From positions 124,001 to 188,000 of the forward strand of contig JAHEXY010000005.1 in NCBI GenBank assembly GCA_023251875.1: a stretch of DNA of 64,000 bases, read 5' to 3'. Origin of the DNA: Bacteroidota bacterium. GTDB lineage: Bacteria; Bacteroidota; Bacteroidia; JAHEXY01. The notes under the pieces are model-generated. The model saw only the letters and a list, made by a program, of their open reading frames with translations. It did no database searches and was not told where the DNA came from. Made by a program: the position numbers and the translations under genes. Below, piece after piece: positions 1 to 64,000 of this stretch (positions are counted from its first letter, which is position 1; each line of letters starts with the position of its first letter).

Positions 1-185
1 GCAAGGGTAGCACCCGTAATGCCTAAAGAAACCTTTTTCTTGGCTTTTACATATACCGAAAGCCATTGGTATAGATATGAATTACTGCCCTTTCTTAACA
101 TATTGAGCCATTGCTCTGAAGAAAGACAACTGGCATCTGCATTAAGATTAACGATATCGGTAAGCAATATTTTTGTTTTAGACAT
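1..185 (-). CDS. Partial hypothetical protein (N-terminus only)
   Basis: A leftward reading frame starts at the ATG at 185 and runs off the left edge without a stop, giving about 61 residues that begin MSKTKILLTDIVNLNADAS and include SSEQWLNML and KKKVSLGITGATLA. I do not recognise the family. It lies 20 bases downstream of the LDH2-family gene on the same strand, so it is probably the next gene of the nonulosonate/polysaccharide operon. The rest of the gene and possibly a NeuB-type synthase would lie to the left. No signal peptide or membrane segment is visible in the part present. Confidence 0.6.
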   Translation of the reverse strand, partial: MSKTKILLTDIVNLNADASCLSSEQWLNMLRKGSNSYLYQWLSVYVKAKKKVSLGITGATL

Positions 186-205
186 GAGTTGTTTTTTTCG
201 AATAT

Positions 206-1243
206 TTATTTTTCGCAATTTTTAAAGCTCGCATCTAAGTTCAAAAATTCTTCCCATAAATTTTCATTAACAGGAATACCCTCTACTGTTCTTTTTGAAA
301 ATGCCTTTTTTTCCGGATCACCGGCCACCATTACTTTTTCATTGCTCGATTTTGGCAGCATGCGAATACGATCGGCCATGATTTGTAAATTCTGTTTAAA
401 AAAATCTATCTGTGTAAACTTGCCAATATCCATCACCATAAAAAAATGGGAGATTCTTCTTGGTTCTGAAATGGGTGATGTAAACATGGGCAATAAATCT
501 TTACTCATAATACCTCCAGTTAATACAGCACAAAGAATATCGATCATCATACCCATACCAAACCCTTTGTAATCGCCTGCAGGCCTTAAACTGCGAGCTT
601 GGTGCGGATCAGAAACAGATTTTCCTTGTTCATCAAAAGCCCAATCCTCTGGAATGGGATTGTTGGCCATGCGGTAGTTTTTAATTTTATTCCATGAAAC
701 AGTTGAAGTAGCCATATCTAAACAAAATGGGCCTTCATTTTGCATGGGAGCCGTAAAACAAATTGGGTTTGTACCAAAAAAAGCTTCTTTACTGTTGTGG
801 GCTTTTACCAAGGCATCGGCATTGGTAAAAGACCATCCAATGCAATTTTTATTTGCAGCACGCAAAGCAAAATAGGCCGCAGCGCCAAAGTGAGATGAAT
901 CAATTACTCCAATGGCGCACATACCTGTTTCTTTTGCTCTCTCAATTGCATAGTCAATAGCTACAGCACCTGCGTGATGCCCAAATGCATGATCGGCATT
1001 TAAGATAGCAGCAGATGGGGCCGAAGAACTAATTTTAAAATTGGGAGTTTTATTAATGCGACCACCATCAACCGCACGACAATAATGTGGAAACAAATTA
1101 ATGCCATGCGAATCAACTCCTCGCAAAGAGGCTTGTATTAAAGAATCTACACAATGGTCTATTGATTCTTGATTAACATTTTTACTTTTTAAAATGGCTT
1201 TCATGGTAATTGAAAGCTTCATTCCATCAATTTGTTTTATCAT
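206..1243 (-). CDS. Ldh family oxidoreductase (LDH2/malate dehydrogenase type)
   Basis: 345-residue NAD(P)H-dependent oxidoreductase of the LDH2/MDG2 family, whose members reduce alpha-keto acids (malate/lactate, 2,3-diketogulonate, piperideine-2-carboxylate). Family motifs are present: RGVDSHG near the N-terminus with the conserved His, HAFGHHAG, SSHFGAAAYFA, GTNPICFTAP, and YKGFGMGMMIDIL toward the C-terminus; the length is normal. It overlaps the upstream Gfo/Idh/MocA gene by 4 bases (ATGA), and that gene overlaps the CMP-sugar synthetase by 4, so the three are probably translationally coupled. The context suggests it acts on a sugar acid or its precursor rather than on malate. The family is secure; the substrate is unknown. 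Confidence 0.87.
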   Translation of the reverse strand: MIKQIDGMKLSITMKAILKSKNVNQESIDHCVDSLIQASLRGVDSHGINLFPHYCRAVDGGRINKTPNFKISSSAPSAAILNADHAFGHHAGAVAIDYAIERAKETGMCAIGVIDSSHFGAAAYFALRAANKNCIGWSFTNADALVKAHNSKEAFFGTNPICFTAPMQNEGPFCLDMATSTVSWNKIKNYRMANNPIPEDWAFDEQGKSVSDPHQARSLRPAGDYKGFGMGMMIDILCAVLTGGIMSKDLLPMFTSPISEPRRISHFFMVMDIGKFTQIDFFKQNLQIMADRIRMLPKSSNEKVMVAGDPEKKAFSKRTVEGIPVNENLWEEFLNLDASFKNCEK

Positions 1244-2409
1244 AAATTAATATCGATCCATTCATTATTATTTTTTAAGCTTTGATTAGCGGCTTCAATT
1301 ACAGCAACTGAAACAAGTGATTCTCTAAAAGAAGGTCTGTGAATATTTAAATTTTCTAATGATTTATTTCCGCTTTTTAAATCCATTACATCTTTTAAAA
1401 ATACTTGCATACTCGTATACCCATATCCGCCAAAACGAAGTTCTCCATTTTCATCAGGTAAATAATCTGAAAAATAAGGGTTAATTTGTTGGATGCCGGT
1501 TTTTTCGGTAACCAATTCCACTCCTCTATTTTTTTGGTCACATTCAATACGCCCTAATGTGCCTATCACATTATATTTTTGATCACTTAATGCACTACTG
1601 CAATTAGGATCTATCCAATTGGTATTAAAGTTTGATACAAATTTATTGGTAGCATCATTTGGGTTTACCCATTCAATCATGGCATGAACAGAATCATACG
1701 TATCGATGCCTTGTTGTTTTAACACTCCATCTGTTCCATAAGCAGCAATGCGAATAGGAATGTAACGTGTTAAAAAATAAATGAGATCTACATAATGAAC
1801 CCCCAAGTATTGAAAAATATTGGTTTGACTACTCCATCCTTTAAATGTTTTTAAGGGTATATCTATTCGTTGACTATAATTTACAACAAAGTAATTGAGC
1901 TTACCTACTTTATTTTCATGAATGGCTTTCTTAATCCAAAGATTGGTTTCGTCATATCGCTTATGAAACTCTACACAAGCAAAGGTTTTGTTTTTATCTG
2001 CTATTTTAATTAATTCTTTTGCTTCAGCAAGAGTTGGCGTGAGGGGTTTTACCATTAGCGTAGGTATTGCCAAATCAAGACAAATTTTACCATACATAAA
2101 ATGCAAATGATCAGGAACTGAAATAATACAAGAATCAAAGATCTTAGTATTATTTAAAGTTGAAATAATTTGCTGTGAGCTATCTCCTAAAGCATGAAAA
2201 CTTACCTTTAAATTGGTTTTTAATAATTTATTGATTCGTATTGTAGCTTGGCTTACTTCATTTTCACTTTCCAGACTTTTTGATACTACAACTACTTCTG
2301 TAATAGTATTCGTTTTTGAAAATTGCGCTAAAGCAGATAGGATAGTTCCTGTTCCTGTTCCATTACGCCCGGTAACATACATACCGGAGCCAACAATAAG
2401 TATGTTCAT
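1240..2409 (-). CDS. Gfo/Idh/MocA family oxidoreductase
   Basis: 389-residue protein with an N-terminal dinucleotide-binding fold (MNILIVGSGMYVTGRNG), a middle segment VKPLTPTLAEAKELI matching the family EKP region (here VKP), then VEFHKRYDE and a C-terminal alpha/beta dimerisation/substrate domain. The family performs NAD(P)-dependent oxidation or reduction of sugar hydroxyls and is common in nucleotide-sugar and nonulosonic-acid pathways. The Gly-rich loop is longer than the usual GxGxxG, with a TGTGTG stretch after it. It lies between an LDH2-type reductase and a NeuA-type synthetase with 4-base overlaps on both sides. It probably helps make or epimerise the sugar acid activated by the next gene product; the actual reaction cannot be read from sequence. 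Confidence 0.87.
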   Translation of the reverse strand: MNILIVGSGMYVTGRNGTGTGTILSALAQFSKTNTITEVVVVSKSLESENEVSQATIRINKLLKTNLKVSFHALGDSSQQIISTLNNTKIFDSCIISVPDHLHFMYGKICLDLAIPTLMVKPLTPTLAEAKELIKIADKNKTFACVEFHKRYDETNLWIKKAIHENKVGKLNYFVVNYSQRIDIPLKTFKGWSSQTNIFQYLGVHYVDLIYFLTRYIPIRIAAYGTDGVLKQQGIDTYDSVHAMIEWVNPNDATNKFVSNFNTNWIDPNCSSALSDQKYNVIGTLGRIECDQKNRGVELVTEKTGIQQINPYFSDYLPDENGELRFGGYGYTSMQVFLKDVMDLKSGNKSLENLNIHRPSFRESLVSVAVIEAANQSLKNNNEWIDINL

Positions 2410-3110
2410 ATTTTATCTTTAAATAAGGTTTCAGCTATTTTTAAATCACGCATTGTATCAATATCAATTACATCGTCAGGATTCATGATATAGGGTAAAA
2501 TTTTATTACCGGTCATTGAATGTTTTTCAAAAATAGTTTGAGGTTTTGTTACATCAATCACGCAATTATAATAATACATTTTTGGCAAATCTTGTCTTCT
2601 TAATAAATAGGGAGTAGGATGCTCATGTTTCATGATTGGATCTAAAAAGCCTGTATCATCAATTCTAAAAATACGATAAGGGTGCTTGTCTGGTTCACTT
2701 ACAGAACGAACAGAATCCGCTTCTTTATGATCAAGTAATAATTGTATTGCCTCATCAATCCAATAAGGATTTCTATATGGAGCAGTAGGGCGAAGGTGCA
2801 CAACAATTTTTGGAATATAATTTTCTTTTTCTTTTAAAAAATTTAAAGCATGTTCAAAAACAGGAATATCCAATACATGATCTGCAGCTAATTCTTTAGG
2901 TCTTATAAATGGGGCTTCTGCTCCATATTTTACAGCATCAGCAATTATTTCATCATCATCACTTGAAATAATAGTGCGTGTAATTAATTTTGATTTTAGT
3001 GCATGCTCAACGGAAAGACCAACAAGACTCCTGCCATTAATTTGGATAAGATTTTTACGTTTAATTCCCTTACTGCCACCGCGTGCAGGAATGATAGCTA
3101 TAACATCCAT
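2406..3110 (-). CDS. CMP-nonulosonate (acylneuraminate) cytidylyltransferase, NeuA family
   Basis: 234-residue cytidylyltransferase that would activate a nonulosonic acid (sialic, legionaminic or pseudaminic type) or related keto-sugar acid with CTP. The nucleotide-binding signature PARGGSKGIKRKN spans residues 8-20. IISSDDDEI, AEAPFIRPKELA and HLRPTAPYR follow, all characteristic of NeuA/LegF/PseF proteins. The length fits a single-domain enzyme without the extra esterase domain of some NeuA proteins. It is the first of three genes joined by 4-base overlaps. No NeuB-type synthase or NeuC-type epimerase is visible in the window; they may lie left of position 1. The family is clear but the exact sugar is not. 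Confidence 0.88.
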   Translation of the reverse strand: MDVIAIIPARGGSKGIKRKNLIQINGRSLVGLSVEHALKSKLITRTIISSDDDEIIADAVKYGAEAPFIRPKELAADHVLDIPVFEHALNFLKEKENYIPKIVVHLRPTAPYRNPYWIDEAIQLLLDHKEADSVRSVSEPDKHPYRIFRIDDTGFLDPIMKHEHPTPYLLRRQDLPKMYYYNCVIDVTKPQTIFEKHSMTGNKILPYIMNPDDVIDIDTMRDLKIAETLFKDKI

Positions 3111-3116
3111 TTAAAA

Positions 3117-3830
3117 CTATTTGCTTGCCTCAATGTAAAGAGACACATAAATTCTACTTTCTTCGTTTCTATCAACCAACAAATTTTGTTGCCTACCTTG
3201 CCGATACGATACTTGTTTAACATCACGAAACCCGTTTTTTTCTAAGTAATATTTCATAGTTTCAAAATCCCAACAAGCCACATGAAGATATTCTTGTGTA
3301 ACAAAACTAATTGCTTCCATAGGGGTAGCAATTCTACGTTTTGCCCTTTCGGGATTTGCACTTGTAACCATCATTAACTCTTCCCACTTTTTAAACCATT
3401 GCTGATTTTTATTGGCATAATTATTTACAAATATGGATACATCTGGAACTACAATACGAAATGTACTTGATGGCTTTAAAATTCTATAACATTCTTTAAA
3501 TAAAGCATCATTTTGTTTATATGTTAGATGCTCCATAGTATGCTCAGAAATAATTCCATCAATTGAATCAGAGTCTATACGTAATGGATATCTTAAATCT
3601 GCCCCAAAATCAATTTGAGGATCAAAGAAAAAATCAATATTAATAAACTCGGGTAATTTATAATAACCGCTACCTAAATTTATTAAATTAACCTTCGATC
3701 CATCTAGTTTTAGTTTGCCTGTAAAAGTTCTGCCCACCCAAGATCTTGCTTCAAAAATCCATATCTCAAGAATATAATCAGGAACAAAAAAGATACATTT
3801 AAAAATGATTTTTTTTATTTTTTTTATCAT
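3117..3830 (-). CDS. Class I SAM-dependent methyltransferase
   Basis: 237-residue methyltransferase of the Methyltransf_11 type. The SAM-binding loop is LINLGSGYYKLPEFINID, followed by the acidic strand and DGIISEHTMEHL, then ECYRILKPSSTFRIVVPD, the usual order for small class I methyltransferases of polysaccharide clusters. It ends six bases before the cytidylyltransferase start, so it should be co-transcribed. A hydrophobic stretch at the N-terminus (IIFKCIFFVPDYILEIW) may associate with the membrane. The likely target is a sugar or lipid-linked glycan; the acceptor is unknown. Confidence 0.83.
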   Translation of the reverse strand: MIKKIKKIIFKCIFFVPDYILEIWIFEARSWVGRTFTGKLKLDGSKVNLINLGSGYYKLPEFINIDFFFDPQIDFGADLRYPLRIDSDSIDGIISEHTMEHLTYKQNDALFKECYRILKPSSTFRIVVPDVSIFVNNYANKNQQWFKKWEELMMVTSANPERAKRRIATPMEAISFVTQEYLHVACWDFETMKYYLEKNGFRDVKQVSYRQGRQQNLLVDRNEESRIYVSLYIEASK

Positions 3831-3850
3831 ACTTACAACAATTGATACAT

Positions 3851-4672
3851 TTAAAACAATAAATCATATTTTACTCTTGGGTAAACATCAAGAATGCCTC
3901 CATTAGCGGCATTGAGAATTTCTATCTTATTATTTTTAGCATATTTTCTTAAAAGAATCAATTGTTTCCATATCAACCAATAATGAAAAAAATTGTAGCC
4001 AGTTGCTGTAGATTCATCTAATAGCTTTTGTTCTGCTTCGTTCTTAGTAATTTGAGAATGCCCATAAAATCGAATTGCATCTCTACTTTGTAAACGACAA
4101 AGTTGATCAAGATCAAACCCTACTAAGTATATTTTATTAAATCCCATATACAATGCAATTGTAATACATTGTGTTATTACTGTAGGAATATTCATCATCC
4201 TTTTTGTAATATCAATTTTAGGGTTACGGAGGCGCACTGCATGAAAACCGGGATTAATATAAAACGACCTATTAGAAAGATTGGTTTTTTCACAAATAAG
4301 GTCTTTTGTGTTTTTTCCAAAAAAAAATTTAGTTGATACAGGAAGCCTATTTTCCATACTTATTATCCAATCAATCCAATCTTTATCATATTCTGCTGGA
4401 TGAAATTTTGGAACAACAACATGGTAGGCTGGATTAATTAAACCAATGTCTTTATGAGAATGGAAATGATTTTGAGTAATAACAACATCGTTTTTCAGCT
4501 TAGTTAAATCATGAGTAAGCACGGAATGTCCGCTCCCTAATATAAAACATCTTTGCCCTCGATGAATATTTTTCAATTTTTCGTTTTGCAAAAGTAATGG
4601 GTCAGGAAATAAATTGAGTATTTCCATACCATAATTAACCAATTGTTTGCGAATAAAGTATCCTGCATTCAT
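3851..4672 (-). CDS. DUF115/GT42-like protein, putative nonulosonate transferase
   Basis: 273-residue protein with an N-terminal GQRCFILGSGHSV motif (GSGHS at 46-50), then VVITQNHFHSH, and in the second half TVITQCITIALYMGFNKIYLVGFDLDQL followed by RFYGHSQ (His205). This order resembles the DUF115/MAF proteins used in flagellin glycosylation and the GT42 sialyltransferases, in which an N-terminal GNGPS-like loop binds CMP and a His in a YxGHS-like motif is the catalytic base. The neighbouring CMP-sugar synthetase fits a role in transferring a nonulosonic acid. The DUF115-like fold is fairly certain; transferase activity is inference. Confidence 0.68.
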   Translation of the reverse strand: MNAGYFIRKQLVNYGMEILNLFPDPLLLQNEKLKNIHRGQRCFILGSGHSVLTHDLTKLKNDVVITQNHFHSHKDIGLINPAYHVVVPKFHPAEYDKDWIDWIISMENRLPVSTKFFFGKNTKDLICEKTNLSNRSFYINPGFHAVRLRNPKIDITKRMMNIPTVITQCITIALYMGFNKIYLVGFDLDQLCRLQSRDAIRFYGHSQITKNEAEQKLLDESTATGYNFFHYWLIWKQLILLRKYAKNNKIEILNAANGGILDVYPRVKYDLLF

Positions 4673-4813
4673 ATTATGAAGCTATTTATTAAAAATAAAG
4701 AAAATCAAACATGCCGAACATGTACTTTAAATTAGGCGAATCTAAGAAAAATATTTAGTAAATATCGGCTTCGTCCCCAAACAATTTACTGCGATTGAAT
4801 TACATAAAAACAA

Positions 4814-5770
4814 TTAAAGTAATTGCTTTATCTTTGTTATTACAGCAGGAAAAAACTTCAAGTAGAGTATATTAATATTCATTTTTGTTGTTGAATCTTT
4901 TTGTAAGTCTTCAAAAAGAGGATCATTAAAAAAAGTTCCTCCTTTTTCTGCAAGCATAAATGCAAAGCCATGCTGTTTCTCTATTGTAGCAAATACCCAA
5001 GCTAAAAAATAATCTCTTTTTGTAAACTGATCTTGATTTTTGAAGCTATTGAAATAAGTAAGTTCTGCCCATCCCGCACTCTTTTTTTGAGAAAACATGG
5101 CAAGCTTTCGTAATTTTTGATTTTTAAAAAGCTTGTTCAATACAGGCTCTGAAATTTTTTGAGAACCTTTCACCATTACTTCGGCTGCCCAAAACAAATT
5201 GATTTCATCCATATAGGCTAATAAGTGATGTAGTTTATCTTCTCCTTTATATGAATTGATAATGCCAGGCTCAAATTCAGCTACTATCACTTTATTACGA
5301 ATTTCGGAAGGCAAACTCTTGAACAATCGTAAATCAATTCCTTGAGAATCGGATTTGAACCAATCAATATGATTAATCCCTAAATCTCGAAGAACAGTAG
5401 ACAAAGCAACTGTTTTCATTTTCACAATTTTTTCAACTTCAAACAAAGAAGTATAAGCTAAATCTTTTAAATCGTCAAGTGCCGGCTCTAATAAGCTAGA
5501 ACAATATGGAGAGCGCGTAAGATAAAAATTTACATCCTCTGCATCCTTATCAGAAACTAGAGAATTATAGGTATATAGCTTTTTATACAAATGTGATTCT
5601 TTAACTGAATAATTAAAATCACGACTATCCGCATCAAATGCTATACAATGCGAATATTTAGCAATAGTTTTCCATTTTTCATGAATTTTACCTGAAGCCC
5701 CAATGTCAATCAATACTGGAGGTGCATCATTAAACACCTCATGCCTAAGTACTTTTTCAATCAATCCCAT
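4814..5770 (-). CDS. FkbM family methyltransferase
   Basis: 318-residue protein with the FkbM methyltransferase core: VLIDIGASGKIHEKW (SAM-binding loop), CIAFDADSRDF (acidic residue at the end of strand 2), SLLEP, the KMKTVALSTVLRDLGI stretch typical of FkbM proteins, then DWFKSDSQGIDLRLFKSL. FkbM proteins O-methylate sugars or small metabolites and are frequent in surface-polysaccharide clusters. It is the first leftward gene of the block and is divergent from the GT4 gene. A TACATTTG on the minus strand at 5802-5809 could be its -7 element. A 143-base gap to the next gene holds no convincing signal. Confidence 0.83.
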   Translation of the reverse strand: MGLIEKVLRHEVFNDAPPVLIDIGASGKIHEKWKTIAKYSHCIAFDADSRDFNYSVKESHLYKKLYTYNSLVSDKDAEDVNFYLTRSPYCSSLLEPALDDLKDLAYTSLFEVEKIVKMKTVALSTVLRDLGINHIDWFKSDSQGIDLRLFKSLPSEIRNKVIVAEFEPGIINSYKGEDKLHHLLAYMDEINLFWAAEVMVKGSQKISEPVLNKLFKNQKLRKLAMFSQKKSAGWAELTYFNSFKNQDQFTKRDYFLAWVFATIEKQHGFAFMLAEKGGTFFNDPLFEDLQKDSTTKMNINILYLKFFPAVITKIKQLL

Positions 5771-5899
5771 TGAAATTTTAATTAAATTGAAAATTAAAAT
5801 TCAAATGTACAAAAGTTATTTGTTGCTTTTTTTTACATTACTTTTATTATTATTTTTTGGTGTTTGGGATGTTATATCAATGATAGAATGGATCACAAA

Positions 5900-7171
5900 A
5901 TGAAGATAGCTGTTGTAAATACTTCTGATACAATTGGCGGGGCAGCAGTTGCATGTAAGCGACTTGTCAATGCTTTAAAAGAGTCGGGTACTGATGTGAA
6001 AATGGTAGTGCAAGAGAAAAAATCTACAGAACCCAATGTTGTTTCGCTAAATGAGAATTTTCTAAAAAACCAATTGGCTTTTTTTCGTTTTGCTCTTGAA
6101 TATTTTTATTTCCTCAAATTCGAAAACGCAGCAAAAATTAATTCTACTTTTTCTCCTGCCCGATTAGGACAAGACATTTCAAATAATAAAATTATATTAG
6201 AGGCCGATCTTATTAACCTTCATTGGATAAATAATAGTTTCTTGTCATTACGCAATATTAAAAACATTTTTAGCTTAAATAAGCCTGTAATATGGTTTCT
6301 GCATGATATGTGGGCATTTACCGGAGGTTGCCATTATTCAGGTAATTGTAATAATTTCATGAATAAATGTGGTAATTGTTATTTTCTTAAAAAAACATCT
6401 GAAAATGATTTGTCGAGAAAAATTTGGGAGCACAAAAATACCATTTATAAAGATGCTTCTTTAACAATTGTATGCCCAAGCATGTGGTTAAGCAATCTGG
6501 CTATGCAAAGCAGTTTGTTGAAATATTTTAATGTTTATACCATTCCTAATCCCATTGATACCACTATTTTTAAACCCATAGATAAAGACGAAGCAAAAAG
6601 GAAATTAGGCCTAGAGACCGGTAAAAAATACCTGCTTTTTGCGGCTATGAATACCAAACACAAACGTAAAGGCTTTGATTATCTTAAAGAATCGGTTTTA
6701 TTGTTTAAAAAAGAAAATACACATGTTGAAAATGTTGAACTCTTAATAGTAGGTAAATTTGATGAGCAGCAAAAGAGCGAATTTGATTTTAAAGTTAATT
6801 CGCTTGGCGTGATAAATGGAGAAAACAAAATGGTTGATGTTTATAATGCTTCTGATGTTTATTTAATTCCTTCGCTCGAAGATAACTTACCCAATACAGT
6901 AATGGAAGCAATGGCTTGCGGAACTCCTGTAGTTGGGTTTAATACAGGAGGAATTCCTGAGATGGTAGATCATTTGCAAAATGGATATATAGCTGAATAT
7001 GGATCTTCTCAAGATTTTACTAAAGGTATTTCGTGGGTATTATCACATAATAATTTTAATGCCTTATGTTTAAATGCAAGAAAAAAGGTACTTAATAATT
7101 ATACTTTTCAGATTATTGCGAAACAACATATTGAACTTTATAATAAACTTTTATCGATTAAGGCCTCCTGA
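5900..7171 (+). CDS. Glycosyltransferase family 4
   Basis: GT-B fold retaining glycosyltransferase, 423 residues. I chose the ATG at 5900 because MKIAVVNTSDTIGGAA is the normal GT4 N-terminus; the in-frame ATG at 5864 would add 12 unrelated residues. The donor site carries TVMEAMACGTPVVGF (Glu336) and GGIPEMV, the EX7E region. A Cys-rich loop after WFLHDMWAFTGG (His135), with CHYSGNC and KCGNC, marks a GT4 subgroup common in Bacteroidota capsule loci. It begins a rightward operon with a methyltransferase and a GT2. The enzyme is cytoplasmic and the sugar donor is unknown. Confidence 0.86.
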   Translation: MKIAVVNTSDTIGGAAVACKRLVNALKESGTDVKMVVQEKKSTEPNVVSLNENFLKNQLAFFRFALEYFYFLKFENAAKINSTFSPARLGQDISNNKIILEADLINLHWINNSFLSLRNIKNIFSLNKPVIWFLHDMWAFTGGCHYSGNCNNFMNKCGNCYFLKKTSENDLSRKIWEHKNTIYKDASLTIVCPSMWLSNLAMQSSLLKYFNVYTIPNPIDTTIFKPIDKDEAKRKLGLETGKKYLLFAAMNTKHKRKGFDYLKESVLLFKKENTHVENVELLIVGKFDEQQKSEFDFKVNSLGVINGENKMVDVYNASDVYLIPSLEDNLPNTVMEAMACGTPVVGFNTGGIPEMVDHLQNGYIAEYGSSQDFTKGISWVLSHNNFNALCLNARKKVLNNYTFQIIAKQHIELYNKLLSIKAS

Positions 7172-7208
7172 TTAACCAGGATAAATTTAAAAATTAATTA
7201 ATGCGCCA

Positions 7209-8015
7209 ATGAAAAAATATTTTGAAGGAGAAGCATTATATGGAGATGATTTTTCTACTGAACAAATCAAAAACTGGTTTGACCAAGAAGCTGAGGCATA
7301 TGCGGAGTTAGGTTCAAAAAATAAAAATGAATACATATATATTTACCATGAGTTAAATAAATATCATGGATATAAATATATTTTGGACAATCATTTTAAA
7401 AATGTAATGTCCTTTGGTGGGGCCTATGGCGATGAGCTAATCCCTATTATAAAAAAAATAGAAAATATTACCATATTAGAGCCTTCAGAGCAATTAAGAG
7501 CAAAAAATTTGATGGGAATTCCTATTCAATATGTAAAGCCTCAAATAAGTGGCGATCTCCCGTTTAACGACAATCAGTATAATTTGATCACTTGCTTTGG
7601 AGTACTTCATCATGTACCGAATGTTAGTAAATTAATTAATGAATTCTACAGATGTTTAGATAACAATGGTTATCTCATATTAAGAGAGCCTATCATATCC
7701 ATGGGCGATTGGCGTAAAAAAAGAAAAAACCTCACCTCAAATGAAAGAGGCATTCCAGATCAAATTTTTCATGATATGATTTTGAAATCCGGATTTAAAG
7801 TGGTTCATAAAAGCTATTGCTGGTTTATGCCCATTACTCGATTTAATTATTTTAAAACCATTACAAAAAAAGGGCTTTTTAATTTCCAAAGTATAGTATT
7901 CATAGATAGTATTTTTAGCTTTTTTTTCTCATGGAACAAGAAGTATCATGCAACTACTAAACTCCGGAAAATACAGCCTCAATCGGTTTTCTATGTGTTA
8001 AAAAAACAGGCATAA
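7209..8015 (+). CDS. Class I SAM-dependent methyltransferase
   Basis: 268-residue methyltransferase. The Gly-rich loop is FGGAYGDELIP, followed by ITILEPSEQLRAKNL, LPFNDNQYNLITCFGVLHHV and EFYRCLDNNGYLILREP, the order of a Methyltransf_11/25 fold. The N-terminal 60 residues are Tyr- and acid-rich. Its stop overlaps the next start by one base (TAATG), so it is translationally coupled to the GT2, and it lies 37 bases after the GT4. The likely role is methylation of a glycan or of its carrier; the substrate is not evident. Confidence 0.8.
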   Translation: MKKYFEGEALYGDDFSTEQIKNWFDQEAEAYAELGSKNKNEYIYIYHELNKYHGYKYILDNHFKNVMSFGGAYGDELIPIIKKIENITILEPSEQLRAKNLMGIPIQYVKPQISGDLPFNDNQYNLITCFGVLHHVPNVSKLINEFYRCLDNNGYLILREPIISMGDWRKKRKNLTSNERGIPDQIFHDMILKSGFKVVHKSYCWFMPITRFNYFKTITKKGLFNFQSIVFIDSIFSFFFSWNKKYHATTKLRKIQPQSVFYVLKKQA

Positions 8016-8770
8016 TGTTCAATAAAAATCCTTTAGTATCCATAGTAACTGTCGTTTTTAATGGAGAAACGGTTTTAGAAAAAACGATACAAAGTATAGT
8101 ATCTCAATCCTATCAAAATATTCAATATATTATTATTGATGGTGCCTCAAAAGACAATACCTTAAGCATCATAAAAAAATATGAAACCCGTATATCCTAC
8201 TGGATAAGTGAGCCCGATAAAGGTATTTATGATGCAATGAACAAAGGACTTGCTGCTGCTACAGGCGAATATGTTTGGTTTATGAATGCCGGAGATTCTA
8301 TCTATTCAGCATCTACCCTCGAACAAATAATTAAAAAACACGGCAATTCAGGTGATGCATATTATGGCGAAACTCAAGTAGTAGGAGAACAAGGAAGCAC
8401 TATTGGAATGAGACGATTATCCGTACCGGAAAAACTCACGTGGAAAAATTTAAAAATGGGAATGGTTGTTTGCCATCAATCTATCATTATTAAAAAAGAA
8501 TATACGTCTCCTTATAATTTAAATTATCCAGCAAGTGCTGATATAGATTGGATTATTCATGCGCTTAAAAAAAGTAATACGATAATAAATACGCACCTTA
8601 TAATCACCAATTTTCTGAGCGGAGGAAGTTCAAGCAAAAATATTATTCAAAGCAATATTGAAAGATTTAAAATCATGGTTTATTATTATGGCTGGATCTC
8701 TACCCTATTGAATCATTTTATTATTGGAGTAAAATTCACATGGTTTTATTTACGCCACAGAAGAATTTAA
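8015..8770 (+). CDS. Glycosyltransferase family 2
   Basis: 251-residue GT-A inverting glycosyltransferase. N-terminal PLVSIVTVVFNGE, IQYIIIDGASKDNTL and WISEPDKGIYDAMNKGLAAA match the WcaA-like GT2 subgroup, and WFMNAGDSIY supplies the DxD-like metal site. CHQSIIIKKE and DIDWIIHA lie in the acceptor half. It is the last gene of the rightward trio. The 97-base gap to the convergent YfhO gene contains an imperfect dyad at about 8802-8823 without a T-run, so no clear terminator is seen. Confidence 0.85.
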   Translation: MFNKNPLVSIVTVVFNGETVLEKTIQSIVSQSYQNIQYIIIDGASKDNTLSIIKKYETRISYWISEPDKGIYDAMNKGLAAATGEYVWFMNAGDSIYSASTLEQIIKKHGNSGDAYYGETQVVGEQGSTIGMRRLSVPEKLTWKNLKMGMVVCHQSIIIKKEYTSPYNLNYPASADIDWIIHALKKSNTIINTHLIITNFLSGGSSSKNIIQSNIERFKIMVYYYGWISTLLNHFIIGVKFTWFYLRHRRI

Positions 8771-8867
8771 TGGCATTTGTAATTATAAATTCGCATCAAA
8801 ATATTGGCATAATGCCGATATAACAGCCGTTTAGGATCCCAATTTTCGGGAGCCTATTACGGATGTA

Positions 8868-11318
8868 TTATCGGTATGATTTTCTATAATAAAAAAAAGA
8901 TGCTCCTAATGCCATTAAAATAATAATTAAACTTCCCGCTAAAGCTATCTTTTGGCCCATGTAAAATGAGGTGGGTTCAAACTTAAATTCTAAGGTATGT
9001 GTTCCTGCAGGAACAACCATTGACCTAAGAACATAATTAGCACAAAAATGAGGTGTTAGCTTCCCATCAACATAGGCATTCCAACCCTTTTCATAATATA
9101 TTTCAGAAAATACGGCCAAGCGTGAAGAAGAACAAGTATAATTATATTGCAATTCATCAGGAGTATATTTTATTAATTTAATATTATCCTGCCCTGCCGA
9201 TAAACTATCCGATACATGTTGAACATTATCTTTCTCTACCAAATTGCTGTAGCGTTTATCTACAATAGCAACAGCAGAAGGATCAAAATTGGTAAGAGCA
9301 TTGATCTCTGAATCCGGATTTTCAACCAATTTATAATTATTCACAAACCAAGCGTTTCCTAAAGCATTGGGATTTCTTTGCGCCATTACTTCACCACTTT
9401 TTGCTTGCACTATAAAATATTTAGTATTTAACATATTCAATACCTGAAAATTATTTTTCTTGATATGGTGATCATATAATTCCTGATAACGTCTTAGTTT
9501 AGCTCCATGGTATCCGCCAATTGATTTGTGAAAATATGATGTAGAAACATCAGAAAAAGGATCGACCGTTAAATTCAGCACTCTAAAATCAGGATCTTTA
9601 TCTTTTAAAATTTCCTGATTGGCTTCTGTAGGACGAAATGCGGTAGTCGTTTCTTTTTTAGGAACAAAATCCCTTTCGTTTAGATATCTTTTTCCAACCG
9701 GAATTAAATCAATACACATAAGAATTGCCATAATCCCATATAAATAGATTGATTTTATTTTATTAGATAAATAAAGCCAAATAACAACTGCCGCTAAAAC
9801 AACAAAAAACAATGAACGGAGAGAATCATTAACAAGTGTACTTTTTCTTTGGTTTATAATAGCATCAATAAACCACTGAGGATATCCATGCGATAATAGT
9901 TGTTCATCTCCAACAGAAGAAAAATTAAAAAAGGAACTACCTGCAACAATAAAAAATAGCAGTATCCCCCCTACAATTAACAAAGTAATTTTAAGTGATT
10001 TTAAAAGGCTTCCCTTTTCATTCGCTTTAAATTCATCAATTCTTTTTAAAGATAACAATGCCATTAAAACAAATGCAAAATTGGCAATTACCAAAATCAT
10101 GGATACTGCTCTAAATTTATTATACAAAGGAAAGTTGTAAAAAAACAAATCATTTAAAGGCAAGAAATTTTTTCCCCATGAAAGCATAAACGAAAATAGT
10201 GCTGCTATTAATAGCCATATTCTTTCCGGTCCTTTTAAAATAAAAAGGCCCAATACAAACAAAAAACAAATAATGGCACCAAAATAAACAGGGCCCGAAG
10301 TAAACGGCTGATCACCCCAATATAAGGGTACATTTTGCACAACTTTTTTTGCATTTGGAACTCCTTTTTCTTTTAGTTCATTACATAAAGTAGAACTCTC
10401 CGACAATTCTTCATCACTGCTGCCTCCCATAAATCCCGGCACTAATACTGTAAATGTTTCCATTTTTCCGTAGCTCCAGCTAAAAGCATAGTCTTTATCC
10501 AAACCACTCGACTTTGGCTCCTCAGTTGTTTTACTTGCAAGTTCACTCTCTCCTCTTAATGTAACTTTACCATATTCATAGGTTGTCCATAAATTTGATA
10601 AATTAGGAGCAATAGCCAAACCCAAAGCAAACAAAAGCCAAGCACATCTTTTTATAAAATCAACTATTTTCTTTTCATATATAGCATACCCAAAGTAAAC
10701 CAGCATCATTACCAGTATCATCAAAAATAAGTAATACGTAATTTGAAGGTGATTGGCTGCAATTTCTAAACCTAATGCAAGGGCAGTAACAATAGTTCCT
10801 ACAATAAAGTTTCTATTTAAAACCATCAATATACCGGCAATTACCAATGGAATAAAACCAATAGCATATGCTTTGGTAATGTGGCCTGCTTCTATAATAA
10901 TTAAATTATAGGATGCAAATGCAAATGCAAATGAGCCAATGAGACTAAATAGCGGTTTAAAATTTAATGATAGCAATAGTAAATAAAAACCTAACAAATA
11001 AATAAATATGATTGCTACAGTAAAATGAGGAAGCCCAAATTGAATTGCCCGAAATAAATAATAAAATATATTAAATCCCGGATCTCCCATAATTTGATAG
11101 GCAGGCATTCCTCCAAACATAGAATTGGTCCATTTACCAATTTTGCCCGTTTCAGCTTTATAATCTACTAATTCTTTTGCCATACCACTTGCATGTATTG
11201 TATCCCCTTGCTTAATATCCTTGCCACTTAATATGGGATAAAAATACAGTAAAGGAATTACTGCAAATGTCATTAATACAAATACATGTACTAAATATTC
11301 TTTAAACTGAAATTTCAT
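8868..11318 (-). CDS. YfhO family membrane protein
   Basis: 816-residue polytopic inner-membrane protein with about a dozen hydrophobic segments, starting with LVHVFVLMTFAVIPLLYFYP at residues 9-28 and ending in a C-terminal helix (IALAGSLIIILMALGASFFY). The luminal motifs GKDIKQGDT, MFGGMPAYQIMGDP, and the soluble C-terminal domain with YEKGWNAYVDG and VPAGTHTLEFKFEP are typical of Bacteroidota YfhO proteins. In Bacilli YfhO is linked to glycosylation of teichoic acids; the family has a GT-C-like organisation. Its place beside the polysaccharide genes fits a lipid-linked sugar transferase. The family is certain and the function here is inferred. Confidence 0.88.
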   Translation of the reverse strand: MKFQFKEYLVHVFVLMTFAVIPLLYFYPILSGKDIKQGDTIHASGMAKELVDYKAETGKIGKWTNSMFGGMPAYQIMGDPGFNIFYYLFRAIQFGLPHFTVAIIFIYLLGFYLLLLSLNFKPLFSLIGSFAFAFASYNLIIIEAGHITKAYAIGFIPLVIAGILMVLNRNFIVGTIVTALALGLEIAANHLQITYYLFLMILVMMLVYFGYAIYEKKIVDFIKRCAWLLFALGLAIAPNLSNLWTTYEYGKVTLRGESELASKTTEEPKSSGLDKDYAFSWSYGKMETFTVLVPGFMGGSSDEELSESSTLCNELKEKGVPNAKKVVQNVPLYWGDQPFTSGPVYFGAIICFLFVLGLFILKGPERIWLLIAALFSFMLSWGKNFLPLNDLFFYNFPLYNKFRAVSMILVIANFAFVLMALLSLKRIDEFKANEKGSLLKSLKITLLIVGGILLFFIVAGSSFFNFSSVGDEQLLSHGYPQWFIDAIINQRKSTLVNDSLRSLFFVVLAAVVIWLYLSNKIKSIYLYGIMAILMCIDLIPVGKRYLNERDFVPKKETTTAFRPTEANQEILKDKDPDFRVLNLTVDPFSDVSTSYFHKSIGGYHGAKLRRYQELYDHHIKKNNFQVLNMLNTKYFIVQAKSGEVMAQRNPNALGNAWFVNNYKLVENPDSEINALTNFDPSAVAIVDKRYSNLVEKDNVQHVSDSLSAGQDNIKLIKYTPDELQYNYTCSSSRLAVFSEIYYEKGWNAYVDGKLTPHFCANYVLRSMVVPAGTHTLEFKFEPTSFYMGQKIALAGSLIIILMALGASFFYYRKSYR

Positions 11319-11338
11319 CTTTAATAAATTTAATTAGG

Positions 11339-11593
11339 TTATTTCACTTCTTCATAATCTATATAATCAGCATCGCGATCATTATGATGAGGCTTTGATG
11401 TAGATGTGTTTTTATACTGAATAGAAGTTTCACCCTCTTTCTGCTTATAACCTTGTTGCGTTTGCTGGTAAGGATTAAAGCCCGAATAATTTTTTTTCTG
11501 GGTTGCAGTAGCCGGAGTAATTAATCTTGATAATACTTGCAACACCCACCAAATAAAAAAGAAGAATAAAATGGTTTCAAATACGTCTATCAT
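11339..11593 (-). CDS. DUF4834-like small membrane protein
   Basis: 84 residues with one N-terminal hydrophobic segment (TILFFFFIWWVLQVLSRL, about residues 7-24), then a polar tail rich in Gln, Lys and Asp that ends YIDYEEVK. This architecture is that of the DUF4834 proteins found throughout Bacteroidota, whose function is unknown. It sits 20 bases upstream of yfhO on the same strand and 48 bases downstream of carB. The upstream gap is AT-rich and contains a weak match to the GTTTAAAGTTCAA repeat family seen at 33706. Confidence 0.7.
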   Translation of the reverse strand: MIDVFETILFFFFIWWVLQVLSRLITPATATQKKNYSGFNPYQQTQQGYKQKEGETSIQYKNTSTSKPHHNDRDADYIDYEEVK

Positions 11594-11641
11594 ATTTTTA
11601 AGTTTAAAAGTTCAATTTTGAAAGTTTAAAGGATTTAAAAA

Positions 11642-14551
11642 TTATCTGCTTAAATAAAGATTACGTTCAGAATAAATTTTCTGAAAAAATTCATCATACA
11701 AATCATCAATAAATTGAATGGCTTCTCCTGTCGATTTCATTTCGGGGCCTAATTCTTTATTTACATTCGGGAATTTATCAAAAGAGAATACAGGAATTTT
11801 TATTGCATATCCTTTTTTTCTTGGATTAAATGTAAAATCTTTTACTTTTTTCTCGCCTAGCATTACTTTAGTTGCATAATTTACATACGGCTCATCATAT
11901 GCTTTTGCAATAAAGGGAACCGTACGAGAGGCTCTCGGATTTGCTTCAATGATGTAAACAATTTCATTTTTTATTGCAAATTGAATATTGAGCAAGCCCA
12001 CCGTATTTAATGCCAATGCAATTTTTTTAGTGTGTTTCTCAATTTGATCAATTACATTTTCACTTAAATCAAAGGGAGGAAGCACTGCATAAGAATCACC
12101 GGAATGTATTCCTGCTGGTTCAATATGTTCCATTATCCCAATAATATAAACATCCGTTCCATCACAAATAGCATCCGCTTCTGCTTCTATTGCTCCTGTT
12201 AAAAAATGATCGAGCAAAATTTTATTTTCAGGCATTTGATTGTGAATATTTACAACATGCTCTTCCAATTCTTGTTCATTAATTACAATACGCATACTTT
12301 GCCCTCCCAACACATAAGAAGGACGAACCAATAATGGAAAACCCAATTGACGAGCCAATTCAACTGATTGCTCAGCATCTTCAACAACCCCAAATTTTGG
12401 ATAGGGAATATTATTATCTTTTAAAAGGGTAGAAAAACTTCCTCTGTCTTCAGCTAAATCGAGCGATTTAAAATTGGTGCCAATAATTTTAATTCCGTGT
12501 TTCTCCAATTTTTCTGCAAGTTTTAAAGCGGTTTGTCCACCTAATTGTACAATAACGCCTACCGGTTTTTCATGCTGAATAATATCGTAGATGTGTTCCC
12601 AAAAAACAGGTTCAAAATAAAGTTTATCGGCAATGTTAAAATCTGTTGAAACCGTTTCAGGATTACAATTAATCATGATGGCTTCGTAACCACATTCTTT
12701 AGCTGCTAAAATGCCATGTACGCATGAATAGTCAAATTCAATACCCTGACCAATTCTATTGGGACCTGATCCCAATACAATAATTTTTTTCTTATCAGAA
12801 ACGATGGATTCATTTTTTTCTGAAGTTAATTCATTTTTTAAATTATGGTCAGAAAGAGCACTCATGCTACCGTTTTTCTGATTAATCAAAGTGTCGTAGT
12901 TGAGTGGTTCCTCTTCAAAAGTTGAATAATAATAAGGAGTACGTGCTTCAAATTCTGCAGCACATGTATCTACTAATTTATAAACACGTTTGATATTAAA
13001 TTCCTGACGCTTTTTAAATACTTCGCTTTCTAAACAGCTTACTAAATGTGCAATTTGCCTATCACCATAGCCTTTTTGTTTGGCCTGGTATAATAAATCT
13101 TTGGGTAAGGATTGTATGGTATAGTTTTCAATTTCATTTTCCAACGAAATCAATTCTTCTATTTGATGTAAAAACCAAGGATGGATTTTGGTAATCTTAT
13201 AAATGGTTTTAAAAGAAATACCCATCTTTAAAGCATCATATATATGAAACAACCTGTTCCAACTCGGATGCTCTAAGCTTTGCATAATTTGCTCTTGATT
13301 TTTGAGCTCTTTTCCATCGGCCCCTAAACCATTTCTTCTAATCTCTAATGATTGACAAGCTTTTTGCAATGCTTCTTGAAAAGAACGACCAATCGCCATT
13401 ACCTCTCCAACCGATTTCATTTGTAAGCCTAACTGCCTATCAGAACCGGCAAACTTATCAAAATTCCAACGAGGAATTTTTACTACCACATAATCCAATG
13501 CAGGTTCAAAAAAGGCAGAAGTAGATTTGGTAATTTGATTTTGCAATTCATCTAAAGTATAGCCAATAGCTAATTTAGCAGCAATTTTTGCAATGGGATA
13601 TCCTGTTGCTTTTGATGCCAGTGCTGATGAACGTGATACTCGTGGATTAATTTCAATGGCAATGATATCTTCTTTTTCATCAGGGCTCACCGCAAATTGC
13701 ACATTACAACCACCGGCAAAATTTCCAATGGCACGCATCATTTTAATGGCCATAGTACGCATTCTTTGATAGGTTGTATCAGAAAGTGTCATAGCAGGAG
13801 CAACAGTAATAGAATCTCCCGTATGAATACCCATGGGGTCAAAATTCTCGATAGAACAGATGATAATGACATTATCATTTTTATCTCGCAATAATTCTAA
13901 TTCATATTCATACCAACCTAAAACCGCTTTATCAATTAATACCTCGTGTATAGGAGAAGCATGTAGTCCTCTTGTTAATAATTGATCAAATTCTTCTTTT
14001 TTATGAACAAAAGCAGCTCCGGTTCCCCCTAATGTATAAGACGGACGAATAACCAATGGAAAACCTAATTCTTGTGCAATTTCTTTTCCTTCTAAAAATG
14101 ATTTTGCTGTTTTTGATGGAGCTACGCCTACTCCAATTTTCTCCATTAACAATCTAAACTCTTCTCTATTTTCAGTAGTTTCTATTGCTTGTAAATCAAC
14201 ACCAATAATTTTCACCCCATGTTTTTGCCAAAGACCCATTTCAGAAGCTTTGATACAAAGATTAAGAGCGGTTTGTCCTCCCATGGTAGGTAATACAGCA
14301 TCTATTTTACGCTCACTTAATATTTTTTTGATGGAATCAACAGTAAGGGGTAAGAGATAAATGTTATCAGCAGTAACTTTATCCGTCATAATAGTAGCCG
14401 GATTAGAATTAATAAGCGTTACTTCAATACCTTCTTCTTTTAATGAACGAGCTGCTTGCGATCCCGAATAATCAAACTCACAAGCCTGACCAATAATAAT
14501 GGGGCCACTTCCAATAATAAGAACGGATTTAATGCTGTTGTCTTTAGGCAT
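11642..14551 (-). CDS. carB: Carbamoyl phosphate synthase, large subunit
   Basis: 969-residue large subunit that makes carbamoyl phosphate from bicarbonate, ATP and ammonia for pyrimidine and arginine synthesis. Two homologous ATP-grasp halves are visible: SVLIIGSGPIIIGQACEFDY, PTMGGQTALN and YTLGGTGAAF in the first; VLGSGPNRIGQGIEFDYSC, QLGGQTALKLAE and YVLGGQSMRIV in the second. I use the ATG at 14551 (MPKDNSIK) because the longer frame to 14650 would translate an intergenic repeat. The protein ends at DDLYDEFFQKIYSERN, where E. coli CarB enters its allosteric MGS domain, so that regulatory domain is absent, as in many Bacteroidota. No carA lies nearby. Confidence 0.95.
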   Translation of the reverse strand: MPKDNSIKSVLIIGSGPIIIGQACEFDYSGSQAARSLKEEGIEVTLINSNPATIMTDKVTADNIYLLPLTVDSIKKILSERKIDAVLPTMGGQTALNLCIKASEMGLWQKHGVKIIGVDLQAIETTENREEFRLLMEKIGVGVAPSKTAKSFLEGKEIAQELGFPLVIRPSYTLGGTGAAFVHKKEEFDQLLTRGLHASPIHEVLIDKAVLGWYEYELELLRDKNDNVIIICSIENFDPMGIHTGDSITVAPAMTLSDTTYQRMRTMAIKMMRAIGNFAGGCNVQFAVSPDEKEDIIAIEINPRVSRSSALASKATGYPIAKIAAKLAIGYTLDELQNQITKSTSAFFEPALDYVVVKIPRWNFDKFAGSDRQLGLQMKSVGEVMAIGRSFQEALQKACQSLEIRRNGLGADGKELKNQEQIMQSLEHPSWNRLFHIYDALKMGISFKTIYKITKIHPWFLHQIEELISLENEIENYTIQSLPKDLLYQAKQKGYGDRQIAHLVSCLESEVFKKRQEFNIKRVYKLVDTCAAEFEARTPYYYSTFEEEPLNYDTLINQKNGSMSALSDHNLKNELTSEKNESIVSDKKKIIVLGSGPNRIGQGIEFDYSCVHGILAAKECGYEAIMINCNPETVSTDFNIADKLYFEPVFWEHIYDIIQHEKPVGVIVQLGGQTALKLAEKLEKHGIKIIGTNFKSLDLAEDRGSFSTLLKDNNIPYPKFGVVEDAEQSVELARQLGFPLLVRPSYVLGGQSMRIVINEQELEEHVVNIHNQMPENKILLDHFLTGAIEAEADAICDGTDVYIIGIMEHIEPAGIHSGDSYAVLPPFDLSENVIDQIEKHTKKIALALNTVGLLNIQFAIKNEIVYIIEANPRASRTVPFIAKAYDEPYVNYATKVMLGEKKVKDFTFNPRKKGYAIKIPVFSFDKFPNVNKELGPEMKSTGEAIQFIDDLYDEFFQKIYSERNLYLSR

Positions 14552-14555
14552 CTTT

Positions 14556-14645
14556 TTAGTTATTCGTTGTTTGTTATTAGTTGTTAGGGTTTTTGTTATT
14601 AGATCAGTATTACGAACAACTAATAACGAGCAACTAACAACTAAA
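14556..14645. repeat. Inverted repeat in the carB leader (TTAGTTGTTGG family)
   Basis: Two exact 13-base arms, GTTATTAGTTGTT at 14573-14585 and its complement at 14615-14627, face each other and are flanked by further copies of the same TTAGTTGYT-like motif. The element lies between a TACCTTTG promoter-like site and the carB ATG, so it would fold as a hairpin in the mRNA leader. Related sequence occurs at 18001-18086, 27780-27812 and 37681-37708. Confidence 0.75.
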
Positions 14646-14652
14646 TTCAAAG

Positions 14653-14660
14653 CAAAGGTA
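14653..14660 (-). promoter_or_regulatory. Putative carB promoter -7 element TACCTTTG
   Basis: On the minus strand the Bacteroidota TAnnTTTG element reads TACCTTTG, about 100 bases upstream of the carB ATG. No good TTTG is seen 20 bases further upstream. Just beyond it the 12-base unit GAAATTATAAGG is duplicated in tandem at 14674-14697 on the plus strand. Confidence 0.5.
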
Positions 14661-14769
14661 AGGCTTTTGGCTGAGAAATTATAAGGGAAATTATAAGGAA
14701 GGAATTATTTTTTCAAGAAATGTGAATAATGGCATTACCCATACGTTTTCCTTTATTTGAAAGGCATTA

Positions 14770-15189
14770 CTACTTAGATTTATAAAACATTTTAATGAAT
14801 TCATGTAAAGAGAGGATTACAGGTGGTGGTGTAATGCCGCTTTGTAAAATATGCTTGTCCCCACTTACAATATAATCGGCATTGCCTTTGTAGCATAAGG
14901 CAAATAAGAAATCGTCATTGAGATCTGAAGTATACTTTTTTATCTCCCCAATCTGAATAGTTGTACTTAGTTTTTGAATTAATATTATTGCCTCATCAAT
15001 ATCTTTATCTGTTATATATCGCTTAAACTTTGGTCGGCTTAAAACATTATCAATCTCATTTTCTAATGTTTCGCAGTTTAAAATGAGTAAATTATTAATT
15101 GTAATTATTTCGGCTAATTGATGAAGTTTCTTTCCAATAACAAAGCTTATCCAAATATTTGTATCAAGAACAAAAATTTTACTTTCCAT
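14770..15189 (-). CDS. Putative toxin of a TA system, PIN domain
   Basis: 139-residue PIN-domain protein of the putative toxin-antitoxin PIN family (COG1569-like), predicted to be a metal-dependent RNase. Acidic active-site residues are visible in KIFVLDTNIWISF (Asp9), the Glu of NCETLENEIDN, SDLNDDFLFAL and IVSGDKHIL. The start overlaps the end of the upstream antitoxin-like gene by 11 bases, the normal organisation for this family. A second copy with the same layout is at 48236-48857, where the toxin is interrupted by a stop codon; here all acidic residues are present, so the toxin should be active. The target RNA is unknown. Confidence 0.82.
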   Translation of the reverse strand: MESKIFVLDTNIWISFVIGKKLHQLAEIITINNLLILNCETLENEIDNVLSRPKFKRYITDKDIDEAIILIQKLSTTIQIGEIKKYTSDLNDDFLFALCYKGNADYIVSGDKHILQSGITPPPVILSLHEFIKMFYKSK

Positions 15190-15418
15190 TCTTCCTTGAT
15201 TTTCTTACTATCCGTGTTTCACTTACAATCTCATCTAAAGAAATTTTATTGGTTTTTATACGTTTGCTTAGCTGTTTTGCCCTATATAAAAGCGTTTCTT
15301 TTTCCAGTTCTTTTTCAATAACAATTTTATCTTCTATTCTAAAGTTTTTTATTAAAGCTAAAATATCAGCAAGGGAAAGTTTTAAACTATATTCTCGATT
15401 TAGTGCATTAGCAGCCAT
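15179..15418 (-). CDS. Putative antitoxin partner of the PIN toxin
   Basis: 79-residue, mostly helical, strongly charged protein with a C-terminal basic tail (IVRKSRKNGK) and the segment NKISLDEIVSETRIV. It precedes and overlaps the PIN-domain gene by 11 bases, and a similar protein with the same tail pattern precedes the second PIN gene at 48447, which supports an antitoxin role. A minus-strand TACCTTTATA at 15432-15441 could be part of its promoter. No established DNA-binding motif can be named. Confidence 0.68.
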   Translation of the reverse strand: MAANALNREYSLKLSLADILALIKNFRIEDKIVIEKELEKETLLYRAKQLSKRIKTNKISLDEIVSETRIVRKSRKNGK

Positions 15419-15845
15419 GGCTTTATTTTTTTATAAAGGTAATTCATTTGCATTATTATGGCAAGAAGAAAAAAAGCATTCATTAATCAAGTTGAAAGTA
15501 AAAGGGCTATTGAAAAGGGATTTACGATGAAGTACTATTTATTTTTTAATAACCCTACCGTAAAATTTCGTATTTAAAATAAAATGTGGTATTTCATGGT
15601 AAAAACAAACTAATTTACAATTTCATATTTTTGACCATTCTATTTTAAATAGACATAATCAGCTTTTTTAGTACAATTCTTGCCAACGAATTTTTGATAT
15701 TCCTCATACAATGAAATTTTTATTGACTTATCGAACAGATCTATTTCATAATCCGATTTTATATGGTTTAGGGGACAAACCATGAGCTAACGCTAAGGCA
15801 CATTTGACGAGAGTCGGAAACAAAAAATTAAGCGTTAACGTTCTA
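15419..15845. other. 427-base gap with only a doubtful small ORF
   Basis: The stretch between the antitoxin-like gene and the MORN-repeat gene is AT-rich. It contains the 47-codon leftward frame described at 15640-15783 and an imperfect dyad (GCTAACGCTAA near 15785 and TTAAGCGTTAAC near 15829), probably gene debris or a small repeat. No RNA gene, terminator or other convincing coding region is seen. Confidence 0.6.
15640..15783 (-). CDS. Small ORF, possible gene remnant
   Basis: A 47-residue frame beginning MVCPLNHIKSDYEIDLFDK and ending with KNCTKKADYVYLK. Its composition (Lys, Asp, Tyr and Ile without low complexity) is more protein-like than chance frames nearby, and it could be the C-terminal leftover of a larger gene. 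It has no recognisable domain and no clear promoter. The flanking dyad at its 5' side may mark a rearrangement end. It could equally be non-coding. Confidence 0.25.
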   Translation of the reverse strand: MVCPLNHIKSDYEIDLFDKSIKISLYEEYQKFVGKNCTKKADYVYLK

Positions 15846-17519
15846 TTACTTTATATATTGACGATTTAAACAAATTCCTGTTAAGAAAGGGCAATAATCT
15901 TTCCTTTCGTGAGTATATAGAACCTTAAAATCAAAAGTATTTTTATCATCAAATTTACCTTCGAAACCAGGAAGTAAATTCGTGTCCCCGTTTTTCAATT
16001 TTAGTATTCTTAATACTTCTTCCGGAAATTTAATATGGTATTGCCATTCGCCTATCATAATACCGTCCTCAAATGAACCAACTTCAAATAATTTACCATC
16101 ATCATACCATCGTTTTAGAATAGTAGGTTCATCATTTATTACAGAAAATTGGCTATACACCTGTTTATTTGGCCAATAATTAGTTTGGTCTCCAACTAAT
16201 TTACCTAATTCAAAATGCCGTTTTGCTTTAATAACTCCTGTATCATAATAGTAAATAAAATCTCCATTGCATTTTCCTGCTAGCAGATTGCCTGTAAAAC
16301 TAGCTTGTCCATTGTTATAGTATTCAACCATTTTTCCATTGGCAATATCATTTTTAAAAGCAACTTGGCATTTCTTTAATTCCCCAATACTACTATAATT
16401 TATAATTCCATTTAGCTTTTCTTTTCCATCATTATTTTCTTCTCTATGTAATTTTATTGTTAAAATTGCATCCAATTTTACCATAAAATCAGAATCATCA
16501 TATTTATTTCTCAAAGTTCCAATTCGTTTAATTTCTTCAATTTTCCCTTTGTACAAATGATTATCTAGTAAATATTCATAATTGATAATTTGATTTCTAT
16601 ATATGGAACAATAATTTGACCAAGCCCACCTTAGTTCTGGATAGTAAAGCCATAGTAATTCTTTGTTTCTTATAGTATCTTCGCTTACTAACCCCAAACC
16701 AATAATTCTAGAAGTTAAATTTCCTGTTCTTTCATCAATGTAGTAGTCTTCTTCAATTCTAATGCCTTTGATATTTTTTTGCGCATTGCCCTTGTCCCAT
16801 AAGCTATATGTAATTGGGTTCTGAAATTCTTTTTCATTATATCCCGTAATTAAGTTATCCTGAAATGCCTTTAAAATAAATTGTTGAAAAGCTATTATTT
16901 CAATACTATCAGGTTCATAATTTTCTTTTACTATAAAAAATCCATCCTTATTTTCAGTGGCAGCTCCTTTTTCTTTATATTTCTTGATTTCATCTTCATA
17001 ATTTCTTAATAGATATTTCTCATTATTATTTGATGTATCCTCTCTTATATTCTTCAAGTTTACCTGGTCGTAATATTGTATCCAATAAGGCACATGAATG
17101 TTGAAAATTGGTTTTGGAATCTGAGATATTTTTTTTTGTGATTTCTCATCTGAATAAACATTCCAATTTTGATCTTTTGTTTTCACCCATTTTGAATACT
17201 CAACCTTATTTGAAAAATGTTCATTTTTATTGAAGCCTACATAACGGTATACCCTTACTCTTGAATACTTAAATTCCGAAAATACATAGCTTTCCATATA
17301 TATGTGATTTTGATCTAATGCAGTTCTTTCTTCTTTTGTCCAAGGGCCAAATTCCTCTTCCAAATTGTAGTTATTTAAGCGCAAAGGCTCTGGCGAATAC
17401 AAAACTTCCTTTTCTAGAATAAATGGTGCATCCAAAACATTTTGTGCTATTAAAGAGGCGTTAATTATCAAAGAAAGTTGAATGTTGATTAAAATCAACA
17501 AGTAATATTTTTTATTCAT
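15846..17519 (-). CDS. Secreted protein with YwqK/MORN-type repeats
   Basis: 557-residue protein with an N-terminal signal peptide (MNKKYYLLILINIQLSLIIN, likely cut after LIAQ). The first 350 residues are unlike any family I recognise. The C-terminal part contains tandem MORN_2/YwqK-type repeats of the form YYNNGQASFTGNLLAGKCNG, YYDTGVIKAKRHFELGK, YWPNKQVYSQF and WYDDGKLFEVGSFEDG. Such repeats are widespread in exported Bacteroidota proteins; annotation as an antitoxin YwqK is by homology only and should not be taken as function here. It is a single gene with no conserved partner, ending in AT-rich intergenic sequence. Confidence 0.75.
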   Translation of the reverse strand: MNKKYYLLILINIQLSLIINASLIAQNVLDAPFILEKEVLYSPEPLRLNNYNLEEEFGPWTKEERTALDQNHIYMESYVFSEFKYSRVRVYRYVGFNKNEHFSNKVEYSKWVKTKDQNWNVYSDEKSQKKISQIPKPIFNIHVPYWIQYYDQVNLKNIREDTSNNNEKYLLRNYEDEIKKYKEKGAATENKDGFFIVKENYEPDSIEIIAFQQFILKAFQDNLITGYNEKEFQNPITYSLWDKGNAQKNIKGIRIEEDYYIDERTGNLTSRIIGLGLVSEDTIRNKELLWLYYPELRWAWSNYCSIYRNQIINYEYLLDNHLYKGKIEEIKRIGTLRNKYDDSDFMVKLDAILTIKLHREENNDGKEKLNGIINYSSIGELKKCQVAFKNDIANGKMVEYYNNGQASFTGNLLAGKCNGDFIYYYDTGVIKAKRHFELGKLVGDQTNYWPNKQVYSQFSVINDEPTILKRWYDDGKLFEVGSFEDGIMIGEWQYHIKFPEEVLRILKLKNGDTNLLPGFEGKFDDKNTFDFKVLYTHERKDYCPFLTGICLNRQYIK

Positions 17520-17599
17520 AAAAATGGTATAAAGTGGCTCTCTTGAAGATGGTAAGTATCCATGATGAGTTGTATGTTAATTTTTTGTTTTCCATCTCT

Positions 17600-17640
17600 A
17601 AAAAACAAAAAACCGCAAACTCTCGCGAGATGCGGTTATA
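17600..17640 (-). terminator. Intrinsic terminator of rpmH
   Basis: AACCGCA at 17611-17617 pairs with TGCGGTT at 17631-17637, with a nested CTCGCGAG palindrome in the loop. In the minus direction the stem is followed by the T-rich run TTTTTTGTTTTTT. It lies about 70 bases past the rpmH stop. Confidence 0.8.
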
Positions 17641-17676
17641 TTATTTATTTCATCAGAAATTAATTCATCCATTTTC

Positions 17677-17706
17677 ACCTCTCCTTTGGAGAGGCAGGGG
17701 AGAGGT
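17677..17706. repeat. Dispersed CCTCTCC/GGAGAGG repeat, copy 1
   Basis: CACCTCTCCTTTGGAGAGGC, followed by AGGGGAGAGGT, forms a GC-rich hairpin that ends directly at the rpmH stop codon. Three other copies are in the window: 24910-24946, 45165-45205 (in frame within a gene) and 54688-54728. Confidence 0.8.
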
Positions 17707-17707
17707 A

Positions 17708-17872
17708 TTATCCTACTCTTTTATGAGTACGCTCAGAAGATACAGTTAATTTATGACGTCCTTTAGCTCTACGGCTAGCCAATACCCTACGGCCATTAGC
17801 AGTTGACATTCTTTCACGGAAACCGTGTTTGTTTTTTCTCTTACGAACGGAAGGTTGAAATGTACGTTTCAT
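17708..17872 (-). CDS. rpmH: 50S ribosomal protein bL34
   Basis: 54-residue ribosomal protein of the large subunit. The translation begins [20 protein letters not shown] and continues with [20 protein letters not shown], the bL34 signature. Its C-terminus ([14 protein letters not shown]) is a few residues longer than the shortest bL34 forms. A TATCTTTG promoter lies 33 bases upstream of the ATG and an intrinsic terminator lies downstream, so it appears to be a single-gene unit. Neither rnpA nor yidC, the usual neighbours, is adjacent; next to it are the MORN-repeat gene and the divergent exporter. Confidence 0.96.
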
Positions 17873-17904
17873 TGTATTACCTCTTTAAAAATTTAATCGG
17901 ACTG

Positions 17905-17912
17905 CAAAGATA
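17905..17912 (-). promoter_or_regulatory. rpmH promoter -7 element TATCTTTG
   Basis: A minus-strand TATCTTTG matches the Bacteroidota TAnnTTTG consensus, 33 bases upstream of the rpmH start, giving a leader of roughly 25 nt that contains AGAGGT near the ATG. The -33 element is not obvious. Confidence 0.65.
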
Positions 17913-18000
17913 AGAAGCTTTTTTGATTTATAAAACATTTTTAACGCTTTTAGATAAATAAACACCCTTAAAAGCCTTAAATTGCACTAAATTTTTTGTT

Positions 18001-18086
18001 AGTTGCTCGTTATTGGTTGTTGGTAACCCCTATTCAAATAACCAATCAAGCTAATTCTAACAAAAATAACTGACAACCAACAACTA
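18001..18086. repeat. Inverted repeat before the exporter gene (TTAGTTGTTGG family)
   Basis: TTAGTTGCTCGTTATTGGTT at the left and ATAACTGACAACCAACAACT at the right are imperfect inverted copies of the motif seen in the carB leader. The right arm ends 5-6 bases before the exporter ATG, so it would be in that gene's leader. Confidence 0.7.
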
Positions 18087-18090
18087 TACA

Positions 18091-19884
18091 ATGGCTCGTA
18101 AACAAAATCTTGAAACCGAAGACTTACCGAAAGCAAAACTTACAAGGGATTCTTTACAAAAATCTGCACGCATTTTTCAATACATAGGCAACCATAAATG
18201 GAAATTTGTATTGGGTATGTGTTTTTTGTTTTGCACAATAGGCACAGCATTAGTATTTCCTTTTATTCTCGGAAAATTAATTGAAGCTGCCAATAATAAA
18301 GATCTTAATACAACTAATACCATTGCTTTGTATGCAGCAGGTATCCTTTTAGCACAATCTGTTTTTTCATTTTTTAGAATTTACTTATTCGTTGATTATA
18401 CTGAAAATACACTGGCTAATTTAAGACAATCAATGTATTCGCATATTGTTAAACTACCCATGACATTTTTCTCACAAAAACGGGTAGGAGAAATTAATAG
18501 CAGAATATCATCAGACTTAACTTTATTACAAGAAACCCTAACTACCACCATTGCTGAATTTATTCGCCAATTTTTTGTCATTATTGGAGGTATTTGTTTT
18601 CTTGCTTACTTATCGTTTAAACTTACATTATTTATGCTAGCCGTATTGCCCGTTATGGCAGTTATGGCCGTAATTTTTGGAAGATTTATTAGAAAAGTAT
18701 CTAAAGAAGCTCAAGATCACGTTGCCGCATCCAATACCATTGTAGAGGAAACCTTGCAAGGCATTGCCAATGTTAAAGCATTTGCCAATGAATTTTTTGA
18801 AATGGCTCGCTATAAAAAAAGCACCGAGGATATTGCCAGAGTGGGTATAAAAGGAGGGAAATTCAGAGGTTTTTTTGCTGCCTTTATCATTTTATGCTTG
18901 TTTGGAGCCATTGTTTCTATGGTTTGGTATGGCGCTACACTTATTATAAAAGGAGAATTAAATGTTGCCTACTTAACTTCTTTTGTAATGTATTCTATTT
19001 TTGTAGGAGCCTCTTTTGGCGGTATTGCTGAGTTGTATGCTCAAATTCAAAAAGCAGTTGGAGCAACCGAAAGAGTTTTTGATATTTTAGAAGAAGATGT
19101 TGAAGATTTACAAACCTCTGGCAATATCAATGTAATTGCATTAAAGGGCGAAGTAAACTTTAACCAAATAGAATTTACCTATCCTTCACGTAAAGAAATG
19201 CAAATAATCAAAAACATTTCATTTAGCGCCAAAAGTGGAGAAACAGTTGCTATTGTTGGCCCAAGCGGCTCAGGAAAATCAACGATGGTTTCATTATTAC
19301 TTCGTTTTTACGATCCCCAAAAAGGTTCTATTACCATAGATGGGAAAAATATTAAGGAATATAATTTAACTGAGCTTCGCAATCGTATGGCCATTGTACC
19401 ACAAGATGTATTGCTTTTTGGAGGAAGCATAAAAGAAAACATTGCTTACGGAAAACCAAATGCCAATATGGATGAAATTATGGAAGCCGCCAAACAAGCC
19501 AATGCACATGATTTTATTATGAGTTTTCCGGAACAATACAATACCATGGTGGGAGAAAGAGGTGTAAAACTTTCAGGTGGCCAGCGCCAACGCATTGCTA
19601 TTGCAAGAGCGGTTTTAAAAAACCCTTCTATTTTAATATTAGATGAAGCTACCAGTTCACTCGATTCTGAATCAGAAAGATTGGTTCAACAGGCCTTAGA
19701 AAAATTAATGGTAGGCCGAACAACTTTTGTAATTGCGCATCGCTTATCCACCATTAAAAATGTAGATAAAATTGTAGTAATTGACCATGGTGAATTAGCA
19801 GAAATGGGAGCCCATACAGAGCTGATCAAAAATACAGAAGGCATTTATTATAATTTGAGCAAATTGCAGTTGCAGTTGAATTAA
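18091..19884 (+). CDS. ABC exporter, MsbA/lipid A exporter type
   Basis: 597-residue half-transporter with an N-terminal six-helix transmembrane domain (ABC_membrane, about residues 35-325) fused to an ATPase domain. Walker A GPSGSGKST is at 390-398, signature LSGGQ at 494-498, Walker B ILILDEA with Asp518-Glu519, then the H-loop in VIAHRLSTI. The motifs AEFIRQFFVIIGG and TLQGIANVKAF are typical of Bacteroidota MsbA-like proteins. It probably flips a lipid or drug outward at the inner membrane as a homodimer. A dispersed inverted repeat abuts its start; downstream lies a 240-base non-coding stretch with other hairpins. Confidence 0.88.
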   Translation: MARKQNLETEDLPKAKLTRDSLQKSARIFQYIGNHKWKFVLGMCFLFCTIGTALVFPFILGKLIEAANNKDLNTTNTIALYAAGILLAQSVFSFFRIYLFVDYTENTLANLRQSMYSHIVKLPMTFFSQKRVGEINSRISSDLTLLQETLTTTIAEFIRQFFVIIGGICFLAYLSFKLTLFMLAVLPVMAVMAVIFGRFIRKVSKEAQDHVAASNTIVEETLQGIANVKAFANEFFEMARYKKSTEDIARVGIKGGKFRGFFAAFIILCLFGAIVSMVWYGATLIIKGELNVAYLTSFVMYSIFVGASFGGIAELYAQIQKAVGATERVFDILEEDVEDLQTSGNINVIALKGEVNFNQIEFTYPSRKEMQIIKNISFSAKSGETVAIVGPSGSGKSTMVSLLLRFYDPQKGSITIDGKNIKEYNLTELRNRMAIVPQDVLLFGGSIKENIAYGKPNANMDEIMEAAKQANAHDFIMSFPEQYNTMVGERGVKLSGGQRQRIAIARAVLKNPSILILDEATSSLDSESERLVQQALEKLMVGRTTFVIAHRLSTIKNVDKIVVIDHGELAEMGAHTELIKNTEGIYYNLSKLQLQLN

Positions 19885-19930
19885 TCCATTTATTATCCAA
19901 ATCCTCCTCCTCCTTTGAATAGGAATAGGG

Positions 19931-20045
19931 AGCAATGTCATTAAGTTAAGGAGAAAATTAAGCCAAAGCACATGCTGAGCGAAGTCGAAGTAATCAGCAT
20001 GACAGCCGAGCTGGAGTCAGGCTGGTCTTAGCCGAACCAGCTACT
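19931..20045. repeat. Intergenic repeat with two hairpins (CAATGTCATTAAGTTAAGG family)
   Basis: CAATGTCATTAAGTTAAGG at 19933-19951 recurs at 58378 with one change. It is followed by CATGCTGA (19971-19978) and its exact complement TCAGCATG (19994-20001) around GCGAAGTCGAAG, then by AGCTGG (20009-20014) with CCAGCT (20037-20042). The 240-base gap 19885-20124 holds no gene. Confidence 0.65.
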
Positions 20046-20124
20046 AAAAAAATTCCATCATTGTCTAAATGCACATGATTCAGTAATTTCGCATTTTCAT
20101 TTCTTTAATTCATAATGCATCTTC

Positions 20125-22530
20125 ATGCTCAAAAATAAAGTTATTGCCTTATTTAAAGAATATGCAACATTACTATTTTCTTTTCTTATATGTTTTATAT
20201 TTACAAGAATTTATGAATTTGGGTTGCTCTATTTTACGCAAGATTTACCCATCAAAAGTCGACTGTTTGAATTAAATGGATTTTTGCTTGATTTGGTTTG
20301 GAGTATTCATTTTTGTTTTTTGTTCCTACCTGTTTTTGTATTGCTTTATTTTATTTCAGAAAAGCTGGCCTGTATTGTTATTAAAAGCCTATTTATAATT
20401 GCTCTTATTTTCAATCTGATTTTAGTAATCTCCTTTTCGGTCACGTTAGTTCCCATTGATCATGTTATTTTTAGCTATACCTATGATGATATTATGTTTG
20501 CTGCCAAAGCATCATCAAATACAAGTTGGCTACAAATTAGTAGCCTTGTTTTTTTTACGGTTTTATTTTTCATTATCATTCAAAAAATAACAATTCAGAT
20601 AAAGTCTACTCCTGTTTTAATTGCAACTTATTTAACAGCCCTAGTTGCATCCTATAGTATACCAAAATGGATTGTAAAACCTGTTAAAGATGATATAGAT
20701 AATTTTTTGGTGGTCAATAAAGAAGCTTATTTTTTTAGTCAATGTTTTAATTACATCAAAGAAGTGAGATTTTCAAAACACAATGCTTCTGTTTTTAAAT
20801 TTGCTAATATGTATAAAAAAAACCACCCCGGTTGGAAGTTTATAAATGAGGAATACCCATTGCTGCATATTAATAACACTCCAGATGTATTAGGGCCATT
20901 ATTAAATTTAAATGATCAAAAACCCAACATTGTTTTTGTAATTGTAGAAAGTCTTTCAAAAGAATACATGGGCAAAGATGCCAAATGGGGTAATTTCACT
21001 CCATTTCTAGATTCATTATCTGAACACAGTCTTTATTGGCCCAATTGTTTGAGCACTGCGGAACGTACATTTAATGTATTGCCCTCTTCATTGGGTTCAT
21101 TGCCATACGGAAAAGAAGGCTTTACTGCTATGGAAGATGCTATGCCCAATCATTTTAGTTTAATGCAATTGCTTAAAGAACATGGATATTATACAAGTTT
21201 TTATGTTGGAACATGGACGCACTTTAATAATATGGATGGCTTTCTTAAAATGCAAAATATTGATTTTATACTTGAGCAATTTCCCGGATATAAGAAAATT
21301 GATGTAAGTAAAATTACTGCAACATGGGGTTATGCCGATGGAGATTTGTTTAAAAGATCTTTTGAAACAATTGATTCACTCAATAAGAGTCCTAGACTAG
21401 ATGTTTATCTGACCATAACTACGCATAGTCCATTTATTCCGCCTCAACAAGAATTATACAAACAAAAAGCCGAAGATCGATTAATAGAACTTGGCTTTAA
21501 TGAAAACAAGAAAGCAAATTATGAAAAAGAGATTATGAAATATGCATGTATACTATACATGGATAATTCACTTCGATATTTTTTTAATGAATATAAAAAA
21601 CGTCCTGAATTTAAAAACACTATTTTTTTCATATTTGGAGACCATGCTATGCCTGAGCTGGATGCCAATAAATCTAAAATTGAAAAATACCATGTTCCAT
21701 TTATGATATATTCGCCACTTATTAAGTATGCTGACAAATTTAAATCAGTAGTTACACATCATGATATTACACCATCCATATTAGAAATGATGGCAAACCG
21801 ATACAATATGCCTTTACCTGATTCCGTTCATTGGATAGGAACTGGAATTGATACCATTCATTCATTTTCAAATTCACACCAACAAGCTTTTATGTTAAAC
21901 AATAAAGATATGATTGACTATATAGATGGCAATTATTTTTTATCAGGTAATCAATTATTCAAAATAAAAGATGGTTTGGATATTGAACCTTACGAAAACA
22001 AGGCAGTATACGACAGATTACTTCAAGAACGGAATACATTCAAAGAAATTAATCAATATGTCTGCGAGAAAAATAAAATTTTACCGTATGAATATTATTT
22101 AAAAAACAATTCATCCGCAGATATTTCCGATATAAAAGAAGATTCTAGTTCAATTGGAGAAACAAAAAGCGAATATTTAACGCTTGTAAATAGCTGTATG
22201 TTGGATAAAGTGTATAAATCAATAGATATAAAAGTAAATCTTAAACTTAAAACAACTGATACAATACTTAGTCAATATCCTTCAATTGTATTTGAAGCTT
22301 ATGATGAAACGCATAAAAAAGTGTTGTGGAAAAATTTTCGTTTACTTAGAGAAAATGCTTCTGTTGCTTCTGACGATTGGCAAAATCTTAAAGCCTTCAA
22401 ACAATTTGATTTAAATTTTATGATTCCGGAACATGCAAAAGATTATTCTTTTAAATTATATTTTTGGAATCAAAAACGCATTTTGTTGTCAATGGACGAT
22501 ATTAATTTGATTATTCAAGGAAATAAATAA
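20125..22530 (+). CDS. LTA synthase-like sulfatase-fold membrane protein
   Basis: 801-residue protein with four or five N-terminal transmembrane segments (to about residue 190) and an extracytoplasmic alkaline phosphatase/sulfatase-fold domain. NIVFVIVESLSKEYMG gives the first metal site; STAERTFNVLPSS contains the likely nucleophile Thr315; FIFGDHAMPEL (Asp506, His507) is the late metal site. This pattern is that of the LtaS/OpgB-type phosphoglycerol or phosphoethanolamine transferases. A C-terminal 180-residue extension beyond the catalytic domain has no known motif. In a Gram-negative organism it probably decorates a periplasmic glycan or lipid A-like molecule. A hairpin-rich repeat precedes it. 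Confidence 0.83.
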   Translation: MLKNKVIALFKEYATLLFSFLICFIFTRIYEFGLLYFTQDLPIKSRLFELNGFLLDLVWSIHFCFLFLPVFVLLYFISEKLACIVIKSLFIIALIFNLILVISFSVTLVPIDHVIFSYTYDDIMFAAKASSNTSWLQISSLVFFTVLFFIIIQKITIQIKSTPVLIATYLTALVASYSIPKWIVKPVKDDIDNFLVVNKEAYFFSQCFNYIKEVRFSKHNASVFKFANMYKKNHPGWKFINEEYPLLHINNTPDVLGPLLNLNDQKPNIVFVIVESLSKEYMGKDAKWGNFTPFLDSLSEHSLYWPNCLSTAERTFNVLPSSLGSLPYGKEGFTAMEDAMPNHFSLMQLLKEHGYYTSFYVGTWTHFNNMDGFLKMQNIDFILEQFPGYKKIDVSKITATWGYADGDLFKRSFETIDSLNKSPRLDVYLTITTHSPFIPPQQELYKQKAEDRLIELGFNENKKANYEKEIMKYACILYMDNSLRYFFNEYKKRPEFKNTIFFIFGDHAMPELDANKSKIEKYHVPFMIYSPLIKYADKFKSVVTHHDITPSILEMMANRYNMPLPDSVHWIGTGIDTIHSFSNSHQQAFMLNNKDMIDYIDGNYFLSGNQLFKIKDGLDIEPYENKAVYDRLLQERNTFKEINQYVCEKNKILPYEYYLKNNSSADISDIKEDSSSIGETKSEYLTLVNSCMLDKVYKSIDIKVNLKLKTTDTILSQYPSIVFEAYDETHKKVLWKNFRLLRENASVASDDWQNLKAFKQFDLNFMIPEHAKDYSFKLYFWNQKRILLSMDDINLIIQGNK

Positions 22531-22578
22531 TCCCATTTGATTTATTAGTTCGTCCAAAAGCTTTTAGTATAAAAGAGA

Positions 22579-23121
22579 TTATTTTTGATTTGTGGTTTTT
22601 ATCTTACAGTAAAAATCCCATAATACAATTCCTGCGCTCACAGAAATGTTAAACGAATGTTTGGTACCAAATTGAGGTATTTCAATACAGCTATCACAAG
22701 CATTAATAATTTCTTGAGCAACTCCGCTTACTTCATTACCAAATACTAAAGCATAAGTATTGTTTTTTTGAGGTGCGAAATTTTGCAAATGCATTCCACT
22801 TTCTACTTGTTCGAGAGCAATAAGGGTATACTTATTATTTTTTAATTCTTGAATGGCATCAATTGTATGGGTATAATGCTTCCATACTACAGATTCTGTT
22901 GCACCTAAAGCTGTTTTTTGAATTTCGCGATGAGGGGGTGTTCCGGTTACGCCACATAAATAAATGGCTTCAATTCTAAAGGCATCAGCTGTGCGAAAAA
23001 TAGATCCCACGTTATTTAAGCTGCGAACATTATCTAATACAACTACAATAGGTAGTTTATCGGCATCTTTAAATTGATGGGTAGAAATTCTATTAAGTTC
23101 ATGAATGCTGAGTTTTCGCAT
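22579..23121 (-). CDS. SpoU-family RNA methyltransferase (TrmH-like)
   Basis: 180-residue SPOUT methyltransferase, probably acting on the 2'-O of a tRNA or rRNA ribose. Motif 1 LDNVRSLNNVGSIFRTADAF, motif 2 ALVFGNEVSGV and motif 3 IEIPQFGTKHSFNISVSAGI, with the trefoil-knot order, are all present. I use the ATG at 23121 (MRKLSIHELNR); the frame could extend to 23244, but that would cover the adjacent divergent promoter and the fic start. It is a short SpoU without the N-terminal substrate-binding domain of RlmB. The exact nucleotide target is not readable. Confidence 0.88.
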   Translation of the reverse strand: MRKLSIHELNRISTHQFKDADKLPIVVVLDNVRSLNNVGSIFRTADAFRIEAIYLCGVTGTPPHREIQKTALGATESVVWKHYTHTIDAIQELKNNKYTLIALEQVESGMHLQNFAPQKNNTYALVFGNEVSGVAQEIINACDSCIEIPQFGTKHSFNISVSAGIVLWDFYCKIKTTNQK

Positions 23122-23199
23122 AAAAACAAGGCCTTTTAATGAATGATTCAATAACACATAAGCAAAATTGCCTTGGCAAAGAAACAGAAAAATAAATTG

Positions 23200-23207
23200 T
23201 ATTTTTG
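23200..23207 (+). promoter_or_regulatory. Putative fic promoter -7 element TATTTTTG
   Basis: A plus-strand TATTTTTG fits TAnnTTTG, 17 bases upstream of the fic ATG, giving only a very short leader. The candidate TTG at 23173-23175 is 24 bases away, longer than the usual spacing of about 20. Confidence 0.45.
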
Positions 23208-23224
23208 CATGAAAGAAATTTTGT

Positions 23225-24052
23225 ATGTATTCAGAATTTGACAATATAATAAGGGAATATAAAAATCAAGCCATTGTTTTGCCCGATCAGTGGCTGGATG
23301 ATAAAAAAGCTGAGTTTATTTATACTTCTAATAAACTAGAGGGGAATAGACTAAAGTTAGCCGAAACGTATAGTATTATCAAAGATAAAATGAACTTTTC
23401 AAGCGAGGCAAGGTTTAAAGATATCTTAGAAGTTAAAGGACATATAAAGGCCTTAGACACATGCTTGTTTATGGTAAAAAACAACTACCCATTAAGTACT
23501 AATACTTTAAAAACACTTAACAGTAATTTGTTATCTGCCTTATGGAAATTTGATGAATATTACTCAACCTGGAAACAAAACCAACAAGATTTGGGAGCAT
23601 ATAAACGTATTAATAATAGTATAAAATATACCCTTGATGGACAAGAAGGTACACTAGCGCCTGTATCAAACGCGGAAACAGTAGAAAAAAATATGGAAAT
23701 TATTTTCATTGACAATAATGCCATACGTCATATTTTGGAAAAAACCGCTCATTTAGCATATCAAATATGGATAAACCAACCTTTTCCGGATGGAAATAAA
23801 CGTACTGCTCGATTAGCTATTGTTTATATGCTTATGGCCTATGGCTTGCCCCTAGTCTCTTTTAAAGCGAGTGAACACAATTTTAATGAGGGTTTATTGC
23901 GTAGCCATTCTGAAAAAACTTTAAAACCCTTGATTCAGATAATCGATATAGAAGTAAAGCAACAATTGACTGAAATAATGGAATTAGACAAGCAATTAAA
24001 AATAAATAGAATCCCTCCTGCATTTGGACTTGGAGGTGTTTTGCTTTTTTAA
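23225..24052 (+). CDS. Fic family protein with altered catalytic motif
   Basis: 275-residue Fic-domain protein. The Fic core reads NQPFPDGNKRTAR: Gln185 stands where the catalytic His of HxFxDGNxR belongs, while Phe187, Asp189, Gly190, Asn191 and Arg193 are kept. The codon is CAA, one base from a His codon. The N-terminal stretch TSNKLEGNRL resembles the (S/T)xxxE(G/N) inhibitory helix. AMPylation would normally need the His, so the protein may be inactive, have another activity or work as a binding protein. It overlaps the convergent SDR gene by 4 bases at the 3' end. I see no antitoxin partner. Confidence 0.85.
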   Translation: MYSEFDNIIREYKNQAIVLPDQWLDDKKAEFIYTSNKLEGNRLKLAETYSIIKDKMNFSSEARFKDILEVKGHIKALDTCLFMVKNNYPLSTNTLKTLNSNLLSALWKFDEYYSTWKQNQQDLGAYKRINNSIKYTLDGQEGTLAPVSNAETVEKNMEIIFIDNNAIRHILEKTAHLAYQIWINQPFPDGNKRTARLAIVYMLMAYGLPLVSFKASEHNFNEGLLRSHSEKTLKPLIQIIDIEVKQQLTEIMELDKQLKINRIPPAFGLGGVLLF

Positions 24053-24897
24053 GAACGGCTAGCCAGCCCTGCCATTTTTTCACTTATTTCCCAGAGTTTT
24101 TTCCAACTTTCTTTATCTTGACTAGTACTTGATGGATTCGTAATTTTTTTCTTTGCAAAATATTTCCCACTTATATTTTCTACTTCAGAAGACGAAGCCA
24201 AATGGATAGAAGTTTCTGCTCCCTTTTCATTAGAAATTAAAAATGGCTGCACTAACATTATTACATATTCGTACCAATTTTTGCTTGTTTTTCCAAAATT
24301 AGAACCTACTAATCCGGGATGTACGGCATTGGATGTAATGCCTGTTCCTTCAAGTCTTTTAGCCAATTCATTTGAAAACATTAAAGTGTAAAGTTTCGCT
24401 TCGGCATATACTCTTGCAAAATCATATTTCTTTTTATTTTCAATATCATCCCAGTTTGGTTTGGCCATTGTATGTGCTACAGATGATAAATGAATAATTC
24501 TTGCTTTCGCTGTGTTTTTTATTGTATCCAATAAAAGATGGGTAAGTAAAAAGTGGCCAAGATGATTGGTTGCAAAAGTAGCTTCAATGCCATCAACAGA
24601 GTTTTCTCTTTGGCCAAAAATTAAACCTGCATTGTTAATTAATACATCAAGTTTTGAATGGTTTTGTGAAAATTCTTTTGCGGCTCTTCTTACATCATTT
24701 AGGCTCGATATATCGGCAATAATGATATCAATAGTATTGTTTTTTGTTTTTTCTATAATTTCTTTTTTTGCAATTTCTGCTTTTTCTTTATTGCGACATA
24801 CCATTACAATATGGGCTCCTTTTGAAGCAAGATCCATTGCTGTTGCTTTTCCAATTCCGGAATTAGCTCCTGTAATGAGTACAGTTTTATTTTTCAT
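24049..24897 (-). CDS. Short-chain dehydrogenase/reductase (SDR)
   Basis: 282-residue NAD(P)-dependent oxidoreductase. The cofactor loop TGANSGIGKATA is at residues 9-20, NNAGLIFG gives the NAG motif, HLSSVAH the catalytic Ser region and YAEAK the Tyr164/Lys168 pair; VHPGLVGSNFG follows. It resembles the retinol-dehydrogenase-like SDRs that are frequent in bacteria without a defined substrate. It is convergent with the Fic gene (4-base overlap) and lies downstream of infB on the same strand, separated from it by a dispersed hairpin repeat. Confidence 0.87.
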   Translation of the reverse strand: MKNKTVLITGANSGIGKATAMDLASKGAHIVMVCRNKEKAEIAKKEIIEKTKNNTIDIIIADISSLNDVRRAAKEFSQNHSKLDVLINNAGLIFGQRENSVDGIEATFATNHLGHFLLTHLLLDTIKNTAKARIIHLSSVAHTMAKPNWDDIENKKKYDFARVYAEAKLYTLMFSNELAKRLEGTGITSNAVHPGLVGSNFGKTSKNWYEYVIMLVQPFLISNEKGAETSIHLASSSEVENISGKYFAKKKITNPSSTSQDKESWKKLWEISEKMAGLASRS

Positions 24898-24909
24898 ATT
24901 AGAACGATT

Positions 24910-24946
24910 GCTCCCTCTCCTAAAGGGAGAGGGTTGGGGTGAGGGC
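24910..24946. repeat. Dispersed CCTCTCC/GGAGAGG repeat, copy 2
   Basis: CTCCCTCTCCTAAAGGGAGA followed by GGGTTGGGGTGAGGGC fills most of the 52-base gap between infB and the SDR gene. The CCCTCTCC..GGGAGAGGG stem could act as a hairpin between the two transcripts. It is the same family as 17677, 45165 and 54688. Confidence 0.8.
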
Positions 24947-24949
24947 TTA

Positions 24950-27772
24950 TTACACTTTCAATTTTTGAGCTACTTCAACTTGTTCAAATCCTTCAATAAT
25001 ATCTCCAACTTTAATGTCGTTAAAATTAGCAATGTTTAATCCACATTCGTAGCCTACAGTTACATCTTTAACATCGTCTTTAAATCGTTTTAAGGATCCT
25101 AATTCTCCGGTATGAATTACTACTCCATCTCTCAATAATCTTATATTGGTATTTCTTGTAACCTTGCCATCCAATACATAACATCCGGCAATGGTTCCTA
25201 CTTTTGAAATGTTGAATACTTCTCTTACTTCAATATTACAAACGATTTTTTCAACAAGGGTTGGGCCTAACATACCTTCAATAGCATCTTTAATTTCTTC
25301 AATTGCTTTGTAAATAATTGAATAATGGCGAATATCTATTTGTTCTTTTTCTGCAAGCTTACGAGCATTAAGAGAAGGGCGAACATTAAATCCAAGAATA
25401 ATAGCATCAGAAGCAGAGGCAAGCAATACATCTGATTCAGTAATTTGCCCTACTGATTTATGGATAACATTTACTTGTATTTTAGGAGTAGAAAGTTTAA
25501 GCAGTGAATCTGTTAAAGCTTCAACAGAACCATCCACATCACCTTTTACAATTAATTTTAATTCTTTGAAATCTCCAATTGCAATACGTCTTCCAATTTC
25601 ATCAAGTGTAATGTGTTTTTGTGTACGCATACCTTGCTCACGCATTAACTGAAGGCGTTTGGATGCAATTTCACGTGCTTCTTTTTCGTCTTCCATTACA
25701 TGAAAATTATCTCCGGCTTGTGGAGCGCCATTTAAACCCAATACCATTGCAGGTGTTGCCGGTCCGGCTTCTTTTATAGGTTGATTTCGTTCATTAAACA
25801 TAGCTTTTACTTTACCGGAATATGGTCCGGCTAAAAGTACATCACCTACTTTTAATGTACCAGTTTGTACAAGAATATTACAAGTATATCCTCGACCTTT
25901 ATCGAGAGAAGATTCAATTACTGTTCCTTTGGCATTTCTATTCGGATTTGCTTTTAGGTTTAAAAGTTCAGCCTCCAACAATACCTTTTCAAGTAATTCA
26001 TGAATGTTTAATCCTTTTTTAGCTGAAATTTCTTGGGTTTGGTATTTTCCTCCCCATTCTTCAACCATTATATTCATGGTAGATAATGCTTCACGAATTT
26101 TATCTGCATTAGCACCCGGCTTATCAATTTTATTAAAAGCAAATACGATTGGAACATTTGCTGCTAAAGCATGATTGATGGCCTCTTTAGTTTGAGGCAT
26201 TACACTATCATCAGCGGCAATTACAATAATAGCAATATCCGTTACTTTGGCTCCACGTGCACGCATTGCAGTAAATGCTTCGTGACCGGGAGTATCCAAG
26301 AAAGTTATTTTTTTATTATCGGCTAATTTTACTGCATAAGCACCAATGTGCTGGGTAATACCTCCGGCTTCACCGGCAACAACATCTTCGTTTCTAATTT
26401 TATCAAGCAATGATGTTTTACCATGGTCAACGTGGCCCATCACAGTTACAATGGGGGCTCTTTCTACTAAATCCTCTTCTCTATCTTCAACCTCTTCCAC
26501 TACCATTTCTTGGTCTTCAACACCCACAATTTCTATTTTGTAGCCAAATTCTTCTGCAACAATAGAAAGGGTTTCTGCATCCAATCGTTGGTTGATAGAA
26601 ACAAATAAGCCTAATGATAAACATGCAGAAATTACATCGTTTACATTTACACTCATCATTTTTGCCAACTCATTAGCAGAAACAAATTCTGTAACACGTA
26701 CAATTTTCTTTTCTTCCTCTAAACGCACTTGCTCTTCTTGCATTTGTGTTTGAGCAGCTTCGCGTTTTTGTTTTCTATACTTAACACTTTTCGATTTTCC
26801 TTTTGGCGTTAAACGCGCAAGAGTTTCTCTAATTTGCTTTTGAATTTGCTCTTCTGTTGCTTCAGGTGTTGGCCCTTTAGCTGTACTTGTATTTTTGTCA
26901 GATGCTCTCTGATTTCCAAATCCGCTTCCTCCCTTATTTCCTCCTTTTTTAGGATGGCTTTCATGAATAATCTGGCCTTGGTCTACAGGTTTTTTATCTG
27001 ATTTTATTCGCTTGCGTTTTTTCTTGTCGTTATTATTGGAATGAGAAGATGGGGAAGGCTGTGGTTTTTTAGGTTCTTCTTTTTTAGTGGGTAAATCAAT
27101 TTTACCAACTATAGTAGGAGATTCAGATTTAAATACATTCAGCCTAAAAATTTCTTCTTCTTTCTTTTTTACAACAAGGGGTTCTTCTTTTACAATTTCT
27201 TTTTCTTTCTCAGGTTCTGCTTTTTCAACTTCTTTTACTTCAATCTTTTCTTCAGCAACCGGAACTTCTTCTTTTACCTTTTCCTTCGTTTTTTTCTTAG
27301 GCTTTTCTTCCGTTTCTATTTTTTCTTTTTCTTTTGCTTCAGTAGTTTTGGTTTCTTTTTTAGAAGAAACGGTTTCTAAATCAATTTTTCCAACAACTTT
27401 AACGGTGGGTCCTTTTTCAACAGGTTTTTTAGGGCTGGGTTCCGACTCAATTCCCTGAATGTTTTTAATTATAATATCTTCTTCTTCTTCAACATCTTTT
27501 TTCTTACTTCCTTTTTTAGCAATTGTATCTTCAATAGTAATTGCTTTTTCTTCTATTCGTTTAAGCTCAATAGAGCGGGCATCTTCTTTAACAGATTTTT
27601 CAGACTGAAATTCTTTACATAAAAGAGCATACAAATCTTCGCCAATTTTAGCATTGGGATTTGTTTCAATATTATGGCCTTTCGACTTTAAATATTCAAC
27701 AATAGTATTAAGCCCTACATTAAATTCTCGGGCTACTTTACTAAGTCTTCTTATTTGTAATGTTTCTGACAT
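24950..27772 (-). CDS. infB: Translation initiation factor IF-2
   Basis: 940-residue GTPase that places initiator tRNA on the 30S subunit. The N-terminal IF2_N helical part is [19 protein letters not shown]-like, then a long Lys/Glu/Pro/Val-rich disordered linker (roughly residues 70-330), a second IF2_N-like segment ([18 protein letters not shown]), the G domain with GHVDHGKT at 446-453, DTPGHEAF and NKID, and domains II-IV ending with the fMet-tRNA binding C2 region. It follows nusA in the conserved rimP-nusA-infB order, with 76 bases between them that carry a dispersed TTAGTTGTTGG repeat. Confidence 0.97.
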
Positions 27773-27779
27773 ATTTCTA

Positions 27780-27812
27780 TTTAGTTGTTTGTTGTCAGTT
27801 GTTGGTTATTCG
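27780..27812. repeat. TTAGTTGTTGG-family repeat before infB
   Basis: TTAGTTGTTTGTTGTCAGTT followed by GTTGGTTATTCG lies 8 bases upstream of the infB start, within the nusA-infB intergenic part of the operon. It is a single arm rather than a full inverted pair. Confidence 0.6.
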
Positions 27813-27848
27813 TAAAAAAATGTATTACAAAATATAACGAACAAAAGC

Positions 27849-29087
27849 TTATTCAAATTCTGTCTTTAATATTTGTCTTACGTCTTTAATTGTTTCCTCT
27901 TCAAGATCGGTTCTGCTAACCAAATCTTCAATGGTTAAATCCAACACACTTTTTGCTGTGTCACAACCAATAGCTTTAAGCTCATCAATTACCCATCCTT
28001 CTATTTCATCTGCAAATTCATTTAGATCAACATCATCCTCTTGGTGCTCTTCATTTTCACGGAATACATCAATTTCATATCCTGTAAGTTTTCCGGCTAG
28101 TTTAATGTTGTAACCACCTTTTCCGATAGCCATAGAAACCTGATCGGGTTTTAAGTAAACGTTTGCACGTTTGGTATCTTCTTCCAATTTTATAGAAGTA
28201 ATTTTAGCAGGGCTTAATGCTCTTGAAATATACAAAGGCATATTGCTGGTATAATTGATTACATCAATGTTTTCGTTACGAAGTTCTCTAACAATGCCAT
28301 GTATTCTTGAGCCTTTCATACCCACGCATGCACCTACAGGATCAATACGATCGTCATAAGATTCAACTGCAACTTTAGCTCTTTCTCCTGGTATGCGAAC
28401 AATATTTTTGATGGTAATGAGCCCGTCAAATACCTCGGGAACCTCAATTTCAAATAACTTCTCAAGAAATACGGAAGAAGAACGAGAAAGAATAATAACC
28501 GGATTATTATTGCGTAATTCCACTTTTAACACAACAGCTCTTACGGTATCTCCTTTTCTGAAATAATCAGAAGGTATTTGTTCTGATTTTGGTAATAATA
28601 ATTCGTTACCATCATCATCAAGCACCATAATTTCTTTTTTCCAAACTTGGTATACTTCACCGGTAACAATTTCGCCTACTCTATCTTTGTATTTTTTATA
28701 AACCTCACCTTTTTGAAGATCCATAATTTTCGACATCAAATTTTGGCGCATAGATAGAATAGCTCTACGACCAAAATGAGAAAGTTTTACTTCTTGAGAA
28801 ACCTCTTCCCCAATTTCAAAATCAGGATCTATTTTCTTGGCTTCTAAAAGCTCTATTTCTTTATTATCATCTTCTGAAAAACCATCTGCAACTATAACTC
28901 TATTGTGCCAAATTTCAAGGTCACCTTTATCAATATTAATAATGATGTCGAAATTTTCATCACTCTCATACATTTTAATGAGCATGTTTCTAAAAACCTC
29001 TTCTAGGATACGCATTGTTGTTTCCCTATCAATGTTTTTAAACTCTTTAAACTCTGAGAAAGATTCTACCAGATTTAAACTATCCAT
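27849..29087 (-). CDS. nusA: Transcription termination/antitermination factor NusA
   Basis: 412-residue NusA that binds RNA polymerase and nascent RNA to modulate pausing, termination and antitermination. The N-terminal RNAP-binding domain begins ESFSEFKEFKNIDRETTMRI; the S1 domain follows (GEIVTGEVYQVWKKE), then KH1 with VGACVGMKGSRIHGI and KH2 with MAIGKGGYNIKLAGKLTGYE. The C-terminus is a single acidic helix-hairpin segment (LDLTIEDLVSRTDLEEETI), shorter than the duplicated repeats of E. coli NusA. It starts 9 bases after rimP. Confidence 0.96.
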   Translation of the reverse strand: MDSLNLVESFSEFKEFKNIDRETTMRILEEVFRNMLIKMYESDENFDIIINIDKGDLEIWHNRVIVADGFSEDDNKEIELLEAKKIDPDFEIGEEVSQEVKLSHFGRRAILSMRQNLMSKIMDLQKGEVYKKYKDRVGEIVTGEVYQVWKKEIMVLDDDGNELLLPKSEQIPSDYFRKGDTVRAVVLKVELRNNNPVIILSRSSSVFLEKLFEIEVPEVFDGLITIKNIVRIPGERAKVAVESYDDRIDPVGACVGMKGSRIHGIVRELRNENIDVINYTSNMPLYISRALSPAKITSIKLEEDTKRANVYLKPDQVSMAIGKGGYNIKLAGKLTGYEIDVFRENEEHQEDDVDLNEFADEIEGWVIDELKAIGCDTAKSVLDLTIEDLVSRTDLEEETIKDVRQILKTEFE

Positions 29088-29096
29088 AAAAATTAT

Positions 29097-29558
29097 TTAT
29101 TTAAATGATAAAACAATTTGTGTTTTGGCCAATTGACCGTATGTAAATTGATAATGATTAGTTGCATTTTCCTTTTTATTACCGCTTTTTACTCTTTCGA
29201 TAATTTCTAACTCAATACCATCTGTATTGGCTGCTAAAAGTTTACCTGTTTTTTCTTCTCCTGTTTTTGTAATTACCCTTACCTGACGGCCAATATTTTT
29301 TACATATTGTTGAGTAACTTTCAATGGCTCTTCTAGACCTGGAGATGAAACTGTTATTTCAGCATCTATATTTTGTGTTTCAAGATCGTTGGCAATCAAA
29401 CGATTTATTTTAACACAATCAGCCACTACTATTCCTTCAGGTTTGTCAATAAACACATCTACTTTATTATTCGGCAGCGCATTAATATCAACAATAAAAG
29501 CACTTGTGCCCTCCAATGCTTTACTTACTATATTTTCTATATATTGTTTGCTTACCAT
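29097..29558 (-). CDS. rimP: Ribosome maturation factor RimP
   Basis: 153-residue factor for 30S subunit maturation. The frame contains DINALPNNKVDVFIDKPEG, the conserved EITVSSPGLEEPLK and RQVRVITKTGEEKTGKLLAA, the N-terminal and C-terminal SH3-like parts. I place the start at 29558 (MVSKQYIEN); the upstream ATG at 29591 would translate across the leader hairpin. It is the first gene of rimP-nusA-infB, read from a TATCTTTG promoter. Confidence 0.93.
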   Translation of the reverse strand: MVSKQYIENIVSKALEGTSAFIVDINALPNNKVDVFIDKPEGIVVADCVKINRLIANDLETQNIDAEITVSSPGLEEPLKVTQQYVKNIGRQVRVITKTGEEKTGKLLAANTDGIELEIIERVKSGNKKENATNHYQFTYGQLAKTQIVLSFK

Positions 29559-29566
29559 AGTATAAC

Positions 29567-29590
29567 AAAAATGGGGACTTTTAGCCCCCA
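29567..29590 (-). promoter_or_regulatory. Terminator-like hairpin in the rimP-nusA-infB leader
   Basis: On the minus strand TGGGG (29590-29586) pairs with CCCCA (29576-29572) around GCTAAAAGT, followed at once by TTTTTG. It lies between the TATCTTTG promoter and the rimP ATG, so it could attenuate the operon. The stem is only 5 base pairs long, but all are strong except the closing T-A. Confidence 0.45.
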
Positions 29591-29607
29591 TCTCACTTCT
29601 ACGGCTG

Positions 29608-29615
29608 CAAAGATA
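29608..29615 (-). promoter_or_regulatory. Promoter -7 element of rimP-nusA-infB, TATCTTTG
   Basis: A minus-strand TATCTTTG, exact to TAnnTTTG, is 49 bases upstream of the rimP start and just before the leader hairpin. No clear -33 TTTG is seen. Confidence 0.6.
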
Positions 29616-29708
29616 GATATTTTTATTGGAATAAATGTATCCTGAGGCAATATTTTAGAGTATCAGGAGGCAAATTAGCTGGCTTATCTATCCCTGTGTC
29701 AATTCTTA

Positions 29709-30989
29709 TCATTGTATGATTATTTTGCCATTATATAATTGCAATAAATTATTAGAAAAGGAATAGAGATACATTCCTTTCTGAAGTTGTTGAATATTTA
29801 TTTGAATACCATTTTCACTTATACTTTGAATATTCACTACCATTTCCCCGTATAGGTCATATAATTTTAAGGAAGCATTATTTAATATCAAATCTTTAGG
29901 CCAGTAAATGGCAGCATGATCTTTTATGGGGTTTGGATAAATTCTAATGTTTTCTGTGGCATTTTTTATTTCTTGTATACTTGAAAAACTACAAGTATCA
30001 TTAAAAGTAATGGGATCAACAGGATGGCCATTACTCCATGTGCCCATATAGGTAACGTTACTATCCATGCCTAGCGCATAATCACAATCGCTTCCGTAAA
30101 ATGCACAATTAAATAATCCAACACATAGTTTCCAGCTTCCATAATAATCAAGGGCATTTACGCTGCTTGGATAGTTTGCATTGGTAACAAAAAAAGGATG
30201 ATCGGCTGTTAACACCGGACTTCCCGTTGAATCAGAATGTACCGTTAAGAAATTTTTATTTTCGCAAGCAATAAAGTAAAGACTGTCCCAAGCGGCATAC
30301 ATAGCTTCAATAGGCGCATCATCATAAGAATCGTCTTGAGCCAATACAATTATTATTTTGGTATTTGCTGAAATGCCTTGCATGGTTTCATAATTATTGG
30401 CAGCAACAAAATCTGCAACAGCATCAAATGCCGGTAACCCAAGAATAGTATGATTATTTGAAATGGCCATAGACATATTTCCACCCCTTGAATAACCGGT
30501 AACTCCAATCATAATTTTTCCATTTTTATCTCGTTTAGGTTTTACATGAGCGCCATTATCCAATTCACTTAAAGCCATATTAAGCACATTACCAGCGTTG
30601 GTAAGTTGATCATCATTGTTAAGTGTATTGCCTCCATATTGGTACAAGGGAAAAATAACTACATACCCTTTTCTTACAAAATGATGAATAAGCTGAAGCT
30701 CATAATTAGGTGCAATATTAGAATCAACATCATATAACGTTCCATGAAAAAGAACAATAATGGGTAATGAATCGGGTTTAGGGCTATTGGGCTCAAACAG
30801 CCAATACATATCATAAATATTAGTGCCGTATCTTGAACTGTCTACTGTTTGATATGAATAATTATTACCACCAGGGCCATAACTTGGTTGATCTGGAGGA
30901 GTAATTTGAGAACGCACCTGAAATATATTGAAGTATAAAAACCAACCAATAATGAAATATTTTTTTAGGAGATTTCTTTTTATCATCAT
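29709..30989 (-). CDS. Secreted alpha/beta-hydrolase-fold protein with T9SS sorting domain
   Basis: 426-residue exported protein. The signal peptide region (LKKYFIIGWFLYFNIFQVRS) is followed by a proline/tyrosine-rich segment and an alpha/beta hydrolase core: LPIIVLFHGTLYDVD (oxyanion region), a long lid and GVTGYSRGGNMSMAI, where GYSRGG holds the nucleophile Ser. The last 80 residues (IRIYPNPIKDHAAIYWPK ... LQKGMYLYSFSNN ... KIIIQ) are a type A T9SS C-terminal sorting domain, so it should be released or anchored at the outer surface. The substrate is unknown. It stands alone, downstream of rimP. Confidence 0.82.
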   Translation of the reverse strand: MMIKRNLLKKYFIIGWFLYFNIFQVRSQITPPDQPSYGPGGNNYSYQTVDSSRYGTNIYDMYWLFEPNSPKPDSLPIIVLFHGTLYDVDSNIAPNYELQLIHHFVRKGYVVIFPLYQYGGNTLNNDDQLTNAGNVLNMALSELDNGAHVKPKRDKNGKIMIGVTGYSRGGNMSMAISNNHTILGLPAFDAVADFVAANNYETMQGISANTKIIIVLAQDDSYDDAPIEAMYAAWDSLYFIACENKNFLTVHSDSTGSPVLTADHPFFVTNANYPSSVNALDYYGSWKLCVGLFNCAFYGSDCDYALGMDSNVTYMGTWSNGHPVDPITFNDTCSFSSIQEIKNATENIRIYPNPIKDHAAIYWPKDLILNNASLKLYDLYGEMVVNIQSISENGIQINIQQLQKGMYLYSFSNNLLQLYNGKIIIQ

Positions 30990-31135
30990 TTCGTTTTTTG
31001 TAAAAAAACAATACTATGAAAAAAAACAAAGAAAATCTATCGTAAAGTATACTTAAACCATAGTAATACCTTTCTGCCTTGAATGAAACTTAATATTCTA
31101 TGATAGAAATATATATCAAATATTATTTTAATAAG

Positions 31136-31143
31136 TATCTTTG
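31136..31143 (+). promoter_or_regulatory. Promoter -7 element TATCTTTG of the DegT-ugd-uxs block
   Basis: TATCTTTG 24 bases upstream of the aminotransferase ATG fits the Bacteroidota consensus. It lies in the 178-base divergent gap between the secreted hydrolase and this gene. The -33 region is AT-rich without a clear TTTG. Confidence 0.6.
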
Positions 31144-31167
31144 CCCACCCAATAAAGTATTTTATCT

Positions 31168-32319
31168 ATGGAAATTTCAACAGAAGTGACTACCAATATA
31201 CAAATGGTAGATTTGCAAGGGCAGTATAAAAAAATAAAAAAAGAGGTAGATGCTGCTATTCTTAAAGTGATTGAAAATGCGTCTTTTATTAATGGCCCTG
31301 AAGTAAAGCTTTTTCAACAAGATTTAGAAAAATATCTTGAAGTAAAACATGTTATTCCTTGTGCAAATGGAACCGATGCATTGCAAATAGCGCTTATGGC
31401 TCTTGATCTTAAGCCGGGTGATGAAGTAATTGCTCCTGCATTTACCTATGTAGCTACTGCGGAAGTTGTGGAACTTCTTAAATTAAAATTGGTATATGTT
31501 GATGTAGATCCTAAAACATTTAATATTTCTACCAAGGCTATTCTTAAAGCCATTACTCCAAAAACAAAGGCAATTATTCCCGTGCATCTTTATGGTCAAT
31601 GTGCCGATATGGAAACCATTATGGAAATAGCTCGTGAAAATAACTTATTTGTAATTGAAGATGCTGCGCAAGCTATTGGATCGACTTATACTTTTACTGA
31701 TGGAAAACAATGCAAAGCCGGAACAATAGGAGACATTGGCTGTACTTCTTTTTTCCCATCTAAAAATTTAGGTTGTTTTGGAGATGGCGGAGCGATGTAT
31801 ACCAATAATGATCAATTAGCACTCAAATTACGTTTAATTAGTAACCATGGTCAATCAAAAAAATATTGTTTTGATAGCATAGGCGTTAATTCAAGAATGG
31901 ATACTATACAAGCTGCAGTTTTAAAAATTAAATTAAAACATTTGGAGGAATACAATACCAGTAGAAATGAAGTTGCTGCTTATTATGATAAAGCATTTGC
32001 GAAACATTCAAACCTGATCACTCCACTTAGAAATACAAAATCAACGCATGTGTTTCATCAATATACGCTTATTACAAAAGGATTGGATAGAAATGGACTG
32101 ATGCAACATTTACAAAAACGTAATATTCCCTCAATGATTTATTATCCTACGCCCATGCATTTGCAAAAAGGCTATGCGCATTTGGGATATAAAGAAGGCG
32201 ATTTTCCTCATGCTGAAGATTTATGTACGAGGGTTGTTTCTCTTCCTATACATACAGAGATGGATCAACTTCAATTAGAATATATTACTCAAGAAGTACT
32301 TAATTATTGTAAAAACTAA
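31168..32319 (+). CDS. DegT/DnrJ/EryC1/StrS family sugar aminotransferase
   Basis: 383-residue PLP-dependent aminotransferase of the WbpE/ArnB type. The motifs IPCANGTDALQIAL, PAFTYVATAEVVEL, VIEDAAQAIGS and FFPSKNLGCFGDGG (with the PLP-forming Lys199) are all present, as is SRMDTIQAA. It would transfer an amino group from glutamate to a 4-keto or 3-keto nucleotide sugar. It is the first of three rightward genes, followed by UDP-glucose dehydrogenase and UDP-glucuronate decarboxylase, whose products include UDP-keto-pentose; the substrate is otherwise unproven. Confidence 0.9.
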   Translation: MEISTEVTTNIQMVDLQGQYKKIKKEVDAAILKVIENASFINGPEVKLFQQDLEKYLEVKHVIPCANGTDALQIALMALDLKPGDEVIAPAFTYVATAEVVELLKLKLVYVDVDPKTFNISTKAILKAITPKTKAIIPVHLYGQCADMETIMEIARENNLFVIEDAAQAIGSTYTFTDGKQCKAGTIGDIGCTSFFPSKNLGCFGDGGAMYTNNDQLALKLRLISNHGQSKKYCFDSIGVNSRMDTIQAAVLKIKLKHLEEYNTSRNEVAAYYDKAFAKHSNLITPLRNTKSTHVFHQYTLITKGLDRNGLMQHLQKRNIPSMIYYPTPMHLQKGYAHLGYKEGDFPHAEDLCTRVVSLPIHTEMDQLQLEYITQEVLNYCKN

Positions 32320-32376
32320 AAATCAAAGCACGCTGCTATCACCAGAATGCATTGAAATTTAAAAAAATTATTAAAA

Positions 32377-33702
32377 ATGAATATAGCTGTTGTTGGAACA
32401 GGATATGTAGGATTGGTAACCGGTACTTGCCTTGCCGAAACCGGTAATAACGTTATTTGCGTTGATATAGATATGCAAAAAATTGAGAAAATGAAAAATG
32501 GCGAAGTGCCCATTTATGAACCTCAATTGGATGTTTTTTTTGAAAGAAATATAAAACAAGGCAGATTGCATTTTACTACCAATCTTGAAGAAGCAGTAAA
32601 AAAATCTAAAATAATTTTTCTTGCTTTGCCAACTCCTCCGGGAGAAGATGGCTCGGCTGATTTATCTTATATTTTAGGTGTATCAAATAAACTCGGACAA
32701 ATAATTGATAGCTATAAAGTTGTTGTAGATAAAAGTACAGTACCTGTTGGTACAGCTGAGAAAGTAAGAGAAGCTATTGCTCAAAATTGTAAAGCCGAAT
32801 TTGATGTGGTTTCAAATCCTGAATTTTTAAGAGAAGGATATGCTGTTGAAGATTTCATGAAACCGGATAGAATTGTTATAGGTTGTAATTCAGAAAAAGC
32901 GTATCAAGTAATGGATGAATTGTATAAACCATTTGTAAGATCGGGTAATCCTGTGATATTTATGGATGAACGTTCGGCCGAATTAACCAAATATGCTGCG
33001 AATTCTTTTTTAGCTACCAAAATTTCGTTCATGAATGAAATTGCTAATTTGTGTGAAAAAGTAGGTGCCGATGTGGATATGGTAAGGAAAGGAATTGGTA
33101 CTGATGGCAGAATTGGTAAGCGTTTTTTATTTCCCGGAATTGGTTATGGCGGAAGTTGTTTTCCGAAAGATGTTTTAGCATTAGATAAAATTGCAGATGC
33201 AAGTAATTATGAATTTAAAATTCTTAAAGCTGTTATGAATGTAAATGAAAATCAAAAATCGGTAATGGTTGCTAAAGTAAAAGAGTATTTTAATAATAAT
33301 TTAAAAGGAAAAAAAATTGCCATTTGGGGTTTGGCGTTTAAGCCCAATACGGATGATATTAGAGAAGCTCCGGCCTTATATATTATTAATGAATTGATAA
33401 ATGCGGGTGCGCAAATTTCTGCATACGATCCGGAAGCAATGGAAAATGTAAAGAAAGTAATGGGAAATAAAATTGAACTTGCTAAAGATCAATATTCAGC
33501 TCTCATTAATGCAGATGCTTTAGTTATTGCAACAGAGTGGTCTGTTTTTCGTACTCCTGATTTTGAAAAAATGGAACATTTATTAAATGAAAAAGTAATA
33601 TTTGATGGCAGAAATCTTTACGAACTAAGTCAAATGAAAAACTACGTGTTTTATTACTCAAGCATTGGAAGAGAAGTTGTAAATCCGTTTGTAATGTGTT
33701 AA
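32377..33702 (+). CDS. ugd: UDP-glucose 6-dehydrogenase
   Basis: 441-residue UDP-glucose/GDP-mannose dehydrogenase family enzyme that oxidises UDP-glucose to UDP-glucuronate with NAD. N-terminal MNIAVVGTGYVGLVTGTCLA gives the Rossmann loop, LPTPPGEDGSADLSYI and DKSTVPVGTAEKV follow, and GYGGSCFPKDVLAL contains the catalytic Cys261; the C-terminal UDP-binding domain begins at KKIAIWGLAFKPNTDDIREA. It starts 57 bases after the aminotransferase and precedes UDP-glucuronate decarboxylase, which would use its product. Confidence 0.94.
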   Translation: MNIAVVGTGYVGLVTGTCLAETGNNVICVDIDMQKIEKMKNGEVPIYEPQLDVFFERNIKQGRLHFTTNLEEAVKKSKIIFLALPTPPGEDGSADLSYILGVSNKLGQIIDSYKVVVDKSTVPVGTAEKVREAIAQNCKAEFDVVSNPEFLREGYAVEDFMKPDRIVIGCNSEKAYQVMDELYKPFVRSGNPVIFMDERSAELTKYAANSFLATKISFMNEIANLCEKVGADVDMVRKGIGTDGRIGKRFLFPGIGYGGSCFPKDVLALDKIADASNYEFKILKAVMNVNENQKSVMVAKVKEYFNNNLKGKKIAIWGLAFKPNTDDIREAPALYIINELINAGAQISAYDPEAMENVKKVMGNKIELAKDQYSALINADALVIATEWSVFRTPDFEKMEHLLNEKVIFDGRNLYELSQMKNYVFYYSSIGREVVNPFVMC

Positions 33703-33705
33703 AAT

Positions 33706-33816
33706 TTAGTTCAAGGTTTAAAGTTTGTTAGTTCAAGGTTTAATGTTTGTTAGTTCAATGTTATTAAACCCCCAAACTTTGAACTATTGAACTTTGAACT
33801 ATTGAACTTTGAACTA
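33706..33816. repeat. Inverted repeat of tandem GTTCAAAGTTTAA motifs
   Basis: Left-hand copies (AGTTCAAGGTTTAAAGTTTG and a second AGTTCAAGGTTTAATGTTTG) face right-hand copies of AACTTTGAACTATTGAACTT around a short CCCCC-containing loop. The element starts 4 bases after the ugd stop and ends 8 bases before the next ATG, so it fills the whole gap. A single arm recurs at 52596-52620. Confidence 0.75.
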
Positions 33817-33824
33817 AAATTGAT

Positions 33825-34790
33825 ATGTCAAATAAAAAAGTATTAGTTACAGGAGCTGCTGGTTTTTTGGGATCTCATCTTTGCGATAAATTTATTGCAA
33901 ATGGGTACGATGTAATTGGAATGGATAATTTGATTACAGGTTCTCTCCGCAATATTGAACATTTAGTTCCCTTAAAAGAATTTCAATTTTACCATCATGA
34001 TGTAACTAAGTTTGTTCATGTTCCTGAAAAATTAGATTACATACTTCATTTTGCTTCACCAGCCAGTCCAATTGATTATTTAAAAATTCCTATTCAAACT
34101 TTAAAAGTGGGTGCATTAGGCACTCATAATTTATTAGGTTTAGCCAAAAATAAAGGGGCTAGAATTTTGGTTGCCTCTACTTCTGAAATATATGGAGATC
34201 CTCTTATTCATCCACAAAATGAAGAATATTGGGGAAATGTAAACCCTATTGGCCCGCGTGGTGTATATGATGAGGCCAAGCGCTTTCAAGAAGCCATGAC
34301 CATGGCTTATCACCGCTATCATGGTTTAGAAACCAGAATAGTAAGAATTTTTAATACCTATGGGCCGCGCATGCGATTGAATGATGGACGTGCATTACCT
34401 GCATTCATGGGTCAGGCATTGCGAGGCGAAGACATTACTGTTTTTGGTGATGGTTCTCAAACCCGTTCATTTTGTTATGTTGCAGATTTAGTTGAAGGTA
34501 TTTACAGATTGTTATTGAGCAATTATTCAGATCCTGTTAATATTGGCAATCCTGTTGAAATAACCATTAAACAATTTGCTGAAGAAATTATTAAACTTAC
34601 TGGCACCAAACAAAAAATAGTTTATAAGCCTTTACCTGTTGATGATCCTAAACAACGCAAACCGGACATCACGAAAGCAAAACAAGTTCTTGATTGGGAG
34701 CCTAAAGTTTCAAGAAGCGAAGGATTAAAAATCACCTATGATTATTTTAAGTCGTTGCCGGAGTTTAAGGATGTAGTGGCTGAGGTATAG
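33825..34790 (+). CDS. UDP-glucuronate decarboxylase (UDP-xylose synthase), SDR family
   Basis: 321-residue extended SDR. The NAD loop is [45 protein letters not shown], and [17 protein letters not shown] (Tyr148, Lys152) are hallmark sequences of UDP-glucuronate decarboxylase, which converts UDP-glucuronate through UDP-4-keto-pentose to UDP-xylose. IFNTYGPRM and [18 protein letters not shown] complete the fold. It follows ugd after a 122-base repeat-filled gap. Together the two form the standard UDP-xylose route. Confidence 0.93.
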
Positions 34791-34796
34791 ATTTAT

Positions 34797-35546
34797 TTAA
34801 ATCTTTCTCATTTGCTTCATGTATTTTGAAGCGTAAACAAAATCAACAACTTCTTCGTTATTTGTAGTAAGTATCGATTGGCTATCGCCTTCCCACCATC
34901 GTTCACCTTTGTGGATGTATACAATTTTATCGCCTATCTCCATAACAGAATTCATATCGTGGGTATTGATAATAGTAGTGATATTGAATTCCTGAGTTAT
35001 TTCATGAATAAGATTGTCAATCACAATTGATGTTTGAGGATCTAATCCCGAATTGGGCTCGTCACAAAACAAATATTTAGGGTTCATAGCAATAGCACGT
35101 GCAATAGACACGCGTTTTTTCATACCTCCACTAATTTCAGAAGGAAATAAATGACCAACATTTACGAGATTAACCCTGTCTAAACAAAAATTAACGCGAT
35201 CTTTTTTTTCTTTTGTCGTTAATTCGGTAAAAACAGAAAGTGGGAACATTACATTTTCTTCCACATTATAGGAATCAAATAATGCCCCTCCTTGAAAAAC
35301 CATTCCAATTTCTTTTCTTACTTCTTTTCGTTCTTTAAATGACATTTTTGAAAAAGAATGTTCTCCAAAAATAATTTCTCCTGAATCAATTTCATGAAGA
35401 CCAACCATACTCTTCATCATTACGGTTTTACCTGATCCGCTTTTGCCAATAATTAAATTGGTTTTACCGGCTTCAAATGTTATACTAATGTTTTTTAACA
35501 CCTGTCTACCTTCAAACGATTTACATACATTAAGCAGTTTAATCAT
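34797..35546 (-). CDS. ABC transporter ATPase, MlaF/Mce-type lipid transport
   Basis: 249-residue ATPase. Walker A IIGKSGSGKT with TVMMKSMVG after it, VFQGGALFDSYNVEENVMFPL (the MlaF-type Q-loop region), signature ISGGMKKRVSIARAIA and Walker B YLFCDEPNSGLDP are present. These match the MlaF/TrgD class that energises Mce-type phospholipid transport between the membranes. It overlaps the upstream permease by 4 bases. The MCE substrate-binding subunit (MlaD) is not adjacent and must be encoded elsewhere. Confidence 0.9.
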   Translation of the reverse strand: MIKLLNVCKSFEGRQVLKNISITFEAGKTNLIIGKSGSGKTVMMKSMVGLHEIDSGEIIFGEHSFSKMSFKERKEVRKEIGMVFQGGALFDSYNVEENVMFPLSVFTELTTKEKKDRVNFCLDRVNLVNVGHLFPSEISGGMKKRVSIARAIAMNPKYLFCDEPNSGLDPQTSIVIDNLIHEITQEFNITTIINTHDMNSVMEIGDKIVYIHKGERWWEGDSQSILTTNNEEVVDFVYASKYMKQMRKI

Positions 35547-36283
35547 TGGAGCAAGAGTTTGGTTAAAATAAGATTAAACAAAACTATTACGATACTACTA
35601 AATACTACTGCTCTTGTGCTAGACTGGCCCACTTCTAAAGAACCTCCATTTGAATAATAACCTTGATAGCCTGAAATAGAAGTAATAATAAAAGCAAATA
35701 TTATGCATTTGATTAAAGCATAAACAACATTAAAGGGTCTAAAATCCAATAATATACCATCAATAAAATCATTTTGTGCAACCACTCCTGTAAACATGCC
35801 TGCAGCATAGCCCCCAAATATACCTAGTCCCATACTTATAATTACAATAAAAGGGTTAATCAACATGGCTGCAGTAATTTTTGGAAGAATTAAATAAGAG
35901 GCAGGATTAATTCCCATGATTTCCAATGCATCTATTTGTTCTGATATGCGCATGGTGCCAATTTCAGATGCAATGTTTGATCCTATTTTTCCTGCAAGAA
36001 TTAGGCTTATAATGGTTGGAGAAAATTCTAATATCATAGAATTAGCGGTTGCAAATCCAATTGTTGATTGAGGAATAAGAGGATTGTCAATATTAAAGGC
36101 TGTTTGTAATGTTATAACAGCACCCATAAATAAAGACATTACGGCAACAATACCCAAGGAATTTACTCCCTGGGCATTCATTTCATGTACTACTTGTTTG
36201 AAAAATAGTTTTGATTTTTCAGGTAAGTGAAATGTATGGCGTAATAATAGAAAATACCGCCCTATATGATATACAAATCCCAT
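35543..36283 (-). CDS. MlaE family ABC transporter permease
   Basis: 246-residue inner-membrane permease with five or six hydrophobic helices. VVAVMSLFMGAVITLQTAFN-like sequence (here SLGIVAVMSLFMGAV), EFSPTIISLILAGKIGSNIASEIGTM and EQIDALEIMGINPASYLILP are strong MlaE signatures. It forms the membrane part of a Mla/Mce-type lipid transporter with the ATPase encoded directly downstream (4-base overlap). Confidence 0.91.
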   Translation of the reverse strand: MGFVYHIGRYFLLLRHTFHLPEKSKLFFKQVVHEMNAQGVNSLGIVAVMSLFMGAVITLQTAFNIDNPLIPQSTIGFATANSMILEFSPTIISLILAGKIGSNIASEIGTMRISEQIDALEIMGINPASYLILPKITAAMLINPFIVIISMGLGIFGGYAAGMFTGVVAQNDFIDGILLDFRPFNVVYALIKCIIFAFIITSISGYQGYYSNGGSLEVGQSSTRAVVFSSIVIVLFNLILTKLLLQ

Positions 36284-36379
36284 TTATCTGTAAGAAATAA
36301 AAATTTTACAATTAAGCTAAGATAGGCAATATTTAAAAATGCATAAAGCAAGCGCTCCATAATAAACAATTTTCTTTTA

Positions 36380-37639
36380 TTATGGCTTTGCAATTTGATA
36401 GTACCACCACAAAGCAAACAATTGTGTACCAGAACTCGTAATGCTTATTAAAATAAAGAATAAATAATAACTTCCATACCAACCTGCAACAAACATTCCT
36501 GCAATTTTAAGTAAAATATCAAAACCAATAATGAATACAGCTTGTCTTTGCTTATTGGTTACAAGTGTAATGGTAGAAACAGGAGATGCAAGAAAATTAA
36601 GAAACAACCAGGGTGAGATAATTCGGGCAATATCTCCTGCAATGCGCCATTGTTCACCATAAACAAAACTAAATACCATTGGGGAAAAAATAGCAATTAT
36701 TGAAAAAATAGGTATACCCATAAGTAATAATTTTTTATGAATACTCCACATTTGTTTTCTTAAATCAATTTTTTCATGTGCTGTTGCAGAAGTTTGTTGG
36801 TAAAATACCTGAGAAGTAGCCCCTCCAATTAAAGAAACAGGCCCTTTTAAAATTCTAAAAGTAAATCCATAATAACCCACCATTGTTTTTAGAAAATAAT
36901 GATCCAGAAAGAAAATAATAATGTTGTTGTGTAAAATATCTAAGAATGCTTGAAAAGAATTGAATAATGGAAAATCTTTGTATTGTTTCATCAATATTTT
37001 GATTCGTTCGAAACTTGTTACAGAAACAAAATACTTCCATTCTATTATATTTTCCCAAATTAAAACCACAAGCCCGATAAATTGGCCAATGATAAGTCCA
37101 ATGATAAGTCCAAGTGGACCTTTTATACAATAACCAAGAGATAAAGAAATAACTGCAGTTGCTATTGCAATACTAATTCTGCTTATTGAGTTTCTAATAA
37201 AGGTTTTATTTCTTGACGACCAATAATTAAAAGCTTGATAGAGCCCAAGAATAGTAATCATTATTGGAATTAAGTACACATAAAATGAGTGATCTTGTTT
37301 AAAAAACCATTGTGAAAATTGTTTAAAAAAGAGAATGGATAGTAAAAAGCTAAAGCATCCTAAACTAATTGCTATAAAAGAAGACAACATTAAAATATTG
37401 GCGGCATCTTCTTTTTCTTTTGGAATCATGATGGCCATTTCGTAGCGAGCAGTGGCAACTACTCCAATTAAGGATGAAACAGAAAGAAAAAAAGTAAGTA
37501 CTCCGAAATCTTCAGGCTGGTATATTCTGGTTAAGAGAGGAGAAATTGCAATGGGAATAAGCTGAGCAATGGCTGTTCCAATTAAAAGTATTGAGGCGTT
37601 TTTAGCAAAAGTTGATTGTGGAATTAGCTTTTTGAGCAT
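36380..37639 (-). CDS. Oligosaccharide flippase (Wzx/MATE-like, polysaccharide biosynthesis protein)
   Basis: 419-residue polytopic membrane protein with about 12 hydrophobic helices. The N-terminus FAKNASILLIGTAIAQLIPIA followed by ISPLLTRIYQPEDFGVLTFF is the typical beginning of the polysaccharide biosynthesis export family, and Arg/Glu pairs in RYEMAIMIPKE fit Bacteroidota Wzx-like proteins. It probably flips a lipid-linked glycan across the inner membrane. It is downstream of rny on the same strand and 8 kb or more from most of the sugar genes, nearest to the ugd block. Confidence 0.85.
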   Translation of the reverse strand: MLKKLIPQSTFAKNASILLIGTAIAQLIPIAISPLLTRIYQPEDFGVLTFFLSVSSLIGVVATARYEMAIMIPKEKEDAANILMLSSFIAISLGCFSFLLSILFFKQFSQWFFKQDHSFYVYLIPIMITILGLYQAFNYWSSRNKTFIRNSISRISIAIATAVISLSLGYCIKGPLGLIIGLIIGQFIGLVVLIWENIIEWKYFVSVTSFERIKILMKQYKDFPLFNSFQAFLDILHNNIIIFFLDHYFLKTMVGYYGFTFRILKGPVSLIGGATSQVFYQQTSATAHEKIDLRKQMWSIHKKLLLMGIPIFSIIAIFSPMVFSFVYGEQWRIAGDIARIISPWLFLNFLASPVSTITLVTNKQRQAVFIIGFDILLKIAGMFVAGWYGSYYLFFILISITSSGTQLFALWWYYQIAKP

Positions 37640-37680
37640 AGAATTTAATCGTTAACAATTAATTATAATGGCTTTTACCA

Positions 37681-37708
37681 TCAACCAATAACTAACAACC
37701 AACAACTA
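37681..37708. repeat. TTAGTTGTTGG-family repeat overlapping the rny stop
   Basis: TCAACCAATAACTAACAACC followed by AACAACTA is a single arm of the family seen at 14556 and 18001. Its last three bases are the rny stop codon (read on the minus strand), so it was placed exactly at the gene end. Confidence 0.6.
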
Positions 37709-39268
37709 TTTAGCATAATTCACCGCCCTTTTTTCACGTATCACAGTTATTTTTATTTGGCCGGGATATGTCATTTCGGTTTGAATTTTTTGAGAAATAT
37801 CAAATGAAAGTTTATCAGCTTCTGTATCCGAAACTTTTTCACTTTCAACCATAATTCGTAATTCTCTACCTGCTTGAATAGCATAAGAGCTCAATACCCC
37901 TGGATATGACATCGCTAAAGATTCAAGATCTTTTAAACGTTTCATATAGGATTCTATTACTTCTCTTCTAGCGCCAGGGCGGGCACCGGAAATGGCATCA
38001 CAAACTTGTATAATGGGAGAATAGAGCGTAGTCATTTCAATTTCGTCATGGTGTGCTCCAATGGCATTGCATATTTCTGGCTTTTCTTTGAATTTTTCAG
38101 CCAGTTTCATTCCATAAATAGCATGTGGTAATTCAGGTTCTTCATCCGGTACTTTACCAATATCGTGTAATAAACCGGCACGTTTAGCAACTTTAGGGTT
38201 AAGGCCTAATTCAGAAGCCATAATAGCACACAGGTTAGCTACTTCTTTTGAGTGATGCAACAGATTTTGGCCATAGGATGAACGGTATTTCATTCTTCCT
38301 ACCATTCGTATTAATTCAGGGTGTAGGCCATGAATGCCTAATTCAACAGTAGTGCGTTTTCCAATTTCTACAATTTCATCTTCTATTTGTTTTTTTACTT
38401 TTTCAACTATTTCTTCAATACGGGCAGGATGTATACGACCATCTTGAACCAATTGGTGCAATGCCAATCGGGCAATTTCTCTGCGAACAGGATCAAAGCA
38501 AGAAAGAATAATGGTTTCAGGAGTATCATCAACAATAATTTCAACACCGGTTGCAGATTCTAATGCACGAATATTTCTTCCTTCGCGACCTATGATACGG
38601 CCTTTCATTTCATCATTTTCTATATGAAAAGAGGAAACAGCATTTTCAATGGCATGCTCGGTAGCCACTCTTTGTATGGTTTGAATAATAATTTTTTTAG
38701 CTTCTTTATTGGCCGTAAGCTTTGCTTCATCCATGATCTCTTTTATGTGCGACATGGCTTCGGTTCTTGCTTCAGCCTTTAATGTTTCCATTAATTGATT
38801 TTTAGCATCTTCTGCCGAAAGGCTTGAAATTTTCTCTAATTGCTCTACTTGTTTTTTGTGGTAGATGTCGTATTCTTCTTGGCGTTTTTTTACAATTTCG
38901 AGCTGAGTGCTCATGTGTTCTTTTATAGCAGTAACTTCAGCTTCTTTGCTTTTTAAATCGTCAAGTTGTTTGTTAACACGCGAGTCTTTTTCTTTTAGGC
39001 GTATCTCTTTTTCGGCAACTTCTGAATTGCGTTGGTTGATAGATTTTTCATGCTCCGATTTAAGCTGAAGAAATCTTTCTTTGGCTTGCAGTTCTTTTTC
39101 TTTTTTAAAACGCTCGCCTTCTCCTTCTGCTTGAGAAATAATTTGTTTTTTCTTTTGCTCAGCTTCTTCAAGCAAATGTTGGTGCTTAGGTTTAAGTACC
39201 ATGTTAATTGCAAAGGCACCTGCTGCACCCCCAACAATAAATGTAATTATTGCTATAACTATATCCAT
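37706..39268 (-). CDS. rny: Ribonuclease Y
   Basis: 520-residue endoribonuclease that begins mRNA decay. An N-terminal transmembrane helix ([20 protein letters not shown]) is followed by a long coiled coil (residues about 30-190, with [11 protein letters not shown]-type heptads), a KH domain with [19 protein letters not shown], and an HD domain with [13 protein letters not shown] and [13 protein letters not shown]. Length and order match the family. It is transcribed in the same direction as the 6S RNA and zapA upstream; the 6S RNA region separates them. Confidence 0.95.
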
Positions 39269-39304
39269 TAATTCTAAATTCTAAAATTGTTAAACTTTAA
39301 TTAA

Positions 39305-39512
39305 AAAAATAACCCACACCAATTCACCAAGGTTTTAGAAAAACCCCAAACGACATGTGTGGAATCGCCCTAATGTGTCGAGTTTCTCCTGTTATGCGTT
39401 TGCATAATTCCGACCGAGGTCGGGATTGGAGCCTGCTCTATTCATTAAGAGCTTTAATCCCAATGTTTATAATGTTGAGTTTTCAAAACGTACGATGAAT
39501 CAATGCGGGTGT
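39305..39512 (-). ncRNA. ssrS: 6S RNA (6S-Flavo-like)
   Basis: On the minus strand the gap between zapA and rny folds as one closed RNA. ACCCGCAUUGAUUC (39510-39497) pairs over 14 positions, counting G-U pairs, with GAAUUGGUGUGGGU (39325-39312), and the closing stem is followed by a T-rich run (TTATTTTTTTAATT) like a terminator. GGGAUU/AAUCCC and several inner hairpins (GCUCU..AGAGC, CCGACCUCGGUCGG, UUAUGC..GCAUAA) occupy the middle. The predicted length of about 200 nt and the position after zapA match known 6S RNA neighbourhoods, including Bacteroidota ones. 6S RNA sequesters housekeeping RNA polymerase. Exact ends are uncertain. Confidence 0.72.
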
Positions 39513-39536
39513 ATCTTCAACGTATTACAAAGAACG

Positions 39537-39830
39537 TTATAAATTATCTATTTCGTCAGTAAGCGCTTTGCTCACCTCTGAAAGTTTTTTTACTACTTCA
39601 TCAGTATCTATTGGTCTTTTTTCTTCTAATAATTTGGTGGCTATTTCTAAAGCTACCATTGCCAATAAATCTTGTTTATCTCGAGAAGCGTAATTTTCTG
39701 AATATGCTTTTATGCTTTCATTTACATACTTAGCGGCTTTACGTACCATTTCTTCTTCATCCGCCTGAATGGTTAACGGATAAATTCTATTTGCTATGGT
39801 TACTTTTATTGAAAGTTCCGCCAATTCCAT
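39537..39830 (-). CDS. zapA: Cell division protein ZapA
   Basis: 97-residue ZapA that binds and stabilises the FtsZ ring. The N-terminal part, KVTIANRIYPLTIQADEEEM and KAAKYVNESIKAYSENY, is the ZapA core; a C-terminal coiled-coil tail (IATKLLEEKRPIDTDEVVKK) would dimerise. It lies 19 bases after a coiled-coil protein gene, with the 6S RNA and rny downstream. Confidence 0.9.
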   Translation of the reverse strand: MELAELSIKVTIANRIYPLTIQADEEEMVRKAAKYVNESIKAYSENYASRDKQDLLAMVALEIATKLLEEKRPIDTDEVVKKLSEVSKALTDEIDNL

Positions 39831-39849
39831 TTTAATTATTTACAGAAAT

Positions 39850-40143
39850 TTACTTACTGCTTAACAACGAAATACACCTGTCAATTTCCCGCACCAATTG
39901 ATTAATTTTTAACTTAACGTCTGATGATTTCTCATTAGTATCATTAAGTGATTTTGCTAATTTTATTAGCGTGTTTTTTGCTTTTAGCTCTTCAACTAAA
40001 TTTCTTTGTTGGTCAAGCTGGTTTTTTAAAGCTTTTACTTCATTTTCTAAAGCTAACTTTTCTTCTTCAGCTTTTTTATATTTTTTCAATAGCTTGTCTA
40101 CTTTACTTTCAATATCTACTACTGCGTTATCTAGAGAGTTCAT
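39850..40143 (-). CDS. Coiled-coil protein upstream of zapA
   Basis: 97-residue, almost wholly helical protein: residues 5-70 form heptads (IESKVDKLLKKYKKAEEEKL, ENEVKALKNQLDQQRNLVEE), and the C-terminus (KINQLVREIDRCISLLSSK) is a second short helix. Proteins of this kind commonly precede zapA in Bacteroidota, where they are annotated only as hypothetical. Its size and place suggest a ZapB-like partner, but this is a guess from context. It is the first gene after the TTTG-N20-TATTTTTG promoter. Confidence 0.75.
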   Translation of the reverse strand: MNSLDNAVVDIESKVDKLLKKYKKAEEEKLALENEVKALKNQLDQQRNLVEELKAKNTLIKLAKSLNDTNEKSSDVKLKINQLVREIDRCISLLSSK

Positions 40144-40181
40144 AGTACGTCTTTAAATGGGTTTGAAGATTGCTTAACATA

Positions 40182-40213
40182 CAAAAATAGCATTGCATGT
40201 GGTAATACGCAAA
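40182..40213 (-). promoter_or_regulatory. Promoter of the coiled-coil/zapA/6S/rny unit
   Basis: On the minus strand TTTG (40213-40210) is followed after exactly 20 bases by TATTTTTG (40189-40182), the full Bacteroidota promoter (TTTG-N~19-20-TAnnTTTG). The start codon at 40143 follows about 39 bases later. This is the best promoter match in the window. Confidence 0.75.
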
Positions 40214-40240
40214 TATTTTGGATGAATTTAATCCATGAGA

Positions 40241-40368
40241 CCATATTGTTAAAGTGTTAAATGGCTAAATTGTTATGAAAGGGAGGGACTTAAATTGAAA
40301 TTAGTAGCACACCTTGTTATATTCAAAAACAATTTAGCAATTTAGCAGTTTAGCAATTTAACAGTATG
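40241..40368. repeat. Inverted repeat built of TTTAGCAA units
   Basis: Left arm CCATATTGTTAAAGTGTTAA with GGCTAAATTGTTA faces right arm AACAATTTAGCAATTTAGCA continuing to ACAGTATGG. The arms are internally repetitive and complementary over about 35 bases with a roughly 53-base spacer. The right arm ends five bases before the TTG start of the M23 gene. Confidence 0.75.
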
Positions 40369-40373
40369 GTAAT

Positions 40374-42104
40374 TTGAAGACGTGTAGATTTTTTGTTAGT
40401 ATAATTATAATCAGCCTTCATTTTTCAATTTTAGCTCAATCTAAATATCCTCAAGATTATTTTAGGTCGCCATTACAAGACACTGTTCTTTACTTAGCAG
40501 GAAATTTTGGAGAATTACGCAACAATCACTTTCACTCTGGTATAGATATTAAAACCAATGGCGTTGAAGGTTTAAATGTTTTTGCTGTGGCAGATGGCTA
40601 TGTTTCTAGAATTAAAGTATCATCAACCGGATATGGTAATGCATTGTATATTACACACCCTAATGGGTATGTTTCTTTATACGGACATTTACAATGCTAT
40701 TTGGGTAATATTGCTAAATATGTTAGAGCAAAGCAATATGAAAAGAGATTATTTGAAATTGATATTACTTTAGCTCCAGATGAATTACCGGTATTAAAAG
40801 GTGACATAGTTGCCTTATCAGGCAATTCCGGAGCTTCCGGAGGCGCCCATTTGCATTTTGAAATTAGAGATGCCGTAACAGAAGCCATCATCAATCCTCT
40901 TTTATTCGACTTTAATATAAAAGACAATATTCCTCCCATTATTAAATCCATTAGTATTTATCCTTTAGATAGCAGTGGTTTTGTGAATTACCAATCTAAT
41001 TATAAAACTTTTGCTGCTTTGGGTAGTGGAGGTGGAAAATATACTCTAGGAAAAAATCCATTAATAACGGTTTATGGAAATATAGGGTTTGCTTTTGATG
41101 GTATTGATCGTTTAAATACTCAAGATAACCAATGTGGAATTTATTCAGCAGAACTATATGTTGATAGTCAACTCATTTATGCCCATGCATTAGAAAAATT
41201 TCTCTTTGATAAAACCCGATGTATAAACAGTCATATTGATTACGATCGGTACCAAAAAACACATGTTAGGGCACAAAAGTGTTTTGTAGATTATAATAAT
41301 CAAATGGGAATTTACACTGATTTGGTGAATTACGGAAGGTGTTGTTTTAACGATAATAATTTACATACAGTATTGTTAATTGCAAAAGATGTATATGGAA
41401 ATGCATCTCAACTTAGTTTTAAGGTGCAAAGCAAACATATTGTAATGGCTAATCAAAAAAACAAAATGCCTACAAATTATGTCGCAACCTTTCCTTTTGG
41501 TAAAGAAAATTGGTATGCTACTGATGATTTTAAAATTACCATTCCTGCTAATTTATTATATGATACTTTACCGTTCGAATATTTTGAAAGTGACACCTTA
41601 AAAGGCTCTATTTCTCCATTGCATCATGTACATAATATATATACGCCAGCTCATAGTAATTTTACCCTTTCTATAAAAATTAATGTGCCTGAAAAATACC
41701 AAAGCAAAATAGTTGTTACTCTAGTCAATGAAAGTTTTTATTACAAATCAGTTGGAGGTATTTATCATGATGGTTGGATAACTGCACAAACAAGAGAATT
41801 TGGTAATTATACTGTACGAATAGATTCCATAGCGCCCACTATAAATCCCATTAACATTTTTAACAATAAAAGTATTGGATACCAAGCTAACATTAAGGCT
41901 TCTATTACCGATAATCTTTCCGGCATTAAAAGCTATAATGCCTATATAGATGGGGAATGGACTGTGATGATATATGATCTCAAATACAATTTACTTACAC
42001 TCAATCTTGATCCTACTTTAGCCAAAGGCAAACACACTTTTAAATTAGTTGTGGAAGATCAATGTGGTAACGTTAAAGAATATATTGCTGCTTTTAATAA
42101 ATAG
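40374..42104 (+). CDS. M23 family metallopeptidase, secreted
   Basis: 576-residue exported peptidoglycan hydrolase-like protein. A signal peptide (FFVSIIIISLHFSILAQ) is followed by an M23/LytM domain: HFHSGIDI provides His54 and Asp58 and GAHLHFEIRD provides His159 and His161, the full set of metal ligands. The remaining 400 residues are beta-rich, probably Ig-like domains. The only available start is TTG at 40374, because a stop codon at 40359 closes the frame upstream. It probably cleaves peptide cross-links in the cell wall. It is single and preceded by an inverted repeat. Confidence 0.87.
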   Translation: MKTCRFFVSIIIISLHFSILAQSKYPQDYFRSPLQDTVLYLAGNFGELRNNHFHSGIDIKTNGVEGLNVFAVADGYVSRIKVSSTGYGNALYITHPNGYVSLYGHLQCYLGNIAKYVRAKQYEKRLFEIDITLAPDELPVLKGDIVALSGNSGASGGAHLHFEIRDAVTEAIINPLLFDFNIKDNIPPIIKSISIYPLDSSGFVNYQSNYKTFAALGSGGGKYTLGKNPLITVYGNIGFAFDGIDRLNTQDNQCGIYSAELYVDSQLIYAHALEKFLFDKTRCINSHIDYDRYQKTHVRAQKCFVDYNNQMGIYTDLVNYGRCCFNDNNLHTVLLIAKDVYGNASQLSFKVQSKHIVMANQKNKMPTNYVATFPFGKENWYATDDFKITIPANLLYDTLPFEYFESDTLKGSISPLHHVHNIYTPAHSNFTLSIKINVPEKYQSKIVVTLVNESFYYKSVGGIYHDGWITAQTREFGNYTVRIDSIAPTINPINIFNNKSIGYQANIKASITDNLSGIKSYNAYIDGEWTVMIYDLKYNLLTLNLDPTLAKGKHTFKLVVEDQCGNVKEYIAAFNK

Positions 42105-42120
42105 AAATTAGCCAAGAATA

Positions 42121-43314
42121 TTAGTACAAGAAATTATTGTAAGGATATTTTTTAGCATGAATATCCTTTATAAAATTATAAAGTAAATCTCTTAGTTTAT
42201 CAAGATTGTCTTTTTTTGTCGCTGAAATAAAAATACAAGGATGATTGGCTTTTGCCATCCAGGTTTTTTTTAAATCATCAAGAGAATAATTTTCCTTTGT
42301 AACAGGACTTAAATCATCTTCATCCTTTTGAACAAACTTATAAGCGTCTATCTTATTAAAGATAATAAGGGTTGGTTTGTCAATGGCTCCTAATTCTGCT
42401 AATGTAGTATTTACTGTGTATAATTGATCTTCAAAATGAGAGTGAGAAATATCTACAATATGAATGAGCACATCAGCTTCTCTAACTTCATCTAGGGTTG
42501 ATTTAAAAGATTCAATAAGGTGGTGTGGCAGTTTGCGAATAAATCCAACCGTATCTGAAAGCAAAAATGGAAGATTTTCTACTACAACTTTTCTAACTGT
42601 TGTATCAAGCGTAGCAAATAATTTATTTTCTGCCAACACTTCTGATTTACTCAGCAAATTCATAATGGTTGATTTGCCTACATTGGTGTAACCAACCAAT
42701 GCAACTCGCACCATTTGCTCTCGCCTACTGCGTTGCGTAGCTTTTTGTTTGTCTATAATTAATAATTGTTCTTTTAAAACAGAAATTTTATAGCGCACCA
42801 TTCTTCGGTCAGTTTCTAATTCTGTTTCACCGGGACCTTTCATTCCAATACCTCCTTTTTGTTTTGAAAGGTGGCTCCATAAACCGGAAAGTCGCGGCAA
42901 TAAATAATTGTACTGCGCCAATTCAACTTGGGTTCTTGCATAAGAAGTTTTGGCATGCTTGGCAAATATGTCGAGAATTAAGCTATTGCGATCAATCACT
43001 TTGCATTTTACTTCTTCTTCAATGTTGCGTTGTTGCGATGGAGAAAGTTCATCGTCAAATATTACTACGCTTATTCCATTTTCTTCAACATATTTAGCTA
43101 TTTCAGCAATTTTACCGGAACCAATATAGGTGCGAGCATTAGGCGAATCGATTTTTTGTACAAATCTTTTTAAAGTGGTAGCTCCGGCTGTAAGCGTTAA
43201 AAAAGCTAGTTCATCTAAATATTCTTTTACTTGATCTTCGCCTTGTTTAAAAGTAATGGCTCCTACCAAAACGGCTTTTTCTTCTTTAATAGAGGTATTT
43301 ATGGATATTCCCAA
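42121..43314 (-). CDS. hflX: GTPase HflX
   Basis: 397-residue ribosome-splitting GTPase. The N-terminal HflX domain (ATTLKRFVQKIDSPNARTYI, GSGKIAEIAKYV, IFDDELSPSQQRNIE) is followed by the linker GGIGMKGPGETELETDRR and the G domain: GYTNVGKST (G1), DTVGFIRKLPHHL (G3), FNKID (G4). It follows the usual length. The gene is convergent with the M23 gene; a 157-base inverted-repeat element lies upstream, between it and the SirB/cytochrome gene. Confidence 0.95.
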   Translation of the reverse strand: MGISINTSIKEEKAVLVGAITFKQGEDQVKEYLDELAFLTLTAGATTLKRFVQKIDSPNARTYIGSGKIAEIAKYVEENGISVVIFDDELSPSQQRNIEEEVKCKVIDRNSLILDIFAKHAKTSYARTQVELAQYNYLLPRLSGLWSHLSKQKGGIGMKGPGETELETDRRMVRYKISVLKEQLLIIDKQKATQRSRREQMVRVALVGYTNVGKSTIMNLLSKSEVLAENKLFATLDTTVRKVVVENLPFLLSDTVGFIRKLPHHLIESFKSTLDEVREADVLIHIVDISHSHFEDQLYTVNTTLAELGAIDKPTLIIFNKIDAYKFVQKDEDDLSPVTKENYSLDDLKKTWMAKANHPCIFISATKKDNLDKLRDLLYNFIKDIHAKKYPYNNFLY

Positions 43315-43356
43315 GGTTGCTAATTATGATTTTATAAAAAATTGAAAACAAATACA

Positions 43357-43513
43357 AACCACATAGATACATAGAAAATAAGACGCTACGCTTTATATAG
43401 TTTGGTATTTTAAGCTAAGTTACACAACAAAATCATTGTTATTACATAGGAATAAATCTATGTTTAAAAATCTATTTTCTATATTTTCTTTTTACCTATG
43501 TATCTATGCGGTT
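43357..43513. repeat. 157-bp element with terminal inverted repeats AACCACATAGATACATAG, copy 1
   Basis: AACCACATAGATACATAG at the left end is matched at the right end by CTATGTATCTATGCGGTT, a single mismatch from the inverted complement. The interior is AT-rich and without a reading frame. It ends 7 bases before the stop of the cytochrome gene. A second element with the same ends lies at 51409-51620. Confidence 0.75.
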
Positions 43514-43520
43514 AAAAAAT

Positions 43521-44150
43521 TTACTTGCGAAGCTTTTCAACATAAGTTGCCACAGCTCTAATCTCCACATCATTTAATCTATTTTCAAAACTTTGCATGC
43601 CATTTTTTCCAAACTTAATGATTTGAAAACGTGAATTAAGATCTAATTGAGAAGTAGAAAGATCTGCAGCTCCTGAAAAACCAAGCTTTCCATCAGCACC
43701 ATGACAGTTCACACAATTGCTAGTATAAATTTCTAAACCGTGTTTGTTAATATCGTAATTAGGATCTATTTGCTCCGGGGTTACACTAGAAGAACTTGAA
43801 GATGTTAATGGGCGACCATTGTGTAATGAAGTTGCCATGGCACCTACCAAACACAAAACAGATAATAATAATAACCATTTGTTTTCTTTTTTAGTTCCAA
43901 CAATAGCAATAGGAATAGAAAGTACAACCAGTGTTAATTTCAAATGCATCCATCCCGGCAAACTCCATCCATTTTCATGCAACAAATAAAGCCCAGAAGC
44001 CAAAAACAAAACACTGATAATCATTTCGGGCACTTTAATTTTCTGCGCAAATTTTTTGAATAGCTCTTTGTTATCAATAAATAAAAATAGAGTCTTAAAA
44101 ACATAAATCATTAAGAAGCCTGTAACGAGAAAAATGTGAGTGTGGAGCAT
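43521..44150 (-). CDS. SirB-like membrane domain fused to cytochrome c
   Basis: 209-residue protein with two parts. Residues 1-110 contain four hydrophobic helices with the layout of the SirB (SirB2) family (MLHTHIFLVTGFLMIYVFKT, WMHLKLTLVVLSIPIAIVG). Residues 125-209 form a small cytochrome c domain with heme motif CVNCH (Cys146, Cys149, His150) and a likely axial Met185. The heme domain should face the periplasm. SirB function is unknown, so a role in electron transfer is an inference. It is 13 bases upstream of no known partner; a DUF2442 gene precedes it. Confidence 0.78.
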   Translation of the reverse strand: MLHTHIFLVTGFLMIYVFKTLFLFIDNKELFKKFAQKIKVPEMIISVLFLASGLYLLHENGWSLPGWMHLKLTLVVLSIPIAIVGTKKENKWLLLLSVLCLVGAMATSLHNGRPLTSSSSSSVTPEQIDPNYDINKHGLEIYTSNCVNCHGADGKLGFSGAADLSTSQLDLNSRFQIIKFGKNGMQSFENRLNDVEIRAVATYVEKLRK

Positions 44151-44163
44151 ATAATTGTATTTT

Positions 44164-44394
44164 TTAATTACTTTCTAAATATAATGTATCAGGACAAAGA
44201 TCCAATCCGTTTTCCCAAAGTATACTTCCTAAAAATGGTTTTACCGAATTAAAAATATTGATGTTTTTCAATTCTTGAAACAAACCAATATTTAGATACG
44301 GCTTTACATCAAATAGTTTTTTTTCCCCATTTTCAAATGTGAGAACCAAAACATAATCATTATCCGGCTTTACCTCTTTTACTCTCGGATTCAT
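44164..44394 (-). CDS. DUF2442 domain-containing protein
   Basis: 76-residue protein with the DUF2442 pattern: RVKEVKPDNDYVLVLTFENG, KKLFDVKPYLNIGLFQELKN, and the C-terminal WENGLDLCPDTLY. The family has a NikA-like or unknown role and sometimes accompanies DUF4160 in toxin-antitoxin-like pairs, but no DUF4160 gene is seen here. It is 13 bases upstream of the SirB/cytochrome gene, on the same strand. Confidence 0.85.
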   Translation of the reverse strand: MNPRVKEVKPDNDYVLVLTFENGEKKLFDVKPYLNIGLFQELKNINIFNSVKPFLGSILWENGLDLCPDTLYLESN

Positions 44395-44487
44395 TTTTAT
44401 ATAAGAAATGATTCGAAGCTGTAAAATTACAAAAAATGCAGCAAGTAAAGCGCTAAATACTAACTTTGAACAAATTTATTTTAGCAT

Positions 44488-47400
44488 ATGAAGCAAAGTA
44501 TATTCCTTACCCTATCCTTATTTTTCGGCAGTATAAATTTTTTATATGCCCAAACAACCTATCCAGTTGCCGGCATAGCATCAAAAGAAAAAGACATAGT
44601 ATATTATGCATTTACTCATGCTACTATTTTTATAGATTACCAAACTACTATTACTGATGCAACATTATTGATTCATGATGGTAAAATTGTGGATGTTGGA
44701 AAAGACATAAAACTTCCAGCAGGCACTAAAATATACGATTTAAAAGGGAAATATATTTATCCTTCATTTATTGATTTAGATACTCAGTATGGTATGCCTG
44801 CTGTGCAAAAGTCAGGACAAAGAAATGGCCCACAATACGACAGCAATAAAGATGGTGCTTATGGATGGAATCAAGCCATTAAGCCAGAAATAGAAGCTTC
44901 AACTTTATTTTCTGCAAATACAAAAGAGGCCGAAGGATTTAGAAAAAATGGATTTGGCACTGTGCTTACTTTTCAACATGATGGTATTGCCAGAGGAACT
45001 TCTACACTTGTAAGTTTGGCCGATGGAAAAGAAAATGATTTGATTTTATTGAACCATGCCTCTGCAAATTATTCTTTTAGTAAAGGCAGCTCAACACAAT
45101 CTTACCCAACTTCTCAAATGGGTGCAATTGCCTTGTTAAGGCAAACGTATTATGACGCAAAAAGCCTCTCCCCAGCCCTCTCCAAAGGAGTGGGAGGAAA
45201 GACACTTTCTAATATTGGTCAGGAGGTGAATTTATCTCTTGATGCATGGAATGCAAGTCAGCAGTTGCCCCAAATATTTGAAGTAAATTCTCAACTAGAA
45301 GCTTTGCGTGCAGATAAAATTGGAGATGAATTTGGCCTGCAATATATTTTAAAAGGATCGGGAAGAGAATACGAACGCATGGATGAAATAAAAAATACCA
45401 AAGCCGCATTTATAATTCCATTGAACTTTCCTAAAGTATATGATGTGGATGACATGTATGATGCGCAAAATATTTCTTTGGCAGAAATGAAAAATTGGGA
45501 ATTAGCGCCTACCAATCCTGCTGCACTTGAAAAAAATAATATTCAATTTGCTTTTACCTCTGCAGGAATTGATAATGCAGATTTCTTGAAAAACATTTGT
45601 AAAGCAATTAAAAATGGCTTATCGCAAACGCAAGCACTGAAAGCAATAACTTATACTCCCGCTCAATTGATTCATGCCGAACAAATGGTAGGAAGTTTGA
45701 AAAAGGGAATGTTAGCAGATTTCATTATTACATCTGATTCTGTTTTCAAAGAAAAAACAATTCTCTACGAAAACTGGGTGCAAGGCAAACAATATATTAT
45801 TAATGATGATAATAAAATTGATTTGCGAGGTACTTATCAACTTGCCGTGGGAAATAAAAAATACAAATTGGAAGTAAAAGGAGAATTAGAAAGTTTTCAG
45901 GCAACTATTTTTGTAAAGGATACGATCAAAGTTCCTGCTTCATTAAGTTTAAATAGAAACATTATTAAACTTAATCTTGTTCCTGCTAAAGATTCTGTTC
46001 AGCAAACAACAAGGCTTGTAGGTTATGTAGATTTTAATAATTCTGCCAATTGGAAGGGCTCAGGTGAATTATTTAATGGAGATACAATAAAATGGATGGC
46101 ACATAAAGTTTCTGAATTTAAAGAAGAAGCAAAAAAAGATACAGCCAAGACTAAAATCACAAAACAAGAAATTGGAAAAGTATATTACCCTTTTATTGCT
46201 TACGGCAATGAAGCTTTGCCTCAGCAAGAAACCGTTTTAATTAAAAATGCCACCGTATGGACAAACGAAACAGATGGCATTTTATCTAACACAGATGTGC
46301 TCATTCAAAATGGAAAAATTGCTGCTGTTGGAAAAAACCTAGCAACACCTGCAAATGCAAAAACAATTGATGGCACAGGGAAAAATCTTACTTCGGGTAT
46401 TATTGACGAACATTCTCATATTGCCATTAGCAATGGCGTAAACGAAATGGGACAAAGTATAACATCCGAGGTTAGAATAGGTGATGTGATCAATTCTGAA
46501 GACATCAATATCTATCGACAACTATCCGGAGGTGTTACAAGCTCACAATTGTTGCATGGTTCTGCTAATCCCATTGGGGGGCAATCGGCCATTATCAAAT
46601 TACGTTGGGGACAATCTCCCGAAAAAATGAAATTTGAAGGAGCCGATGGTTTTATCAAATTTGCATTGGGCGAAAATGTAAAGCAATCAAACTTTGGAGA
46701 TAATTTTACAATACGTTATCCGCAAACACGCATGGGCGTTGAGCAAACGTATTATGATGCATTTATACGTGCTAAGGAATATGAAAAAGAGTGGAAAACC
46801 TACAATGCTTTAGCATCTGCACAAAAACAATCAATTGCTTCTCCAAGAAAAGATTTAGAACTTGATGCGCTTGTAGAAATTCTCAATAAAAAGAGATTTA
46901 TTACCTGCCATTCTTATGTGCAATCAGAAATAAATATGCTCATGCATGTTGGAGATTCTATAGGTTTTCAAGTGAATACTTTTACGCATATTTTAGAAGG
47001 TTATAAAGTAGCAGATAAAATGAAAGCACGAAATATTGGTGGTTCTACTTTTTCAGATTGGTGGGCCTATAAGTTTGAAGTGTATGAGGCAATTCCATAC
47101 AATGCTTACATCATGGATAAAGTGGGAGTTGTAACAGCGATCAATTCTGATGATGCAGAAATGGGAAGAAGACTTAATCAAGAAGCGGCAAAAACAATTA
47201 AGTATGGTGGTTTAACAGAAGAAGAAGCTGTGAAACTCGTAACATTAAACCCTGCAAAATTATTACACATTGATAATAGAGTAGGAAGTATTAAGGTAGG
47301 CAAAGATGCTGATGTAGTGTTGTGGTCAGATAATCCATTATCCATTTATGCCAAAGTAGAAAAAACTTTTGTTGATGGTATTTGTTATTACGATATAGAC

Positions 47401-47544
47401 AAAGACAAACAAATGCGTGAAGCCATACAAAAAGAACAAGCGCGTTTAATTCAAAAAATGTTACTTGCTAAAAAGAACGGAGAACCTACGCAAAAAGCAG
47501 AAAAGAAAGAGGATACTGTTTTTCATTGTGAGGAAATAAATTAA
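44488..47544 (+). CDS. Tandem amidohydrolase-family protein, secreted
   Basis: 1018-residue exported protein (signal peptide FLTLSLFFGSINFLYAQ) with two amidohydrolase modules. The first (residues about 25-430) has lost the metal-binding HxH: KYIYPSFIDLDTQYG replaces it. The second retains GIIDEHSHIAISNG and a later INSDDAEMGRRLN and KVVTLNPAKLLHID-like sequence (VKLVTLNPAKLLHI), so it is probably the active half. The family is imidazolonepropionase-like, with unknown substrate. At codons for SLSPALSKGVGG (about residue 230) a dispersed CCTCTCC/GGAG repeat lies in frame. Confidence 0.82.
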   Translation: MKQSIFLTLSLFFGSINFLYAQTTYPVAGIASKEKDIVYYAFTHATIFIDYQTTITDATLLIHDGKIVDVGKDIKLPAGTKIYDLKGKYIYPSFIDLDTQYGMPAVQKSGQRNGPQYDSNKDGAYGWNQAIKPEIEASTLFSANTKEAEGFRKNGFGTVLTFQHDGIARGTSTLVSLADGKENDLILLNHASANYSFSKGSSTQSYPTSQMGAIALLRQTYYDAKSLSPALSKGVGGKTLSNIGQEVNLSLDAWNASQQLPQIFEVNSQLEALRADKIGDEFGLQYILKGSGREYERMDEIKNTKAAFIIPLNFPKVYDVDDMYDAQNISLAEMKNWELAPTNPAALEKNNIQFAFTSAGIDNADFLKNICKAIKNGLSQTQALKAITYTPAQLIHAEQMVGSLKKGMLADFIITSDSVFKEKTILYENWVQGKQYIINDDNKIDLRGTYQLAVGNKKYKLEVKGELESFQATIFVKDTIKVPASLSLNRNIIKLNLVPAKDSVQQTTRLVGYVDFNNSANWKGSGELFNGDTIKWMAHKVSEFKEEAKKDTAKTKITKQEIGKVYYPFIAYGNEALPQQETVLIKNATVWTNETDGILSNTDVLIQNGKIAAVGKNLATPANAKTIDGTGKNLTSGIIDEHSHIAISNGVNEMGQSITSEVRIGDVINSEDINIYRQLSGGVTSSQLLHGSANPIGGQSAIIKLRWGQSPEKMKFEGADGFIKFALGENVKQSNFGDNFTIRYPQTRMGVEQTYYDAFIRAKEYEKEWKTYNALASAQKQSIASPRKDLELDALVEILNKKRFITCHSYVQSEINMLMHVGDSIGFQVNTFTHILEGYKVADKMKARNIGGSTFSDWWAYKFEVYEAIPYNAYIMDKVGVVTAINSDDAEMGRRLNQEAAKTIKYGGLTEEEAVKLVTLNPAKLLHIDNRVGSIKVGKDADVVLWSDNPLSIYAKVEKTFVDGICYYDIDKDKQMREAIQKEQARLIQKMLLAKKNGEPTQKAEKKEDTVFHCEEIN
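45165..45205. repeat. Dispersed CCTCTCC/GGAGAGG repeat inside a coding sequence
   Basis: CCTCTCCCCAGCCCTCTCCA and AAGGAGTGGGAGG match the copies at 17677, 24910 and 54688. Here the sequence is read in frame in the amidohydrolase, encoding SLSPALSKGVGG. It seems to lie between the natural blocks LLRQTYYDAK and VNLSLDAWN, a variable loop. Confidence 0.7.
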
Positions 47545-47579
47545 AAACACGAAAATTTGAAAAGCGCTCACAGTAATTT

Positions 47580-47610
47580 TTGTATTTAAAGTAACAAAAT
47601 ATTACTTTTG
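47580..47610 (+). promoter_or_regulatory. Promoter of the small lipoprotein gene
   Basis: TTG (47580-47582, within a T-run) is followed after 20 bases by TACTTTTG (47603-47610), a good Bacteroidota promoter. The ATG at 47647 lies about 36 bases after it. Confidence 0.6.
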
Positions 47611-47646
47611 TGTTAATTATTAATTACAAATCTTAATCTTATTAAT

Positions 47647-48084
47647 ATGAATTTAAAAAAGAGTTTTTTTATTCTTGCCTTAGTTATTCCATTCTTGTTC
47701 TCAGGATGTGCTAGAAAAGGATGTACTGATACGAATAGTACAAATTATGATGCTTCTGCGAAAACAGATGATGGCACATGCGAGTATGAAGGATCTGTTG
47801 TAATGTGGTATGCAAAAGATGTTTCAGAAGGATTAACAAGTATCGGGTCAACGTCATTAACATTTTATGTTGATGGAGAAATTGTAGGATCAACGGCAAC
47901 TTCTGTGTATTGGACAAGCGCCCCAGATTGTGGGCAAAATGGTTCTATTACGATAACTAAAAATTTAGGAATTGCAACTAATAAATCTTATTCATATAGT
48001 GTGGTAGATGAATATGGCGATGAATGGTGGTCCGGGACTTTAAATTTTACTGGGAATACCTGTTTTGCCTTGCAATTAGATTAA
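47647..48084 (+). CDS. Small lipoprotein with GCTD..NY..A..DDG.C motif
   Basis: 145-residue lipoprotein. The signal peptide ends in a lipobox LFSGC (Cys near residue 21), followed by GCTDTNSTNYDASAKTDDGTC, the short Cys-rich repeat that often occurs in surface and secreted proteins of Bacteroidota. The rest is a beta-rich domain with Cys pairs (SAPDCGQNG, FTGNTCFALQ) of unknown function. It has its own promoter and a perfect intrinsic terminator, so it is a single-gene unit. Confidence 0.75.
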   Translation: MNLKKSFFILALVIPFLFSGCARKGCTDTNSTNYDASAKTDDGTCEYEGSVVMWYAKDVSEGLTSIGSTSLTFYVDGEIVGSTATSVYWTSAPDCGQNGSITITKNLGIATNKSYSYSVVDEYGDEWWSGTLNFTGNTCFALQLD

Positions 48085-48109
48085 ACTATTTACGAATGAC
48101 TTTACTTCC

Positions 48110-48147
48110 ATAGGCGCTAGGCTTCTGTCTAGCGCCTATTTTTTTTA
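48110..48147 (+). terminator. Intrinsic terminator after the lipoprotein gene
   Basis: ATAGGCGCTAG (48110-48120) pairs perfectly over 11 bases with CTAGCGCCTAT (48129-48139), followed by a T-run of about seven. It begins 26 bases after the stop codon. Confidence 0.9.
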
Positions 48148-48235
48148 AAATCTACCTTTCTAACCCAATAGACTTACAATCCCTTTGTATTGTCTAAATG
48201 CCATTGATTTGGTAACTTTATAAAAAACAATTGAA

Positions 48236-48469
48236 ATGAGACCACAAATTACATCTACTTATAATTACAGAAATGTGCTTTCCATCATAAATCAGCTGCC
48301 TGAAAAAGATAAGGATAAACTGTTTTTTTCTTTGAAAAACGAACGCTTAAAAGCATTGCTTTCAAAACTAAGAGAATCCCTTAAAAATTTCCCATTAAGT
48401 TTTGAAGAAATTACTGCTGAAGTAGAAAAAGTAAGAGCAAAACGCTATGCGAATAAATCAAGGAAGTAG
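48236..48469 (+). CDS. Putative antitoxin partner of the second PIN locus
   Basis: 77-residue charged, helical protein (YNYRNVLSIINQLPEKDKD, FSLKNERLKALLSKLRESL) ending in the basic tail AKRYANKSRK. The same tail and position occur in the protein preceding the first PIN gene (15179-15418), including the SFEEITAEV/SLDEIVSE stretch, so I infer an antitoxin. It overlaps the PIN frame by 23 bases. No known DNA-binding motif is visible. Confidence 0.65.
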   Translation: MRPQITSTYNYRNVLSIINQLPEKDKDKLFFSLKNERLKALLSKLRESLKNFPLSFEEITAEVEKVRAKRYANKSRK

Positions 48470-48857
48470 AATTGTTATCGATACCAATGTTTGGATAAGC
48501 TTCTTGATTGGAAAGTATGTTGAAGAGCTAGAACAAAAAATTCTTGAAAAGAATCTTGTTATTTTATATTCATCAGCCTTACTTGCCGAAATTGAAGAGG
48601 TATTAGCCCGTCCGAAATTTAGAAAATATTTCCACGAACGAGAACTAGATATTATAACCGAAATATTTAAAACTACAGGAGAAAAAATACAAGTTAAATC
48701 TAAAGTAAATGCTTGTCGTGATGCAAAAGACAATTTTCTTCTTGCTTAATGCAAAGATGGTAAAGCAAATTATTTAATCTCGGGAGATTTAGATTTACTA
48801 GACTTAAAAATATTTGAGGATACTAATATTATAAACTATAAAAATTTTATCGAATAA
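48447..48857 (+). pseudogene. PIN-domain toxin interrupted by an in-frame stop
   Basis: The frame begins at 48447 with GSRIVIDTNVWISFLIG and continues through AEIEEVLARPKF and DAKDNFLLA to a TAA at 48747-48749. It then remains open to 48855 with CKDGKANYLISGDLDLLDL. The intact homologue at 14770 reads FLFALCYKGNADYIVSGD at the same place, so a Leu codon (TTA) has changed to TAA by one base. The broken toxin lacks the last acidic residue (SGD), so it should be inactive. The antitoxin gene in front is intact. Confidence 0.85.
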
Positions 48858-48941
48858 TTTTAAGTAAGCATAGCTAGAATTGAAAAAAAAAATTTGCAAT
48901 GGCATAACTATTGTTTATAAGTAAGTTTTTAAATCTCCATT

Positions 48942-49733
48942 ATGAACAAAAAATATCATCTTTTCTTTCTCTCATCCATATTGTGTTTCTTTCTATACTC
49001 TTATGTTTTTCCACAATCCAATAAAAACATGTGCGAATATAAAATTATGGAACAAAAAAGAACAGATACGCTTTATTCTAGTTCTGAGTTTGATCAAGAA
49101 GTTAATTATTTGGTAATGGAAGTCAAGAAACCTGTTTTTCTTTCAAAGGACACTTCTCAAATTTTATTGGTAAACAATACAATAAAAGAAATTACGGATA
49201 GAGATGTAAGTGGCTATCTAGGAATCTCAAAAGGAGATAGTGTTATAGGTTATCCGGAAGAATACTATGTAAGCTATCCCATACTTAATAAAGGCAATAA
49301 ATTTTTAAGTATTGTTTTTAATATCTATGAAAGTTCGGGAGGAGGTGGAAATGGATATTCATCTGGTTTTTATCCGATAACATTTGATTTAGTCAATAAA
49401 AAAATATTGGAAATCGATGATATAATTGATTCCGTTTTTTATGAACAATTTGATTCACTAGTAAATAAGAAAATAGAAAATTTAGTGGATGAAGAAGCAA
49501 TTAAAGATAGTTTTGCAGATAACTATGAATATATAGAAGCTAAAAAACAACAATTACTAGATAACTGGGGTGAGTCTTTTGATAAAACAAAAAGGTTTGC
49601 TTTAAACGAAAAAAATCTATTACTGTATATCAATTTTGGAGAGTCTCATTATAGCTATGATGAGGAAATAAAAATACCTGTTAAAGAATGCCTGCCCTAT
49701 TTAAGAAAAATTTTTGTTGACTTGATAGAATAA
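48942..49733 (+). CDS. Secreted DUF3298 (RsiV-like) protein
   Basis: 263-residue exported protein (signal peptide LFFLSSILCFFLYSYVFPQ). SSGFYPITFDLVNKKILEID, PEEYYVSYPILNKGNKFLSI and YINFGESHYSYDEEIKIPV match the DUF3298 fold (also present in RsiV-type anti-sigma factors). A Gly-rich turn (SSGGGGNGYSSG) sits in the middle. There is no transmembrane helix, so it is not a membrane-bound anti-sigma factor, and its ligand is unknown. It lies alone after the second PIN locus. Confidence 0.7.
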   Translation: MNKKYHLFFLSSILCFFLYSYVFPQSNKNMCEYKIMEQKRTDTLYSSSEFDQEVNYLVMEVKKPVFLSKDTSQILLVNNTIKEITDRDVSGYLGISKGDSVIGYPEEYYVSYPILNKGNKFLSIVFNIYESSGGGGNGYSSGFYPITFDLVNKKILEIDDIIDSVFYEQFDSLVNKKIENLVDEEAIKDSFADNYEYIEAKKQQLLDNWGESFDKTKRFALNEKNLLLYINFGESHYSYDEEIKIPVKECLPYLRKIFVDLIE

Positions 49734-49765
49734 TTTTTTAATAAAAATACTTGTTAAGTTTTCGG

Positions 49766-49797
49766 TTGTATTTATATAATAGCGTTTGCTACTTTTG
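49766..49797 (+). promoter_or_regulatory. Promoter of the ada gene
   Basis: TTG (49766-49768) is followed after 21 bases by TACTTTTG (49790-49797). The ATG at 49806 would lie only a few bases from the expected transcription start, so the mRNA may be nearly leaderless, or the start is the next ATG at 49827. Confidence 0.55.
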
Positions 49798-49805
49798 TTG
49801 TAGCA

Positions 49806-50861
49806 ATGAAATTAACAGCCAATATAATGTATAAAGCCCTTGTAGAGAAAGATGTTTCTTTCGAAGGCATTTTTTATGCAGGTATAAAAACTACGGGTAT
49901 TTTTTGCAGACCAAGCTGTACCGCCAGAAAACCCAAACCTGAAAATGTTGAATATTTTGAAACATCAAAAGATGCTATTTTAAATGGATACAGAGCTTGT
50001 AAAGTTTGTAACCCCTTAATTAATGTTGGATCAAGTCCTGATTTTATTAAAATCATTATCGCGAAAATAAATGCTGATCCATCAACAAAAATAAAAGACT
50101 ACGATTTAGTGAAATTAGGAATTGAGCCTAACAGAGTAAGAAGATGGTTTAAAGCACAACACGGTATCACATTTCAATCCTACCAAAGAATGATGAGAAT
50201 AAATAATGCATACAAGCAATTAGCAGATGGCAACAAAGTAACCGAAGCGGCTTTCGAAAATGGTTACGAATCCATCAGTGGATTTTCTACTGCCTATCAA
50301 AATTTATTTGATGAGGCGCCATCTAAGAGTAAAGTAACTTCTATAATAAATATTACAAAGCTCACCACTCCAATTGGTCCTATGTATGCTTGCGCCAATG
50401 CAGAAGGAATTTGTTTGTTAGAATTTACCGATAGTAGAATGTTGGAATTTGAATTCAAAGAATTGAAGCGTTTATTAAAAGCAAAAATTATTTATGGTGA
50501 GAATAAACATTTTGAAAACCTGAACCTGCAATTACAAGAATATTTTGAAGGCAAAAGAAAAGAATTTAATCTTCCTTTAGTAACACCTGGAACAGCATTT
50601 CAAAATCAAGTATGGAAGAGTTTATTAGAAATTCCTTACGGAAAAACTATTTCATATAAACAGCAATCTATTAAATTAAATAACCTCAAAGGTATACGTG
50701 CAGTTGCAAAAGCCAATGGATGTAACAGAATTGCCATTGTTGTTCCCTGCCACAGGGTTATTGGAGAGAATGGAAATTTAACCGGCTATGCGGGTGGTTT
50801 GTGGCGAAAAAAGTGGCTCCTTGATTTTGAGAGCAAACAAGGGAGTTTAAAATTTTTGTAA
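49806..50861 (+). CDS. ada: Ada: methylated-DNA methyltransferase/transcriptional activator
   Basis: 351-residue bifunctional protein for the adaptive response to DNA alkylation. The zinc-binding Ada domain has Cys34, Cys38, Cys65 and Cys68 (FCRPSC, CKVC), the same order as E. coli Ada, in which the first Cys accepts methyl from phosphotriesters. An AraC-type helix-turn-helix follows (about 85-170) and an O6-methylguanine methyltransferase domain at the C-terminus: IPYGKTISYKQQ, then VVPCHRVIGENG with acceptor Cys315. N-terminal start could also be Met8 (MYKALVEKDVSFEG). It stands alone, no alkB is seen nearby. Confidence 0.94.
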   Translation: MKLTANIMYKALVEKDVSFEGIFYAGIKTTGIFCRPSCTARKPKPENVEYFETSKDAILNGYRACKVCNPLINVGSSPDFIKIIIAKINADPSTKIKDYDLVKLGIEPNRVRRWFKAQHGITFQSYQRMMRINNAYKQLADGNKVTEAAFENGYESISGFSTAYQNLFDEAPSKSKVTSIINITKLTTPIGPMYACANAEGICLLEFTDSRMLEFEFKELKRLLKAKIIYGENKHFENLNLQLQEYFEGKRKEFNLPLVTPGTAFQNQVWKSLLEIPYGKTISYKQQSIKLNNLKGIRAVAKANGCNRIAIVVPCHRVIGENGNLTGYAGGLWRKKWLLDFESKQGSLKFL

Positions 50862-50988
50862 GCCTCCATCAATAAATTTCCCCATCCATCCTTCTATTTA
50901 CCTCATTCGTCAGCAATTCATTTCTTAGCCTACTGCATCTCCATACATTTGTTTCATCAAATAATAATCAATAATTAAAACAAATTGT

Positions 50989-51375
50989 ATGGAAACGTTG
51001 AACTATCAAGACAAATCAAAAACAATAAGCTGGATCATGTTAGGAATTGCATTTATTTGTATAGCAGTATTTCATTTTTTTCATGAACCATCATGGTTGA
51101 TGTTTGCATTAATGGGAATGGTATTTTTTATTTCGGGCGTATTAAGATGGTCGTATTATTCTTACTCTTTTAATTCTAATAACCCAATGTCAGAAGGAAT
51201 GTATGTTAGAGATAGAATCTCTCGAAAAATATTTGCAGGAAGTTTATTGCTAGGATTAGGAATTGGAAAACTCTTAGGCTTTACTTCAGAAGGATTATTT
51301 ATTGGAATGGGAATTGGGTTTTTATTAAAAGCATTATTCCCATTATTATCTATGCAAAAAGAAGAATATAAATAA
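50989..51375 (+). CDS. Hypothetical four-helix membrane protein
   Basis: 128-residue protein with three or four hydrophobic segments: ISWIMLGIAFICIAVFHF, LMFALMGMVFFISGVLRW, IFAGSLLLGLGIGKLLGF and LFIGMGIGFLLKALFPLL. The middle YYSYSFNSNNPMSEGMYVRD is hydrophilic. I do not recognise a family. It is 128 bases downstream of ada, without a clear shared promoter, so co-transcription is uncertain. Confidence 0.7.
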   Translation: METLNYQDKSKTISWIMLGIAFICIAVFHFFHEPSWLMFALMGMVFFISGVLRWSYYSYSFNSNNPMSEGMYVRDRISRKIFAGSLLLGLGIGKLLGFTSEGLFIGMGIGFLLKALFPLLSMQKEEYK

Positions 51376-51408
51376 TTGTACTTTCGCTAGCAGCATTTGA
51401 ATTTTTAA

Positions 51409-51620
51409 AACCACATAGAAACATAGTTTTATGTGCAGGGCATGGGTTTTTATAGAACAGTAAAATATTGAGGGTAGAGTTATGGAAAGAAAAATAAATT
51501 TTTAAACATAGAGCAGAAGCGAAGCTTCTATTCTATATGAAGCTATAGCAATCTTGCTAAGTGGGAAATATTCTTGAATTGCTGAAATTAAATAATTAAA
51601 TCTTATGTATCTATGTGGTT
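51409..51620. repeat. 212-bp element with terminal inverted repeats AACCACATAGAAACATAG, copy 2
   Basis: AACCACATAGAAACATAG at the left is opposed by TTATGTATCTATGTGGTT at the right, two mismatches from the inverted complement. The interior contains a palindrome AGAAGCGAAGCTTCT and no gene. It fills most of the 292-base gap between the hypothetical membrane gene and the ABC ATPase. Copy 1 is at 43357-43513; the interiors are not similar. Confidence 0.75.
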
Positions 51621-51667
51621 AATAATTTATGCATAAAAATCATAGAATATATTTTAAATACAATAAA

Positions 51668-52594
51668 ATGATAACAGTAAACAACCTAAAAAAAACATAC
51701 GGAAATGTTGAGGCATTAAAAGGAATTAATTTATCAATTTCCCAGGGTGAGTTTTACGGCTTGCTTGGCCCAAATGGCGCAGGGAAATCAACGACCATTA
51801 GCATTATGAGTACTATTCTTAAGGCGGATGCAGGTAATGTTCAAATCGATAATATGGAATTAGGCACTAATGCACAAGCCTGTAAAAAAATAATTGGTGT
51901 AGTGCCTCAAGAAATTGCCTTATACAGTAAACTTTCTGCGTATGAAAATTTACTCTTTTGGGGAAATTTATACAATGTTGAATCATCTGTATTAAAAGAT
52001 AGAATTGATCAAACACTTCACATGATGGGTTTGTATGATAGAAGAAATGACATAATTAAAAATTATTCAGGAGGGATGAAACGTAGAATCAATATTGCTT
52101 CTGCATTGCTACATACTCCGAAAATATTATTTATGGATGAACCTACCGTGGGGATTGATCCTCAAAGTAGAAACTTAATTTTTGAAGTTGTTGAAAAATT
52201 ACATAAAGATGGAATGACCATTGTGTACACCACGCATTATATGGAAGAAGCAGAGCGTTTTTGCAATCGTGTGGGAATTATTGATAATGGACAAATTGTT
52301 GCTGAAGGTTCTTTACAAGATTTAAGAACCAGCAGCGGAATAAAAGAAAATATTTTAATTCGTTATGCCTCTATTTCAAAAGAACAAATAGAAAAATTTT
52401 CTGAACGCATGCAAGCGGTAATTAATCAAGAAGAAAAAACGATTCAATATCCCACAACAGCATTAAAATCTGATTTGCCTAAAATTATTATTGCTTGCAG
52501 TGATTTAGGCCTTGAGATTACTCAAATTGATATTCAAAAAGTAAGTCTCGAAACTATTTTTCTGAAACTAACCGGAAAACAATTGAGAGATTAG
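51668..52594 (+). CDS. ABC transporter ATP-binding protein (ABC-2 type)
   Basis: 308-residue ATPase of the drug/lipid exporter (CcmA/DrrA) type. I use the ATG at 51668 (MITVNNLKKTYGN); the frame could begin at 51629. Walker A LLGPNGAGKSTT, signature NYSGGMKRRINIA, Walker B ILFMDEPTVGIDP and the H-loop TTHYMEEAERF are present. The ATPase is coupled to the ABC-2 permease 59 bases downstream. A GTTCAAAGTTTAA arm starts just after its stop. Confidence 0.9.
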   Translation: MITVNNLKKTYGNVEALKGINLSISQGEFYGLLGPNGAGKSTTISIMSTILKADAGNVQIDNMELGTNAQACKKIIGVVPQEIALYSKLSAYENLLFWGNLYNVESSVLKDRIDQTLHMMGLYDRRNDIIKNYSGGMKRRINIASALLHTPKILFMDEPTVGIDPQSRNLIFEVVEKLHKDGMTIVYTTHYMEEAERFCNRVGIIDNGQIVAEGSLQDLRTSSGIKENILIRYASISKEQIEKFSERMQAVINQEEKTIQYPTTALKSDLPKIIIACSDLGLEITQIDIQKVSLETIFLKLTGKQLRD

Positions 52595-52595
52595 G

Positions 52596-52620
52596 GTTAG
52601 TTCAAAGTTTAAGGTTTGAA
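52596..52620. repeat. Single arm of the GTTCAAAGTTTAA repeat
   Basis: GTTAGTTCAAAGTTTAAGGT and the following TTGAA match the left-arm copies at 33706. It begins 1 base after the ATPase stop codon. Confidence 0.6.
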
Positions 52621-52653
52621 ATTATTATCAATAATAAATTTAAAATATAAAAC

Positions 52654-53880
52654 ATGTTTAACATCATTAAAAAAGATATACGACTATTTTTCTTAGATAA
52701 AAGAGCTGTAATGCTAACTTTTATAATGCCTATTGCAGTTATGTCCCTCATCGCATTTTCATATAGTGGTATGGGCAAAGGTGATGCTCCTAAACCCATA
52801 AAATTAATGGTAAGTGACTTGGACGGATCTCCGTTTTCTAAAGAAATTATTTCAAATCTTATTTCCTTAAAAAGTTTAGATGTGGAATTAATAGAATTGG
52901 ATTCTGCTCAAAATTTAATTAAAAAAGGCGAAGAAAGTTCTGTGCTTATTTTTCATAAAGGCTTAACCGATTCTGTTTTTTTAGGTCATAGTGTTCCTAT
53001 CGAATTGCAATACGATCAGGCAAAAGCAATTGAAGTAGGATTGTTACAACAAGCATTACTATCTAAATTAATGAGTTCGGTGGGTAAAAATGTAATGATT
53101 AATAAAGCCATGAAAGAAGCCGATGAAAAATATTCTGGCGACCCTAAAATGCTAACATTTATTCATGAAAAAATCAAAGAAGATTTTGAAAGTAATTTTT
53201 CTGACAAAAAAAATAGCAGTATGAATATTCAAATGACATCTATTGTAGCTGCAAAAGAGGATAACGATCCTGGGCTTATACAAGCTGTTGCCGGAACTGC
53301 TGTAATGATGCTTTTGTTTAGCATTACTGCAATGGGCGGAAGTTTATTGGATGAAAAGGAAGAAGGAACTTTAAAGCGATTGTTGTATTCTCCAATACAA
53401 ACCAATTTTATTTTGTTCGGCAAAATGATTTCGGCCAATATTGTTTCGATGCTACAACTATCCATTTTATTTCTATTTGCTTGGAATGTTTTTCATTTAA
53501 ATGTTTTTCTCAATTTACCGGCATTGATTGTGATGCTTGTTGCAACAGCATTTGCAGCATCAAGTTTTGGAATGTTATTGGCTTCCATAGCAAAATCAAG
53601 ACAACAATTACAAAGCATGGCATCCTTAATTATTTTAATCATGTCTGCTCTTGGCGGAAGTATGGTACCTTCTTTTCTTATGCCTGAATGGATGCAAAAA
53701 CTTTCAATGGTTTCCATTAACTATTGGTCAATACAAGGTTTTTATGATATTTTCTGGAGACATTTGGCTATAACGGATATTACATTTTTAACTCATGTTG
53801 GAATGCTATTCTTAATTGGAATAATAGGATCTTCTGTTGCAGTAATTTTATTTAGAAGAAATGTTTTGAAGATTGCATAG
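52654..53880 (+). CDS. ABC-2 type transporter permease
   Basis: 408-residue membrane protein with the ABC2_membrane_3 layout: one N-terminal helix (DKRAVMLTFIMPIAVMSLI), a large extracytoplasmic loop to about residue 205, and five or six C-terminal helices beginning AVAGTAVMMLLFSITAMGGS, with EEKEEGTLKRLLYSPI-like (LLDEKEEGTLKRLLYSP) coupling helix. It forms an exporter with the ATPase upstream. The exported substrate is unknown. Confidence 0.88.
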   Translation: MFNIIKKDIRLFFLDKRAVMLTFIMPIAVMSLIAFSYSGMGKGDAPKPIKLMVSDLDGSPFSKEIISNLISLKSLDVELIELDSAQNLIKKGEESSVLIFHKGLTDSVFLGHSVPIELQYDQAKAIEVGLLQQALLSKLMSSVGKNVMINKAMKEADEKYSGDPKMLTFIHEKIKEDFESNFSDKKNSSMNIQMTSIVAAKEDNDPGLIQAVAGTAVMMLLFSITAMGGSLLDEKEEGTLKRLLYSPIQTNFILFGKMISANIVSMLQLSILFLFAWNVFHLNVFLNLPALIVMLVATAFAASSFGMLLASIAKSRQQLQSMASLIILIMSALGGSMVPSFLMPEWMQKLSMVSINYWSIQGFYDIFWRHLAITDITFLTHVGMLFLIGIIGSSVAVILFRRNVLKIA

Positions 53881-53898
53881 GGAAAAAATATCTGACTA

Positions 53899-54690
53899 TC
53901 ATTTCTTCACCTCAGCAATGGGGTATAAAAGTCCGGAATAACAAGTAAGATCTATTTTAATAGCACCCACTAAAAGATCAGCTTGTAAGCGAATAGGAAT
54001 ATGATTTTTATCAGCACTCATCCAAATGGTCATGCCTTCTTTATCTTTAAACAAACGCCCTTCTTGAACCATGGGCATAAATTTCTGACATTTAAAACTC
54101 CCTAATCCGGTTTTCAAGATTTCATCACCTACATACCTAATTTTCATGGGATAAATTTCATCATCTAAAAAAGTAACAATATCTGCTGCGTCACCAATTT
54201 TTAGTGTGTCGTAATTTAAACATCGTGAATAATAGAATGCTGAAAAAATATCTTGTATGCAGTTAGGTACATTGTATGTGCCTTTTCTGCTTACAGCAGT
54301 ATTGGTGGTTTGATTAAAAAGTACATCTTGTTCGATTTTATATCCCCCCTCATCAACACGCCTAATAAAATCATAAGGGATAATTGTTTCTTGATCAATG
54401 TATGATTCATATTTATCTCTAACCTTAAAAAACCAATCGAACATGCCTTCTGAATTTCCGGTTCCAATCATGTGAAAGGTTTTTTTACCGTAATAGGTTT
54501 TTTCTTCATTGGTAATCGATAGTACTGCAGTTCCTCCATCCATCCACATGTATTTTACATGGTATTCGATTCGCTCTCCACGTTTAAAATTTACTTTATC
54601 AATTCCGCAAGCTTCTTGTGAGTTTGAGTTTTTTGCAAGAAAGAAAATACTATATAATAGAAAAAGTAGAAATTTAGAAATTGTATTCAA
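53899..54690 (-). CDS. DUF3108 domain-containing exported protein
   Basis: DUF3108 protein: FKRGERIEYHVKYMWMDGGT near the N-terminus and TIWMSADKNHIPIRLQADLL near the C-terminus are typical. I prefer the TTG at 54690, giving a clean signal peptide (NTISKFLLFLLYSIFFLAKN). An ATG at 54762 lies upstream in frame but would translate the GGGAGAGGGC repeat (copy 4) before the signal peptide. The purine-rich repeat GGAGAGGGC just before the TTG might even serve as a ribosome-binding sequence. Function of the family is unknown. It is downstream of leuS. Confidence 0.75.
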   Translation of the reverse strand: MNTISKFLLFLLYSIFFLAKNSNSQEACGIDKVNFKRGERIEYHVKYMWMDGGTAVLSITNEEKTYYGKKTFHMIGTGNSEGMFDWFFKVRDKYESYIDQETIIPYDFIRRVDEGGYKIEQDVLFNQTTNTAVSRKGTYNVPNCIQDIFSAFYYSRCLNYDTLKIGDAADIVTFLDDEIYPMKIRYVGDEILKTGLGSFKCQKFMPMVQEGRLFKDKEGMTIWMSADKNHIPIRLQADLLVGAIKIDLTCYSGLLYPIAEVKK

Positions 54691-54728
54691 GCCCTCTCCC
54701 TGCCCTCTCCCTTGGGAGAGGGTATCAC
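54688..54728. repeat. Dispersed CCTCTCC/GGAGAGG repeat, copy 4
   Basis: CAAGCCCTCTCCCTGCCCTC followed by TCCCTTGGGAGAGGGTA overlaps the likely start of the DUF3108 gene and lies in its possible leader, forming the same stem as the copies at 17677 and 24910. Confidence 0.8.
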
Positions 54729-54785
54729 CAAAATATATTTTTATTTTTTTTGAATCTTTCAATCTTCCAATTTTTAATCTTTCAA

Positions 54786-57548
54786 TTAGATGACAATATT
54801 CACAATCTTATTATGCACTACTATTACTTTTTTAGGGGCCTTGCCATCTAAGCATTTTTTTGTTTGCTCGGCTTCCATTACCATACGTTCTACTTCTTCT
54901 TTAGTCAAACTTAATGCCAAATTCATTTTAAATTTCATTTTGCCATTAAGGGATACAGGATATTCAAAAGCGCTTTCAACTAAATATTCAGCATTATACA
55001 AAGGAAATTGGGCTTTGCAAACGCTCTCTTTTTCTCCCATTAATTGCCATAGTTCTTCAGCAATATGAGGCGCATAAGGCGATAAAATAATTAATAAATC
55101 TTTTAAAATAGCCTGTTTGTTACATTTTAAATCGGTCAATTCATTTACGCAAATCATAAATGTGCTTACCGATGTATTAAACGAAAAGCGCTCTACATCT
55201 TCTTCAACTTTTTTTATGGCTTTATGCAAGGCTTTTAATTCTTCATTTGTTGGAGCTTCATCACTAATTTTAAATTCGTTATTTACATCATGAAATAATC
55301 TCCAAAGTTTTTTTAGAAAACGATGTACCCCTTCAATACCTTGTATATCCCAAGGCTTAAATTGTTCGAGTGGCCCTAAAAACATTTCATACAAACGCAA
55401 TGTATCAGCACCATAAGCAGTAACCACATCATCCGGGTTTACAACATTGTGGAATGATTTCGACATTTTTTCCGTTTCATGACCACAGATGTATTTTCCA
55501 TTTTCAAGAATAAAAGTAGCATCAGCAAATTCTGCCCGCCAATTTTTAAATTTTTCTACATCTAATGCGCCATCCTTTTCAATTGTGATATCAACACGAA
55601 TGGGAGTAGTATCGTAATTTTTCCTAAGATTATAAGAAACAAATTGATTGCTTCCTTTTACACGATAAACCAAAGAAGAAATCCCAAGAATCATTCCTTG
55701 GTTAATTAGTTTTTTGAAAGGTTCATCTTTGCTCACAAGCCCAAGATCAAATAAAAATTTCTGCCAAAAACGTGCATACAATAAATGCCCGGTTGCATGT
55801 TCAGCGCCTCCAATATATAAATCTACATCTTGCCAATATTGTTCAGCTTCTTTGCTTACAAATGCATTTGCATTATTCGGATCCATGTATCGTAGAAAAT
55901 ACCAACTCGATCCTGCCCAGCCGGGCATGGTGTTGTATTCGTAACGATCCCCATTTTTGGGTTTCCAATTTTTTGCTCTGCCAAGTGGTGGTTCTCCTGT
56001 TTCGGTTGGTAAATAAGCATCAACTTCAGGTAATTCAAGCGGTAATTCATTTTCATTTAATAAAAATGGAGTTTCATTTTTATAATAAATTGGAATAGGT
56101 TCTCCCCAATAACGCTGGCGACTAAAAATAGCATCGCGCATGCGGAAATTTATTTTGCCTTTACCTAAATCTCGTTTTTCAATTTCTTCTATGGCTTTTT
56201 TTATGGCAGTTTTTGCGTCTAGTCCATCTAAAAATCCGGAATTTATCAAGATACCTTCTTTTTCTTCATAGGCGGCATTGCTAATATCTACATCTTTTAC
56301 AATAGGAAGTATGGGTAAATTAAAATGCTTGGCAAAAGCAAAATCACGTGAATCACCAGAAGGCACAGCCATTACAGCTCCTGTTCCATAACCCAATAAA
56401 ACATAATCACCAATCCAAACCGGAATTTTATTTCCATTAAATGGATGAAGCACATAAGCCCCGGTAAATTCTCCAGAAACCCTTTTTACGTCAGACATGC
56501 GATCTCTTTCTGAACGGCTTTTGGTTTCGTGAATGTATTTTTCAACAGCAGCTTTTTTATCTACAGTAGTTATTTTTGAAACCAATTCATGTTCGGGTGC
56601 AAGCACAACAAAGCTTACTCCAAAAATAGTATCAGGCCTTGTGGTAAAAACTTCCATTGATTCAGCATGCCCATCAATTTGAAAACGCAATGAAGATCCT
56701 TCTGATTTTCCAATCCAATTGCGTTGAATTTCTTTTAATGAATCGCTCCAATCAATATTGTTTAGGTCTTGCAATAAACGTTCTGCATAAGCAGAAATTC
56801 TAAGCGACCATTGTTTCATTAATTTTCTTTCAACGGGATAGCCTCCTCGTTCAGAAACTCCATCTTTTACTTCTGCTTCTGCCAATACAGTTCCTAATTC
56901 GGGGCACCAGTTTACCAATGAGTCAGATAAATAAGCCAAACGGTATTCCATTAAAAGATTTAATTTTTGAGCTTCTGAAAATTGCTTCCATTCATCTTGA
57001 GAAAAGAGCGAATGAAAATTAGTTGCAGCACTTATGTTTACATTTCCTTCTTTTTCAAAAATTGCAATTAAGTCTTGAATTTTTTCTGCCTTGTTTGTTT
57101 TTTTATTGTACCATGCATTAAACAATTGCATAAATATCCATTGCGTCCATTTGTAATAATTGGGGTCAGAAGTTTTCACTTCTCTTGTCCAATCAAAAGA
57201 AAAACCAAGATTATCTAATTGTTCTTTATAACGAAGTAAATTTTTTTCTGTTGTTATTGCCGGATGTTGTCCTGTTTGAATGGCATATTGTTCAGCCGGT
57301 AATCCAAATGCATCAAATCCCATTGGATGCAATACATTAAATCCTTTTAATCTTTTATAACGAGAATAAATATCAGAGGCAATATAACCCAGAGGATGCC
57401 CAACATGCAAGCCTGAACCGGAAGGGTAGGGGAACATATCCAATACATAAAACTTAGGTTTGTCGGTTTTATTTTCGGTTTTATAAATCTGGTTTTCTTT
57501 CCAGTATTGTTGCCACTTTTTTTCTATTTGATCGAATTTGTATTCCAT
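54786..57548 (-). CDS. leuS: Leucine--tRNA ligase
   Basis: 920-residue class Ia synthetase. HVGH (residues 48-51, in [16 protein letters not shown]) and KMSKS (694-698) are the ATP-binding motifs. An extra segment (roughly 125-170, [20 protein letters not shown] and so on) lengthens the N-terminal part compared with the E. coli enzyme. The editing domain starts around [14 protein letters not shown] with [14 protein letters not shown] in it, and the C-terminal anticodon-binding helices end before [15 protein letters not shown]. It is a single gene with a 282-base upstream gap that carries a TACCTTTA promoter-like site on the minus strand. Confidence 0.97.
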
Positions 57549-57830
57549 ACCATGTAAATTCTAATTTTATTAAACGTATTTTAATTTTTGGTTTTTAAAT
57601 AAAAACATTAAAAATTCTGTACATAAATTATGTGTAGATAAAGGTACTAACTCCTGTTTAATTTAAGGGTGTTGAAATTTGTTTAAAAATGAAAAAATCT
57701 CGTTTCTACAAAAATAAATTTTGTTTTTATAGGAAATATTGAAACTTTTTTTCACCTTCTGCGTAACAAAGCTACCCAAGCTCTCTGATAAACATTTTTA
57801 ATTTAAACAAAACCCTAAAAAACATTTATC

Positions 57831-58292
57831 ATGAAAAAAACATTTTTAAAAGCACAATGGATGCTAGCTGTATGCAGCATCATTTTTATTTCTTCTTGTA
57901 AAAAGGATGAAGTAGTTACAAGCAAACAAATAACCAATACAACCAACACAAATTTTGTTGAGCAAGGGACAAATTCAAATCCGGAAACACTTTCCGTTGA
58001 GTTGGTAAGATTTGAAACTACTAATGTAAATGGACAAATAGTAATTGAATGGGAATCAGCATCTGAACGTACTAACTATTGTTATGAAGTAGAAAGAAGT
58101 CAAGATGGAGTAAACTATACCATAATTGCGCAGCAATTTATTTCATCTTCTGAATCTAATAGCACTGTCCCAAAGAACTATTTAGCTCTTGATCCATCAC
58201 CATTATCTGGTAATTCTTATTACAGATTAAAGCAAGTGTGTACGGATTATACTTATGAAACGTTTGAACCAACTTCAGTTTATAATAAATAA
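57831..58292 (+). CDS. Small lipoprotein with fibronectin-like segment
   Basis: 153-residue lipoprotein: the signal peptide ends in FISSC (Cys23), followed by KKDE. The C-terminal half (VELVRFETTNVNGQIVIEWE, YEVERSQDGVNYTIIAQ, NSYYRLKQV) is the Fn3-like block that occurs before T9SS sorting domains in many Bacteroidota proteins, but no sorting domain follows. It is probably exported to the periplasm or outer membrane. A perfect terminator follows it. Confidence 0.75.
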   Translation: MKKTFLKAQWMLAVCSIIFISSCKKDEVVTSKQITNTTNTNFVEQGTNSNPETLSVELVRFETTNVNGQIVIEWESASERTNYCYEVERSQDGVNYTIIAQQFISSSESNSTVPKNYLALDPSPLSGNSYYRLKQVCTDYTYETFEPTSVYNK

Positions 58293-58315
58293 TATATAGG
58301 TTGTTATTAAAAAAT

Positions 58316-58360
58316 AAGCCTGATAAATAGGGTAATGCCAAATATTCTCAGGCTTTTTTT
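58316..58360 (+). terminator. Intrinsic terminator after the small lipoprotein
   Basis: AAGCCTGA (58316-58323) pairs with TCAGGCTT (58348-58355), followed by a T-run to 58360, 24 bases after the stop. Confidence 0.8.
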
Positions 58361-58376
58361 ATGATCTCTCGTTATC

Positions 58377-58400
58377 CCAATGTCATTACGTTAAGGGAAC
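58377..58400. repeat. CAATGTCATTACGTTAAGG repeat, copy 2
   Basis: CCAATGTCATTACGTTAAGG differs from the copy at 19931 by A/C at one base. After a 32-base spacer, CGCTCA (58433-58438) and TGAGCG (58444-58449) form a stem followed by nine T residues, again a terminator-like hairpin. Confidence 0.65.
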
Positions 58401-58442
58401 AAAAAGAATTATTTTTTCAGATGCTTCTTCTTCGCTCAGCCT

Positions 58443-58691
58443 ATGAGCGTTTTTTTTTCTGAAAGTTATCACTTAGAAAAAGCAATATTACACGCTTCTA
58501 AAGCAGCTTATTTATCAGCCTTGATTTTATATGATGCAAAAGCAGTTGAAAAATTCAAGGATCCTTTGGAATTAAAAGATTGCTTAATTGCAGAACCGAT
58601 GAATACAAAGCTGAATAAATTTAAAAAATCCAATCCGGAAGCATTTTTCTATTGGTATAAAATTTACGAATTATCAATACTAGCAAAATAG
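58443..58691 (+). CDS. Doubtful 82-residue ORF, probable gene debris
   Basis: The frame begins MSVFFSESYHLEKAILHASK and ends YKIYELSILAK, with a helical, HEPN-like feel (KAAYLSALILYDAKAVEK) but no family I can name. Its ATG sits inside a hairpin-plus-T-run structure, and the Phe-Phe codons come from that T-run, so this start cannot be the original one. The following frame at 58692 is also a truncated gene. I regard the two as remnants. Confidence 0.35.
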   Translation: MSVFFSESYHLEKAILHASKAAYLSALILYDAKAVEKFKDPLELKDCLIAEPMNTKLNKFKKSNPEAFFYWYKIYELSILAK

Positions 58692-58820
58692 ATGGCAATA
58701 TCTAAAAACATAACTAAGGAGCATATTGAAAGGGCAATTAAAGAAATTGTTCCTGCTCAAATTCCGGCTCAACGACTGGAGCAGAATTATTCACTTATTT
58801 CAAATGGAAAATCGTTATAG
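58692..58820 (+). pseudogene. N-terminal fragment of a restriction-type (McrB/HNH-like) protein
   Basis: 42 codons beginning MAISKNITKEHIERAIKEIV and ending YSLISNGKSL. This is the start of a family of N-terminal domains in restriction-like proteins, typically I-T-x-E-H-I-x-x-A-I and then Y-x-L-x-x-N-G-K-x-Y-P-P-K. Translation stops right at the NGKS position, so the YPPK part and the catalytic domain are missing. It abuts the end of the convergent M20 gene (6-base overlap). The identification is by motif memory only. Confidence 0.45.
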
Positions 58821-60017
58821 CGTTAATTCCTGCAATGCAATCCATGCCATTAAGCCCATGCCAATCTCTAGAGCATGTTCATCAACATTAAAGGTAGCTG
58901 TATGAACATTCGAAGTAATTCCCTTTTTTTTATTACCTGTGCCCAATCTATAAAAACACCCAGGCAAGTGTTGTGTATAATAGGCAAAATCTTCGGCAGT
59001 CATTCTTAGATCGAGTTGTTCTACATTTTCTTCTCCTAAATATTGTTTAGCTGCATTTTCGGCATGTTGGGTTAAAATTCCATCATTATATAAAACAGGA
59101 TACCCTCTTTTAATTTCAAAAATACATGTTGCGCCCATACTTTCTGCAATGCCCTTTGCAAGGCTAATCATTTTTTGATGAGCCTCAATTCTCCAATTTT
59201 CATCAAGGGTACGAAAGGTTCCTTCTAATTTTACTTCATCAGGAATTACATTGGTAGCCCCATTTGCTATTACTTTTCCAAAAGATAAAACGGATGGTAT
59301 TATTGGTTGACAATTTCTGCTCACAATTTGTTGCAGAGCAACAATAATATGAGAAGCAATTAAAACAGGATCAACAGTTAAATGAGGAAGTGCCCCATGC
59401 CCACCTTTGCCAATAACGGTTACATACAATTCATCCGTAGAAGCCATATACATACCCGATCTAAAACCAACTTTGCCTGTTTCCATTGATGGGAAAACAT
59501 GAAGACCAATAATGCCCGATGGTTTAGGATTTTCTAAAACACCTTCGGCAATCATTAAGGAAGCTCCTCCGGGCAATTTTTCTTCTCCCGGTTGAAAGAT
59601 CAGTTTTATCGTTCCTTCAAATTCGTTTTTTAATGAATGTAATATTTTGGCTGCGCCTAATAAACATGAAGTATGCACATCATGGCCACAGGCATGCATT
59701 ACACCTGCATTTACAGAACAATAGTCAACTTTATTTTGTTCTTGTATAGGCAAAGCATCCATATCAGCACGTAATGCAATTACTTTTTTAGTAGGATTTT
59801 TACCTTCAATTATTCCTACTATTCCCGTTTTTACAAAACCTGTCTTAAATGAAATTTGAAATTCCTTTAATTTTTGTGCAATAAAAGCTGAGGTATTGAA
59901 TTCTTGAAAAGATAATTCAGGATGCGCATGCATATGCCTGCGAATTGTTTGTATTTCGCTAAAATATTGTTTTGATAATGTTTTTATTTTTTCTAGTAAC
60001 TGCATTTTATTTTCCAA
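58815..60017 (-). CDS. M20 family amidohydrolase (N-acyl-amino-acid deacylase type)
   Basis: 400-residue metallohydrolase of the M20D group. RRHMHAHPELSFQEF near the N-terminus, ALRADMDALPIQEQ, MHACGHDVHTSCLLGAAKIL and FQPGEEKLPGGASLM give the metal ligands and the base Glu. The dimerisation (lid) domain is the middle region. Such enzymes hydrolyse N-acetyl or N-acyl amino acids and sometimes indole-3-acetyl amino acids. The start overlaps the TSUP stop by 11 bases, so both are probably one operon. Confidence 0.91.
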   Translation of the reverse strand: MENKMQLLEKIKTLSKQYFSEIQTIRRHMHAHPELSFQEFNTSAFIAQKLKEFQISFKTGFVKTGIVGIIEGKNPTKKVIALRADMDALPIQEQNKVDYCSVNAGVMHACGHDVHTSCLLGAAKILHSLKNEFEGTIKLIFQPGEEKLPGGASLMIAEGVLENPKPSGIIGLHVFPSMETGKVGFRSGMYMASTDELYVTVIGKGGHGALPHLTVDPVLIASHIIVALQQIVSRNCQPIIPSVLSFGKVIANGATNVIPDEVKLEGTFRTLDENWRIEAHQKMISLAKGIAESMGATCIFEIKRGYPVLYNDGILTQHAENAAKQYLGEENVEQLDLRMTAEDFAYYTQHLPGCFYRLGTGNKKKGITSNVHTATFNVDEHALEIGMGLMAWIALQELTL

Positions 60018-60387
60018 ACAACATTTTAATTGCTACAAGAATCATTAATACTGCAAATGATTTTTTTATTACGGGTATGGGTAATGTGCTATTTGCAAGT
60101 TTAGAGCCTATAAGGCTACCAAACACAAATCCCAATGCAATTATAAATGCATTTTTAAAATCAGTATTGCCTAAATTTCCTTTTGTGTAATAATTGTAAA
60201 CGCCTAAAGCACCAACTGGCATCATCATCACGACCAAGCTCGTGCCTTGCGCTTGAAGTTGTGAACTATTTAAAAAATAAACCATGGCGGGCACCATAAT
60301 AATGCCACCGCCTACGCCTACTAGACCTCCTAGGGTTCCGGCTGCCAATCCAATCAATATTAAAACAACGACAGAAAATGCGCTCAT
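60007..60387 (-). CDS. Sulfite exporter TauE/SafE (TSUP) family, single-repeat form
   Basis: 126-residue membrane protein with four hydrophobic segments. The first, VVLILIGLAAGTLGGLVGVGGGIIMVPAM, carries the TSUP GGLVGVGGG motif. The usual TSUP protein has two such halves (about 250 residues); this one has only one, a form common in Bacteroidota, so it would act as a dimer. The transported anion is unknown. It is followed by the overlapping M20 gene. Confidence 0.86.
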   Translation of the reverse strand: MSAFSVVVLILIGLAAGTLGGLVGVGGGIIMVPAMVYFLNSSQLQAQGTSLVVMMMPVGALGVYNYYTKGNLGNTDFKNAFIIALGFVFGSLIGSKLANSTLPIPVIKKSFAVLMILVAIKMLFGK

Positions 60388-60397
60388 GTTATAAAAA

Positions 60398-63300
60398 TTA
60401 AAAATCTAAACTCAATGATAAATAAAAAATGGAGGGTTGAATTTGACCATCCTCAAAGCCCCAGGCCCAATCGGTACGAATAAAATAACCCAATAGTTTT
60501 GTTCTAAGGCCAAAGCCATATCCGGCAACTATTGGTTCACGTTGTGTAGTAACGGTTATGGTAAATGGAGGTTTTACAATAACTTGATTATTTAAGTAAT
60601 TATCTTCTGAATAGGGGGTTTTGCCGGTCCAAGCCGTTCCTATATCAAAAAAACCTACTACTTGAAAGTTTGCAATAAAATCAGATTTAAGCGGACGATT
60701 TAAAAGGTATTTAAAAATAGGCCAACGAATTTCACTATTGATTAATGCAAAACTGGTTCCATTTCGGATATTTTGAGAAAAGCCTCTTAGGTTAGAGCCT
60801 AATGCTTGAAATGCATAATTCTGGTTAGGATCAACCTGAGTGGTATTATCAAATGTAGCGTGCTGCCCTAAATTAATCCAATTATCAACACTACCCAAAT
60901 AATAAATTAGTTTTTGTGAGCCAAAAGATGTGCTAACTGAAAATTTATTGGCCCAAATTAAATTTCTATGAATTCTAATATATCTTCTGTAATCAGCTCC
61001 TATAACGGTCATGTATTTTCCATTTGCATCAACTTGGCGATAATGTTCAAGCCAGATTTTAGCACGAGTACCTTTATACAGATTTAAGCCTAAGCTTAGA
61101 GTATTATCATATATCCATTCGGCTTTTACTCCAGCCCAAGTTTTATAGGTTGTTGGTGTTTGTAAATTTTGTAAATCGGTTGAAAGATATACTTGTCTTG
61201 TATTGGTTGCAATGGCAGATGCTTTAACACTCATTACTTCATTGAATGGCCATTTAAGTGAATAGGTAATTTCATGTGTATGATCTTTAATAACTGAATA
61301 ATCAGAAATAGTGGTTTGGGCTTGACGGTAAAAAACAAGTTGTTTATCTAAGCGTTTATCTAAATTTTGATAACTTAAAAAATAACCGTTGTTTTTTAAA
61401 TCTTGAGAAAGCAATACCCCTCCAACAATTTTATAGTTTTCGAGAATATCAGTAGCGCCAATTTTAAAGAAACCACTTAAGCCGGGATTAAATGTTACAG
61501 GCCCCCCTGTATATATTTGATAAGAAGATCGCAAATATTCATTATCAACTTGGCTAATTACATAATCAATAACATACGATTTATCATAATTTCTTTGTTT
61601 TGGAATTTTTGTTTTAATGTATTTGCTATCAGAAGAAGTTGATGCAGTATTTGAAATTGCTTTTGTAGTGTCTGCTTTTGTAATTTGAGTTTGGCTAGAG
61701 TCGGGTTTACTATTATTGCTTCCAATAGATTTTTTTTGAGAATCGAATACGTAATCGTTAATATCAATTGTATTAGGATCAAATACATTAATTTCTTTTA
61801 CAGATGAGGTGTCTTTGGGTTTTATTGGAATAATGGTTTCTTTTAGCGTATCAATTTTAGTCGTTTTACTTGAAGACAATTCTTCTTGTGTTTGTTTATC
61901 TAGTCTAAATGAAGTATTCATTAACTGAATCTCTTTAAGTTCACTTTTGGGTTTTATGGTATCGACATATAAAAGATATTTTCCATTGTGCTTAATTATT
62001 TCAGCCAATTCATTGGCTTTTACATTAACATCTTGCTCTAAAATATTTCTTGAATAGTTGGTAATGGGCATACTTGTAGTAACATACCGGTAATGTGAAA
62101 TGGTATCAATAAAACTTATTGTGCTATCGAAATGGGCAAAATAGCGATTGTAAATTCCATTGGCATCTCCTAAATAACTGAAATCAATTTTATCATATTT
62201 TTCAACATGGGTTTCATTAATTCCCGGTGTATTGGTAATACGTTTTAGCACATTCAGTTTTTTTGAATAATCATACATAAATAAATCATAAGCAGTATTC
62301 ATTTTTTTGTAGTAAATATCTTTCTCAAATTTTATAGTGTCGTTCAGTCTATTGGAACTAAAAACAATTTGAGATCCGTTTTTTACAAAGCGAGGAAAAA
62401 GATCGTCATAAATATCTTTGGTAATTTGTTCGTAAGTTTTAGAGAGAATGTTGTAAACAAAAATATCTGTTTGTCCATTTTGAATGGCAGAAAAAACATA
62501 TTTTTTGTTGTCTTCAGAATAAGCAAAGTCTAGTATTTTTTCAAAATGCAAGATGTGGTCAAATTCTTTCTTTTTATTTTTCACATCATACGAAATTAAT
62601 TTTATTTCCCCTTTTCTTTCGGTGACGATGGTTAAATAATCTCCTGTAGGATGCCACTGAATAAGCGGAATGGAATAATCATTTATGCGATCTAATTTTT
62701 GTTCACGCTTTAAAACACGTTTGCGCTTACCTGTTTCGCGATTGTATATCCAAACTTTATATTGGCCTAATTCATCAGTAACATAGGCAATAGATTTGCC
62801 TTTTGGATTTACTTTTAATTGTTGATAAACACGATTCTTTTTTGTTTTCTTTAAAACGGTTTGTTCTATAGGCAATGATCTAAGAGAATCTTGAGTAGCA
62901 TATTTATCGGTATAATAATTAAGCCAATCTGTTGATAAGCTTTTAAGAGAAATGCCCAGAATAAAAAGAAAACCACTTTCAATATTTCTGCTTATTTCCG
63001 TCATGTACAAAATACTTGGTATAACCGATTCTCCGTACATATCGGCCACATACCTCCAAATCGAATGGCCGGCTAATACGGCATCATCTCCCGTAAGGTG
63101 ATTGAATTTTTTATACTTACCTGATAAAACACCATCTCTAATTTGATCATCCAATTCAGCATCCCAAGGCTTTGCAATGTACGACACCAAACCTTTACTG
63201 TACCAATCAGGTAAAGTTAATAGAGTAGAATTTTTTACTGCGTCTTTAACATTGCCACCATACATAATATGGTTGATCATAAGTTCTGTTAAGCCGGCTC

Positions 63301-63730
63301 GTATTTGAGCATCTAATTTTCTGTGATCGCCTTCATAGTACACAAATATTTTAGAGCCTACAACTTGCGTTTTTCCGCCAATGTTATAATCATCTCCTTT
63401 GCCAAGCCCAATGTTGCTTTCTTTAAAATCAGAATGTTTATTATACACCACAATTTGTATGCGATCATCAAGAGTATAATCAAATTGCTGTTGCAATTGC
63501 TTTAAAAATTGATCTCCATACCTAGCTGAATAGAGTGCAATTTCTTTGCCTCCTAAGTAAAAATAAATATCAAATTTTTCGAGCCTGTAAAAACTCCAAA
63601 GTCTAGGATCATACTGCACTCTACTTTTGCCGAAGGTAAGTTGAGAACCATTATAATATTGTGCTCTACTAATTGCAATAGATGCAAATAACAAACAAAA
63701 TGATAAAATGGCTTTTTTATAAAAATGCAT
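60398..63730 (-). CDS. Beta-propeller (TolB/DPP-like) and outer-membrane barrel protein
   Basis: 1110-residue exported protein. The signal peptide (MHFYKKAILSFCLLFASIAIS) is followed by a peptidase-MA-like or unknown domain (RLWSFYRLEKFDIYFYLGGKEIALY ...), then PD40/TolB-type propeller repeats with PLIQWHPTGDYLTIV and FPRFVKNGSQIVFSSNR, a low-complexity Ser/Thr/Lys-rich linker (about 665-720), and a C-terminal beta barrel that ends in an aromatic residue (IFYLSLSLDF). I use the ATG at 63730; the TTG at 63742 adds four residues. It looks like an outer-membrane protein of the Omp85/surface-antigen type but the cargo or partner is unknown. Confidence 0.75.
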   Translation of the reverse strand: MHFYKKAILSFCLLFASIAISRAQYYNGSQLTFGKSRVQYDPRLWSFYRLEKFDIYFYLGGKEIALYSARYGDQFLKQLQQQFDYTLDDRIQIVVYNKHSDFKESNIGLGKGDDYNIGGKTQVVGSKIFVYYEGDHRKLDAQIRAGLTELMINHIMYGGNVKDAVKNSTLLTLPDWYSKGLVSYIAKPWDAELDDQIRDGVLSGKYKKFNHLTGDDAVLAGHSIWRYVADMYGESVIPSILYMTEISRNIESGFLFILGISLKSLSTDWLNYYTDKYATQDSLRSLPIEQTVLKKTKKNRVYQQLKVNPKGKSIAYVTDELGQYKVWIYNRETGKRKRVLKREQKLDRINDYSIPLIQWHPTGDYLTIVTERKGEIKLISYDVKNKKKEFDHILHFEKILDFAYSEDNKKYVFSAIQNGQTDIFVYNILSKTYEQITKDIYDDLFPRFVKNGSQIVFSSNRLNDTIKFEKDIYYKKMNTAYDLFMYDYSKKLNVLKRITNTPGINETHVEKYDKIDFSYLGDANGIYNRYFAHFDSTISFIDTISHYRYVTTSMPITNYSRNILEQDVNVKANELAEIIKHNGKYLLYVDTIKPKSELKEIQLMNTSFRLDKQTQEELSSSKTTKIDTLKETIIPIKPKDTSSVKEINVFDPNTIDINDYVFDSQKKSIGSNNSKPDSSQTQITKADTTKAISNTASTSSDSKYIKTKIPKQRNYDKSYVIDYVISQVDNEYLRSSYQIYTGGPVTFNPGLSGFFKIGATDILENYKIVGGVLLSQDLKNNGYFLSYQNLDKRLDKQLVFYRQAQTTISDYSVIKDHTHEITYSLKWPFNEVMSVKASAIATNTRQVYLSTDLQNLQTPTTYKTWAGVKAEWIYDNTLSLGLNLYKGTRAKIWLEHYRQVDANGKYMTVIGADYRRYIRIHRNLIWANKFSVSTSFGSQKLIYYLGSVDNWINLGQHATFDNTTQVDPNQNYAFQALGSNLRGFSQNIRNGTSFALINSEIRWPIFKYLLNRPLKSDFIANFQVVGFFDIGTAWTGKTPYSEDNYLNNQVIVKPPFTITVTTQREPIVAGYGFGLRTKLLGYFIRTDWAWGFEDGQIQPSIFYLSLSLDF

Positions 63731-63811
63731 AGCGCTAAACAAAGAATCCTAAATCTAAAAAAAAATGCTTGAACCCCATAATGTTCTGCCATTTATATGC
63801 ATATGATTTTG

Positions 63812-63819
63812 TACCTTTG
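63812..63819 (+). promoter_or_regulatory. Promoter -7 element TACCTTTG of the SRPBCC-like gene
   Basis: TACCTTTG fits TAnnTTTG, 59 bases before the ATG at 63878. The -33 TTTG is not clear. Confidence 0.5.
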
Positions 63820-63877
63820 TCAATTACAAATAACGTTTCTAAAAAATCATTATTAATCAATCTTCAAAATTAATTGT

Positions 63878-64000
63878 ATGCTTAAGAAAATTGGACTATC
63901 TCTACTTGCTGTAGTTGTTTTATTGGCAGTAGTATCTTTCTTTTTACCTTCAACAGTAAAGGTAGAAAGATCAACGGTTGTAAAAGCTTCGGCTGAAACT
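63878..64000 (+). CDS. Partial SRPBCC-like membrane-anchored protein
   Basis: The first 41 residues of a rightward gene that runs past the right edge: MLKKIGLSLLAVVVLLAVVS is a membrane anchor, followed by FFLPSTVKVERSTVVKASAE, which matches the start of SRPBCC/polyketide-cyclase proteins. The rest is outside the window. The annotation is by resemblance only. Confidence 0.6.
   Translation, partial: MLKKIGLSLLAVVVLLAVVSFFLPSTVKVERSTVVKASAET

Follow-up and report, generated by a model that had tools for sequence, protein, structure and literature searches.

The Fic-domain protein P0001, encoded in the window (the whole stretch of DNA analyzed, 64,000 nucleotides), is an intact, selected, stand-alone protein in whose lineage glutamine has been fixed at the position of the catalytic histidine. 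In the motif frame tested, Gln is a specific replacement for His, and it goes together with Lys, a Doc-like residue, at motif position 8. The catalytic His of Fic proteins is usually called invariant. The features of the locus are as follows.

22579 to 23244, minus strand: upstream neighbor, divergent, rRNA/tRNA-methyltransferase-like (open reading frame list, named by eye)
23225 to 24052, plus strand: P0001, Fic-domain protein of 275 aa, stand-alone gene (open reading frame and translation, Pfam Fic match)
23327 to 23347, plus strand: class II inhibitory motif S35-N-K-L-E39-G-N41 (consensus match, family invariance, 3cuc alignment)
23621 to 23656, plus strand: predicted target-docking flap, strands 133-137 and 140-144 (AlphaFold2 model)
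23777 to 23812, plus strand: Fic motif Q185-P-F-P-D-G-N-K-R-T-A-R196 (QPFPDGNKRTAR), aligned to HPFEDGNGR of 3cuc
24049 to 24897, minus strand: downstream neighbor, convergent with a 4-base overlap, short-chain-dehydrogenase-like (open reading frame list, named by eye)

P0001 matched the Pfam Fic profile PF02661 over its cut-off (E 1.4e-12, 48.7 bits, cut-off 24), and its start and length agree with those of the orthologue L039. Gln185, coded by CAA at 23777-23779, occupies the catalytic His position. The first-pass annotation had named a Fic protein with Gln185 in place of the catalytic His; the open reading frame, the Pfam match and the codon bore this out, and its motif coordinates and residues were exact. 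Canonical AMPylators have Gly at motif position 8 (GNGR) within the consensus HPFx[D/E]GNGRxxR. Compared with this motif, P0001 lacks both the catalytic His (Gln185) and the position-8 Gly (Lys192, giving a Doc-like GNKR), while D189, N191, R193 and R196 are present and invariant in 7/7 family members. The further claim that the rest of the motif was kept is right for the broad Fic/Doc consensus and wrong at position 8, Lys here and Gly in the AMPylators. Lys192, passed over in that annotation, is a second departure from the AMPylators, and one that the Gln accompanies.

P0001 is an orphan, with neither a small partner gene nor an antitoxin beside it; directly upstream, in place of an antitoxin gene, lies the divergent methyltransferase-like gene. 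The listed TTG start of that gene overlaps the Fic gene, and an internal Met near 23122 is the likelier start. Both neighbors are outside the P0001 system. The GC content of the P0001 gene resembles that of the flanking DNA and so gives no sign of recent import. A promoter and terminator scan at P0001 yielded seven promoter-like sites, near the 5.1 expected by chance, and no terminators. The source genome (4.8 Mb, 23 contigs) holds 11 Fic matches including P0001, and motifs were read for nine of them (the two on C19 and C15 are outside the count): seven carry His and two carry Gln. The second Gln-Fic, distantly related to P0001, is a 345-aa wHTH-Fic protein at G000:C17:40319-41353 (L006, L203); its N-terminal part resembles a winged helix, matching Pfam Penicillinase_R below the cut-off, and its motif is QPFEDGNKRTAR (QPFEDGNKR). 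A RelE/ParE-like gene, named by eye, lies nearby.

The N-terminal segment that had been read as resembling an inhibitory helix does so: T34-S35-N36-K37-L38-E39-G40-N41 matches the class II consensus [S/T]xxxE[G/N] and aligns with SNHLEGN of 3cuc. An AlphaFold2 model of P0001, built from a seven-row family alignment, had a mean pLDDT of 74.5 and a pTM of 0.76; in the flap region (residues 131-150) block means were 65-70, a moderate confidence at which strands 133-144 are predicted to fit the Fic flap. Nearly the whole length of the model was matched by C. elegans Fic-1 (Z 26.0), human FICD (Z 24-25) and 3cuc (Z 24.4). The last, BtFic (Bacteroides BT_2513), is also the nearest solved sequence (E 1.8e-12); it superposes with an rmsd of 2.5 over 239 residues at 24% identity and has the SNxLEGN segment in common with P0001, but its motif is HPFEDGNGR, that is, His with Gly. 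FICD/HYPE and C. elegans Fic-1 share the fold (Z 24-26 over about 225-237 residues), and FICD has the class II inhibitory Glu and the RxxR, as P0001 does. FICD differs in its TPR domain, absent from P0001, and in His363, which is present and essential. In the Foldseek/VIA structure lists for the model, no chain was recognized as bearing Gln at the catalytic position, an absence from which nothing follows. P1 Doc and P0001 both have Lys at motif position 8; P1 Doc has His, lacks the second Arg and is partnered by the antitoxin Phd. P0001 scored below the cut-off of NCBIfam DOC_P1 (26.6 bits against 38.65), and against the PADLOC profiles of candidate anti-phage Fic proteins, which come with no cut-offs, it gave E 2e-18 (PDC-S04) and E 6.4e-15 (SoFic).

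Two other genomes encode relatives of P0001 with Gln coded by CAA at the same codon: L039, a Bacteroidetes MAG whose orthologue equals P0001 in length and is 59% identical to it, and L010, 38% identical (ambiguous bases in L010/L187 were read as X). Four more distant members of the family (L011, L190, L191 and L192) keep His in the motif HAFFDGNKRMTR. In the seven-row alignment of three Gln and four His proteins, S35, N36, L38, E39, G40, F187, D189, G190, N191, K192, R193 and R196 are invariant. No clear His, Asp, Glu, Cys or Tyr stand-in for the lost His was seen by eye in this alignment, and H169 of P0001 is kept in only some of the seven rows. Between P0001 and L039, dN was 0.29 and synonymous differences were saturated. 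The family is rare: in a class-wide protein search in which at most six candidates per genome were scored, matches with E ≤2.5e-30 came from three of 395 class genomes, the source genome included, and all others were at E 5e-15 or weaker. A four-row profile gave full-length matches in 4/46 genomes of one order and 1/7 of another, and among 99 relatives in the source genome alone. No relatives of P0001 were found in viral contigs or, by tblastn, in genome contigs, and a plasmid search returned only two Listeria Fic matches at 29%. In L039 (3918-5975), a small nucleotidyltransferase gene, over the cut-off for NTP_transf_2, precedes the orthologue by 35 bases; a second nucleotidyltransferase gene and a HicB-like gene follow downstream, and a conjugation-coupling-protein lookalike adjoins.

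Gln in place of His was also found in other Fic groups. The exact pattern QPFxDGNKRTA, which selects for Gln, occurred in at least 118 stretches of the species-genome collection, from Bacteroidota, many Patescibacteria, actinobacteria, Lactobacillaceae and others. As an unselected test, 395 genomes of the phylum were searched with the wHTH-Fic protein of the source genome. Its close relatives (E <1e-80, query excluded) had Gln in 6/6, even with Ala or Gly as the next residue; the next group (L210-L217, eight loci, E 1e-38 to 1e-31) had Gln with DVNKR in all seven readable motifs; and the D, N, K and R of the motif were kept alongside Gln in both. These counts leave out L212, whose motif was missed by the expression, and L230, a contig-end fragment without the motif. 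The weaker matches with a readable motif (14 loci) had His with GNGR. Among the first 25 listed pairs of Gln wHTH-Fic genes, those with a finite ratio gave dN/dS of about 0.05-0.11; the Gln wHTH-Fic proteins are under strong purifying selection. The L210-L217 proteins are about 390-530 aa long and combine Gln with an unusual DVNKRVSR (Val for the first Gly), preceded in some of them by the segment WASSRLEGNTYS.

The coupling of Gln to Lys was examined in IMG/VR viral contigs with the frame XPFxDGNKRT and every residue allowed at X. His was found 60 times, Gln six times and any other residue never, which holds both for codons not starting with C (0) and for the C-starting Leu, Pro and Arg codons (0); all 66 stretches read [H/Q]PFxDGNKRT in one frame. 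By eye, the six Gln stretches were of wHTH-Fic, lactobacillar, actinobacterial, Doc (two) and Bacteroides type. With Gly at position 8 (QPFx[DE]GNGRT), the same contigs yielded no Gln against at least 120 His. The difference between Lys and Gly at this position was significant (Fisher p = 0.0017, with His taken as 120 and kinship ignored). QPFx[DE]GNGR was absent from a sample of 395 phylum genomes, and in an earlier sample of 395 [H/Q]PFxDGNKR was read with Gln in five of 68 listed places, two of them in the source genome; these samples and that of the wHTH-Fic search share one draw rule, and their listed handles agree. The motif frame with position-1 codons not starting with C was absent from 257 phylum genomes. 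The pattern results apply to otherwise intact motifs; decayed motifs would escape them.

In a tree of 55 Fic cores (26 Gln and 29 His rows, Docs left out), the P0001 family formed one clade (100/100) of three Gln and four His rows; the remaining 23 Gln rows fell into a separate clade (97/98). P0001 thus groups with His-bearing Fic proteins, apart from the large Gln group. The sequence set excluded motif ORFs under 100 aa, rows under 70% coverage had been dropped for the first tree (182 to 147), and the Parabacteroides locus L132 was represented by its neighboring His-Fic, among the 29 His rows, its Gln-Fic being missing from the 26. Forcing all Gln rows together was 23 log units worse (p-AU 0.0487), for a grouping named after the first tree had been seen. 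Two origins of Gln within Fic are favored by this comparison, not shown; a return from Gln to His may have occurred instead.

Gln-Docs were found at seven loci in stored sequence, with a small gene directly upstream or overlapping in 6/7. In the same count, a small gene lay upstream of 28/38 short His proteins; the count required an ORF not cut at a contig end and with an ATG 35 or more codons ahead of the motif, and L085 and L125 were read separately. Four of the upstream genes tested against Pfam MazE antitoxin matched, three over cut-off and one below; that of L099 was a fifth match, below cut-off, that of L125 is MazE-like by eye, and L085, the seventh locus, has only a similar C-terminal stretch upstream. 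The Doc of L099 itself scored over the NCBIfam Doc cut-off. This toxin-antitoxin layout speaks for the Gln-Docs being active toxins and is no proof of it. The antitoxin genes ahead of the Gln-Docs at L099 (5613-6223), L103, L123, L125, L240 and L241 are MazE/AbrB-like, not Phd.

The replacement of His by Gln has already been published as an observation on sequences. Khater and Mohanty (2015; PMC4454073), in the part consulted, describe a Doc-subfamily clade, 'D2', of 45 mostly single-domain sequences with Gln for His and the motif Qx[F/Y]x[D/E][G/V]NKR, and argue that it is possibly not dead. QPFPDGNKR of P0001 fits this motif, with the same Gln and the same Lys at position 8; set against the description of D2 rather than its sequences, P0001 differs in its N-terminal class II inhibitory segment. 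As excerpted, PMC4177925 states that in Doc a Lys at position 8 forces an inverted ATP pose and predicts that members of this kind act as kinases, and PMC8401265 that a side chain at this position would interfere with β/γ-phosphate binding in the AMPylator pose. No measured activity for any Gln-Fic was found in the open-licence literature searched. In the portions of it consulted, we have not seen in print the position-8 coupling without a third residue, nor a self-inhibited Fic family that carries His except in a Gln subgroup.

Our preferred reading, held tentatively, is that P0001 is a self-inhibited Fic protein that binds a nucleotide and carries out a Doc-like phosphotransfer to a target, in which Gln orients the acceptor; this chemistry is what we infer. 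The active site would still bind Mg-nucleotide through Asp189, Asn191, Arg193 and Arg196, probably in the Doc-like orientation, since Lys at position 8 would crowd the AMPylator pose. The flap would hold a target, to which a phosphate-containing group would then be passed. Gln is not a general base; Gln185 would instead hydrogen-bond and orient the acceptor, in place of a true one, and Glu39 would hold the protein off until a signal releases the inhibition. Growth control and phage defence are typical roles of Fic proteins. The data speak for a kept, regulated nucleotide site and for a specific role of Gln, and on these grounds we favor this chemistry. The second Arg and the inhibitory Glu, both present in P0001, belong to AMPylators and not to Doc, and so the Doc-like pose of P0001 is not secure; P0001 being an orphan, the argument from toxin-antitoxin pairs comes from other Gln groups. 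The annotation had called an inhibitory helix pointless in an inactive enzyme. This puzzle fades if P0001 is not dead, the inhibitory Glu, the Mg-binding Asp, both Arg and the Asn being invariant in 7/7 members.

The main rival, close behind phosphotransfer in probability, is a pseudoenzyme or reader, in which P0001 would bind a nucleotide or an AMPylated or phosphorylated target without turnover and act as antagonist, trap or regulator of other Fic proteins. In the excerpt of PMC8373988 consulted, the complex of His-to-Ala FICD with AMPylated BiP is trapped and long-lived, and in that of PMC8401265 the non-canonical Fic protein BepC signals by binding, no enzymatic activity having been found. 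The source genome supplies 10 further Fic matches as possible counterparts, and in L132 a Gln-Fic adjoins a His-Fic. A mere binder, however, should not need exactly Gln, and no third residue occurred in the frame tested; the Mg-binding Asp and inhibitory Glu are kept throughout the family; and Gln-Docs are arranged as toxin-antitoxin pairs. A His-Fic beside a Gln-Fic within the stored stretch is also rare, at 2/118 Gln loci among the matches listed.

That AMPylation persists, with Gln185 a weak substitute for His and P0001 a slow canonical AMPylator, seems improbable, and the earlier judgment that canonical AMPylation is unlikely was sound. P0001 keeps Arg193, Arg196, Asp189 and the inhibitory Glu, which characterize AMPylators, and PMC4454073, as consulted, cites an IbpA His mutant that retains some AMPylation and a His-to-Gln alcohol dehydrogenase that retains some activity; but no Gln accompanied the AMPylator-type Gly in IMG/VR or in the 395 genomes sampled, and the position-8 side chain is said to disturb β/γ-phosphate binding (PMC8401265, in part). 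A recent loss or strain mutation, which the annotation had considered, or a sequencing error at 23777-23779 in a dying gene is very improbable and is rejected. CAA is one base from CAC/CAT, but independent genomes encode the same Gln in proteins 59% and 38% identical to P0001, Gln is fixed in a large separate Fic group across many phyla, the reading frame is intact and the gene is under purifying selection.

Two further candidates were rejected. A Gln-Fic as partner of a neighboring His-Fic, in the style of C. fetus Fic1/Fic2 (the model given in the part of PMC5651007 consulted), would apply to 2/118 listed Gln loci, and none is beside P0001. A dedicated deAMPylase without His is disfavored by the excerpts consulted: PMC8373988 describes the FICD His as the essential base in AMPylation and reports that its mutation eradicates deAMPylation, and PMC6408439 that EfFIC loses deAMPylation on His to Ala.

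More broadly, and less probably than either phosphotransfer or binding by P0001 itself, the Gln-Fics may be convergent active enzymes without a general base, in which His gave way only to Gln and only once position 8 was Lys, so that Gln with Lys would constitute a second mode of phosphate-group transfer in the Fic fold; P0001 would have arisen independently of the wHTH-Fic Gln group while keeping the AMPylator-type Glu switch. Whether Fic chemistry needs a base becomes directly testable with a Gln variant that is under selection, goes with one other motif position and occurs in Fic, wHTH-Fic and Doc toxin-antitoxin settings; P0001 is a good subject because the same small family offers natural His-bearing members for comparison.

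In the adjoining pair of Parabacteroides (L132:250-3560), a gene that is DUF3791-like (below cut-off) immediately precedes the Gln-Fic, and the His-Fic and a DUF3990-lookalike gene come next; relatives of this Gln-Fic occur elsewhere, at L121, L147 and L243.
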